The notes beneath the pieces were generated by a model that was given only the letters and a program-made list of their open reading frames with translations, did no database searches and had not been told where the DNA came from. Positions 1 through 64,000 of a DNA stretch of 64,000 nt are shown here, in pieces (positions within the stretch are counted from its first letter, which is position 1; every line of letters starts with the position of its first letter). Both the position numbers and the translations under genes were made by a program. The stretch comes from Neelides folsomi (taxonomy: Eukaryota > Arthropoda > Collembola > Neelipleona > Neelidae), in the NCBI GenBank assembly GCA_034687125.1, contig JAQGBZ010000258.1, positions 1 through 64,000 of the forward strand, given 5' to 3'.

Positions 1-89
1 TTCATCTAACGTGATAATTAATTAGTTGATCAGCCTTCATATTTCCCTTTGTCAATTTGTATTTAATGAATATGAACAAATTTTATTAC

Positions 90-323
90 CTGTGTGACGA
101 GATGTTCAAATCTTTGTCGAGTTGGGCTAATGAGTTTCAATTTGTACTCAATGTTTCCAAGTTGTGGTTCTGGTGGGAGGCGATTGAATGATTTGTTTCT
201 TTTTAAATTTGAACCCGATTTTGCCTTTGTCATGTAATTTCCATTCTCTTCCCATGAATGAACACTTCGACAATTCACTGGCTCGTCCGCTGTCTCTGGA
301 TCAAATAAACTCACGAAATCCAT
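90..323 (-). CDS. GTPBP2: GTPBP2-like GTPase, first coding exon (partial at window edge)
   Basis: The exon encodes 78 residues starting at ATG 323-321. It ends at a good donor: the last exon base is 90 and the intron starts GTAATA. Its C-terminal part contains LPPEPQLGNIEYKLKLIS followed by RFEHLVTQ. This is nearly the same as the N-terminal block of vertebrate GTPBP2 (LPPEAEDGNIEYKLKL...RFEHLVTQ) and is closer to GTPBP2 than to GTPBP1. GTPBP2 is an elongation-factor-like GTPase that acts with Pelota in rescue of stalled ribosomes. The G domain would lie in exons left of the window and cannot be seen. A likely 5' UTR splice site sits just upstream: acceptor AG at 335-334, with a possible donor GTAAGT at 384-379, which would make a 51-base UTR intron. 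The residues before LPPE are Ser/Lys-rich and not recognisable. Confidence 0.85.
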
Positions 324-1770
324 CTTGATCTTTCTAAAAAAATAACATCAACGATGCAATTAATTTAATATAAAACATACTTACATAATCTCTTCTCTAA
401 AAACAAGGGATAAATGCGTGTTTAGTTAATTACAAGATTGAGACAATTTCGTCAAGCTCCGAGAGTTCCAACAATACACAAAATCGATTGTTTCCCTTTT
501 TATTTAATTTCTCTTCTTATTAGTACCAAATAAGAATTAACTTAAATAGTGAAAGTATCAAAACAAATTGGAATACCCTTGTAATAAGCGATTGTTTAAG
601 ACTTGATACAAATGAAAGACTGATTTATTTTTTCAACTCAACAACATATTTACTCAAAACAACATAATATAAATATGCGTTGGGATTTTAGTTGTATTTG
701 TAGTTTTGCCTAAGCTCAAAACGTTCGCTTAACAATTCATATAAAGTAGTGCATTGGATGATGCAAGAAGCCGCTCAAATGGCATGCCATACAAATAGGT
801 CCATAAATCCACATTCTATAGTGCACATGTACATGTACCTAATGCAAAAATGCAAAAATGAAGATATATGTATGTATTACTACCTTGTAAAGATATATTC
901 AAGTGCCTTCATGTATGTATATAAAAAACATGGAATATAAGAAAATATGCATTAATATAAAAAGTTTAAAAATATACTTAAAAAGTTAACTTCGCTTAGA
1001 TACATTTGTTGTAGTAGAACGATATTTTGTGTAGGCATTAAAATTATGTAAATTAAATGCAATGCACATTGACGCAAATGAATACATGATGTACATATAC
1101 ATATTATATATATATACCTAGTATAATTATCCAAATCCATATATCTATCTTATGTATTCAATAATTTCGAATAAATATAGGTTGTTTAAAAGATAGGAAT
1201 ATATAATGAAAATAATGATGATGTTAAGCAAATTTAAAATCACCAAAAGGTGCCTTTATGATCAGACTAAAGACAAAAAGTGATGAATAAACGTTGAATG
1301 AATGATTATATTATTTTTAAAATTTAAATTCGTAATTTTTTATAACTTTCAAGAATCGTCATATTTCTCTAGAATTATTTTACAAACTAGATTAGAACCG
1401 ATGTGACAATAAACATTGTAAATAAATAAAAAATATTTCCCTTTTGAATGTTGAGAAAGAGATAGTGTTGTAGTGATAAATTTATTCGGATGGATCCTCT
1501 GATTTATCTCTCTAAAAGTAAACGTTATAGGTTGGTATATAATGTAGGTTAAATGCGTGGATATCTAAAATAGAGTTAAGATGAGGATTCGCTACTCTTT
1601 GGATAAAAATGAACGACATTGACTTGTACTCTCAGCTGAGCACATAAAAATAAATTTAACCTCCGATCGTGGTTAAGTTCAAGTTAAAACCTTCAATAGG
1701 CTCAATGTACTCATCCATAGCATGCACATGCCCAATTGCCCAAAGGTAAATTATACCTTCAAGTTCATAA

Positions 1771-1795
1771 TGATATGATATGATATGATATGATA
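1771..1795. repeat. (TGATA)5 microsatellite
   Basis: Five perfect tandem copies of the pentamer TGATA, in intergenic DNA. It is short enough to be an ordinary polymorphic microsatellite. Confidence 0.9.
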
Positions 1796-4623
1796 TATGG
1801 AGTAATTATGTACTCCTATTATGTAAATATGTACCTATAACATGTATTGAGAGTAATCACAAATAATTAGCATGAGTTGGCTCACGAAACTAAAAGCACA
1901 CATATACGTGTGTTGATATCACACAATCTTAACATCAACATGTGATTAAATTTTAAAGCATTTATATCAGAAATAGCTAATGTTATTTCCAATTTTTTTA
2001 GTCAAACCAAAAGTCCACGTTAAATCCAACTTATTTGAGATAAAGGGGGAAATTAATTAAATATATTTAATGCCATTCAATCTCAATCTAATAGAATCTA
2101 TTAACTACTATATAGTTTATAAAAAGAAATTTAAAAGTATCAAAGTAATAAATCTATGAGTAGATAGGAATTTGAACAAATAAGAATAGCTCAATGAGTT
2201 TCTTTATCAATTTCCTGATATCAAGGTTTATGATTGCTTTTAATTCCCTCTGCGTCAATCGTTATACAACCAAAGTTGGATTTAAAAAGGTTATTATTTA
2301 CATAATAAACGCCCATTACTTGTAATCTCATATACACTAATAGTTAGGGTTAAAGGTACACACGGCATGTATGATATCTTTATACATACAAATATATATA
2401 CATACTAAACTGTATTAACTTGTATTGATTTGTTATTTCTAATATTATTGTTATTTGTTTTGTCCTTATCTTGGCCAAGGAAATGCAAGTGACTTTTGAG
2501 CACACCTAAACACATTATTATATAATTGTACATACCGCTATTAAAGTAAATAAGTTACATAAATATTATGTAAGAGAGGTGTGTTATTTATACTCTAAAC
2601 GGGTCCGGGTGTTTATATTATAAAAACAGATGTTTACAAAACAAATGAAATCATTTTCAAATGTTTTTCAAATCATTTCGATTTAAAAATTGTAAATATA
2701 TTTATCAAGTATGTATAATTCTAATTGGACCATATTTATGCAATAAATAAATAGAGAGCTAAGCAATCAGCTGAAGAAATCTCAATAGAATGCATGGTGT
2801 TGTTGAGTGGAGGTATTTGAAGGTCTTTGTGCAATGACCGAATGACTTCTACCTAAATAGTTTACTATACGTAATACTGACATGAACGAGGTAAACTCCA
2901 TTTCTTTATATAAATCTCTTAAGAAAGTTTGAATGAAAATGAAGTGGATTTGAAAATGGGGCATTGGAAATTACTCTTAGATTTTATATAATATAATAAG
3001 TAAATAGAAATCTGTCATCCTTGGCTTACTTTTCTAGGGATTTTTTAAACAAATTGTTTTTTGTGGATTTTGTTTTTAATAAGAATTATTTAAGATAAAT
3101 ACAATGAGGGAGAAATTATTGGACCTTTTTAATATCTTACTGTATTATAAAACAAACCTAAGATAAGAGCTAAATAAAGACAAATGCAAATTATTTTATT
3201 AAGGTTATTTAACGAGAGCAAAAAGCAATGGCCAATCATTGAGTGAAAAGTTTATGTATGGTAAACAATGTCACCATGTATGTGTTTATAAATAAATATG
3301 ATTTAATGAAATCTGATTCTCAAATTTCATGTCGCTTTTCTGAAATCACTTTTAAGAATTGTGAACCCTCATGCACAAAACAAATTAGTTAATTTTCAAG
3401 ATAAGAAACGAGCTGATAAGAGTCATAAAGCAACGAAGGTAAAAGCTTTTAATGCACTTAATTATAATTAAAATATTTTGTTCACTACCTAACTTTAAGT
3501 TCCAGATTCCTACTAATATCGCAATGATGATTTGATACAATTTAATAATAACAATGGTGACCTTTCCTTCCTAAAAGCCTTTTTGGGAACTATTCAACTT
3601 AATTTAAGGTATAATACTCATTAATTTTATATTTTGAGATTATTGTGCTAATATAAATTGTTGGATTTAAATAAAACAAACTATATCTACCTGTAATAAT
3701 ATATTTGTATATATTTTAATAATTAAATTGAATCAGAGAATACTTGAAGTTATTTTACCAAATTTGAGAGCTCAAAGATGGTTAACAAAATTCTTCATTT
3801 GGGTCCAAAAGCAGAAATATGGACGTTTCACCTTCTCCTTCCAAAGAATAAATAAATGAGTTGATTATATAATCTCCTGGCATCAATTTTCTAAAAGTTT
3901 AAGTCATCTATCAATCGAATCAAATGAATCATTAAAGCTTTTATTACATAATCAATAACTGTGACTTAATACAGGAGCAGGAAATAAGAAGGAAAGAAAG
4001 AGAGAGGGACTCAGATTATTATTTTATAATTGTAATTATGCAAGATAACGCAATGGATCGGCTCATTGTCAATCAACACCATCCAGATTCAAGACTCACC
4101 AAAAAACCAAAAATATTATTAAATGAGAATTAAAAAGGTATTTGAAATCAATGTTTTACCAAATGAGTTGTAGCAAGTGAATTAAATTTAATGAGGTTGA
4201 GCCCGTCGTCGTCTCCTTCCGGGCACCTTCACTTTCTAACTGATCTCTCCTTCATGAGAGTTGGAATTAACTCACTTCCCAACCAACTCAAATTTGGGAG
4301 TTTTGCATGAGGGGTGAAGTTGCACAATAACATGAAGTTCCCTCGTCCTATAACCAAATCCCCTCCTTCCGCCCCCTTCAATTCAAATCGAAGGCAGCGA
4401 ACGGAAAACTTTCAATTTATTTCTCTTCCTTTGTCCAACGTCCAAGTCCAAGTTGGAATTCCCAAACACCGCTGCTTGTCAGGTCAATCGGTCAAAGTAA
4501 AGACAATTAATCTTCAAAGTTTTAATAATATTTTGAAAGAGCCAAATCCGTTCATTTACTCCCACACTTTTGACTTGTCATTTTTATTTATTGTTGAGTT
4601 TTGAACTTGTCGGTTTAGCTAAC

Positions 4624-4652
4624 ATTATCCAACTGGGAAGCAGTTGGATAAT
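4624..4652. repeat. Perfect 12-bp inverted repeat, 5-base loop, upstream of BUB3
   Basis: The arms ATTATCCAACTG and CAGTTGGATAAT are perfect reverse complements around GGAAG. Each arm carries a CAACTG/CAGTTG E-box-type hexamer. It lies about 150 bases before the BUB3 start codon, so it could be a promoter or 5' UTR element. That role is inferred from position only. Confidence 0.75.
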
Positions 4653-4804
4653 TTTCATACTTTAATGTTTTTCATTAATTAATAGTTTTAATAGTTTTCG
4701 ATTGGCCATTATTAATAAATAGTAATAATCGCCAAGCCAAGTTTAATTTCCAGAGATGGTTGTGCTTTGATAATTGATTTGGATATTCTTTGTAGATTGG
4801 GTCA

Positions 4805-6356
4805 ATGGGTGAACCGAGGTCGGAGTATCGGCTTAAGTCTCCGCCGGACGATGGGATTTCTTCCATTCAGTTCTTCCCTAATAGCAATAACTCACAATTG
4901 CTCTTGGCATCGTCTTGGGACTCGACAGTCCGACTTTACGACGTTGGAAGTAATTTGTTGAGGCACAAATATTCTCATAACTTTCGCCCAGTTCTTGATG
5001 CTGCGATCGAGGTAATTCCTATTTGTAGAGTTAACTTTCAATCGCTTTCAATGATATTTCAATAACTTTCAATGAGCTATGGTTGTGTAATTAAAACATA
5101 TTTTTAAATAGGATTCTTATAAAGTGTTTAGTGCGGGACTCGATGGTTGTGTCATGTCTTATGACTTCACTGCTGAAACAGGCAAAGTTTATTATTCACT
5201 CAAATTAACTTGATTTATTAAAAATTATACTAAATTGATTTATTATGAAGGAATGACATTGGGACAACATGATGATGCAATAAAATGTGTTGAGTACAGC
5301 CATGACAAAAAGGCTGTGATTACTGGGAGTTGGGACACTACTGTCAAAATGTGGGATCCTCGCTCACAAAGTCCAGCCATTGGCACTTACCAACAGAATG
5401 AGACTGTAAATTGCCAAATTTCCAACATTATCAATTTCAATCAATTGCATAATCTTATTTAAATATCGAGTAAATGTAAAATTAATGATCATCTCAATGT
5501 CAGGTATATTCTATGAGTTTGAGGGATGAAGTCCTGGCGGTTGCGACCAACGAAAGGAAAATCATCGTGTGGGATCTGAGGAATATGGGAGCTGCTCTTC
5601 AACAAAGAGATTCGCTGCTCAAGTACCAAACAAGAAGCATCCGTGTGTTTCCCAACAAACAGGTTCGTTTTATTTAGCGTTTTTATAAACTCAATTTCTT
5701 AAATTCATCAATTCAAAGAATTTCATTTTCCGTTTGACTTCAGGGATTCGTCCTCAGCAGTATTGAAGGGCGAGTTGCCGTGGAGTACTTTGACCCAAGT
5801 TCAGAGATCCAAAAGAAGAAATACGCCTTTAAGTGCCACCGGATTAAAGAACAAGGAACGGAGAACATCTTCCCCGTCAATGCAATTAGGTAATTGTTAT
5901 TATCTGTGATTTATTTCAATGTTTATTGACTTATATTCAATTTCAATTATTAATATAATTTAACTGAAAATTCTTATTTCACATACATTTCAGCTTTCAC
6001 GACGACTACAGCACTTTCGCTACCGGAGGTTCAGACGGATTTGTCAATATTTGGGATGGATTCAATAAGAAAAGACTTTGCCAATTTCATCGTTATCCCA
6101 ATGGAATTGCCTCTCTTGCCTTTAGCGCTTGCGGTGAGATTTATACTTTTATATTGAGAATAATTTTGCTTTCTATTTAAATAAAAAGTTTGTATTTCAA
6201 CAATTGCTAAATGTCCATTTTATATTAATTATGTTAGGAACTCTGCTTGCAATTGCTTGCTCATACTTATTTGAGAGTGAAGATGATCCTGATCCACAGC
6301 CTGGAGATTCAATCTTCATTAGAAATGTGACTGACCAAGAAACGAAGCCTAAGTGA
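4805..6356 (+). CDS. BUB3: Mitotic checkpoint protein BUB3 (WD40), complete, 7 exons
   Basis: Exons are 4805-5011, 5112-5181, 5251-5405, 5504-5662, 5744-5889, 5994-6133 and 6238-6356. The phases agree throughout and give 331 residues (human BUB3 has 328). The protein starts [20 protein letters not shown] and follows human BUB3 from end to end. Landmarks are [74 protein letters not shown] and the terminal [12 protein letters not shown]3 is a seven-bladed WD40 propeller that binds the GLEBS motifs of BUB1 and BUBR1 at kinetochores in the spindle-assembly checkpoint. The known partner-binding surface is in the conserved blades, so the gene looks functional. Intron 2 (5182-5250) must use a GC donor (CAG then GCAAAG): the only nearby GT donor, at 5187, leads into TGA after the acceptor. 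All other introns are GT-AG and short. The start ATG lies where the human protein starts. Confidence 0.97.
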
Positions 6357-8298
6357 TTCTTAAACACAACAATGTCTTCATAAATATACTTAAAACTCGT
6401 CAATTTATTGGCAATCTTCCGTATTTTCTCTATAGTATTGAATAATGATAAGTTTTTTATTTACTATTTTAACATTCCTTAAAACAAAACAAAAATAATG
6501 TTGAACATAATAACATGTTATTATGTATATTTACTAATTGTTAGAATTTTAACATATTTTAATTTTGAGTTGGGAAATTTTTAATTATTTTAAAGGGACG
6601 TCGAATAAGTTTAACGACGGTTAAATATTGGATTTGAAAATTAAAAAGTATTATGTTATGTTTGTTTAAATTATTAATATATATATTATTGATTAGTATT
6701 AATCTACGCATGGATTAAAAAACAAAAAGATATTAGGTAGGTACTATCGTTTTAAAGCTACACACCAATACCTATAATAATTATATAATTGACATTTGTA
6801 ATACTGATACATACGAGCATTGTTTTTTATTTGATACGATCATGGTTTATTTGGGCATATAGCTAATATAGTGTACCCGTAAGTACGCATTTTAACAAAT
6901 TTTAAATATTTAGAAATTTTATAAACAATTTTTGAATGAATTGAATTTAATTGATTTTTTAATCATTACTTTTTTTCTACAAATATATACATATAACATA
7001 CGTATTTACGTTTATATATGTATTTACCTAATGTTACATACATGTAACAAAGAACTCAATATAAATAAAAGTAAATGTAATTTTATCTAATTTATAATTC
7101 CTGTGTGCAGGTTGTTTTTTATCTTGATTAGAATTTTTAACATTCACTATATTAAAGATTCCGATCTTGGTATAAAAAAATTCCATGTCGATATCACATA
7201 CAGATTTATTTAATGATCATCATCATAAGAACACAGCATCAATCAATTGAAATTATTTGAAGGCTTAATAATATGTATAAATGTTAATTTTCCACTTCTC
7301 ACAAATAAAATAAAAGTAGGATTGGATGTTGGTGGCCACAGAAAGGATTTTATTAGATTTTACTCATTGTCAATGATAAATCTCATTAAATTCCGGACCC
7401 TCAATAAGTGAAGGAGGCATTATTATAAAAGATCATTGCATGGATGTAAATAGAAGGAAAGTCTCCCCTTGAATGATAAGCATGAAATGTTTTGAACGCT
7501 CTGGCCACTTAACTTCTTTGATGATGAGTAATGTGGGAAAAATTCTGTTTGACATTGTATGTGCATTGTGGGACTCGAGCCGACCACCGAATGACAGATG
7601 ACGAGGAAATTAAAACGGCTGTAAAATATTGCATTCCACAATTCGGTCCACCCCATTTTATGTCCTCGTTCACACTTCATGCTCTCAAATGCACAACAAG
7701 GGACGATCAAAAGTGACTTTCAATCATTTCAATTTTCACGCTTAATAACATCGAATTCATTTTGGTTAATCGAATGAAAATGAAATGAGTTTGGTTTTTA
7801 TAAAATTAGTTTAATGTAACCCTCATGAATAGTTTAATTTTTATAAGTACAGATACTTCTAGTTTCTTATTACTGGATAAACAACAATTACAAGTTATTT
7901 TATTCTTTTTTCGACAAGACAAGTTGATCAAATAAATATAATTATTCTAGGTTTTTATATTTTATATTTAAATTCTATACGTAAACTAATTTTGAATATT
8001 TGTTACTATTTGGATTTCAAGTTTGTTACATTGTTCAAGTTTATTAAAGTCTGAAGTAATGAAGTTTTTATGGGGAGAGTTGAAAAGGTATTTTTACTTA
8101 TAATAGAGATAGTGGATAATCGAATGAGAAGGTGGAACGATCAAAGTCCCATCATCCAATTTCATTTATTATGAAATGCCAATCTAATCTCTCATCTCGA
8201 CCCCTCATCAAAGATCAATGAGAACACGAGTCTCTTTTTTTAGATACTCTTTCATGACTAATAGTATGTTACATATACATGCTTAGAGCTTTCAGAAT

Positions 8299-8328
8299 AT
8301 CTATCTATATATATATATATAGATATAA
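8299..8328. repeat. Palindromic (AT)n-type tract
   Basis: A TATCTATCTATATAT...ATATAGATATA stretch, made of an alternating AT core flanked by GATA/TATC units. It is an ordinary low-complexity repeat. Confidence 0.7.
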
Positions 8329-11300
8329 TAGTTAACTTAACACGTAAGAATGTCTGGCTAAACTTGTAAAAATGTAAAAAACATTTTAAATATAAATAAA
8401 ATTTTAGCATTTATGGGTATTGTATTATGTTAAAGTAACTAATAGGAACAGGCAATACTATTACATATATTGTAAGTAGATAGGTAGTAATCTACTTATT
8501 GTTAGTATATGAATAGATACACATACAAGTTAAGTATTGTAAGGCATACTAGAATAGTTCCGCTTAAAATATAAAAATGTGTACATTTCATATGAATGGA
8601 GTATGGAATGATTAAAATTGTCTTGTGGACAATTTGTCATCTTTTATTTATTTACCTTTTCATGCATATTGGCGAGTTAATTGAGCGGATGTGATGAGGG
8701 TGATTTATGGGAGATTTCACACTCGGTCGGACGATGTTGCTCGGTGCACGTGCAGGGCTGTTCATTGTCTCTCTCCCGGAGTGGTCTTGTGAATTCCTAT
8801 GAAATTGATTCGTGAGGGGAGTGTCCGATGAATCCGGTGGGGAGAGAGACGAGGGATAATTGGGGTGACTGTCCCACCCTGTCGGGGTCTCCAACCCTCT
8901 CTGGTCCGTCCGGGTCCGCCCCTCCGACTCTCCCGCTCCCTGCCCATCCAAACCGCATCGAGTGAAAAGTAATAAGCCATTTGACTACCGATGGACCGAT
9001 GCGGGGAGAAGAAAGAATGATAGAAAACAACAAACATTTTCTACCTCATTTCATCTTCATCATATTACAAACAAACCCGAGAGAATTCTCTCAAAACTTC
9101 ACATGGTCGAGATGATGAAACTTGTGTTGTGTGTGCATTTGGGTGGGATGTTCATTGAAGCGTGAAGAAATGGTGAACGGCTTCTTTCTCGGATTCGAAT
9201 TCAAATGAGCTTCTCGGATGATTTGATTTTGAGATTCCTTCTTACTTCTGGCTCCTTTGAGGAAATCCGTAATTTATTGGTTTGAAGAAAGTTCGAGAAG
9301 GAAAAGCCTTGTTCGATTCCTTTAGTATTTTATTTATTTTTTAGACGTCAACCGACATTTTATTCAAAATACAAACTGCGCATATTTTGTATATAAAACA
9401 TTCTATTTTTTAATTAAAAATGTGACAAAATCAATAATTAATAGGAATTACGCATTATTACTTTATTACATTTACACAATATTTATATGTATACCTATGT
9501 ACGTAAAATAAGTACTTATTAATGCTGAAGTATGATTGACTATCTCTTGTTTGTAAGGTCTGACTGACCCCATGAATGAGATTTAGCTATATAAATAATT
9601 TATATTTTTCTCTGTTATATCGAGTTTAATTGAACTTGATTGTTTCAATGTGGTATGGTGGTTTAATATGAATTGGATGGATAGGGCGGATTGAATTACT
9701 TTGGCATATTTCTCATCTCCTTCCACTCCACGTCACACTGCATGTAATCCCACTTGAAGAACCACTCGAGTGCAATTGAGGAGAAACGCGTAGGAGATGA
9801 AAAGCCTCGAAATCCTCATTTAAATCTCTTATACATTTCTCCTATTTATTAGGACACACTCCACGCTGCAATAAGCAATGGATACAAATAAACAAATGTT
9901 TATAAGCAATACATATATACAAATATATGCAAATATAATAGCAAAACCTTATTTAATTGATATTCATTTTTATATTATAAATGCTACTGAATATCAATTT
10001 TATAATTTTGGACGATAGACACTTAATGTTTTTTCATATGAAATTTTTAATTTTCCTCGATAATGTTGATGTTATCAAAGTATTATTTTAGGTGTGATGA
10101 TAATGATGAAGAAATGAAATTGAAAGTTGGGCCATTCAAAGGTGGTGTATTCCGACACGTCTTTGAATTTTATCAACTAGCTCCGAATGAAGTTTCCGTC
10201 CTGGGAGTCGAAGGCGGAGGGGGGAAAGTGGGGCGAATTTGGCCATTTGTTCTCTCGCGGAATGCAATTCCTTTAATTGATGAAAGTTGTAGAGTGAAAG
10301 TGCCATTCGTTAGGAATCTCTCTTTTTCAGTTGATGCAACAATGGGGGAGAATCAAGCGGCTTATTTTTATTGCAGAGCATAAATATGTCCATTGACGGT
10401 CCTTCCACACTTGATCTCAACTTACGTGGAATTCCAAATGGGGGAAATATGTAAATGGAGAAGGACGAGGACGAGGGACAACATTCAAATTTGGCCATAA
10501 TTATTCTTTCCTTTTTATTAGACTCTCTTTACCCTTTTAAATCATGAAGGCGGAAATGTTTTTAAATAAAGTAATTTGGTCCAATACAAGATACAAAAGT
10601 GGAAATTTGAGTAAATAACTTCAATAGTTTAATTTACATAAAACCAAATTGTTCAAATATGTTATAAATCTAATATATGAGGATGCATTTTTAATACATA
10701 GTTGTTAGTATAAAAAATCAAAACAGTTACAATGTGTCAACAACAATCCACCCATCATCATCTGGATTTGGGATGATTCGGAACAGAGGGGGATCGAGGG
10801 CCAAAATGGTCAGTTCATCTGTCTTGGGGATATTTATTGTGAGATGATTTACATATTTCCTTTGTGAACAAGGGGGTAATCGGAGATTGGGGGAAAGAGG
10901 GGCCCAACATTACCAATGTCGAGAGCCAATAATGTCATGAACCGGTGGGTAGGTGAATTTATTAGGAAGCTTCCTCTTTGACACGGGCGCATGAGAAGAT
11001 GCGCACAAAGGGACGACGGTTTAATTGAAATGCCTCAAATTCCTCTCGCTTGCATGCAACAGCCGAATCCCCCTCGTCGGTCACAACACAAAAAACAACG
11101 TTAGGAAAGTTCCCTCATTCACCCACCATCTAATTACTCAATCATTTAATGTCAAAAATACACCTAATGTATTTAGAATCCATCAATATTTAAACACATT
11201 TTCCCACCTTACCTTTTTATCGCGTTATCACATAAAAGTTGTGTTTGATGAATAGGAGAATTTTGATAAATCCTTTTCATGATCGATTTATACGATGTAT

Positions 11301-13826
11301 GAATATTTCCAATAATACTTCAATATTAGTACAAATATATTAAATATTATAAAGTGACTTTTTTTCATATAAGCTTTTCAGTTTTTCAGTTTTACATATT
11401 TATTGATTTTTATTGATTTTTAAATGTTATTAGTGTTATTACTATTACTATTACTAAATGTAATACAGATAGTTAAGCTTGTATTAGGAATTATAATTAT
11501 AATTATATTAATAACTATCAACACTGTGATCTGTAATCAGAAGACGGAAACTAACTTTGTAACATTATTGTAATTACAACCTGGTTGTGTACCTAATAAA
11601 TGTAAGTTATACTAAACGGATTACTATTTTGTATAACAAATGACATCATTTAGATGGGCCCATTTGTGGAAAATATAGTGGAGGAGATATAATCGAGAAC
11701 GAGGCTAATAAAGGAGCTGGAAGGGTTTAAATTGGCCAATTAGGAAGCTGAATCAATTCATTGAGAGTTTGGTTGATGAAGGGTTAATGGGGTGTACATC
11801 TTGGAGGATCTCCATTGTTATCCGTTTTATTATTGAATTCACCATCGACCCTCATTGTCTAGCGGGACGAGGCCGACGATTCCGACGAGCCAACTTTGAG
11901 CTCCTTTGTCTTCCGCAACTCTAAAGGAATTTCGAATTCAGTGGGGATTGTGAAGGCAAGGGAGGGAATTCTTGGTCTGGTCCTTCCGGATACCTAAATG
12001 GTTAAGAGAAGAAAGGAGGGGGACGTCGCTGATTAAACAACTGTGTCCATTAGCCAATTTGTAATTAACTCTTTTGACGTAATTTTCATTTAGTTGCCCT
12101 CCGCCCGCATACTTTCTCTCTTCTCTAATGGGCCCCAGACGAAGGTGTCGGCATTTTGGGAATTCCTGAGGCTTCTCATTCACCTCATTCTTATTCCTCT
12201 CGATTCCTCCTTTTCATTAGCAGCTCAAACGAGATTCCCCCAAATCCTCCACCGCCAAACACATGCCGGTAATGAAAAACATTCTACAGGGAAGGAACCA
12301 TTAATTCTTATCATAAGAAACCTCCTCCAATTAATTCACACAAATTACACCCTTGAATTATTTTACCTTTTAGCTACCCAATAATATGTAATACTATCGA
12401 ATAAGAATACTTATATTATTACCTCAATATTACCTGTAAAATTTATTTTTACTTAATTTGTCCAATACGAATGGTTTCGGACCAATTGAGTACTAAAGTA
12501 AAGATTAGTAAAGATATGAAACACAGTTATAAAAAGTAAGTTTTAAAAGTACATGGGCAATTTGACATTAAATATTAATAGGGTTGGCTAATCTTGGTGT
12601 GAGTAGAATAAGATGAGTGGTGGTGTGGATGGAATGCGTGGGAGTGAGATGTAAAAGTAAGCGGGTGCGTGGGCACCGCCTTTTCCCCTCCCTCAGCGAA
12701 AGATGAAAAAACGGATTTTTCAAAGAGAAATCTCATAAGAAGTTCTTTCTTCTCCTACTAATATCTCGGCTGACGCTTATTAAGAGCTTATTACAACCGA
12801 ATGCAATTACTCGGATTCTTTCTCCGCATTCTTGCGGGGGATTTTCATAGCTTCCCCTCACTATTACTAATATAACTTTTCCTATTATGTCCCATTCCAA
12901 CTTTTGATGGGACAGGCACATTGTGAAAAGAACCACTTGGCTTCATAATAAAATAATTCTTAATATTACTCCTACCTTTTTTTTAATTTCAATCCCCTCG
13001 TTTCATCAACCAACCCCTACATCCACCACGAAACAATTCAAATTCAAATCTCGTAAATTAATCGACCGAGTCGGAACACAAATTCTATTATTATAACATG
13101 TGTATACATAATTACCAAAGCTTCCCGAGCTTTGCATTCAAAAATATTTGAGTTAAAAATGAGTGTAAATAACAATGGTCTTTTTAACTCATATATGAAA
13201 TAGTGATAGTTGTAGAATAAAGAATGGCCGATGGTTCATAAAAGAGGTTCGAGATGAGAACAGTTGATTTCCCAGAGATTCATGGGGTTTTTTGATGAGC
13301 GGAGGAGAAAAGCGGGCTTTCATTCTCCCCGCGGTCCTCGAGATGAGATTTGAGAAGAAAAATTGCACTTCATTTCTTCCCCTCCTCGCACAATGGTTTT
13401 TCTTCTCCCGGTCGGTGGTGATGTCGGGCGGGTTGAGCCGGGTATTAAAGTATGTGGGGAGGGGGAGTGAATCTCCGCTTCATTCTCTTATATGCTCCTA
13501 ATAAATGTGATATTATGAGCCTCCACATCCCCCCATTACGACTCATAACTTGCCCATCAATCTCTCAACTCCTCCTCTTCCTTCTCTCGCCACCACTCAC
13601 CACTAACATTTTGACTCCCTTAATAAATATCCCCTTTTTAATCTCAAATCCTATAGACCCTCGCATTGTTGTACAAACGGCGTAATTGAAATTTACTCAA
13701 GGAATATAAACTAATATAACTTATATGAATCATTCATGGTTTAAATACTTTTATATTCGAATACCCTGTACAAGACACAACATATTCATAAGATCATAAG
13801 TACATTAATATTCTTATAGTTATCTG

Positions 13827-14061
13827 CCAGGCTCCGTATAGTTGGAAAAAATGGTCAACTATAACTATTTAGTTAAAAAAATTCTAACTATAACTAAACT
13901 GTAACTATAGTTAATTCTATATCAATACATGTAAATAGTTAAAGTAATTAACTACAAATAACTACAATTTTTTCAAACTCTTCAACTATAACTAAACTAT
14001 AACTATAGTTTGTAGTTAACTATAGTTAACTATAGTTTATAGATAACTATACGAAGCCTGG
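13827..14061. mobile_element. hAT-like MITE with 8-bp target duplication
   Basis: The terminal inverted repeats are CCAGGCTCCGTATAGTT at the left and the complement of CCAGGCTTCGTATAGTTA at the right. The element is flanked on both sides by the identical octamer GTTATCTG (13819-13826 and 14062-14069). Eight-base duplications are typical of hAT transposons. The 235-bp interior has no reading frame and consists of degenerate repeats of AACTATA / TAACTATAGTTA in both orientations. It is non-autonomous. The matching duplication and near-matching termini suggest a fairly recent insertion. Confidence 0.85.
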
Positions 14062-15327
14062 GTTATCTGTACTATAATTTAGGTATTTACCTTGTAAGAT
14101 TAAGAAGGAGAATCTTGTGAATGCAATTGCTTGAGAATAGAGTTGTACTTGTTTACGAATTTAATTAGTTGAAGCAATACATCATGTGTATTATATACTA
14201 GTAAATATAGTAAAGACTGTACGCATATGAAAGCAAGATATATTTTATAAGGTATGTATATTGATATATACTACTTAGGTAATACCTAATAATGTAGCCA
14301 AGTCTGTGGAGGTCGACAAGAGTGAAATTGAGTTTTAAGGAAGCTCGGGTGAGATAATTGGAGAGGGAGGAGATGAAAGGATTCCAAAAGACTAATTAAA
14401 TAAATCCATGTAATGCAATGTATTTAATTAGATGAACTTCTGAAGTTTACCCTCAACAAAATTAATTTCTCCTCATCATGAATCTCTCAGCCAATTACTT
14501 ATCTCATTATACCATCATTTTAGATAACAAGATACCTTATTACTATTATTGCCCTCTTAGTCCGCAAAATTCCATCGGTCTCGGAGAATTCGGGCAGAAA
14601 GTTCTCCATTTTACCAACGCATACTTTATCAATTCACACCGACGAGATTGAGTCAAGACCAGAATAGCTTACCTATTATTATTACATACCTAATTAACTT
14701 TAAGTGCTTTAACAAAATTCTAATAAGTATCAATTTTCTCCCTGAAGTCAGTTTGACACTGAGTCCTGTTGAGTATTAAATACTTATATACGGCTGTACA
14801 GGTATATGCATTATAAATGATTCTCCAATTAATGCTATGGATGATTAGAAGAATAATTAAATTACTGGTTATAAATTTATTTGACTATGAAGACTTTTAT
14901 TTATTTGGTAAATTAGTGCTATTGCCATTTGGATATGAAATTAAAAATATTAGAATCTGAGAAAGATGTTTAAACAAATATCCCTTTTATTCTATTTACG
15001 TGCACCTACAGATACTTCTTATGTTACAATTTCTTCGGATTTCTTCAATTTTTACCCATTTCATCTTTGCCAGAGATTATAATAATAAGAAAAGCAATTA
15101 CGTATGATTCCAATAAAAGTAAAATGTCATTATTCTCATAATAAATATTAATTTTTATTTAATTTATGATAAATATTAATTCATATTTGTAAAACATGAT
15201 GCAGATTTAAAATGTAGATGTATGCAAGTAAGATATCTACTACTAGATTTAATTTCAAAAGATAAACAAGGAGTAGACATTTTATACACACAATATAAAT
15301 TGAAGGTAAAAAAACTAAAGTGGGAAT

Positions 15328-18293
15328 TCAAAAAGGTGAGTGGGAATGAAAAGAATCTCCACTTTTTCTTCTCATCTCCAAGTGAAAGTCTTCGATTGGG
15401 TTGAAAGAAGGCGGAAACTGTCGGGGATTTTCATTATCTGGTGGAGAATTGGGCTTTTGACGATGGACGGCTGAGGTCATCGTCGTTGAACAAATTTCCC
15501 CCATGTTCGACCCTGGTAATGGCGACGACGAACCTCCAAATTCGCTGCTACTTTCTTCCTCTTCTAATAAATCTTGTGATCGTAGGGCTGCCAAGCGCTG
15601 TTGCTGAAGCTCAAGATGTTGTTTGCGCCATTTGATCCTCCGATTTTGGAACCAAACTTTGACCTAACATTGTAGAATTTATCATAAAAGTGTTCATATC
15701 ATATTTAAGTATTATCAAATCATGAGTCCATTTGTTTATTATTATTTAGGTACAATAAGTGCAATTTAGCCAATCGTTCACTTACCTGGGCTTCTGTGAG
15801 ATGAAGGGAAGAAGCGAGATAAAGCCGTTCCGGACCCACCATGTATTGTTGTCGCTCAAACTCCGCCTCGAGTCTCTCTAATTGTTCAGGCGTGAAAATT
15901 GTCCTCACTCGCTTGGCCTTTGCTGCCCGTCTTGAACTCACTGGTGAACACTCGACGGATTTATCTGAAAATCGTCATAATTGAATTGGTTGTTTTTTAT
16001 TCATACAATTCTCTTATATTCTTACTTAAATACTATACATCTGTGGTATGTAATACTGATATATGCTGTTAATTGCAAACTTCAGCTTTTCACTCCCTTT
16101 TAATAAGGACGGTAATAAACCAATTACGGCGCCGTTGTAAAATATAATCAGCCAGATATGTGTATTCCAATGCTCTCTCACATAAGTTAAATATAATTGT
16201 CATCAATTAAAGTTAGTAATTTTACAACCGATCGTTATAACTATTCTTGTATAGTAATTGGAATTGCCTTTGTATGGGAGAATTATTATATCAAAATATG
16301 GTATTCATATGGCCTGTGCAATTTCAATACCCTCATTGTAGTTTAAGAATAACTATAATTGATAACCACAACTATAGTATGTATAGGATTTAATTTTATA
16401 AAATTCTCCCTTTCTGAGTCAGTATAAAGTCATATTTCAAGTTTAATAAATACTCTTACTCGAATGTAGCAAATTGGTTATTAAATTAATAATGTAATTA
16501 ATAAAGAAATATGTATGGTGTGAATTCATCTATCTGACACTAATTACCAACTTCACTGCTATATTTTATTGCAATTTTATAACAAAGATGCTTACCAAAA
16601 GAAAATTAACTTTGTTGCAAAGTTGCAATCTATCATTATTTAATGCAGTTGTAAAAGTGAACTTTCCCCTGGAATTTCCACTTAAAGGTAAAAGCTAAAA
16701 GTTTTTAATATGAAGTAGGATAAAATTCTAATACATTTCAATTATATCTTTAATTTAATTAAAAGTGAATAAAAATAACATTTATTTTAATAAGCCATGC
16801 CATTTCCAAGGATTGCTTTAATATTATTTTGTTAATAAGGCTCCTATTGACACATCTTGTGATTATGCTCGTTGGTATTGTACGGAGATGTATGTATGTA
16901 ATGTAACTATAAAATATAATCCTCTAATTCATAAATACTGATTCCTGATTACCCTTAAGACTGTAAGGATCCATTACCAAAATAAATAAGTAAATGAGTG
17001 TCTCACAAAAAGATAAAAAAAATCCAACCATCTTATATCACCTTTTATAATTAAAAACTCTGGATTTCAGTATTCAGGTCTACACTAAATATAAATATAG
17101 TTAAATACGGGGTTAATACCTTAATACAAACACATAAACCCTTCTTCCTTATAACTACTCTAGATAAAAGTACAAGAATAATTTAAACGATTAACCAATT
17201 CAAAACGTCCCAAACACCAATAAAAGGTAAATAAACTTTTTTTATAAAATAAGTACAACGAATTTTAGAAATGGAACATGACCCACAATACAATATTTTA
17301 TTTACTTAAACAGAACGAATATATATGTGTAAAGTAGTTCGTTATTCAAGTATAAAATGAAAAGTAATGCATATAAATACGTAGGTAGTTGAGTGTTCAT
17401 GCTTACAGGCCTACAAGTACATTTTATTAACATATACCTGTATATGTATGTAATATATATATTTAAATATAAGAAATGAGGATGACGGACGACAAACTTT
17501 AAACGCCAAGTACATTGAAGGATTATATTTTATGATTTTCTTGGGAAAAGTGATTATGTAGGTGTGAGCTTTTTAATGCCGGTACAAAAGAAAAATATCC
17601 TTCTATGGCTACTAATATTCATGAAATAGCAAAACTATTATATGAAAATACTTATATTTAAAACTGTATAATTAATGTTATATTTATCAATAATAAATTT
17701 GTATGTTTGGAGAGATTTCTTTTACCTGAGGATTGGGAGCTTTTATTTTTATTGTTGTTGTTCATGTTGGAAGGGTTGTTGTGTGTCGTAAGCGTCTGGG
17801 AATTTGAATAAGGATTGAATCTCTCTGCATGATTTTTCTTTTCGCACTTCCCATCACCTTTCCAACTGGTCGAGAGATTGATGCCGTTGATTGGATGTTG
17901 GGCCGGTTGGCCGAAATTGGGATGATGATGAATTCCGCCGTGGATTGCTGCTCTGTTCAACCCCAAAAGGGAGTCAATGGTGAAGGATTTGCCGGCCGGA
18001 CCTTTTTTATTCTTTTCCTTGATGAACAATGAGGAATCATCGGAGGGGAAAGAGTGGGAGAGAAACGCAGGCGGAAAGAGAAAATGTGACATCGCGGCCG
18101 CCGCGGATTCAAATGTGCTCACTCCGGGGGATTCTGGGCTTTTCGGCGGGCTCAGGGAATTTCCGTTATTGTTGTTGATGAGAGGAATTTGAGGTCCGCC
18201 GTGTCCGCTGGTCGCAAGGCTCAAATCGAACATCGACGCTACAGAGAGATTGAATGAAGTGAATGGGTAGGGGAATTGAATCGAGTTCTGCAT
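15328..18293 (-). CDS. NOTO: Not/NOTO-family homeobox transcription factor
   Basis: Exon 1 is 18293-17726, exon 2 ends at 15786, and exon 3 is 15663-15328. The homeodomain contains [25 protein letters not shown] and, across the exon 2/3 junction, [19 protein letters not shown]. This is close to vertebrate Not ([19 protein letters not shown]...[14 protein letters not shown]) and less like Emx or Vax. Gln50 and the WFQNRR recognition helix are intact. The intron falls between homeodomain residues 44 and 45, a position also used in related ANTP-class genes. Exon 1 encodes an N-terminal region with FTIDSLLG (about residues 104-111), an EH1-like repression motif shared with Emx/Not proteins, then His- and Asn-rich linkers. 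The C-terminal tail is acidic, then Ser/Pro-rich. The exon 2 start is uncertain. Exon 1 ends with one spare base. The better acceptor (exon starting 15965) is out of phase with that. A weaker acceptor (exon starting 15940) fits and gives about 352 residues. A missed small exon is the other possibility. Confidence 0.9.
15966..17725 (-). other. Intron 1 of the Not homeobox gene
   Basis: A roughly 1.76-kb AT-rich intron separating the N-terminal exon from the homeodomain exons. No domain-like frame is seen on either strand. If the acceptor before 15965 is used, a small extra exon of length 3n+2 must lie here; I could not identify one. Confidence 0.5.
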
Positions 18294-21200
18294 TTTAAAC
18301 TCTCAAATCACAATTATATAATCACGATTCCCAAATTACATTGGAAATTACACTTTTTGATAATAATAAATCTTCACTACACAATTATAGATGTATTTTT
18401 GAATGGTGCCGAAGAGTGAATTTCGGGGTATTCACCTTGTAGTTATTGATGTAATGCAGGTGTGTATATTGTTAATATGGGAAGCCGCCGTGCTTGCCGG
18501 TCGTCGTTCTCGATTCAATTGAGGGCTGTGTGTGTTGAGTCGTCGAAGGTGGCTAATCAATTGGTTGCAGGGGCGGAGGGAGCCGCCGCCAATCCAACGA
18601 CGTCCTCTCAATTCGCCCCAACTCAACCACTCCCACAAACACTTCGCAATCGCCACCAAAATCCATCCGCTCATTTTTAATCATTTATTTATTAATTGGA
18701 TGGCACTGAGTTGATTTAATTCCCAATGAACTACAAAAGTTCTTATTCATAGTTATTAAAATAAAGATGGCTGAGGGCAATTGGACCGCTTGTTATTTAA
18801 CGAAATAATACCAACTTTGCCTTAATGAATATTTCAATGAAATGTTTGGCTGTTTTACGTATAAATATCTGTAATTAAAAGCGAGGGTGAAATGTGATAA
18901 AGTCAAAAGTTGTTGATTGTAATGATTTAGGTTGGGCGCTCATTGTCAAATCTTCATATAGGGGAATTTAATGGTAGTGAAATTAAAATGAAATTCGGGG
19001 ATGAGGAATTCCATCGACATGATTTGAGCCAGATGAAAGAGAATCTCTTCAACTCTTCATATATTAAAGAATCAAACGATTTGAATTCAAAGTTTGGAGA
19101 GTTTGTACATTTAATATATAATTATACAAGAGCTGGGCTGAATTCAACATTTTCAATACCGCACGACCACTGATGCACAATTTAACATTTAAATTTACAA
19201 GTACATACATGCCATACATAGATATATAATTTATATAATCCTGTCCTCAGCATTGATGTAATCTGCATATTAATATACATATGTACCTATATATACCAAT
19301 ATTGAAGTAATTATATTACAGGTAAACTCTTCATTTTCTACCAATTAATTGAATTAATTTATCTGGTTATTTTTTATCACTTATGCTTTTATTTAAATAA
19401 TCTGTAAGCTTTTGAAATATGTAATTCCAGAAAAAATTTAAAAACCATTTAAAGAAAAGATTTAAAAATAGGATATTTATTATCTATGATTTTCAATTAT
19501 GATTAGGTATGTATCTTACATGCATATGTACATGTGTTCTGTTAGGACTTGAAAAGAAAGTTGAGGGAGATTAGAAACAAAAGTAATTTAGGATTTTGTG
19601 TTTGCTCAATTAATTGATGGAGTGATTGTGAAGAGATCGTTTTCTCTCATTTGAGCCTTCATGTGGCTCCAAGAGAAGGAGACGCTAACAAGAGTTAAAA
19701 AACTCCTTAATTCAAATGGCCAAGTGTTTAGCGTCTCTCAATGAGAGTCTTCTGAACACTCGCACGTTCAATGTTCAACCTCTCTTCAATTCCAGATCCC
19801 TCTTGGGTTCCCAACTAATGAGATTTCTCATTGTAAACTTCAACATCTTAATTAATTCTCAATTCAAGATTTGTTACTAATTAGCTAATACCTATTACTA
19901 ACCATCACCCACATATGAAAATTTAATCCCTATTAACGAATAGGTAACCTCACCATATGTATATTTCTAATTAATATGCACAGATTGTAATAAAGGTAAA
20001 TTGCATTTTCATTTTCACACTTTCTGCTCTTGTCAATTGACTCCTCGAGACTATGTTTATTAAAAATTGATGTGCACACAATTTAATGGAGTTGACAACG
20101 AAGTTATTTAAATTACGAATACGGTTTTATAATCACCCTTTATATGCATGCTTTAATAGTCATATATATATATGAGTTTGGATATAATTTACATAACTAA
20201 ATAGAATTATGCTTGTAGTAGTGGTTCCATATCTCTTGTTTGAATGAACTCAATGAATTTTAAAAGTGGGTGAAGGTGTTAAAACCTTTGTCTCTCCACA
20301 CTACCAATGTAAAAACACATGTCTTTAATAAAGTTTGATCATTTATTATACGCTTTGGAGCTTGGGTTTCCTTGGGAAGGATACTGGGATCGGAGGAAGG
20401 TGCTAATGGAGAGATGCGGAGACGTTTTTCAATGATGAGAGAATTTTAAATTCAACCTTTTGTATTCACCCTCGGTAATTGGGGGTGGAAGACACGCGCC
20501 GCACCCTCGTCAAGAGAAGTTGGGAAGTGTTTAACAGGGATGTGTCTACACTTATTGTAATAGAGACGTGCCTCCGTCCCACACACCCTCAATCTAATGA
20601 AAATGACATTAGAGGGGTTGCGATGAGACGGGGAAGACCATTCGGTCCATTACCACCTCATTGAAGACGCCCCGGCAAGTGCTAAAAGCCTTTTTCAAAC
20701 TTCTCCTTCACTAATGGACCACCAGACGTCTATTGGACTCAGATTGAATGTATTAATGGTCAGTTGGACAGGCGGTGGGCTTTCAAACTCTTTCCCAATT
20801 ATTCCTTTACTAAAGTAGTTACAAACAGTATGAAGAATACGTAAGTAATAGAATCTGCTCAGCCTCAGACATTTGTCAGATTTATCACATTGATCCCTTT
20901 AGCGTCTTTCCCCGTTTATCAAAATGGAATGTAAACTATTTGGTATGTATGTTCTTGCTTGTTAATATAAATTAAGCCTTTTAGTGTTTTGACTCTTTCT
21001 CAGCTTTACTTAAATTCATATAAAGCCGAAGGTGAATACATTAACATTATTTAATTGGTTCTGACGCATTGGTGAGTGAGTTAAAGTGAGTTGAGTGAGA
21101 TGATAAAAACTTACCTCAAAAACTCAACTTCCTCATGAGGGCATTAAGAATTAATGAAGGGGATGTTCGTGGATGGGAGAAGTTGTAAAAGTCGGCAAGG

Positions 21201-23491
21201 TCCAATCAGGCCATTGAACACCTTGTTAAGGCCCGAGAAACTCAACGATCTCTGCTTTTCACTCAAAGGTGAGGAAGTCGCTGACTCCGCCACGACCTCA
21301 CTGCTATTCATATACTTAAATACTCACCTTAAAATCCTCATCGTCATAAAATAAACCATTTACATAATAAACATTCAACTCTGAGACTCTCCAATTAATT
21401 GGGAATTAACTTGGAAGAACAGCTGCCGATTGAGAAATCTTTCTTTCCTCTCATTATTGGCATAATTTTCTCAAAATGGGCCAAGACTTCAATTGCTGTA
21501 CAATTAGCATATTTATCCTCCAAGTTTTCGAATATAATATAATTGTAATAATGACTCAATACATAGTGTACATGTACTTATTTACAATATATACTTATGA
21601 TACGATTGTGAATGAAAAGTTTTTGGTGAATTTTATTTTCCATTTCCATTTTATGATTTGATTGGAATTAAACATGTAAATGAGAGATTATCTCGATTAG
21701 CTAAACGTACTTCAGTTTAACTCGCTTTTCAATTTAATGAGAAGATAACAAGGAAGGGGCATTGAAAGCCAAGAAGTCCATTTGACGAGATTTCAATTGA
21801 TAAAGATAAGGAACGACGAAGGCCGGCCATCGTTTTATTGACTTTGAGAGAGGAATTGAGTGATTCGGAAAGAAACGTGGGTGAATTAAGCCACTCATCA
21901 TGTGGGAGCCGTAAAATACGGTAAAAGGTGGAGAATGTGATCAGAATTCAGAACCAGGTGGATTAATTGGGAGTTGATTGGACGAAGAACGTGAGAGGAT
22001 CTCGGCCTTCGTGTGAGGGCCACCGGTCATCTTCCTTTTATTGCCACTCCATTTTATTAACCCCACCTTCCATTAAACTTTTATTTTACTCATTATCATA
22101 ATTTTCACGATTCCTTTAATTCCTCAATCGCCAACGACGAATTCAATAACCGTCAAATAATTAAAGAATACGCTTACTGTAATAACTTAATACATAAACC
22201 ATTCGTTTAATTTTTCAATTCTCAGCCAACTGGTATGTATTTAATCAGAATTATTTCATATTTCATATATCCTCTGATGAATTATCTAATTTTTGATATT
22301 ATAATAAAAAGATACATTGATAAATTGATATCCTCAATATTAATTACAATTTTGTCAGATCTCTACATTCCACATATGTACCGACGGCTCAACACAAATA
22401 AAGTGAGAAGGTTTTAAATCCGCGGATGTCGCAATTCCCCCCAAAAATTAGAGCTCGCGCAATAGGGTTGTAGGATCATAAACTATTTGATTATTATTAT
22501 TATCATAATTACAAAATTTATTTAAATTTGTAATACATTATTTTGCAATACATTTATAAATTTCCATAATTGATTAATTTTAAATAATTCATTTAATATA
22601 TTTATAAGTAGGTGTTTGCAACCCTGCGCATTAATTGTTAATTAAATTTATTATGTAAAATGCGCACTAGTTTGAATCCAAATTAATATTTTTTACGAGT
22701 TGTATTATGGATATTTATCATTCGGAACTTTCATTTGGATTCCAACTAGTGCGCATTTTTATATATAAGAAAATCCCATGTATTTTAGACGGGCTTTAAA
22801 AATAGAACTCAATGGTCTCATTTCTCACTTTACTTGTGTTGAGCCCTACACCTTTTATACTTAGTTATATATAACTGCATAAAAATTATATAAATTTGTG
22901 TTTATGTTCTGTATTTATAACATAACAAAAGCTAAGCAATCCATGTATTTGTTATTTAAGACTTAGGTACTTAAATTTATACAAATACTATACAATAAGT
23001 ACTTACATATTTAAGTAAGGTATAGGTAGTAGGTAAGTTATAAATAAAACATATTAACATAGTTAAACATTTAGTTATATATTTATAAATCCACACACCA
23101 GTATTAGTAATGTTCTAATTAAGTGTTTCATATGCGTGAGTCATTTTGTTGTTTGTTGTGTTGAAACGGTTAATTTGTGGAATTACATCATTTTATTTGA
23201 TATTTGAGGTGAGTGGGTGCGTGGGACCGTTTATTTACATACGAGTTGGGAGGGGCCATCTGGGCGTTTGGATTCACTTGGGCAAACTTCAGTTCCAACT
23301 GGCCCTCAAGAGATCTCTTGTGGAGTTGGAAAAAGTGTTTTTGTTCCATCGTCGTACTCACACGACGGCTGATTCCTCAGCTTCGCTCGTCTTTAGTTTT
23401 ATTACCCTCGGTCGGCCGACGAGACGACGACTCCCAAAGGGTCAACGCACAACAAGGGTTATGGGGAAGGGCGTCTAATCGGGTCGGGACA
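18294..23491. other. Intergenic region between divergent Not and ATG101 genes
   Basis: About 5.2 kb. The first 420 bases are the likely promoter and 5' UTR of the homeobox gene. They include a GC-rich stretch (18470-18700) with a GC-box-like GGGGCGGAGG. Further GC-richer islands at about 19560-19830, 20350-20800, 21060-21420 and 21720-22080 resemble those on the other side of the homeobox gene. A nested inverted-repeat element lies at 22386-22845. The open frames at 23146-23593 overlap the ATG101 leader in other frames and look unreal. Confidence 0.5.
22386..22845. mobile_element. Nested inverted-repeat element (MITE within MITE)
   Basis: The outer arms, 22386-22409 and 22822-22845, are reverse complements at 23 of 24 positions (GGCTCAACACAAATAAAGTG...). 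Inside them is a second inverted repeat with arms 22657-22683 and 22733-22759, matching at 26 of 27 positions (AAAATGCGCACTAGTTTGAA...), separated by about 49 bases. No coding frame is present. The layout suggests a small non-autonomous DNA element of about 103 bp inserted into a larger one of about 460 bp. No convincing target-site duplication was found for either, so the superfamily is undetermined. Confidence 0.6.
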
Positions 23492-24761
23492 ATGAACGCC
23501 AGGACGCAGACATTTGATTTCGTAAGTTCAAGTTTAATTATCATCTTCGTTCCTCCGTTCTCCTCAATAATTATACAAAAGAAGTCGTTTTGATTCCTTA
23601 TTTAATTATACTCCTTTGGACCAATTTCCAGACGACAGAATGTCATCAAGTGAGCGAAGTCGTTAATTGCATTTTTCACTCAATCCTCTTCCATCGGACC
23701 CTTGGGAAATTTCAATATCGCCAAGAAGGCAAATACTCCATTGGCACGATCGGATACGAAGACATTGATTGCGACTTCATTGACCTAACCTATGTAAGTC
23801 CTCCTCATGTTTTCCCTTTTTTGGACCTTTCCTTATTTTGGTTGAGGAGTTGAGTGGAATTCCCAGGGAAGAATTCCGATTAAATAAAGGTGAGGCAGAA
23901 AGGAGTTAAGTCAATTGTGGATTTTAGGTGCGATGTGCTTCAAGCTCTTTGGCCAGAATGATGAATCATCACGTTCAGGCCTTCGACCAGGCGATTCGTG
24001 ACCCAGCAAACATAACAGAAAATGGGATTCGCGGCGGTCAGATCTCACTCGAATTTTACAATAAGAAGAAAGTGAATTGGCCTTTTGCACCTGAATGTCT
24101 TCCTTGGGAAGTTTGGACGATTCGAATTGAAGTCAAAGCTATTAGGAACGAAATTGGTAAGATCTGAGCTTTTCTCTTATCCACATCCTACTTACTATTT
24201 GTTATTAGATCACCCAAATTATAGCAGATTGAAAACCATTGATAGAATTTGAAAGTTTAATTATCATTCATGGTTTAAACGGAAATCGCCAGATTTATAA
24301 TATAATTATTAATTATATAATAGACTTAAACAGTACATTTTTCCAATACTAATAGTTAATGCACTTACTAAGTCCTTAAAATTGGCATTGTAGAGCGTCA
24401 AATGAATCGAGAGCACCTTGGAGAATTGGTAGGTGAAAAGGTGATTCTCATCGCAGAAGTCATGAATCGACAGCAATATCTCCCAAAAATGCCAGCACAA
24501 TCAGAAGTCGATCTTATTTTTGATACAACTTTCCCTGAAATTCAACCTTACTTGTTTCGCGTAAGTTAAAAACCTTTCCACTTTTCCACTATTAAGTTTT
24601 AAATCGCTAAAGGGATTTGATTTTAGAGAATGTTGATGTTTGAAATTTTTAAGATTTTTCTATTTCATTTACAGATTTCTCATTCAACGACGTCGCCTCC
24701 GTCAACGACGTCAGTCGGGAAAACAGTTCGGAGGATTTTCAGAGAAACTCTCGCTTTTTGA
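23492..24761 (+). CDS. ATG101: Autophagy-related protein 101, complete, 5 exons
   Basis: Exons are 23492-23521, 23632-23793, 23928-24156, 24394-24560 and 24675-24761, in consistent phase, giving 224 residues (human ATG101 has 218). The match to the human protein is continuous. The N-terminus [10 protein letters not shown] joins [11 protein letters not shown], then comes [73 protein letters not shown] and the C-terminal [14 protein letters not shown]101 is a HORMA-fold subunit of the ULK1/ATG13/FIP200 complex that starts autophagosome formation. The WF-finger residues Trp115-Pro116-Phe117, known to recruit downstream factors, are present. The start codon is fixed by alignment: the ten-codon first exon corresponds to the first ten human residues. 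The gene is transcribed away from the homeobox gene. Confidence 0.96.
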
Positions 24762-26248
24762 CATCGCTTTGCCGTAGAATGTTTAATTTCTCGGATTATA
24801 ATAATTATAAGAGTTCATTAATCCTGTACTTGAAGGAGCTCCAATTTTGTCCTGTATATATTAACTACGATATAATATTCATATATTATAAGTATATCAT
24901 TTAAAATTTAATGACATTTATGTAAAGTGAGAAAAGGTTCTTTATACACATTAAAGAACATTATAAACATATATATATATATATTACAAAAAATCCTTTT
25001 TACATCTCCAACTCCAATGATATTAGGGACATTTGAAAAAAAGGAAACCAATTTTCCACTTTTTAGTAGTATTATTAATTCGTGTTTTAAATCAAGGAAC
25101 GAAGGAACTACAAATCCTTTCAACTGATGAGTAATACATGTATGTGTATATATAAATAGAATATGGAAAACTAATTATAAGTGTTTAGATGTTAGTTAAA
25201 TGCCTAATTGTGGAGAGATACACGAATTATACAAACTATCGTTTTGGTATATTTATCCTTAATATGATAAGTTGTACATGTATGTATGGTACGATTGTAT
25301 ATTATATATCCCATATGTTAACGTTCTTAGAGTTTGTACATACAAATGTAATATACGTGTTTGTATCCATTCATTCAAATCTTAATCTACATTAGATATT
25401 TGTAGTTGGAACAACAAAGTCGCGTCTTGCAGAAATTGTAAGGCCATTAATTAATTAAGCGTAATCGTGTAAAAAAATATTAATAATCGCACCGGTCAAA
25501 CAGCGAGTTTCTTGTTACCTCGACATTATCAAGATCGTAACTAACTAACTAATTAAATTAAATCGCCCGTTCTCTATTAAATGGTTTTTCTTAAAGTAGG
25601 TTAAAATCGTCGATTATCAATTAGAACGCCAATTTCAATGTTGTTGAACTAATACAAAATATGGACAAGGGAGTGTTGTAGGAACAAAATACACACCTGG
25701 TTTCAACAATGTTTGTAAATATTACAAGCTACTTTTGATGTATGAAACACATACATTAAAGTTAATTAAAATACCTCTTAATGTAATTTTAATTTACTCG
25801 TTTAATTAAGTAATTTTTAAACAATAGGCTAATAATGTTTAAGAAGGGGAAGTTGTTTTATAATTACAAATGATAGTGAGAGCGCGAGTGAATCAATTGA
25901 TTAAAACACGAATTGTGATATTTTATATAGTCTTTAAATGAAACTCGACGAGATCTTCACGGAAATACGACTACAAAAAGTACATAAAAATGTATGGCTG
26001 TGTGTATTGCTAAATTTTTATCATCGAGAGGAATTAATTGTTATGATTTTAAATATTCAATGAACTGTGTACTTTAAAATAAATCAAAAAATTAATGCAT
26101 AAATTGCATAAATGTATATGAATGGCACGTTCAATTTATAAGTGGAAAATAAAACTCGTATGAAGATTGTTTCTACAAACTCAATATGTACCTGTATTAA
26201 TTTATTTCCAAACAACTAATTTCGCATGTTTTAATTTAGCAGTAATAA
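24762..26248. other. Intergenic region between convergent ATG101 and MSS51-like genes
   Basis: About 1.5 kb of AT-rich DNA holding the 3' ends of both genes. The short open frames here (24908-25395) are Ile/Tyr/Phe-rich translations of AT-rich sequence with no recognisable domain. No RNA gene or repeat of note was seen. Confidence 0.5.
26201..26206 (-). terminator. Candidate polyadenylation signal of the MSS51-like gene
   Basis: AATAAA on the minus strand, 43 bases past the stop codon at 26249. The position fits a cleavage/polyadenylation signal. In AT-rich DNA the hexamer also occurs by chance. Confidence 0.45.
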
Positions 26249-29200
26249 TTAAGAAGGTTTAAAAACTGCTATAAAATGATTCTTGTACATTAGTGGTTGA
26301 TTCTCTTCGTCAATGAGCGTCCGTTGCGGTCGAAGACTTCTGTAGGGATTTTTCTCTCCTCCGCCCCCGCAAAGACGAAGGCGAGGATTTGAAGCAAGTC
26401 TTTGAATGTCCTGACCAGATTCTGACTCTGTGTACGCCGTCGTGACCAACAATTTCCCAGTCCCTAAATTATAATTAAACGTCATGTTCATCAATTAAGA
26501 TCCTGAATTATTAAGAGACTCTAGTCAGTCTTTAAATTAATTTCCTCTTTATTATTAAAAACTTTCATCCCTCAATCTTGGAAATGGTGAATAGATTTTG
26601 TGGAATGGAAATTAGGATTTCTTTGAATCAATTATTTGTCATTCCCTTTTGCGTCAATAACGAGACTCAGAGCTAACAGGAACTCATTTTAATTACTTTC
26701 CCTCAACTGTCTTTTGTTCTTTTCATTCGCTTTGAGAGTGAAAGGTAAAGAAAAGATTATTCGCTAATTTCAATTGGCAAAACTCTGAAAAACTTCTTAA
26801 TTAATTAACATTAAGATAAGAATATAAACATACATATTTGTATGTCTTGCGTTGAAGGATTGAATGAATTTATTAAACTATTATTTATTAAACTTATCCA
26901 ACAACTTGTTTATCTAAAGTCTAAAGTAATAAATTATTTAATGTTGCAGATATATTGTTAGTTAAACTATATTCAATTTCGTACCTAAATAAGGGATCGT
27001 CGGTCCCCAAGTGTCTTCTCCTTTCCATCCTGTCATCCTGTAGAGTCCGCAATTGAAAGCTGCCACAACATCAACTTCAAGAGCTGGGTTCTTCTTCACG
27101 TACTCGTGATAAGTAATGCCCCTTTCGTGAGATATAATTATCTTACAATTCTATATACAAAAAATCATTGATAAAATGACGATAATGTTCTAAAGTATAT
27201 AAATAAATAAGATATTAAAAACATATAATTATGTAATTATTTTAGCTCCTTCATCTGCACCTTTAAAGTTGATCAATTACAAGGGAATAAAAATTGGGAA
27301 AGAGGCTCAATGCAAATAAATCTATTGCGTAGGTGTACATACTACATATATGTGCTTATATAATAAATACATTTTTACATACATACCTAGGTATGTGTTC
27401 TGTAGATAGAAATTACCTTTTGACTACATGTTGAACAAAGAATGAAGTTTCTGGCGTCTGTCGTCATCTCAGGACCGATGAGCGTCACTTCCAATCTTTT
27501 TAAAATTCCTCCTTCAAGCAAATGGAGAAAGGAAAATTCCCATCCCTTCCCACACCGCCCTTCAAATTCCATTTCAGCCCCGACGACATTAATTCTCAAT
27601 CTGCAAAACAGTCAAAACTTATAAAACTTATATTAATTCTCGTAAATATGTTTAAATGTAATAAAAAGTCTAGACAGATTTTCTCTTCTCGCAAAATGGA
27701 TTTGAAATATTTATTTGATATAACAGGCTTTGGTTTATAACATTATAACTTTTTTTGTAAAAGGAGTTGAGGAGCATGATTTTTAATGGCCCATAGAAGG
27801 GTCAGGGGAATCGAAGCGACGTCGGAAACCGCTGCTTTCCAAATCTCATCTCCGCAAAAATGAAGAGGTTGGAGAGGTGGTGTTAAAAATTTCCCAATTG
27901 TCTGAGGGAGACTTGTCAACTTCCAATTCTTCGTGTCGTCATTGGTAAGTTGGGGCTTCAAGAGACCGTTTTCGTGTTCCCAAGAAATGAGGTCTGTCCA
28001 AACGGCAAGGTCACTACACCATTTGTGGTTCTAAAATTTAAACAAATTGTAACAAAATTGTGATTTAGAATTTATGTGTAGAATGCTAATAAAATAGTTG
28101 ATGCCTTCATGATGTAGAAATGAGTTTTGCAAAAAGAGGCAATTCGGCAATTAGGGCAAATTTCCAATCCTGTCCAACCTCGACATTCTCCACAAACATT
28201 TGGGAAAAGCAGAATTTCTCTCTCGTAGGGTTCAAGTCCTCTTCCCAATTGACATTCAAATTTTGTCATTTGTTCGTACCGAGCCTGTATAAACATTTGT
28301 TTTGTCCAACAATAAGTTTTAAATTAACATTAAATGGAGCTGAAGTTCATTTAAATTCAATATTTACTTGAAGCCACTGATGCGACTCCAAAGGTTGAGC
28401 ATGTTGGTAGAGGAAAGTCTTTTGAGATTTCTTAAGAAGTTTTTTGGCCGCGGAGCAAAATGTTTTGTGGTCTTTCCAATCTTTCATTTGGTGATCTTTG
28501 GAGCAGTAAGAAACGAGACGACAGCCGCCGCATAACTTCAACCCTTCTGTCAAACATCATTTATTCAACATATTTAACGACCCTTTCAAGTCTTTTTAAA
28601 TCAATGAATTTCAATTCTCATCATTCATCATTTCTCTCTATTTACGATCATTTGATCAAATTTTTCCTTCCAAAATTTCAAAAGCATTCTCAATTATATC
28701 AAGTTATATGACTTAATATGTAAATAAATACTTATAACCTCTAATATTTCCATTTTCATCAAAGGCAGTATCACAAGAATTATACGATCTTATATATAGT
28801 ATATATTTTTGTAATAAATACCCACCAAGTTAATTATATAGGTAGTTAGTATTTATATAAGCTAAAACACATTATCATATATTTTATCATATGAATTATG
28901 CATGTTATATATAGGATAGTAATATTATGTACATATACATATTATTACATAGGTAGTTATTAGAAAAAATTATATATATATATATGAATTAAATAACATT
29001 TCACCTTCAAACATTTTAAAACTTTTACAGAGAGCGCAAAGGGTTGAGACGAAAACTCGTCTCGACATTTGTTTTGACTTCCCATTTTCATCTTCAACTT
29101 CAATTGCCGGAGGAGGCGACGAGAAGTTTGGGGAAAGTGGGGAGAAATTTGGTTGAGAAACCACGCCGTCGCTGCCGCCCTTTCCGCCCACGACCAAATT

Positions 29201-29419
29201 TTCTTTTTTTGAATGACAATTACCGAAGGTTTTACAGGGCACTTTGTGATCATCACCTTCATATCTTTTAATTTCCGGCGAGTTGTTAATATTCTTATTG
29301 GCTCGTGGGCGTGGGGAAGAGTCACCTTCAACCACAACACATGATTGTCTCATCGTTTTCTCCTCATCTTCCTCTTTGGGTTTGGCATTGAGGTTCCTTT
29401 GATCTTTCTTCTTCCCCAT
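26249..29419 (-). CDS. MSS51: MYND zinc-finger protein, MSS51-like, complete, 7 exons
   Basis: Exons are 29419-29005, 28546-28368, 28284-28105, 28030-27750, 27600-27417, 27150-26985 and 26463-26249, giving 539 residues. The N-terminal 125 residues are Lys/Ser-rich and of low complexity. A MYND finger follows: C128, C131, C144, C147, C153, H157, H165 and C169, with the usual YCSKDHQMKDWKDHK core. Next comes a second Cys/His cluster (CGEC, CPNC, FCKTHF, NHKWC). After that is a C-terminal domain with INVVGAEMEFEG, VTLIGPEM and VVAAFNCGLYR, as in the C-terminal domain of MSS51-type proteins. Fungal Mss51 controls mitochondrial COX1 synthesis, and the vertebrate protein is mitochondrial; the role here is inferred. 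ZMYND15-like proteins are an alternative assignment. The start is the first ATG after an in-frame stop. Intron 3 (28104-28031) has no usable GT donor and appears to use GC (AAG then GCATCA). Confidence 0.75.
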
Positions 29420-32400
29420 TTGAGGCGGGTCTTCAATCACCTCCCTGAGGTCCTCTCAATTACTCAATAATAATGAGCACAAACATCCTCCTTGTTTGAT
29501 AACTTTTGACAAATCCAAAGTCTTTTCCTAAACTCACCGTTCTACTAAATCTCTCTTAAACTCTTAGTTTTGACTCACTTGGATCGTTAAGCTGTCCTGC
29601 ACATAACAAACATCCAATTTTTTCCACATATCAGTCGATGTCGATTGATATATGAAGGTATTACATAAGGATTGATAATAAAATCCCTATCGCGAATCCT
29701 CTTAATTTTGGTCACTTGGTTAATTGTGCCAATTAGCTATAGGAATAATCACTAAGAGCTTCACAAATTGACTTAACTTCCTTTAAATAGCTGCTAGGGA
29801 GCTATTTATGTTGAAGCAGGTCGAGTCTGCACAACTTCCGGTTTTAAACACCAAAGGATGAATTATTTAAAAGCCTTTGACAAATGGCTTTATTGGTAAA
29901 GAGGCAGTTTTATTCTCAAGATCTTTTTTCCACAGCGAGTGTCTGCCTGATCCCCAAAGAGGGGAATGGAACTCGAACATACAAAAGGATGAGTCTGGGA
30001 AAATGTTGAAAGTTTAATTTGGGAGATTTAAGAATAGTTCCAACTTTCTTTGAACGGCCGCTATATCTTCACATGTGTGCACAAAACTCATAAAAACACA
30101 TCTTGTAAATCACCTCTTGTGCATTCACATGGATTTTACATCTATAACCATAAGCTTAAACACATATTCATCTTCTCACGCATAGAATCACATTCAAAGA
30201 CATATATATTTTGAATCAGCCACTTTTTTTGCATTTGCTAAATCTATAGTAAATGCCCTAGTAAATACACTCTTTATTACACATGCATATTTTACACATT
30301 TAGCGTGTCCTCTTGTATTACTTACTGTATATGTTTCTGCAAGTATGTATTTGTAATTACATCATTTAAATGAAATATTACAAACTCACACTCAGCATTT
30401 TCCAAGTGCTTAATTTTAAGTTCATTATAAAACTATAATTGCCCATAAATATGACATGGAACTTATTTGCCATTAGTAAGATTTGACTCGTTTGACTCTA
30501 GTTGGAGTTGATATTGGAAAATGATGAAATGGATTGGTGAACAAGATAGCTCAACCTCAATGCCATTCAAATTGAAATGGAATCGGTGATCAAATTAGGG
30601 ATGTTTTAAGTGAAAACAATGGGATGGGGAAATTGAAATTTGTTTCTATTAGGTGAAAATTCATTGTTTGAGGTCACGTAAAACAGAAAATATATTTACA
30701 TTCGAATATTCGAACATCCAACATAATCTATACCTATGTAGTAGGTAGTATACGTTCAAGTATAGATAGTGTATTTGTAGATAGATCTACCATCAAAATA
30801 ATAAGTATATTTATGTGTGTGTGTTAGTTTCATAATTTAATTCTACCGAGTTCAAAAGCCCCAAACTAATCAATAGATGGTTCAAAGAACGGTATTAAAT
30901 TCTCAAAATATGTGTAACAATTAACATGTTTAATAAGTAATACCTATTGTAAGTAATAACATATAATAATAACATTCCTCTGTTATTGTTAGATTCTAGA
31001 GTCCGTTTGTGATGAATGATTGCAACATGAATGTATACATCAAGATAAATTAAGTATTTATATTGATATCTAACTCACATTATGTTCAATTGCAAGACCG
31101 CGTTTGATTACCTAATTTTAATCTTATGCATATACTTATGCATATAAACAGATGTTAACCTTTGACTTGTGCTAAAAGTAAATACAGAGAAGGTAAGTTA
31201 TGTCAACTTAGGGAGTCAAAGACTTAAGTAAAGATAACCGGTTGAGGACCTTTGGTTTATATGGTTCATTTCAATAGAAATGGAAATTATTAGTAAAAAA
31301 AGAACAAACTCTTGTGTTTTAACTTGGACGCGTTGAACATGCAGTTGATTGGAATTCTTCGATGTGTACTTACTATAATAATAAATATATATGTAAACCT
31401 TTGACTTCTTTAATCTCAAATGATGCTTCAATAAGCTCCGTTATTTTCCATCATAATTTCACATATTTATGATAAATGCACTGAATGGAATAAGCTCCAT
31501 TGATATAAAAATGAATAAATTCCATAGACGATCATTGACGTCGGTCGCTGCATAATTGATACCTTATTTATACATGCACATAAATAGGATCCAATTGTCA
31601 TTGTGTATTTAGGATTAACTATTTTATTGCTTTCTACCTCTTTTAATAAACCATGCCAAGAGAGATATAGAGAGCATTTGAGGTGCAGAATCATATGATA
31701 ACAACGTGACTATGAGAACTCGACATTTTGAATTAGATTTCCGATTTCTCTTCATTTGCTCACATTTAATCCTTTTGGAACATATTGTTCATTGTGCCAT
31801 TAGTTCTCAATTTCACGTCCAGATTGTTCAATTAAAAATCTTCCTAGTAGTATAACTAAATAATTCCAACATTTGGTATAAAACCTTTTGTTTACAGATA
31901 CAATACGAGCACATAGTGGAGAAATGATAGATATTCAAAAGTTGCATCCAGTTTCTAGTTTAATGTAACGTATGTGTACTCTATGTAAAGATCGTATATA
32001 TATCTTATTTACGATATTTAAGACTACTGACTTTATTATATTATTAGCATATAATATAATAAAGTCAGCGGTGGTTCAATCCATAAACATTACACATTTT
32101 ATTTAAATAGATTGTCGTTTGCCGTCAAATATTTTCAAAGTACCTGTGTAATTGAAAGAATTTATATAAAAGAAATTCTAGGTTTTCCTTTTTTTACTTC
32201 AAATACAAGTTTAAATGGACATTCAAAACTTTTTCAATTTTTAGCTCCTGGAGTTAATTAAATCTTTCGATTTTTTTATCATTGTAATCTAAATTGGCTA
32301 AAGTTAAATATTTGAAGATCATTCGATTAACTTTTTTTGTAATGCTCAATTGAAAAATTCCGGGCGTATAGAAACAAGAAATAAATTAACATATCATGTT

Positions 32401-32494
32401 ATTATTGACATTGGAATATTAGAACCTAAAAAATTTCATGAGACATTTCTTGAGTGAGTGATTGAGAAATTGAGATTAAAACGAAGGGCAAGTG
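29420..32494. other. Intergenic region between divergent MSS51-like and GLYCTK genes
   Basis: About 3.1 kb, AT-rich, with no convincing exon on either strand. It holds both promoters and one striking perfect hairpin at 32027-32068. A short inverted repeat AAATAGCT...AGCTATTT is present near 29787-29809. Confidence 0.5.
32027..32068. repeat. Perfect 18-bp inverted repeat with 6-base loop
   Basis: The left arm is CTGACTTTATTATATTAT (32027-32044) and the right arm is its exact reverse complement (32051-32068), around TAGCAT. It could be the relic of a short foldback element or simply an AT-rich cruciform. It lies about 430 bases before the GLYCTK start. Confidence 0.85.
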
Positions 32495-35024
32495 ATGTTA
32501 GGAATAAAGATTCCGAGCTCAGTTCTTGAGCTTTTACTCAAAGTAGTTGTAGTGAAGAAGAGGCGAGGTTCTCCACCGCAACCTTCCAACCCAATCAAGT
32601 TCTTCCACTCTCTTTTACAAGGGAAAACTCCTCGGCGGCATCGGCGGGTTTTCTCTACCGACATGAAGAAGAGCGGGAAATTGGGGGATTTTTCCCTCGC
32701 CAAACGAATCTTTTTAAGTGGTGTTGAGAGCGTGAGTCCAACCACTCTCATCCGAAATCAAATCAAATTGACAGATGGACTTCATTTGGAAATTCAACAT
32801 TCAACGTCCATATCTCTCAATCACTACCAAAACTGCTATGTTGTGGGTGAGTTCAACTCATATCATTCAATGTCTAATTACGCTCAAAATGTGCCCATAT
32901 ACCTCCACATATGGACATATTGTATGGACGTATATAATTAAATATATGGGCATGGGTAATTTATATTAGTATATTATGCTTCATGTTGCGCTCGTGCATG
33001 TCCATTTAATTCCTTATAATTTCATTACATCCCTAGCAGTTCTTCATTATCCAATTAATCTGATTCTCTCGTTTAACTCAATTTACCTTTGGCTCCTTTG
33101 AGCCGATCTTCTTTTCTACTATTTTTAACACCTCTGATTAATCTCTCTTTAAATGGGAACTTATGACCTTCAATTATTTAAGTAGGTAAATCCGTGGAGA
33201 ACTCACATTTGCTCCAATATCGTACAGTGCTTATGTTATGAAAGGTCTTTTCAACCACGAGAGCAAAATAGTGAAATGTCGTTTTTAGTAAATTGTGCGT
33301 TTAAACGAAATGATTGAATGAGATTTCATTCGATAGTAATTGAATTTAAGACGAGTTCTCCAGATTACGCTCATTATATTAAATACTAATTACATGTATG
33401 TAATATACAAAGTTAAGTATATAAAACAATATGAGACCATTTTCGGTGTTCTCAATATTTTGTTTTATTTGACTACCTATATGTATAAAGGATAGAATAA
33501 ACACTTGGTGGAAGAAAATATTAAACTAGTGAATCTTGATGTAATATTGTAATAATAATGTTAAATAGGATTCGGGAAGGCTGTCCTTCCAATGGCAGAA
33601 GAACTCTTGCGTATCTTGGGAAGTCGAGTAACGCGGACTGTGCTGAGTGTTCCATTGGGCACACGCCAATCCACAAATCCAAATATTGGTAAATTCCTTG
33701 ATTTATTACTTTAGACGAGATTTGTATTGATTTTCAATTTTAAGTCTGCAGACCAATTTAATTTATTTAATTTTTAACTAATTACTTGATTTAAATGTTG
33801 AATAATAAACAATGGAATTATTATTCAGAGACATTCCGTGGAGCGAAGAACAACATTCCAGACGAAGATGCCGTTGAAGGGGCCAAGAGAATTTTGGAAT
33901 TGACCAATAATTGCAAGGAGGAAGATCTTCTGTTTATCCTCATTTCAGGAGGCGGCTCGGCCTTGCTTCCTTGTCCAAAACCTCCAGTGACATTAGAAGA
34001 AAAGAGTCAGGTCATTCGAGCTTTGTCAAAAGCCGGAGCTCAAATCCTTCACCTCAACATTGTCCGTAAAGAAATCTCTGAAGTGAAAGGCGGCGGGCTG
34101 ATTAGAAATTGCAAAGCCAAGGGAATTTTCTCCCTGATTCTTTCTGATGTTCTTGGAGATCCGATTGAAATGATAGCGAGTGGTCCGACAGTCCCTTCAA
34201 TAACCAATGATGCCCCGCAGGCCATCAAAACATTGAAGAAATTCATGAAAACAAGTGAAATTCCGAACAGTGTCCTCACTTTGTTACAGAACACAAACCG
34301 GAAACTGGAAAGTTCAAAACATCCCCAAGTTTCAAACATTTTGATCGGAAGTAATCGAATTGCACTTGAAGCTGCAGCTGTTGAGGCCAAGAATTCAAAT
34401 CTCATTCCAATCATCCTCACGTCTACTTTGGACGGAGACGCGAACGAAATCGGGGACGTTTTGGCTCACCTCGCCCATTGGACTTCTGAATTTCTCCGTC
34501 TCGGTGATGAAGGGAAAACAAGAAAGGAAATATCCAAAATTCTTGAAACCCTCAAAATCTCTGGAATTAAAGAAACTCTGATGCGAGGACTTGAAAGAGG
34601 AAGAAAAACCAACACGGGCGTTTGTCTTCTTTTGGGTGGCGAAACGACGGTTGTTGTGAAAGGAGAAGGAAAAGGAGGGAGAAATCAACAACTTTGTCTT
34701 TCTACCGCTCTCCAACTTCATCAAATCTACAAAAGCCCATCTGACCCCAATGACCTTGACCTAGGAGAGGAAGGACAAGGGCGGGAAATTACCATCTTGA
34801 GTGGAGGAACAGACGGAATTGATGGGCCGTGTGACGCCGCTGGGGCCATAATCAACCCATGGACTGTTAAAACTGCCAAAAAGGAAGATCTTGACCCCGT
34901 TGTTTATTTGACCTCTAATGATTCTTACCATTTCTTTCAACGGGCAAGCGGCGGTGCTTACCATTTAGTAATTGGTCACACTGGAACAAATGTCATGGAC
35001 ATGGTCGTTCTCCTTGTTCGATAA
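32495..35024 (+). CDS. GLYCTK: Glycerate 2-kinase (MOFRL family), complete, 3 exons
   Basis: Exons are 32495-32846, 33569-33688 and 33829-35024, giving 555 residues (human GLYCTK has 523). The enzyme phosphorylates D-glycerate to 2-phosphoglycerate, linking serine and fructose breakdown to glycolysis. Conserved blocks are all present: VVGFGKAVLPMAEELL (GKA at 120-122), LISGGGSALLP (196-205), PPVTLEEK, LNIVRKEISEVKGGGL, LSDVLGDPIEMIASGPTV, LIGSNRIALEAA, the MOFRL-domain LLGGETTVVVKGEGKGGRNQ, LSGGTDGIDGP, NDSYHFF and GTNVMDM. The first 55 residues are hydrophobic, then Lys/Arg-rich, which fits the mitochondrial targeting known for an animal isoform. A later Met could give a cytosolic form. The start is the first ATG in the open exon, but an upstream in-frame GTG shows the frame stays open for a few bases. 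The large third exon is unusual among the intron-rich genes here. Confidence 0.95.
32847..33568 (+). other. Intron 1 of GLYCTK
   Basis: A 722-base AT-rich GT-AG intron splitting the GFGKA motif codon (phase 1). It holds a weak inverted repeat TGCCCATATA...TATATGGGCA (about 32892-32955) and no other structure of note. Confidence 0.7.
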
Positions 35025-35050
35025 TAAATTTTCAAAAATCACGTCAGATC

Positions 35051-35056
35051 AATAAA
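35051..35056 (+). terminator. Candidate polyadenylation signal of GLYCTK
   Basis: AATAAA begins 27 bases after the GLYCTK stop codon, in a suitable position for a 3' end signal. Confidence 0.55.
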
Positions 35057-35313
35057 ATATTCCTCTTTGATATTCAAAATTATTTATGGTACATACTTAT
35101 TCATATTTATATTCCCATATATCATGCTATTTTACTAACATTACAAATATAATAAGTGACTTTTTGTATTGCAAGTAATATAAATAAAAATATATTTTGG
35201 ATTCAATTATTGAAATGAATTCTTTTAGCTTAATGGATTTAAATTTAATTTAATAAATTATCTAGCATTATTGAAGGTATATTATATAAATGAGATGGTT
35301 CTATTTGCGGTTG

Positions 35314-35321
35314 TGACGTGA
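35314..35321 (+). promoter_or_regulatory. CRE-like site upstream of the secreted-peptide gene
   Basis: TGACGTGA differs from the cAMP response element consensus TGACGTCA at one base. It lies about 70-80 bases before an AAATAAAAGG (35387-35396) that could act as a TATA element, and about 150 bases before the donor of a likely non-coding first exon (GACCAG then GTATCA, exon end 35466). CRE sites are common in neuropeptide promoters. The assignment is inference. Confidence 0.35.
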
Positions 35322-35639
35322 TTGAACGGAGCTTTCTCTGATTCGTCTGTTCGGTGCGACTGTCACTCGCCCTCATCCCCCACCGAGGAAATAAAAGGTG
35401 GATTCCCAGTTGAACGTCTCACACTCAATCTCTCGCACCTCTCACCTTTCAATTACTCCCGACCAGGTATCATCTTTCTTAATCATTTTCATCATCTGCT
35501 TTCTCTTCAGTCTGGGATTTATTCAAAGAATTTATAATAATTTAAATACCTTCACAATTCAAATGGTGTCATGAAATCTTAAAAATTTATTCATAATCTT
35601 TTAACAGCATTTAAATAGCGAATGTTTTACTTATTATAG

Positions 35640-38600
35640 GAGTAGTGAGAAATACGAAAATTCCAAAGATGATCAATATGAAGACCTTGGTCTTGATGGC
35701 GTTTCTTTCATGTCTTGTCATTTGGCATGTTGAAGGTACGTAACCGATTGTTTCATTATAAATCTTTACGATTCACATTATTTGAGATTGGGAGGTTGAG
35801 ACGTGTCCGGTCTCGATTCTACAACGTGACTCAAATTAATCAAAACCCTATGGAGAAAGCCAAATACAATAAAAAATGCATTAATTACATTTCCCTATCT
35901 TAATACATTAGATGACTTTCTCCATAGAGTTTTGATTTATTTGAATCACGTTGTATTGCAAGAATGACATAATTCCCTAAAGGTTTTCGGGCACAATTTT
36001 ATTGCTTTTTATGTTTATTCACAAGTGTGTTTATTAAAAGATAGCTACAACAAACTGAGACGAGGGCGGAATAATGGCATACAAATTTACATAGTTAAAT
36101 AACCTTTCAAAACCTATCGAATTTTAATATGTAGTAAAATAGAGAAAAAAATTTTCTATTAAACTATATTTTAACATCTTGCTCAAAGTTGCACAAAACT
36201 CTAAACACTCGAGTTTTCTAACAATCTAATAACTTCTGGAGGAAGAGATAATTCTTTATTAATTTTTTTTCTTTTTTCCAAAGTCAGGCTTGAAAGAATG
36301 GGGTCAGAAGATTCAAGTGAGCGTGTAATGTGCTAATCCTATTAATTTTTCTTGAATGGAAAGTTTTTTTGCTGATGAGTTTTAATGGTATCAATGTAGT
36401 AGTAAAAAGGCTACCATCCTTATTAGATCATTTAAAAAATTTTTATTATAATTAGAAAACCCAGAACTTCCATCAAACCCCCATGAACAAATAAGTCTTG
36501 CCTTTACAATAGACTTTTTGATAGTATTAATTTTTTGCTTTTCTAAAGTGCAAATTCTTAAAGCTGTATGATCTAATAAGTTTTGCAATGGTACGCTAGC
36601 CATTGTTTCACAAACTTTCAAACATTCATTTTTTGGTCGACATTCTTGCTTATATTTTTTAATCGAATAATAGGAAGGATATAAATTATGATCCCTTGAA
36701 ATTGCTCCCTGCCTTAATATATTATATGCATTTTTGGTCAAACCTAAACTTATAATTAATTCAAGTGCTTCTTCCTCTGTGTGTCCCTTTTGTTCTTCCA
36801 CTTTGGCACTTACATTAGGAATATGTTTAATGGGCATCGAAATTTTATAATTTGAGGAAAGCCAATCTGCGTTTTCAAGTTTAAATAGTTTTTTATGCCT
36901 ATTTACTTTATTTAGCAATGTTGAGACTTTATAGTTCAATCTGTGGACATCTTTTTTAATTAAAGCTTTGTGCAAGTCAGATACGTGAATTTTATATTGT
37001 GAGAGAACCAATTCAAACAACACTCAATTTTATTATTTGCATTACTTGACAATACTGAAGCCAATTCAGAACTTTTAATAGAGGAATTAACATATTTATG
37101 TTCAAATTCACAAGTTGGACTGGGCAATGTTGGTTGAAAAGATCTTCTTTTCGTTTGTACATTTTGTGAAGGTGTTATATTTCCAGTTACAAAGTATTGC
37201 CATTGTCATCACCCATGCGGTTATCACCTGGAGCCGACAATTGCTCCAAGTCAGGTCGCCGCATGGGAGGCTGGTCCGAATCGTGATCTGTTTTACCGGC
37301 GGCATTTTCTTTATTAGACATTATTTATATAAATTTTGAGCTCACTTTATTTTGTTTTTTATCAGCGAGGTACGTATGGAATATTACATCATACCATCCT
37401 CTTTGATCTAAAATACAAAAATACGCAGAGCTCCGCGCGTTGACAACTTCATTTTTTAACGTGGTTGGCCTTCCACGTAAATATTAAAGTCAAGAGTCCC
37501 AGCACCAATTAAGTTGTGTGGACTATGTTCAATGAACACTTTAAAAGTGCAAAATTGGTTTTCTTTATTCGCTTAATTTTGAGTTTTAAGTAGATTATAT
37601 TTTAAAAAGCTCTTCGCATCTAAAATTTTGTTGAATAAAACTTTCGTATAATATCATTATTTTGTTATCAATTGTTTGATAATTGAAAATGAATCGTGCC
37701 AATTTGGATATTAAATCATTCGATCCTACCTCAGTGTTTTCCAGCTTGCTTTTTAAAATAAGCGGATTTTATTTTCAATGAGGAGCAAATGGAAAGAATT
37801 CCGGGGAAAGGAGAGCTTATTAAATATTCATAGGGGTTGAATTGAATCAAAAGATCAAAACAACCTTCGCATCTCCTTTTCCTAATTGAATAAAGAAAGG
37901 AGGTCTCAGAACTGCTAATAATATTTAACCACCACACTTTACGCCTCATTAACTTCCATCTTTGCAATTGGATTAGGGAAATGAAAACCGTTCACCTTTT
38001 TTATCTTTTATGCAAAGGTGAAATGTCCCAGGCGTTCTCAACACTAATTACATAATTTGCTTTTATTCCTTATCAGACCTATACTTTGACAAGGATGGGG
38101 ATTAGATAAGAGAAAATGGGAATTTAAAGTTAAGGAAAATGAAAAAAATAAGTTTTAATTTACTTAGGACGAAGTTACTTTGAATGGGACGATGAGGAAA
38201 AGAAAGTCGGAGGGGAAGAATTGGAAAATGGGATTTTCGGCCAACGCCTATTTTTCCCTCATGACACGTTCCGAAAAGATGGAGAAACGATGGATTTGGA
38301 CGAAAAACTCTTTTTTCCACCACAAACAATGGCACTTGCTTATAAACAAAAGTTTCCTGGTATGTTTTATTCCATTTTTGATTACTTAATTAATTTGATC
38401 TCCCCTTGTTTGTTCTTTGTTAAGTTCCTACTTGAAAACAATAGCTTAATGCTAGTTAACGTTCTCATGTGGATCCCAAGAGAATTTCTTCATTTGATTC
38501 CTTTAGTTGTCCGTTCCGAATACCTATGATTTGAGTAAACCCATGATATGCATAAAATGCACAGAGAGCAAAAGTCTGCATTGTTCATTGAAATCGAAAC

Positions 38601-38726
38601 TGTTTGTATTAATTAGTTCATTTTGTAGGTCTTCGGAAGATTCTGTCCAAACGGAATCCCAAATGTTTGATCAACTGTGCGAAACTGAACCAAATTCATC
38701 CCATTCAATGCCATTCGCTCTGCTAA
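35640..38726 (+). CDS. Secreted peptide precursor with C-terminal CX3C-X10-CX3C peptide
   Basis: Not recognised. The coding parts are 35669-35735, 38168-38359 and 38629-38726 (118 residues), with all introns in phase 1. A spliced leader is likely: a non-coding exon ending at 35466, and the coding exon starting at 35640. Exon 1 encodes MINMKTLVLMAFLSCLVIWH, a clear signal peptide. Exon 2 encodes an acidic spacer containing LFFPHDT (50-56) and LFFPPQT (70-76), an internal near-duplicate 20 residues apart. Exon 3 encodes LRKILSKR, a dibasic KR cleavage site at 94-95, then a 23-residue peptide with cysteines at 99, 103, 114 and 118; the last cysteine is the final residue. This architecture is typical of arthropod neuropeptide or host-defence precursors. 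The CX3C-X10-CX3C spacing equals the helical-hairpin (alpha-hairpinin) pattern. Function is unknown. Intron 1 is 2.4 kb and carries a mobile-element relic. The frame is supported by phase agreement and the coherent precursor, not by a homologue. Confidence 0.65.
35822..35953. repeat. 38-bp inverted repeat in peptide-gene intron
   Basis: The arms are 35822-35859 and 35916-35953. They match at 35 of 38 positions (CAACGTGACTCAAATTAATC... against its complement) around a 56-base loop. It has the shape of a small foldback MITE or an RNA hairpin precursor. It lies at the start of intron 1 of the secreted-peptide gene. Confidence 0.8.
36391..37023 (-). mobile_element. Degenerate mobile-element-type ORF inside an intron
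   Basis: A roughly 210-residue open frame on the strand opposite to the host gene. Its features are PLQNLLDHTALRICTLEKQK, a Lys-rich middle, and near the end CSWGFDGSSGFSNYNK. From memory, similar blocks (LLDHTAKRI ... WGFDGSSGHSQYKQ) recur in many multicopy uncharacterised invertebrate proteins that behave like transposon products. I cannot name the superfamily. Upstream sequence to about 37322 shows further coding-like fragments on the same strand. The copy looks incomplete and broken, and no terminal repeats were found. Confidence 0.45.
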
Positions 38727-39738
38727 AATTCCACCCATTGGGGTGAAAAGTAGTCAATCAATTAGACTCAACCCGACTCACTTCAATCATCCATTTACTT
38801 ATGCAGCATCTTAACAGGAGTGTAAATGTTCTCTAAATTATAGTAAAACAAACTTCTTGAAGGGATTTTTTAAATAATTGATCATCGAAGTTTTCAAAAT
38901 GAATTCTTAATTTCTCACTCAATTTCAGTTAAACTTGTAGTAAACTGTTCATAAGTTAATCACGTGTACTAAGCTTACATATGAATATATGGTAAACGTG
39001 GTAATTTAAGTATATAAGCAAATGAAAATGGACGATGAAGGTAAATATTTGTATTGTGTATGGCGAGATTTATTACCTATTAAATAATAGATAATTACCT
39101 ACTTAATATGAACTGTCGATGAGTTGTGTGGTTATTTAAATTTAATTCACAATTACATATATAATAGCAGAAGAGGGGAATTTGACGCTTTCAGAATCCC
39201 GAATTACTGGGATTGAAAATAACCCAATCCCAAAACTTTAAACTTTACGTGCGAACATGTTCACACATAGAAGATAAAAAAGCAATGTTTAAATTGAGAC
39301 TTAAAACGTGGAAAGATTGTTGAGGAAGAAATGCTTACATAGAGGCTTTTGTATTATTAATTTATTATTCACTATTAACACTATTAAGTAATTAGCCTTT
39401 TATATCATTGGTCATTGATTATATGTATTTTTGTATGTATATGTTCATGAGATTCTTAAAAAATGAATTTAAACTCAGAGCCATTTTCTTAATTCACAAT
39501 AAGTTTTCCTTGGGTTAGGTTAATTCTTTAAAACTTAATTATTTAAATATGAATAGAAATGAGAATATATCTCCATGTAAGTATTTTGTAAATGCACATC
39601 GGAAAATAAACAAAGAGTACCTTTAATGTTCTTGGGAGTATAAATATTTATTATAGTTAACTTATATTAAAAACAGTGGGTTCTTCTAATAGCATTAGAA
39701 ATAATATTAGGTGAAATACATAGCGATAATCATACATA

Positions 39739-40044
39739 CAGGGACGGTACTTTTTATATACACCACCTTTACTGTAACATTTTCTCTTCAATAACATCAC
39801 TCTCATTTCACTTATATTCCTAGTTTTTTTTACATAAATGAAATGCTATCAGATGCATTAACCATATAAATTTTGATTTATTTTAGTCTAAACTTTCTAA
39901 ACTTTAGTCTAAATTTATAGGGTTGGTGCATTTGATAGCATTTCACTCATATAAAAAGACTAGAAATATAAGTGAAACGACAGAGATGTATTGAAGAGTA
40001 AATGTGACCATCACAAGTGGTGTAAATAAAAAGTACCGTCACTG
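39739..40044. mobile_element. Palindromic Tc1/mariner-type MITE, TA-flanked
   Basis: Almost the whole 306 bp folds into one hairpin. The left end CAGGGACGGTACTTTTTATA mirrors the right end (complement CAGTGACGGTACTTTTTATT). The match continues inwards through CACTTATAT and GAAATGCTATCA to an AT-rich centre near 39892. The element is flanked by TA on both sides (39737-39738 and 40045-40046), as expected for Tc1/mariner. It has no coding capacity. Confidence 0.85.
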
Positions 40045-40046
40045 TA

Positions 40047-40123
40047 CAGAGTGGGTCTAAAGTCGCCTCAGATTTTTTAATCCTTGGTTTCTGAATGTCT
40101 GAAGCGATTTTAGACCCACCCTG
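40047..40123. mobile_element. 77-bp TA-flanked MITE abutting the previous one
   Basis: The termini are CAGAGTGGGTCTAAAGTCGC and the complement CAGGGTGGGTCTAAAATCGC, 18 of 20 identical. It is flanked by TA at 40045-40046 and 40124-40125. It shares its left TA with the 306-bp MITE. Its CAGGGTGGGTCTAAAA end resembles Tc1/mariner-derived MITE ends. A TATA run and (GTAAAT)n follow at the right. Confidence 0.8.
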
Positions 40124-42324
40124 TATATATATATATATATGTAAATGTAAATGTAAATGCACATCTGCACTTTAAATTGTAAATACTTTGAAATATATTA
40201 CATAGTGTGCAAATCCATCTGAATGAACTCTTGGTCAATTTAAACTTTGAGCCCTGTTCTACTTGCACGCGTTTTCTCTTTATGCTATTGATAATATATA
40301 CCAATAATATATATTAAAATACTAAATATATATAGTATATTACAAAGGTAAAATTCTCTACAAGAAATCTTTGGAATTGTAGAAATGGGAAGTTTATAAC
40401 TATGTAATTGTATTGTAGAGTAAACTAAAATAAATACAAAGTTAACTGTAATTATTGAGCGTAATATGATTACCACAAAAAGAATTGTTAAACATCTTTG
40501 ATTGTTAAAGAGAGGTCTGTTTGAATTGTAAAGTTTAGGAAGGGTTTACCCTGAAGAATTTACCCTGTGAATTTGGCAATTGATTAAAATGCAAAGAGAA
40601 AAATGCGAAAAGAAAGTCGTGAGTTCTTAACAATTTTTGTCATATTTATTGTTTAGCCGTTTTAATTTAACATGAATTTTCCTTTTTTGATTGATAGTCC
40701 TTTGTTGACATTGATTAAGAAGGAATCCAATTGATTCGACAGTTTTTAGTGTGAATTAATTTATCAAAAACTTCTGTGCTTCTTATTTTATATGTTTCTT
40801 CAACTTGGCGACGTCAGCTTTAATAAAAACGATGGAAAATCATGATGTTTGATTCATTTGTTGCATTAAAGGATGTTTGAATGAATTTGATCAAATCTGC
40901 CACTTTTGGTAATATATTTAATATTATAAAGCTTTTATTGACTTGTTTTTAATTTTATACACAATTTTTAAAAAGTACGAAATGTATATATTTCGATTAT
41001 AAAACGATATAAATCCATCAAAGATATTTCACGGTGATTGTTTCATAAATTACATTTTATCAAAATACAACATCAATTGAAAAAACATCACATGAAAGTA
41101 TCTGCTTTATCAGCCAGGATTAAATTCTATTTAATTATTAAACATCTTACACAAAACTTGCGTTGATAATTTTTAAGTAGGACAATTTCATATTTCATCA
41201 CGTTATATTCCATTTTTTATTTTAAAATATTTTCTCATGTGTAACATATACCTACTTAAATGTATTTAAGATATACATACCTACTTTTATATACTAACAT
41301 AAAATATAAACATACAATTTATACCTTACATAAGTCACGTATGATATGTATCCTCATTAACTAGAAAAAATATCAATGTTAAAAATGACTTTTGTTTCTG
41401 CCATTTGTAATTATATTACAGTTCCACTATAATTATCTAACCTTAGTTTAATCACATGATCAGTTCATTCCCTGCAAATTACAATGTATATTCTATACGT
41501 ATGTTATGAAAACCCTTCATGTAGGAACAATTCACCTTCTTGACCTTCTACCTTAACAATAAGTGAATCATTTTTAAAAAATTAGAATTGGCGCAAAAGT
41601 TACACGGTGACTCATTTTTGGTGAAAAATTCAGCTCATTACATATTAATGAGCTAAATATATCACCAGGTAATACAAATTACAATTACCTCAAATGGCAT
41701 ATATTTTATACTATTTTGATATTAATGAAGTATGTTGAAATGGCACATACGTTAACTTTTATAATTATATAAAAATAAGGATGCTAAAGCTTTGACAACA
41801 ATTAAAAATATCTAACACGATCTACGTGGAAACCTGAGTAAAAAAGTACCTTAAAGTTGAACAATTGTAAATTGTTCCAACTAATTTCATATAATTATTA
41901 TTCTAAAAGCTCCATCAATCAATCCTTGTTTTACCTCTATTTTTATAAAGATGGGTAAACTTATTAAAAACGATTGAATTATTTTAACAATACATACATG
42001 GGCTTAACATTAAAACATTTAAAACACTACAAAACAAATAATTAATAAGACGTTTGCATTGAATCCAAGTCTATGGCCACTACTTACATATGACTTGCCC
42101 AATAAAATAAAATAATAAATAAGGTAAAGATAACGAGTAAGCTGGAAAATTTAAAAAAAATTAAGGTACATGGAAAGTTGTGAATCCTCATCAAGATTCT
42201 CTGATTAAAAATAACTCATTCTAAAATGAGTAATAAATTGTAAGCCGGTGTCAAATCAAATCCTCTTGATGAGTAAAGGTTGTTGACTGCAGTAAATAAA
42301 TGGCACTAAGACAGCAGACGTGAT

Positions 42325-45300
42325 TTAGTCCCCGTTGAGGGAGAGCATGAGGTCGAGGGGATGAGTCGGACTTGTCATTCTCTTCACGTAACAAGTTGAG
42401 CTCACGGCGTCGTGGACGGTCGGAAAAATCCGGGCGGGCCGGGCGGCTCCAGAAGAAACGAGTAATTGAAGGACACTCGACGGCCCTCCGCCCACTAACA
42501 CTCCAACTTCCCTATGTTCATAGCTCTTCACCAGGGCCTTCAAACATTTCCCGGCTCCGGGATCAACTGAACTTAGGGCAGAAAAGTCAAAGACAATCCA
42601 TTTGATCTAAATTGAAAAAAAGAATCGATCAACAGAAGTATGTACATCTCTTTTTAACACACGTGAGGAACCAAATATTAAAGTAAGGTTGAATTCATTT
42701 CCCCTGGCTGAAAACATCCTTCAATGAATAAAGCCCACAAACAAACTTCACATTGGATCTCCTCAGTATGAGAAGAAAAAAGAGGCAATCCGACTAATGG
42801 CGTCGTTTCTTTTCTAACTTGCATTTTAAACATCTCACTTCCCCTCATTAAAAGATGACGTTCAATCAGGGCCTGCTTTGCTTATCAATTGTTGAACAAA
42901 TTGACATTCACAATGGAATTGGGTTGGAGGATATTACTACGTAAATAAACGATAGCGACTATTTTTGCCAAGATTATGAGAATAACAACCTTTTTCAAAC
43001 TCTTCCACTGAATTAATCAACTAATTAAAACTCCTGGGAATAATAATGGAATTTTCCTCAGTCTGAATACTATTTAAAGTTTAAGCATAAATAGAAGAAT
43101 TTCGGTGGAATCTTTCATAATTAATGTAATTGTAAGATAAATGAAAAAAACTTACCGGATCCTCAATTTTTCCTCCGCTGCTTAAACTCTCATCATTTGA
43201 AATCCCATCGTTGATCCTTTCCCTGGAAATGGTGTTAACAAAGAGGCCGCGTCCACCAAACATTCCCTGTATAATTATTGGATTTAAATTCCTTTTCAAC
43301 CTTATTTGACTCACCTTTCCTTTCCGCTCAATATACACGTCCAAAGGCACCAACTTCTTGACTCTTGTTATGAAATGCTCAACCGTTGCGAAATTCAAAC
43401 TTCCCACAAATTTGATAATTTTCACTCCAGGAATTTCTTTTGTCTGTAGACATCAAACTTTTATTAAATTTCCATTTGATCAGCATCAGTCATGAATTAT
43501 ATAATTTTAGATATTATTAGGAGATAAAATACAGCTATAATAAAAGTATATAAGGTATGTATTTATTTGTGTACTATTTGGATAATGTATTGATTTGTGT
43601 AAAGAATGGCTATAAAATAATTCATACATTTGCTGAAGTGATATCTACATAAATTCCGGATTCTCCAAAAGCTCCTAAAATGCTCACAGTGCCCTTATTT
43701 GACCTCCAAATAAGGGTCAAGAGTGAGAGAAAAATCCCTACAGAGAGGCCATATTCAATATCGAGAAAAACCGTTGAGAGGAAAGTTGCCATCCAGATGA
43801 ATCCGTTCATAGTTGATTCGCGATACGCCTTCGGGAACTCTGCGAGTTGAACCAACATCCCCTTCAAAGCCACGACGATGATACTTGACAAGATACACTG
43901 TTAAGTTCAATTAACCAATTTACAAAATGAAATAATGTAAATATATGTCTTTAGTTATAGTAGATTTAGTCGAAATTGAGTTTTCTTGACATTGAAATCA
44001 TATTGGTATTCTTACGAGAGGAAGTGACTCGAAAAATGGACCAATCCAAAGAAGGACGAAGATGATGATTGAGCAAGAGAAAAAACTGGCCAATTGTGTC
44101 TTTCCTCCTACAGAGTCTTGGATGACGCTCCGAGAGAGCGAAACGGAAATGGGAGCACAGCTGAAGAAGCTCCCAACAATATTACTCGCACCCTGTGTAA
44201 TAAATACATACACATGAATTAGTTAATTCAATTATTACTCCCAGCCCGCCCACTCTCTAAGGTTGAGATGATGAATTTTAGTAATATGATTAATGGGCTC
44301 ACTTCTGCGATTAGTTCTTGATTTGCATCAATTTGATAATTATGCTTCGTGGCAAATATCTTACACATTGAAATTGAAATTGCATATGCCACCACTCCAA
44401 TGATGAACCCATCAACCAAAATGTCAGGGATGATGTCAAGTGGCGTTAGCGTTGGCTTGGGAAGTCTGGAAAACGATTTAAATTGAAATTAATCCAATGC
44501 TTCGACACCTCCGGCTCCTCAATAAACAAATGTTCACAATTTTCCATTTCAATACCCTGTGGGAATGTAGTTGATGATGCTGACGTCGAATTTAGTCTGC
44601 ATACCCCAATAACGAGAGACAAGGGTTCCGGTCACAATTGTAATCAACTCGACGGGAATCGGGAAAGGGAGCTTTTTGCTCACTTTGGCCTGTGTGGAGT
44701 TCAAAGAGTTAAACTCAAGATCATTTGAGCTGTCATTGGGCTTTTGATTGTTAATTCCCTTTACCTTGATTATTTCATTGTATGTCACTAGGATTAAGAT
44801 TGTGATGAGGGACACAATGACTGCCGTAACGTTCACATTTCCTATGTTCTTCGAAATGTCGATATAAGTCTGGAAATTAAAAACGTAGCATATTTTTCAT
44901 TAATCCATATCCATTTAACATTACACTGTAAATGAGAAACTGATTTTATCAGATAGTTAAAGAATTGAAAGATTGAAACTAACAAGGAGGATTTTGAACA
45001 TTCCACTTCTCTTTGGAATGGAAAGGCCTAGGAGATTTTTCACTTGTGAAGTGAGAACGTGAATTGCTGCTCCTGTCGTGAACCTATTAATGAATAATTT
45101 CTCATTTAGTTCATCTTAAAAGACAGGTGAATTATTGATTTGAATTTTCTCACTCACCCGCTCACGAGCTCCGTTGATAAGAGAAGAGAAAGAAACCCCA
45201 TGCGAAACATCCCGAGGAAAACCTAATTTAGAAGTCAATGCCATTGCCAATTATATTACAAGTATTACATGGATTCCCAAAATATGGTTCACATGGGATA

Positions 45301-48300
45301 TGTTTTATGCACAAGCCTAATAATTATGTGAAATTGTCTTATATTATATTTGAGAGCAATTAGAAAGGTAAATTGAGATGAAAGATTGAACTACAATTAA
45401 GGAAATTCAATTACCAATGCTGTTAAAAGCTTTGACTAAAGTGCATAGGTCATGATTAATAATGTAAAAGGGTCATTAAGAAAGAAGATCTTCACCTGCC
45501 AGAATCCCACAACTAAGGAGATGGAAGTAGCAATTTGAACAATGTTATAATCAGGTTTGCTATCACCGCCCCCACGATAATAATGTTTTTCAATGCTTTC
45601 AATTGAACTTAGGTCAACGAAAGTCATATTGGGATTATTTGCCAATCCAAGTGCCTGATATTGCTCCATTTTCTCAATTGCTACTTTCCCCGTCATAAGG
45701 CAAATGACAGCGAAAGTTCCTATGAATGTTAAAAAACTAATTTTAGGTTTGTTGTTCAACCTAAAGATAAGTCTCCAAATAGGAGATGAAAAACCTACCC
45801 ATTGACACATGTCTCGACGTTCCCATAATTGCGTAGATGATGACTGGGAAGAACGCCATGTAGATTCCAACAATAGGTGGAAGATTTCCGAGCAGTGCAT
45901 AAGCCATTCCTAAATATTTCATTAACATTTTTATTAATTCGATTTGTCATTAAAATTGGTCATTTTCATTTAAATGTTTCATTTTTTCCCAAACCTTGAG
46001 GTATTTGCATGACGGCGATTGTAAAGCCGGCAATGAGGTCGAATGTCACATTTTCCCTCCATTTGTACTTTGGTAGCCATTGAAGAATGGGGAGTAAAGA
46101 AAAGACGATTCCTTGGAAGGAAACTTTTTTGCAAGTTTTCTTCGCCCCCGCAAGGAAATTGCTTTTGCCTGTATTTAAAAACCGTTTGAAAGAGATTCAG
46201 ATACCCCGCCGTTGGCCTTGCTTGTATTATCGCAAACAACCATACACACCTTCACTCATTCATTCATTCATCATTCTGATCAACAACATCATTCAATCTT
46301 TGCAACAACATCATTCAATCTTTGAAAAATCCTTCAAAGATGCTCTCATTTATTACGCTCATTTGATCCTAAAATCCTAGCACATTCTTGTAATCGTATC
46401 TGTCTTATGTAGGATTATTTGTTAATTTGTAGGCAATCCTTTTTACATCTCCCAATGTCATTTCGTAATTAAACAAAGATGATGATGGGAGAAATGGGAA
46501 AATTGGGAATAGTTATTTCCTTCATTTATTTGACTGGGAGTATTGGATGAACCAAGAGCGGAAAGATGAAAGGGCATTTACATTAAGTATGTGTGGAAGT
46601 CGACGTCAGGAGGCTTTATGTCAACAATGAAGGAATTATTGCTTTCCGATTATCATGACAGGGAGAAGTGATATTTATTATTATTATTATACAAACTGCC
46701 TAACAATAATTTTGGTTCAACAACATTTTGAGACTCAATTGGGTATTGTGTAACTGGCATTTAAACAACATTAACAGATAGAGATGAGTCAAACCCATAT
46801 AGAAAACCAATTAGAATTATATAAGCATGAGTATTTGTGTGTGTGTACTTTAATTGTATAATTGTGTGTAGCGTTCAAGTGCCAATGAGATTATCTCTCA
46901 CACGCAAGTTTACGCGTTTTGAACTCATCAAGGCGACTTGAAGTCTCATTTAAATACAATATCTCAATTAGATATCTCAATATTATTAATCTGGAATTTT
47001 AAATGGAAATATTTTGATTTTTTATATCTATCTACTGAGCTGTACATTACTTTCTATTATTGATGATGAGAATTTAAGAAGGTCAAGAGCACTCGGAATT
47101 TACTTGGATTTTTATTCTCACTTATCTTTCATTTTTTATCAAATGGCCTATCAAATTCCAATTTTATGGAGATGGAAATAAACGAGCATTCTTCTTAAAT
47201 CATATTTTTAGGGATTATAATACCCTGTTTGGGAATTTAGAATCATGGTGTAAAATGATCAATCTTCTAAACCTTCAGTAGTTGGAAGTTAGGAACCCAA
47301 TTAAAAATAGTCAAGATTACATGATTGGTTATAACTTACATTTAGTTGGAAAGGTTATATGTTATGTAAATGTGTGTTATTTTAAGATTCCTTCACGTCT
47401 GACTTGTGAGACAAGAATGATTGAAAAAAATCCCAATTGCATAATATGAAAAATATTAACGAGAACTTCCTCAAACAAATAATAATTAATCTGTGTTACG
47501 TATAATAATGAAATAATGGCCACCATAGACCTAGATAAATACGTCGTACATTATTAAATGAGGAAAGTTTGGTAAATAAAAACGTGGATTTGAAGGAGTT
47601 GAATTTGCAAAAAAACCATTGGAACAACGCACATATTAAATAAATATTTAAGGCTTATGTCTGAATTTATCCAAAAAACAATATCCTTGTCATTGGAATG
47701 AAACTTGAAACAATTTAAAAATAATGACGCAATTTAATCTTACCGCTCCGGGAAAATATCTCTCCGTTCACTTCGCTTTGATTCAATACTGGCCTATTGA
47801 TTGTGATGTTTGTGGAGGATTTGGGGGAATCTGAGAGGTGATCATTATAATGGTCCATTTTGGGCTCTTCGGGTAATTCGGGTTGAACAAGTCTGGCTTG
47901 TTCCCGTGCGTCTGCTTCGTCTTTATTACCAAGACACGCCGAAAGCCGCCTAAAAACAATTATATTTTAAATGAGGTTGTAGTTAAAATTTTTATGAAAA
48001 TGGTGTTTTTAGCTCTTTTGGAAATTTTTTGGGAAGAGGAATTGGCTTAAGAATGTGTAAACGGAAGTTGGTTAAAAATAAGACGAAAAATAATGACCAA
48101 AGGTCGTCGTGTCATCTGACCTTAGATGCTTCCTCTATTCTTACTTATACAATAATGGTAGTACGAGTAAATGAGTTAGGAAATGGAATGGGTTATGGTA
48201 GCGAATAGTGGTATAGGACTTGGTGTACAAAACGACTGTGCAAATGAAGTTAATTGGGTTTGCGGAAGTTGGAAAAAAGAGCCGAAGATGATGGTCGAGT

Positions 48301-51300
48301 GGGAGAAATGAAAGAACTGAGATTCTCATGGTTGGTGCGACATGTTGATATACATTCAAATCATCATAATGTTAATGTTGAAAAGTGATAAATGGGCGGT
48401 GAGGTGACGATTCGAGACTTTTGAAGGCAAACCCATTCAATCCTTCAGAGAACCTCTGACTCATAAATAAATACATTATGTGTATGGAAAGACCACGCAC
48501 AAATATCTCTGATGTTAATATTGGGATGATTGAAATCATGGAGTTCTAAAATGGGAATCATACCTCTAGAAATGTGGAGATTTTCCCCGATACCTCCCAA
48601 ACCTCTTTTCCAAAACTTTACCCCCAGAGTTATAAAAAAAGAAAGAAAATTGAAATTCAGTTGGCGCAGTTGGCCCATTCATTTTTGAAGGCATGTCGAG
48701 GGGTAAATTATAATTCATGACTTGGATCACCACAATTGGGAATCGTTATTTGTAATAATAAGAGTAGTAATTTAATTTTATGTATCTTCTCCTATTACGA
48801 GAGATTAAAGAACGACGAATTGAGTGAGGACCGAAGTGAAGCTCAGTAGATCCTATTATTGTAATTCAAATTTAACCCCTCGTCTCATGACAATGAAAAT
48901 GAGATTGTGGAATCGTAAATAATAATTAAGTTATTATTATCCTCCGAGCCAACATACAATATATTATATATTCTTATATTTCATGTACTTATTTCACTTA
49001 TTGCCCATTATGCACATTTTTATCGAAATTATAAATTATATACTGATTTATCCAACTCAAGTTTAATTCTAACAAATTCATTTAAGCTATGATTTGAATC
49101 AAATTTTAAACTGCATTAAATTAAGATAAGGATATTTTTCCCATTTTAATGGAACTTATTTTTACGACCTTCGTTTAATTTACTTACGTAGATGTATAAA
49201 TTTTCCACACACATGTTTTTGCCCACGCAGATATTATAAATATATTAAAAATGAAGTGTGCATGATTAAAATTTATTGGATACAATTACAATATTTAAAT
49301 TAAACGTTTTTATATGAGTATGAAACTTATACCTTTGACTTTTATTCATTTTGATCCTTTAGTATTAAAATCACACCGCGATAATAAAAAATAGTTGAAT
49401 CAGAGAAAGACGATGAGATTTTTGGCCTTCTCTTTGCTAATTATCCCCAGGTATGTAAAATCGCCCAATGCGTAAAAACACCGTGAAAGGCCAAGACTTT
49501 AACCGTTGGAATTCGTATATGAAATGGAGCCGTTCAACTCTCGCCCAACTTGACCATATTAATGAGTGAATGTAGATATTTATTTAATATACTGATTATA
49601 CTGTTGTGCCAATATCCATTAAAAACACATGATGCATACATATTGTATTGGCGATATTTGATAGACCGCATATTCACTGATTCTGTTATTGTTCTCTCTA
49701 TTATTTGCAAACCATATCATATGCATATCGACTTATTTGTATTTGAATGTGTGTCTAAAGTGTGTAAGCCTATGATCATTGCTCATACTTAAGTACAAGT
49801 ATACATTCATACTTATATGTATATGTTACATTTACATAGTATTGGTATAATGCCCAAAATGGTTGTTTAATTTATCATTTTTTATATATATTTTTATCTA
49901 TCTATTTCTTACAACAAATAAACACTCTATTATGAATGTAATACATAGGTACCTATGTGGGCAATAGGGATTGTGTGAAAAACTACGAGGTTCGTAGTAA
50001 AATGTTTACCATGAAAGTGAGATAACAAATTGTTTTTCTTCATTGTCTTTTCGATTTATAAATTTGACAAGGTGCAAGAATTTTTTCGTTCGCATTCTAT
50101 CAGTAGATTCATATTATGTTAACTAAATACAAATATATAGAAAAGCGAATAAAATTTAAATTAAGTAATATACATTTGTACTTGGCATTACTCTATGCTA
50201 TGTAATGGTATATAAACGAGTATGTAATAGTTATTCTACATTTGTATACTACTTATTATGCATACCTAAACTTAAAACAATAGGAATGGGATATTTAAAA
50301 TGTGACCTATTGGATCAATTAAGTAAAATAAATTGTATACAAAGTATGTTTGAACAAGAAAGCCCTCAAAATACTCTCTTGATAAAAACGCGTAAAATGA
50401 AACATAGTAAAATGAACATTGTCCGTTATACTTACTATGAAAAAATCTTAATCAGCTGCAAGTATGACACGATAGCCTGCTATCTATCATATCATATGCA
50501 TTGTCAAATTGTAATTGAACATGGAATTTAAGTAAGAATGTAGTAGGGCATGAATACATAATGTCATTACATATGTTCGTACTTGAGATTCCTCTGGATT
50601 CCACTGGTTTCAATCTCTTTGACCTCTCACAACCATGTACATCATATGCTATATTTTATAAATTACAAACCCTCAACACGATACAAATTAAATCTCAAAA
50701 TATTTTACCTATTGACCATCAACAATAAAGGAAAGTTCCTTTGGGATATATCAATTAAATTCCATATTTTATGAACAAATATGTGATAATTGATTATTCC
50801 ATATATTGTTAGTATCAATCTGAATCGCCATGTCCTTATATATTATAAGTACATACTGCTTGTATACGGACGATACTATACTAATATATTATGCATAATC
50901 TGTTCTGCAAATGTAATATAATATATAATACATATAGGGCATTGCAGTTTACTATTTAAATCTCTTTCGCCAATATCAAATAAATGATATATATAATACA
51001 AAAAATATTTAACTGCAATGCCCTGTGTAACCTCTGGGTTTTTTATAAATTATGTATGGTGAGTTAATATATGATAGACATAACTAATATTGAAAAATTA
51101 TTTGCAATTTTAATGCCCAAACTATAGGTATAATATAGTTAGGATAATTGAGCAAGAACCTTGTTTTGACTTTAATATACATATACCATAATAATATATA
51201 GATCTATATATCTTTATTTCGTTCATTATATCATATATTTTATATTTAATAACTACCATATATATATATATATATATATATTACTTTTTTAATAAGTTTT

Positions 51301-51549
51301 CCAATATGAGCAGATATAAATAGATATGCATAATACATAATATGTTATAAAGTTCATTCTATAAGAAAATGTAAATTGGGTGTATGGTCATTGTAAGATA
51401 AGCAATGATCGGTGTGGATAAATTGAGATGCATGACTCAATTGAATCTAATTAATTAATTCTTCACTAATTGCTTAATTAAAGAGGAAAGAGAATAGAAC
51501 TAATTAGCAAATGATTTCAAAACAAATTTTACCTTTCAAATCGACCCAT
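42325..51549 (-). CDS. SLC26 family anion transporter with STAS domain, complete, 14 exons
   Basis: Coding exons are 51549-51533, 47949-47744, 46168-45995, 45909-45799, 45719-45496, 45222-45158, 45083-44984, 44869-44556, 44465-44303, 44192-44016, 43897-43628, 43443-43315, 43266-43156 and 42606-42325. All phases agree, giving 780 residues. SLC26 proteins exchange sulfate, chloride, bicarbonate or oxalate across membranes. Diagnostic blocks are [113 protein letters not shown] and [10 protein letters not shown]. The Ser-Arg pair known to line the anion site (SLSRS) is kept. The STAS domain occupies roughly 608-780, with [15 protein letters not shown]. The sequence sits near the SLC26A5/A6 (prestin) type, but I cannot fix the subtype. 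The first exon has only five and two-thirds codons and is separated by 3.6 kb. The intron 43314-43267 is just 48 bases and stop-free. Confidence 0.95.
46169..47743 (-). other. SLC26 intron 2
   Basis: A roughly 1.6-kb intron. It contains CATTCATTCATTCATCATT and a perfect two-copy tandem repeat of 22 bases (46281-46324). No exon-like frame is evident. Confidence 0.7.
46281..46324. repeat. Two perfect tandem copies of a 22-bp unit
   Basis: The unit CAACAACATCATTCAATCTT(TG) occurs twice without a mismatch, in an intron of the SLC26 gene. The lack of divergence points to a recent slippage duplication. Confidence 0.9.
47950..51532 (-). other. SLC26 intron 1 (3.6 kb)
   Basis: A long AT-rich intron after a 17-base first coding exon. 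It contains a foldback element at 50937-51023, a 24-base AT run at about 51258-51281 and a 16-bp TACCTA palindrome at 49943-49958. The open frames (48141-48678, 49550-50774) are AT-driven and match nothing known. Such first introns often hold enhancers, but no specific element is claimed. Confidence 0.6.
50937..51023. mobile_element. Short foldback element (about 87 bp)
   Basis: The arms GGGCATTGCAGTT (50937-50949) and its exact complement AACTGCAATGCCC (51011-51023) enclose 61 AT-rich bases, and the pairing extends imperfectly into TATTT. It is probably a tiny MITE. No clear target duplication was seen. Confidence 0.55.
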
Positions 51550-54500
51550 TTTCTCCGTTTGTGGGATTCTTTGTTCGAAGATTGTTTAATTGTCCGCAGA
51601 TTTTCTCAAGTGCAAGGATGCGTTGATCGAGCCAACCACTTCATGTAATCCTGTTTAAAATTGAATTGATTATCCGCTGCTCAAGTGAGAGTTGTGGAGA
51701 ATGAGACCAACCCGGCGTTCGAATCTCATCTGAGAAATAAGCAAATAAATCCTTATGATAAAAACAACCCAGGAAAGGAGGAATCTTCTAAGAGCCTTCA
51801 AGATTTAAACATGAAGAAAACACTAAAATGAACGCAATTGAATTTAAAGGTCTATTAATAAGGTTTCAAACTCATTTGCTCATCACTAATAACAATTATT
51901 ACATGGTCCGACATCCCATTAAAACCAATAAGAATCTCAGGTCTATGATAATTTCCCACTTTCACAAAATATAATACTTACCTAGTTTAAATAGATATAT
52001 TATAAGCATATTGTTATAGCATATTCTTTGATTTTAAAACAAGGAGAAATCATGCAAACGACAAAGAGCTGTTCAATAAATATGTATTACTGACCATTAA
52101 TTCCTCATCAAGTCTTATGACAATACCCATGAAAATGAAATTGAAAATAAAACGAGCGGAAATTTAAATTTTAATAATATAACTCTCTCAAACTGCGTCA
52201 TTGAAGTTATAATATAAGAATAAAAGATCGTGAGATCATGGGCTTATCTGGGCAATAATTAATTGTAAATATGAAGGAAATAATCATGAAAAAGCATGGC
52301 ACTATTTATTTTGACCAATTATTCTTTTGTGGCTTTTCAATTTGCAATATTAATTCTGGACGAAGCGAAGGAGAAAACGACCGTTACGTGAATAAAAAAC
52401 CAACCTCGTATTCTTTTATGCCAATATTACTTATTATGGTTATACTTATTAGTTAGTTAGAATGAATAATAATGCTTTTAATTAATCATTAATTCTACTA
52501 CGTCTATCCACCCTTTTAGCAAAACAGATGAAAAAAATTAAAGTGTAAATATAGATTTTGATGTCAATTAACATAATTGGTTAACTGTCATTTGCATTTT
52601 ATGGTTCAATAATCACTTCATTACAAACCGGTTGGCGACGGAGGGTTCATAAAGAACGCGTTAAAAAGACAATAATTGCCATTTGGATGTTTCTACTTAT
52701 CAACGCTAATTTAACAGTTTCTTATATTCAACTTACGTCAATTACTATATACTATTTAAATGTAGTAATATAGTATGCTAATAGTTATAGATCATCGAGG
52801 CACTATCAATAACCAATATAATTTAAAATTATGTAATAATCAGCTCAATAACTAATACATTATATAGACGTTTTATTGAACTGTTTTCGCCAACTGCTGC
52901 ACCTCTAAAGCATATATTAAGAATCTTTAACTCGGCCGCCGTTTCTGGTTCTTTCCAAATTATTATCACTCTCAGTCAGCTCTTGTTGATTCTCGCTCGT
53001 GACCTCACCCTCACTCAAATTTAACTAGATATGCAATACATTTCTATCACGGCTTATCTGCCATATTCGGAAGATCCTACCCAGAACCACATTTGTCATT
53101 TCAAACATACGTCAAATTTCATACAAATGTGTGTCGAAGGAAATCCTTCTGGATATACCCATGCATTCATGTTTCAATTTCCCTTTTCATCTCCTTCCGT
53201 GTTTACATCTTACACTGCAACTAGGATTAAAAATGAATCCTATGTCATCCCAAGTGTATCATAGTAACAGAACCTTGTACGGTAAATATCGTATTTGTAA
53301 TTTTTCGGATGTGTATACAATTCCTATTATTTTTTCCATTTGGGTTCAGTGGTGGTTGGTGGTAGACAAATAGTCTAAAGGTGACTGCACTCTCATTTAA
53401 ATTAAGTAAACCTCCGATAAATGATTTATCTCGACGTATCTCAACTATTTAAATTTATATGAGGAACCAGATCTCCCCACGATGCATTTTAACCCCCATT
53501 TTATCGAACATTGTGTCATTAGGGGAAAAAAGATTTGAGTTTTTTGAGCCATGTGATCTAACTCACTATGAAATGACTAGACGTGTTGGAGGGAATGTGC
53601 GATGATTTCCGCAATCAATCCCTCGCTTGCCTTGTACGAGACATTCTCTATTCACAATTAACAAAAACGGCCCTCGCGATCCTTAAAGAACATTCGCATT
53701 GCTAATTTATGTAATATACTTTTTGCACATTTTTTAAAGGGAGTCTGTTTCATATAACTTTAAGCGGCGTCTCTCACGATGACCTTAACTTAAACTCTCA
53801 TACATGTGTAAATATCCCATGTAAAAGATATTACTACGCAGATCATTAACTGATGCATATAAGCTCTGTGTTTACGGGCTATATCATATTAAACTTACTT
53901 TCAATGTAAACCGAAGGTCTTTTATAATGATTGATGTACAGAAATAAAATGAGATAATGTTCATTCGATATCCTCAAAGTTAATTTTAGCAATTGTGTAA
54001 ATGGAGATAATTTTGCGTTTATGTGTAAGTAAGTACATTTTAGTACATACATAGTATTTATGTATGTCTTTTCAATTAATTAATAATTTACTCACTAGAT
54101 ATTTTACGCAAGACAAGAAGACAAGATACGAAAAATATATGATATTCCCAAATAATTAAAGATTTATTTATGTTTTACGTAATAAATATCTGTAAATATC
54201 TGTATTATTCATTTAGATAAAATTATAATTAAATTAATAATGAACTAATAATATTTTCTGAAAATTCATTTAAATAATATAAAAAGCCATAAAATTTAAG
54301 ATTCTCTTACCAATTAAGCGAAATGTGGAGCAAAATTAAAAGGGTCCAAAGTTCCATTCTGATCACAAATTGTCAGTCAGTAGTTGCATTTAAGTTAATC
54401 ATTGATAATGTCTCTTGAAACTGTTAAAGCTACAAAATACTTTGGTTGAAAACTCGAAGGTATGTAAAGTAAGGATTTATTTGTGTGCATTTTGTAAAGT

Positions 54501-56604
54501 GTACATAGAAAAATGTAATTATGAATATCAATTCCAATCAATCGATAAAACAGAACCAGAACTTAAAACGCCTGCTTGCAAGTATTAAGGGTTAATTGTA
54601 GCTATTCACTTGCCGTTACAAGTACATATCTCATTAATACTCATGTATTTATCATGTAATATATAGGTAAAAGTAATTATTAAATTATGCCTATTTAAAT
54701 GATGTTTGTATACCTAAGCAGGCAAAAAAGTCGAATTTTGGTATCTTGCTGTACAAGTAACTTGTTATTGCACTCCAATATATACTATATTAGTAACAGA
54801 ATACTCTATATGTACACAGGTGATAAACAATAAAGCTGCAATTGACTGCTAATTGACGTTATTCGTTTTCTCTATCACTTTAAACACACTCGGTCGAAAG
54901 AGATCTAGACATTACTGGATTCGCACTTGAGCTAAACACATAAAGCACAAATATAAGGACAATATCTTATTAATATTCTTGAGTAAATAAATAAATTTTA
55001 AATTCAAGTGACAAGGATTTAAAACACAATTAGCGGATCAAATATTCCTATTTAATATGTATTGGAAGTACTGTGAAGGTGAGTTTTGTATTTACAAGAG
55101 GAGACTGTTTGAGATTTGGAGCCTCCTTTGGGAATGTAAATATGATCAATTGTTGAGAGGCAAAACTCCTTGGAGTGAATGAAAAGGGAAAGTGGCAGGG
55201 ATTTAGATTGGGGTTGAAGTAATTACGCTTCACGAAATAAAAAAATGCGAGACCTATTTATTGTGAATTGAATAAGGAAGGAGCCACCTTCATTTAATAT
55301 AAATGCAATATACTGTGAGACACAACTATCTGTATAGGCCACAATTAATGACCTTACAACTTGTCCATTGCCCTATATATTAAGAATGTAAGACATGTTC
55401 AGAATTTGTACATTCCATACCTGCGTACAATTTAATATGAAGAGCCAAATCTCCCTTTTCCCTACCTCAATACTTCCACAGTCCACGGCTCAAATGAAAC
55501 GATGTTCGACTTGAGTTCAGATCCTCCTTCCACTTTCGCACACACAATCTTGGTATTCTTCATATTTTCATATTTATACTTCTTTTTTCTTGGTCAAATT
55601 AAGATCCTTCGTGGTATAAGCGCGCATATTGTTAGATATACCAGTTTGTAATTGCATATAGGATACAATCATAAATATAAATGTGGACTTTGGGTATTTA
55701 AAATACGCTACAAAGTCCCCCTTCACTCTCATGATGTTAATACTTATGATGCTATAGGTAGGAGATATACAGTCTTGTACATTCACTTAACCTAATATAA
55801 CATGAATTTGTTCCCAATTAATAATTAAAGTTTGGTTAAGCAAAATTAGTAAAGAGATATTCTGCCACATCCTTTGCCTGATCGATCGGTTTTTATCAAA
55901 TTACCTTAGAAACATGAATTTAAAACACAGTTCATAATATACTAAATATACTATATACTTATTGAATGAATCTAATGCTAAAGGTATATTTTCGGTATAT
56001 GGTTAAATATACATTTTAATTAATTGTATTAGAAACTTCAAAATACAACCAACGTTTTTAGTTAAATCATGCCTAATGTTTTTCCCAAGATTATCGAGAT
56101 GTTCCTTATAATTTAAAATGGTAAAAAAGAAAAGTAACTGTCAACCTGATTGGGCGATTCTTCAATTTCAAATTTATACAGTAAACTTGAAATCCTGAAA
56201 GATAATTATTTATAATATACGGAACTTGAATTTTGATTCTTCCATTGTCACTCCATGATTAATTCTAACCCTCGATCTTCAATGTTTCTAACTGCGAGTT
56301 AGAGTTGAGTAGGACACCCAGTTAGGGTGAGTAGGAGGACTTGAGATTCTATTTAAATTTAACGTTGGACGACGTCCAACAACTTCCGCAAACGCATTGA
56401 AAGGGAAATTAAAATAGATGCGGACTGACCTTCTTTCATTTACAATTCCTTGAACCTTCACCTACAAACTGTCAGACAGACCTTAGCTCTCAAAGAAGGA
56501 ACGGCACTCGGAATCGGTTTCTTAATGTAAAATTCTAATTAGCCAATTAAAAAATGTTTAATTTGAAAGGATGCCTTTATTATTATTCATTTGAATAATG
56601 TTTA

Positions 56605-56905
56605 CATCATATTGTCTCTATTTTTCAATTATACAGTCACATTAAATATTTACAGTGACCTTCCATGTCATCTCATAATACATTTTTACAGATTTAAATA
56701 AGGAATTTCTAAATTTTATGCATATTTTTAATCAATAATCATCATTCAGTTAAAATTAAGCACATATACATCATATTGTCTCTAATTTTTAATCGTATAC
56801 ATTTGTATCGCTTAAACATTTACAATAGTCATCTTTGCCATTAAATAATACATTTTTAAAAGATTTAAGTAACACATTTCTAAGTTTTATAAATCTTTAA
56901 TCATT
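56605..56905. repeat. Imperfect tandem duplication, period about 164 bp
   Basis: CATCATATTGTCTCTA begins at 56605 and again at 56769. In both copies it is followed by matching blocks (ATTTACA, AATAATACATTTTTA..AGATTTAA, ATTTCTAA.TTTTAT, TTTAATCA). The copies have clearly diverged, so the duplication is old. It lies upstream of the EEF1AKMT2 gene. Confidence 0.65.
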
Positions 56906-57103
56906 TTGCCAATTTTCTTTGTTCTCTTTGATTCAGTTTTATCTCTATTCCACTCGAAGATGTGCATGTATTTAACCATTAACCATAGCCAAGTTCGCAT
57001 ATTATCCATTAGTCCCATTGCCGCTTGTTTAAAAGGCCTCATTAGTTGTCATCATTTAATTAAAGATGAAATTTTAAATGAAAATGAAAAGTGAAAATGA
57101 AAG

Positions 57104-57397
57104 TTGAAAATTGAAAATGAAAATAGGAAAATTTGCGATTTTGATCATTGGTCTCCATCTAGTGATGAGTTTCCAAGGGAAAACCTGAAGCTAGGAATTC
57201 CACTTTTGCAAACAAAGGAATGTGTTAAAGATATTGAGTCGAGAAAGAAGAAACCGAAATTGGATTCACCTTTTGAAATTTTAATTCAATTGAGCCCGGC
57301 AAGGAAAGACTTCATTTGGTACAATCTCTTGAAGGGGAAGGACGTGTTTTCCGAGCTCCCGCAGCGAAAATCATTTTCACTTTCTCCCAAATTTTGA
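57104..57397 (+). other. Unrecognised open frame before EEF1AKMT2 (possible exon or leader)
   Basis: An open stretch without its own ATG encodes about 97 residues (KICDFDHWSPSSDEFPRENL ... PFEILIQLSPARKDFIWYNL), ending in TGA. The composition is balanced and protein-like, unlike the AT-driven frames around it. An AG acceptor-like site (AAAATAG) precedes it at about 57127. A second frame starting at ATG 57117 reads MKIGKFAILIIGLHLVMSFQ and stops soon after, resembling a signal peptide. It could be a terminal exon of an unseen gene, part of the EEF1AKMT2 leader, or chance. Confidence 0.2.
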
Positions 57398-57431
57398 GAC
57401 TAAAGAATCTTTACTAAGGATATCATTCAAT

Positions 57432-58897
57432 ATGGTATGTGAAAGTTTTAAAACTTTTATTTTTATTTGAATTTAAATTAAAGCAAATCACTGAAAAGTT
57501 AATTAAAATATCGAATTATATATAATTTCATTACCTACTAATGGTTAATATGGTTTTGATTTAGGGTGATCACTGTGCCAATGGAGACAAGACTGAGATG
57601 ACTGACAAGGAACAGGAAGAGGAACAGGCGATTCCAGCCCCTGAGCTTTTTCCATCTATCATTGGGCTGAAATCCTAGTAATACGAAAATTTAATATACC
57701 TACTTATATTTAAAATAGAACTATTATTCACTTTATTTTTATAGTTGGGATAGGACGTTTGAGGAAGAGACGATCAACTTCAAAAGTGATCATTTGGAAG
57801 GCGAAATCTGGTTTGGTCAGACCATTCAATACAAGATGCTGAGGTAAAACAATAATTATATCTAACAATTAAATGAATGAATTTTAATAACAACATGGAT
57901 TAGAGCTATCAAGCAGCATGAGGTTATTGGACGCTTTGATTCTATCATCGACATTGGCTGCGGCAACGGGAGATTCTTGGCCCATTTGGTACTAAAATAA
58001 ACATTTAATATTAATCAATTGTGTTGGAAGACGGTAAAAAAATAATATTTTCTTTGTAATTATCTAGGGCCACAACGGCTATCATATCCTGGATGGCATA
58101 GATGTTAGCGAAGAGGCCGAAAAAGTATGCAATCTGATGTGGACAAAAGAAGGACTACACAAAATTGTCTTTGAAGTATTTAAAACTTAATTTTAAGCCT
58201 TTTTTTAAAAAAAAGCTGTTAAATTTTTTTTAAAGTAAATATTAAATTTAACAGGTCCTTGATATGCTTGAGCCGATTCCCGACAGACTTCTTAAGTCTT
58301 ACAAATTGGCCATTGACAAAGGGACGTATGACACGATCAGTCTCATTCCCGATAGGGATTTAAAGTCGACGAGAGAACTTTACATCTCGAACGTGCATTC
58401 TTTGGTCATGGAGAATGGTTATCTTTTGCTTGCGTCCTGTAATTGGACTAAGGAAGAACTTGCAGACCATTACAGACCATGTAAAAATAATTACAAATAA
58501 TTAATATCTGATAAACAAAAAATCAATTTTGAGAATGATAATTAATTTTTTTAAAATTATTTTAGGGTTTAAGACTATCGAGGCGATTCCAACTGCGAAC
58601 ATCTCATTCGGGGGTAAAGTAGGGAATACTGTGTCGATTCTGCTCTTGCAAAAGGTTCCAAATCTCTCCACTGAATCAATTCTAGCTGATGGATCGGTTA
58701 AGGAAGTCGAAGAATCCGACAAGGTGAAAAAAGTCGAAGAGTTTCGCAAATCTCGAAAGCTGTCAATACCTTGTAATGAAAACGGAGGTGGAGACAAAGT
58801 CTCCACGCACCAGTCAAGGTCTCCTCGCACTCCAACATCCGAGGTCCGGGCTTGGACTAAAGGTCCTAAGAATTATTCTCCAGAAGACTCCTCGTGA
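57432..58897 (+). CDS. EEF1AKMT2: eEF1A lysine methyltransferase 2 (METTL10), complete, 7 exons
   Basis: Exons are 57432-57434, 57565-57677, 57745-57843, 57904-57988, 58068-58175, 58255-58480 and 58566-58897, giving 321 residues. EEF1AKMT2 uses S-adenosylmethionine to trimethylate a lysine of elongation factor eEF1A. The match to the human protein covers SYWDRTFEEE, GEIWFGQ, the SAM-binding motif IIDIGCGNGRFLAHL (glycines at 90, 92 and 94), GIDVS, AIDKGTYDTISLIPD, LLLASCNWTKEEL and ANISFGGKVGNTVSILLLQK. The human protein ends at this last block. Here a 78-residue charged, Ser/Thr/Pro-rich tail follows. The first coding exon seems to be ATG alone, directly followed by GTATGT. If this is wrong, an internal ATG in exon 2 (near codon 12) could serve, and the catalytic domain would be unaffected. 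A partial tandem repeat of the tail continues past the stop to 58997 in another frame. Confidence 0.92.
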
Positions 58898-58997
58898 CGT
58901 GAAGGGTGAATTGCTGACTATCCCGACTAAGGGTCCTGAGAATCCTCCAGAAGATTCGCCTCGTGATGACGTGAAGGATGAAGTGGTGATTTTCTAA
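58849..58997 (+). repeat. Diverged tandem repeat at the end of the methyltransferase gene
   Basis: A unit beginning ACTAAAGGTCCTAAGAAT near 58856 recurs as ACTAAGGGTCCTGAGAAT near 58926. Both continue with CTCCAGAAGA, CTCGTGA and GACGTGAAGG-like blocks. The stop codon of the gene lies in the first unit. The second unit is open to TAA at 58995-58997 and translates as TKGPENPPEDSPRDDVKDE. Confidence 0.7.
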
Positions 58998-59695
58998 TTG
59001 CCATAATTAAAACGCTCAACTTTCATTATTATTTTGTTATATTGCCTGTAAATTACTCTTTATAAATTAGAAGTTTTGTGAACAGTCGGGATTAAAATTC
59101 AATTAGGCATGTGTAACCTTATATGGATATCTATGTTGAGTGGAAGTATTGAGAACAGTGTAATAATTACTAGCAAAATTACTTATATGTTAGACCAACA
59201 CTTGCAATGTTTGAATTGAAATAATGAGTACAAATGCAATATTTTAATGCGTCAGTATAAGTAATTAATCTTAATGCTATTTCTTATGACTTTTCCTTTA
59301 ACCTTTTCTATAAAATTTAATTATTTAAATAATGAGTAAAAATGTACAAAATAAATATGGAAGAAAATTTCAAAATTTATTTAATTAGGAATGTAAAATC
59401 ATAATTGTAATGCATGGGTGAGTGTAGTTCGTAAGATGAATCAATGAATGTTGAGTGATGTGATTTAAGAATAATAAATTGAATTTATACATTTTAAACT
59501 TGTTCAATCACTTCACATTTGATACACATAACATTAGAATGATTAAAGTTAAATATTATTTAAAATATTCATAGTGGTTAAGTTAAGAAGTAATCCTTGT
59601 AATAATGAAGGAATTAAAACTGGAGTTTATCGATACAAACAGTTGAGGCGACTTAGGAAAGTCTTGTCGGATTAAATGACCCAATGGTAAAGTGT
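58998..59695. other. Intergenic region between convergent EEF1AKMT2 and NUDT5 genes
   Basis: About 700 bases of AT-rich 3' flanking DNA, with no feature beyond the expected transcript ends. Confidence 0.6.
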
Positions 59696-61263
59696 TCAAG
59701 TGACTTGCTTCGTGTGCATCCCCGTCCTCACACATGATCCATCCAAGGGGAGACTCATCTGGGAATTGGAAGCCGCATCAATCTCAGCATCTTTTGCGAA
59801 CTTCAATCCCATCTGCATCCCGATGGCGAATGCCTCCACTCGCGAGTCCACGATGTGACCTTCCTTCGTCAGACCTAACATTGAGCAATCGGATTAACCA
59901 AACCGTTCATTAACAAAGACATATCTCAATCAATTCCACGCACTTTCCAGTTTCCCATGGATGTCCGAGACGGGGATCATGAGCAAGTCGACGAATTCAC
60001 CTTCGCTTGGCTGCGGCTTGGTGTTAATGTTCTCCAACGAGTCTCCATCGATCTACCATCATGATCTTATAAAATACCAATAAGATCGGATTGGTTTACC
60101 TTCACAGTGGCGTAGCGGAGAATGGCGGAAGAACAACTCGGGTCCATGGACAGCTTTTCGCTCATGTGAGTCACTTCCCCGTGCCAACCCGTTTCTTCGA
60201 CGAGTTCTCGCAACGCAGCGTCGACGTTCCCTTCGCCGTGCTCAACCAGACCTGAAACAAACAAACACTTTCAAGACCTCAGTTCATTGGCCGATGAAGG
60301 CAAAGTTGAAATCCGTCTCGTTCAAATAAAATCATACATACTTAAGTGAAGGGAGTTGGCCTGTTTAATATTTCCTTGCATTGGCTAATGACAGACCATC
60401 ATCCTATGGCACCAATGATTCAACTATCTATTTCTTATTTTAATTCCTAATAAAGTACAAGGTACAGGTTTAATGACTACAGAGCTAAAAACCTCGTCAT
60501 TAAAACTTTATTTTATCTTCAAATGAACTTTAATCCAACTTGTATTATTATAGACTTTCTGTTATGTAATATATCATATCTTACAAGTTTTAGCATAGTC
60601 TTTCGTTTGAATGAGATTTAAGTTTTATAAGAACCTACTTCTTCGCTTGTAATATCTTTCAAATATTCTAATCTTTACTTAATTAACAATATAATACTCC
60701 ACTAATGAAATAATAACTGAAATTGTAAGTTTCGAAGATCTACATAATATTAGTATATTTTCTGGAAATTTTGGATTTTTTTCTTAAAGTATGGGAAATA
60801 AGTTAACGCAATACTTGTCTAGCTTTGTCTTTTATCTTACTCTGAAAATGACCGGAAATAGTTTAATATAAAACAAAGGGGTCAAAATATGGTTAAATGA
60901 AAGTTCCTACCTGCAGGAAATTCAATGGTGTACGCATTGAGAGCTGGTCGATACTGCCGGACGAGGACGATGACATCGAAATGGAGTTGTCGCCTGTAAA
61001 TGGCAATTGAAGCAACGGCGTCCGTGTCAGTGCCCGTTTCTCTCGTGACCCTCGTCACGGCCTCCCAAATCCTGTGGACGAAATAAATGAACCACCTTCA
61101 TTGTAGAAGAGTTGAGGATCTCAATTGCGACTGACCTTTCTTTTCCGTCAGGGTCAAGGTACTTGATTCTGGATAGTCTGAGCCAGTCTCCCTCATGGAC
61201 GACATCGTCCTTGAGGAACGTGCAGTGGACATGGTAGCCGTTGGAGAATGTGGGCCTGTTCAT
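59696..61263 (-). CDS. NUDT5: NUDT5-type ADP-sugar pyrophosphatase (Nudix), complete, 5 exons
   Basis: Exons are 61263-61136, 61071-60911, 60251-60100, 60052-59944 and 59874-59696, giving 242 residues (human NUDT5 has 219). NUDT5 hydrolyses ADP-ribose and related ADP-sugars to AMP and a sugar phosphate. The Nudix box is perfect: GLVEHGE, then seven residues, then RELVEETGW, at about 97-119, supplying the metal-binding glutamates. Other family blocks are GDWLRLSRIKYLDPDGKE, IWEAVTRVTRE, VIVLVRQYRPALNAYTIEFP, MDPSCSSAILRYATVKV, KPQPSEGEFVDLLMIP and the C-terminal HIVDSRVEAFAIGM. The last 30 residues (NSQMSLPLDGSC...) are specific to this protein. The start ATG gives a 12-residue leader before the conserved FLKDDVVHEG. 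The intron 60099-60053 is only 47 bases. Confidence 0.94.
60252..60910 (-). other. NUDT5 intron 2
   Basis: A 659-base AT-rich GT-AG intron that splits the first glycine codon of the Nudix box. Nothing else was seen in it. Confidence 0.75.
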
Positions 61264-64000
61264 CTTCTTTGCGTCTGGTCCTCTTCGTCCTGGAGACTCC
61301 GCTTTTTAAGAATGGAGAGGAGGAAGTGGACGAGTGGAAGGTCGAGAGGCCTGTGACGCCGAAGATACTTCTGCGACGCGACCACTTCCACAATACCAAA
61401 CTACTCCACGGGTTTCAACAAGGATAAGTATTTACATATAGGAGGAACCATGTAATATTTATATCATCTTCCAGATTAAACATTTTATCAAACTATTGGG
61501 CTTAAATTCAATGAATAGACATATTGATGTACTTCATCCAATGAGTTCAACTCATGAGTTCAACTCACTCCAATGCCAAGACGTTGTTAATCCTTTAAAA
61601 ATTATTGAGGAAGAAAAGAGGGGAAATCTCCGATCATCAGCTTCACAAAACTCACAACTTCCGTGTACTGTCCTTAACCAAAACGTCCCTCAATATTACT
61701 AACTGCTATTCCATCTTTGGCAAATTCCAACTTTGGACAGATCAAATAAAGAATGAGATCAAAATTTATTTCGACACTTTTGATAAATAATTTTTGATTC
61801 TGATCTTCAGTCTCAATTCTCTTAATTGCTACTTGGCAATCAGGTACACATATAAATACTATACTGTATTTTTATTACCCCCCTTATGTACTCTATCGAG
61901 TATCGACAATATACTTACTTGTGTATAATTAGAATTACATATACATATCTGTTTATGATTATGTAATAGAGTACTATCTAGGTATACAATATATTAGAAT
62001 TATGATTCGTTAGAAAGTATAAGTGTGTAGATATTTGTATATTTGTATTTTAGATCTGATTGACAATAATGCTCAAAACTCCAGCTCCGTATTTTGTGTC
62101 TGCAAAGCTCTTGTGTGCGCTGTCCCGCTGTCCCTACGTGTTCCCAACTCTATCAATCAGTGAGTGGTATAAAAGTTGTATTAAAGATGCTAATAGATAT
62201 AATAGTGAGTAGGTAATTTATCTGACTATAATAATTATACCCACATATACAGAAAATTTATAGGTACATACATGTATATACATATATATATATATATATA
62301 CATAATAATACATAGGTATGTACACCATATGAATGAATAAGTACATAATATTGATTATTTATGTCATTATTCTCATTATGTGACATTACACTATCTAAGA
62401 TATAAACAACATTCAATAAATTTATCCTATCACATTCAATATAAAACCCGTCAATTCTGATTAAAAAATTAAATAGTTAATGAATCCTTGTGCTTAAATT
62501 GTCTTAGTCAAAAAACTTGATAATGTAAAATACATATAGTAGTGGGTACATTATATGTACCTAATAGGTATTTTAAGTAGTTATACGCAGTTTAAATAAT
62601 ACTTTATGATGATGATTTAAAGAAATATAATTTATGACAATTATGTAATAATGTGAGTGCCTACCTAAATAGATTTTATGTGTAAGTAACGTCTACTGTA
62701 TGCTATCTTTTTTAGTATGGACATTGGTACGTGTTACGAATTATAATAATAGTTTGGATATAATAGTATATAATAGAAAGAAAAATGGTGTGAAAATGTT
62801 TTGGTTAATACTTAAATAAAGTTTATTTTCCTCTTCTTCAGCCTCAACGGTGAGGCTGAGTTCAAGAGATTTATCGGATTAAATGAAAAAATGATCAACA
62901 TTTGAAGATCCAAGGTTATTTTGTAACAAATGTGAATGGTATTTATAAGGATTATATTGGATATATTGTATGGTAGCGGGTCAGGGGATTCGCCCCTCCA
63001 ACCTCATCAACCTCCGAGTTTTTCATCATCTCAAACAACCGCATCACAATCTCAAAACACCCGCATATATTCACCAAAGCACACAACAGTTACCAGATAT
63101 GAAGGAGATATTCATGAACGTGCTGATAGGATTGAAATATAGACTCAAGTTCTATATTGGTATGCAGTATGTAAGAAATGATTTTGGCAACTACATGAGT
63201 ATATGGAGTGATTGGAAAATCAATTTTTAATTTTTATTCATTTTGTAATACAACATTTAGACTTTCGAATCATCTAAAATTATTACGTATTTAAGTATAT
63301 ATGTTTAAACATTATATTTAGATATATGTTTATATTATTGGTTAACAACAATAGAGTTTGGAACTTTTATATACATTTGGTCCGCTACTTTTAAATACAA
63401 ATATTGTAATTTAATAATTAAGATAATGAGGTATAATATTGATGAATAAGAATAAGTAGCAGCCACTGAATCACAATAAATGTAGGTACAAACAGTTCAA
63501 TTGACAACAATTAGAATTTAAATTACAATCAAATTTTTGTATCCCTAATTCGTGTTCAAATTATTTGCACGATGAGAATCTTACATTTAAACGAATTACA
63601 GTATCATAATATAGGGATATAATTTATTTATATTAGGTACATACTTTATTATAATCGAACTAGCAATAAGTAAGTAGATATATTAATTGTACTTAACTTT
63701 ATAATAATACCTAGAGTAGAGTATTTACAAATGAATAACTCGCAAGTACATGTGTAAAATGCCTATAATATCGATATATGTATTTAGATTTGTGTAAGTG
63801 TATAGTATATAGTTATTAGGCATACATGTATACATGTAGTATACATACATTGAGGTATGCTTATCATACATACCTACATATATAATTTATTATATTATAC
63901 TGATGATACTAAATCTCTAAATAGTAAACATATAATGTAACATGTTATTTATAATTAAAATTTAGCTTTTACCGATAATACACATATATGTATAGCATAA
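61264..64000. other. Intergenic region right of NUDT5
   Basis: The first 150 bases are GC-richer and likely hold the NUDT5 promoter and leader. After about 61800 the DNA is extremely AT-rich, with TATA, TACATA and TAGGTA runs, for example an AT tract near 62281-62301. The frames at 61496-61790 and 62936-63230 match nothing known. No gene is supported up to the window end. Confidence 0.55.

Follow-up and report, generated by a model that had tools for sequence, protein, structure and literature searches.

Does a set of short open frames in a springtail contig amount to a gene for a secreted peptide and, if so, what kind of peptide would it make? The window examined here, i.e., the whole stretch of DNA that was analyzed, comprises 64,000 nucleotides of Neelides folsomi contig JAQGBZ010000258.1. 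A first-pass annotation had proposed that it carries a gene for a cysteine-hairpin peptide, either a neuropeptide or a defense peptide, and that interpretation is partly supported as a whole. The reading favored here, at a probability of roughly 0.6, is that the gene is one of at least two springtail genes for secreted signaling peptides, i.e., peptide hormones or neuropeptides.

Gene Structure and Precursor Layout

Reading the window and translating its exons yields a precursor of 118 residues, encoded by three coding exons on the forward strand. All coding-exon junctions are GT-AG, both coding introns are in phase 1, and the frame stays open throughout, which confirms the exon arrangement put forward earlier. 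Upstream of the gene are a CRE-like TGACGT (35314–35319, forward strand), which is a single six-base site, and a TATA-like ATAAAAGG (35391–35398, forward strand) situated about 75 bases 5′ of the first donor. Because signals of this sort are short, both count as weak evidence. A probable non-coding first exon (35420–35466, forward strand), read from the sequence and with a guessed start, would end at the donor GTATCA at 35467. Thus, the CRE-like site of the first-pass annotation is present, while the non-coding first exon that accompanied it is plausible only.

Exon 2 (35640–35735) is coding from the ATG at 35669, contains a second in-frame ATG at 35678, and ends in the phase-1 donor GTACGT. 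It likely encodes the signal peptide: assessed by eye and from its hydropathy, the N-terminus of the precursor, MINMKTLVLMAFLSCLVIWHVEG, is hydrophobic and offers a plausible cleavage point. Exon 3 (38168–38359; phase 1-1; donor GTATGT) encodes an acidic propeptide in which the doubled LFFPxxT motif described previously was found as RLFFPHDT and KLFFPPQT. Such a doubling could denote a separate processed product, or could be due to chance. Each copy is preceded by a single basic residue, and the motif is absent from the propeptide of the second gene introduced below.

The coding part of exon 4 (38629–38726) begins with a basic linker, which separates the acidic propeptide stretch from a dibasic KR (38649–38654; residues 94–95) that is a putative cleavage site. 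This is followed by a predicted mature peptide of 23 residues, NPKCLINCAKLNQIHPIQCHSLC (38655–38723), and a TAA stop codon (38724–38726). Translation of the exons reproduced the cysteines noted earlier at precursor residues 99, 103, 114 and 118, in the arrangement CX3C-X10-CX3C. The last 11 residues, QIHPIQCHSLC (38691–38723), are referred to here as the core. The peptide lacks a C-terminal amidation signal and ends in cysteine, which is an unusual last residue for a neuropeptide; both points speak against that role.

Several other loci are found in the vicinity. Within the intron at 35736–38167, the minus strand has an open reading frame of 210 amino acids (36391–37023) that resembles a fragment of a transposable element. 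Portions of it recur at 40–61% identity on contigs C131, C710 and C297, and it has no Pfam match above the cut-off. A piece of a glycerate kinase-like gene (33795–35024, plus strand; DUF4147 and MOFRL) ends ~290 bases before the CRE-like site. On the minus strand are a piece of a sulfate permease (44549–44896; PF00916), two frames (43081–43452 and 45436–45909) that may share the sulfate permease gene and that have no match above the cut-off, and the end of a homeodomain (15328–15663), which scored below the Pfam cut-off.

Evidence for a Working Gene

The strict pattern KR-x3-CX3C-x10-CX3C-stop occurs once in the six frames of the window and not once in 15 Mb generated by a first-order simulation of the window's dinucleotide frequencies. 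A looser form of the motif appeared twice in the same 15 Mb, which corresponds to ~10 occurrences per genome, and the loose pattern by itself therefore proves little. With respect to codon usage, exon 3 scored 13.3 bits, with the predicted frame ranking top of six. For comparison, 309 overlapping segments of intron taken in three frames gave 927 combinations, of which nine were open, with a best score of 3.2 bits. The GC content of exon 3 also exceeds that of the introns on either side (0.417 vs. 0.317 in the preceding one). In exon 2, the predicted frame ranked top of three, whereas the coding frame of exon 4 was not favored (1.8 bits vs. 3.2 in another frame). Since the codon model is small, having been trained on a piece of one neighboring gene and part of a second, its results are regarded as supportive only.

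That these exons are not a working gene, and represent chance open frames or a decayed copy instead, is scarcely credible. Such an explanation could draw on the codon result for exon 4 and on the repeated, transposon-like frame lodged in the long intron. It is opposed by the canonical splice sites and open frames, by the absence of the strict motif from the simulated sequence, and by the second gene and its signs of purifying selection, which are described next.

A Related Gene on Contig C61

When the genome (75.1 Mb in 840 contigs) was searched with the window precursor, four matches were obtained: the three exons of the window and one match on contig C61, which covered residues 93–118 of the window precursor at 65% (E = 2.4e-4). 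The last 25 residues of exon 4 have their homologous counterpart in the final exon of this second gene (G000:C61:15398–15516). A reciprocal query of the same genome with the C61 peptide matched only C61 itself and the window. A query with the reversed sequence gave no matches in the genome, which is a weak control in a search that needs a first-look candidate. Queries with arthropod PDF and AST-C sequences, intended as positive controls, likewise failed to match anything in the genome. Protein searches of this genome are therefore weak for short, divergent peptides, and the count of two genes is thus a lower bound.

The predicted precursor of the second gene has 171 residues and is assembled from a candidate signal exon (9542–9587; MKCFLLFIALIHLIS), a predicted propeptide exon (14931–15281) and a predicted last exon that contains KR-x3-CX3C-x10-CX3C-stop. 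Among the candidates in the 14.9 kb of upstream sequence scanned, this signal exon ranked highest, and it is itself a prediction. Its donor agrees with the consensus at seven of nine positions, compared with six for the next candidate, and an acceptor-like AG was seen by eye 47 bases 5′ of the candidate start codon. The two genes agree in intron phase (phase 1) and in having a propeptide exon that is symmetric (1-1), with a length divisible by three. In both, KR is followed by three residues, the first cysteine of a CX3C-x10-CX3C frame and, after the last cysteine, an immediate stop codon. With two disulfides, the two mature peptides would have average masses of about 2587.1 and 2609.1 Da.

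The COX1 protein of this genome places the animal among springtails, perhaps the neelipleonans. Its top match, at 93%, is a metagenome protein whose differences, judged by eye, seem to stem mostly from translation under another code. The 36 named clusters that rank highest carry springtail names, two of them under the broader labels Metazoa and Hexapoda, at 79–82% identity, ahead of a beetle at 77%. In a tree of 26 COX1 sequences, made up of the one from this genome and 25 selected among the 120 listed matches, a fully supported branch sets it and the springtails apart from seven insects, and it stands beside the neelipleonan Megalothorax with modest support (84/90). One further feature of the assembly concerns its mitochondrial contig (G000:C742), in which the protein genes follow the ancestral arthropod order. 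In Pancrustacea, a tRNA-Leu gene usually lies between COX1 and COX2. Here, only ~37 bases separate the two, which is too few for that tRNA.

Conservation and Selection

Across KR and the mature region, 17 of 25 residues are identical in the window and C61 genes. The dibasic site is kept, as are 15 of the 23 mature residues and every one of the 11 residues of the core. The signal and propeptide regions of the two genes have no real similarity, with a best E of 0.37 in a single pairwise comparison. Hence, for these two genes of one genome, the mature peptide is more conserved than the propeptide. The peptide is itself unevenly conserved. Among its first 12 codons, the encoded residue is kept in only four (P, C, L and C), while the last 11 codons contain five DNA differences, all synonymous and none non-synonymous. 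With 23% of possible changes being synonymous, five of five would arise by chance with a probability of ~0.0006, assuming unconstrained, independent changes and transitions weighted double. In an ungapped comparison, the 30-base block of the core has a DNA identity of 0.87 vs. 0.20–0.43 for 20 other 30-base blocks, and the low identity outside the core indicates that the duplication is not recent.

As read from the sequence, then, selection acts on the C-terminal half of the peptide, although a comparison of just two genes from a single genome makes that conclusion tentative. The pattern of conservation places function in the cysteine frame, above all in the core.

In families of toxins and defense peptides, the signal and propeptide regions usually stay constant and the mature part diversifies. 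A precursor that holds its C-terminal half constant and is otherwise free to change, on the other hand, looks like that of a receptor ligand. With a frozen mature C-terminus and a changed propeptide, the two genes thus favor a secreted signaling peptide, or receptor ligand, over a toxin or defense peptide, and they tip a choice that the first-pass annotation had left undecided.

The chief rival is nonetheless a defense or channel-acting hairpin peptide, either antimicrobial or with a kappa-KTx-like scaffold, made as a signal peptide, propeptide and cut peptide. It has several points in its favor. For example, CX3C-Xn-CX3C also follows a signal peptide and propeptide in five scorpion kappa-KTx precursors, several of which have a KR cut (PMC11722136, Table 1). 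The predicted structure is a helix-loop-helix model, and a pI of 8.5 is predicted for both mature peptides. Against this explanation, the frozen mature C-terminus and wholly changed propeptide are the reverse of the usual toxin or defense pattern, and searches of the PDB returned no relative. In addition, the available text of a survey that reported five antimicrobial families in five Collembola describes none with the CX3C-x10-CX3C pattern (PMC10051947). That survey was homology-based, and its authors suspect that more antimicrobial families exist. On balance, a defense or channel-acting role is considered unlikely.

Searches for Relatives

Neither precursor matched any family in Pfam, and exon 4 returned nothing at E ≤ 10, under filters that drop most weak matches. 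Of note is that known neuropeptide families need not all have a Pfam model. No family was matched by either precursor in NCBIfam, which has little weight as a prokaryote-oriented library. In a database of 5.8 billion proteins, including UniRef and NR entries, a search with the precursor gave two candidates, none at E ≤ 10, and the alignment of exon 4 gave no candidate sharing three words. This search requires three shared five-residue words and also restricts length. The precursor therefore fits none of the families that could be tested in Pfam, NCBIfam or the protein database, in line with the first-pass annotation, which had assigned it to no family.

Other sources were similarly silent. A DNA pattern for the core was absent from viral contigs, a full-text search turned up no paper containing the letter strings of the core, and in literature searches no listed title or abstract opening pointed to the peptide. 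A PDB fold search, in which small peptides are hard cases, gave one meaningless match (E = 8.9), and a second look with one chain gave none. A PDB profile search gave two matches, to saxiphilin and a ribosomal protein, both non-significant. Most neuropeptide families are widely conserved. The apparent lack of a relative outside this genome, within the limits of these sequence searches, would thus count against the peptide-hormone reading.

The saxiphilin match raises another explanation, namely that the product is a small protease inhibitor, either alpha-hairpinin-like or the remnant of a thyroglobulin type-1 module. Saxiphilin was the best PDB profile match, having C-x10-C stretches and one HPVQCH (E = 0.15 for the whole sequence; best stretch i-E = 9.1), and the matched stretches are presumably thyroglobulin type-1 repeats. 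Moreover, one plant alpha-hairpinin inhibits trypsin according to PMC7191063. The saxiphilin match is not significant, however, and Pfam reported nothing for exon 4 even at the permissive threshold given above. When the genome was scanned with PF00086 at E ≤ 10, with scores given to first-look candidates only, 18 matches were obtained, none of them to either gene. The thyroglobulin type-1 module also has a CWC part, and this is missing from the peptide. An inhibitor is accordingly judged improbable, and its thyroglobulin remnant version is not supported, given the negative Pfam and PF00086 results and the non-significant PDB match. As a separate observation, seven of the 18 thyroglobulin type-1 matches form a cluster at about 96380–104909 of G000:C88.

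A still less probable proposal is that the peptide belongs to one of the known neuropeptide families of hexapods and has diverged strongly in springtails. The elevenin and CNMamide families have two cysteines. PMC4770511 lends the proposal some room, since it reports elevenin and CNMa as missing in Collembola and some collembolan peptides as unusual. The springtail peptide, however, has the four cysteines of CX3C-x10-CX3C rather than two, and it has no Pfam or protein-database match. Membership in a known family is very unlikely on these grounds.

Predicted Structure

AlphaFold2, supplied with the two-sequence alignment, placed helices at model residues 16–24 and 30–36 (PKCLINCAK and PIQCHSL). 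The best of five models had a mean pLDDT of 69.5 (~73–81 over the peptide) and a pTM of 0.37, with the other four at 58–63. Disulfide geometry was not seen in the model. At this moderate confidence, the model is consistent with a helical hairpin, short of proof. The first-pass annotation had compared the peptide to alpha-hairpinins and kappa-hefutoxin. The likeness lies in the cysteine spacing and the two-sequence model, and kinship does not follow from it. PDB sequence and fold searches, which are hard for small peptides, found no such relative, a weak negative. Resemblance to alpha-hairpinins may instead lie in a similar scaffold, suggested by the cysteine spacing and the model, kinship aside.

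Proposed Role of the Peptide

The precursor layout, the cysteine pattern, the second gene and the selection on the core can be read from the DNA itself; from these we infer that the product is secreted and cleaved, how its disulfides pair, how it folds and that it binds a receptor. In the favored reading as a secreted signaling peptide, the signal peptide would direct the precursor into the secretory pathway, where a prohormone convertase would cut C-terminal of KR. The released peptide of 23 residues would fold as a helix-loop-helix held by disulfides, probably C1–C4 and C2–C3, and its invariant end would bind a receptor on the cell surface, most probably of the G-protein-coupled type. Single-copy peptides such as AST-C, CCHa and trissin, which PMC4770511 lists for non-pterygote hexapods, speak for this reading. 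These peptides carry cysteines. At about even odds, the two genes represent an undescribed family of arthropod peptide hormones that folds as a helical hairpin and is so far known from one springtail alone. Its two old paralogs would keep an identical receptor-binding tail, and the peptide would be a body-made counterpart of a scaffold used in venoms and plant defense.

If real, such a family would contribute a signaling peptide near the base of the hexapods, and it would supply a candidate ligand for orphan receptors, as well as an example of the CX3C-CX3C hairpin that comes from neither venoms nor plant seeds. A neuropeptide survey of 24 non-pterygote hexapods, among them springtails, searched with known insect peptides and so could hardly have found families of this kind (PMC4770511).

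Comparison with Known Peptide Systems

Single-copy cysteine neuropeptides consist of a signal peptide, a propeptide, a dibasic cut and one cysteine-bridged peptide. The springtail gene shares this general layout with AST-C/CC, trissin, elevenin, CCHamide and CNMamide, families named for non-pterygote hexapods in PMC4770511. It differs from them by its four cysteines in CX3C-x10-CX3C, and also by the absence of an amidation signal and of any database match. Compared with thyroglobulin type-1 modules, there is a common C-x10-C with HPxQCH in the core, whereas PF00086 does not recognize the peptide and the CWC half is absent.

The CX3C-Xn-CX3C motif recurs in many organisms, as noted in PMC11722136. 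The scorpion kappa-KTx peptides described there (the kappa-hefutoxin group, CS-alpha-alpha) resemble the springtail peptide in this motif, in the two helices of the model and in the order of signal peptide, propeptide and peptide. The cysteine pairs are spaced by 10 residues in the springtail peptide vs. 6–9 in the five kappa-KTx precursors of Table 1. Unlike kappa-KTx, the peptide comes from a springtail, shows no sequence or fold match to that group, and has a conserved mature part with a variable propeptide. Plant alpha-hairpinins likewise have paired CX3C motifs and, as is likely for the springtail peptide, a helical hairpin. The precursors described in PMC7191063 contain multiple modules, with vicilin fusions in some, and introns are lacking from several of their genes; the springtail, in contrast, makes one peptide per intron-split gene.
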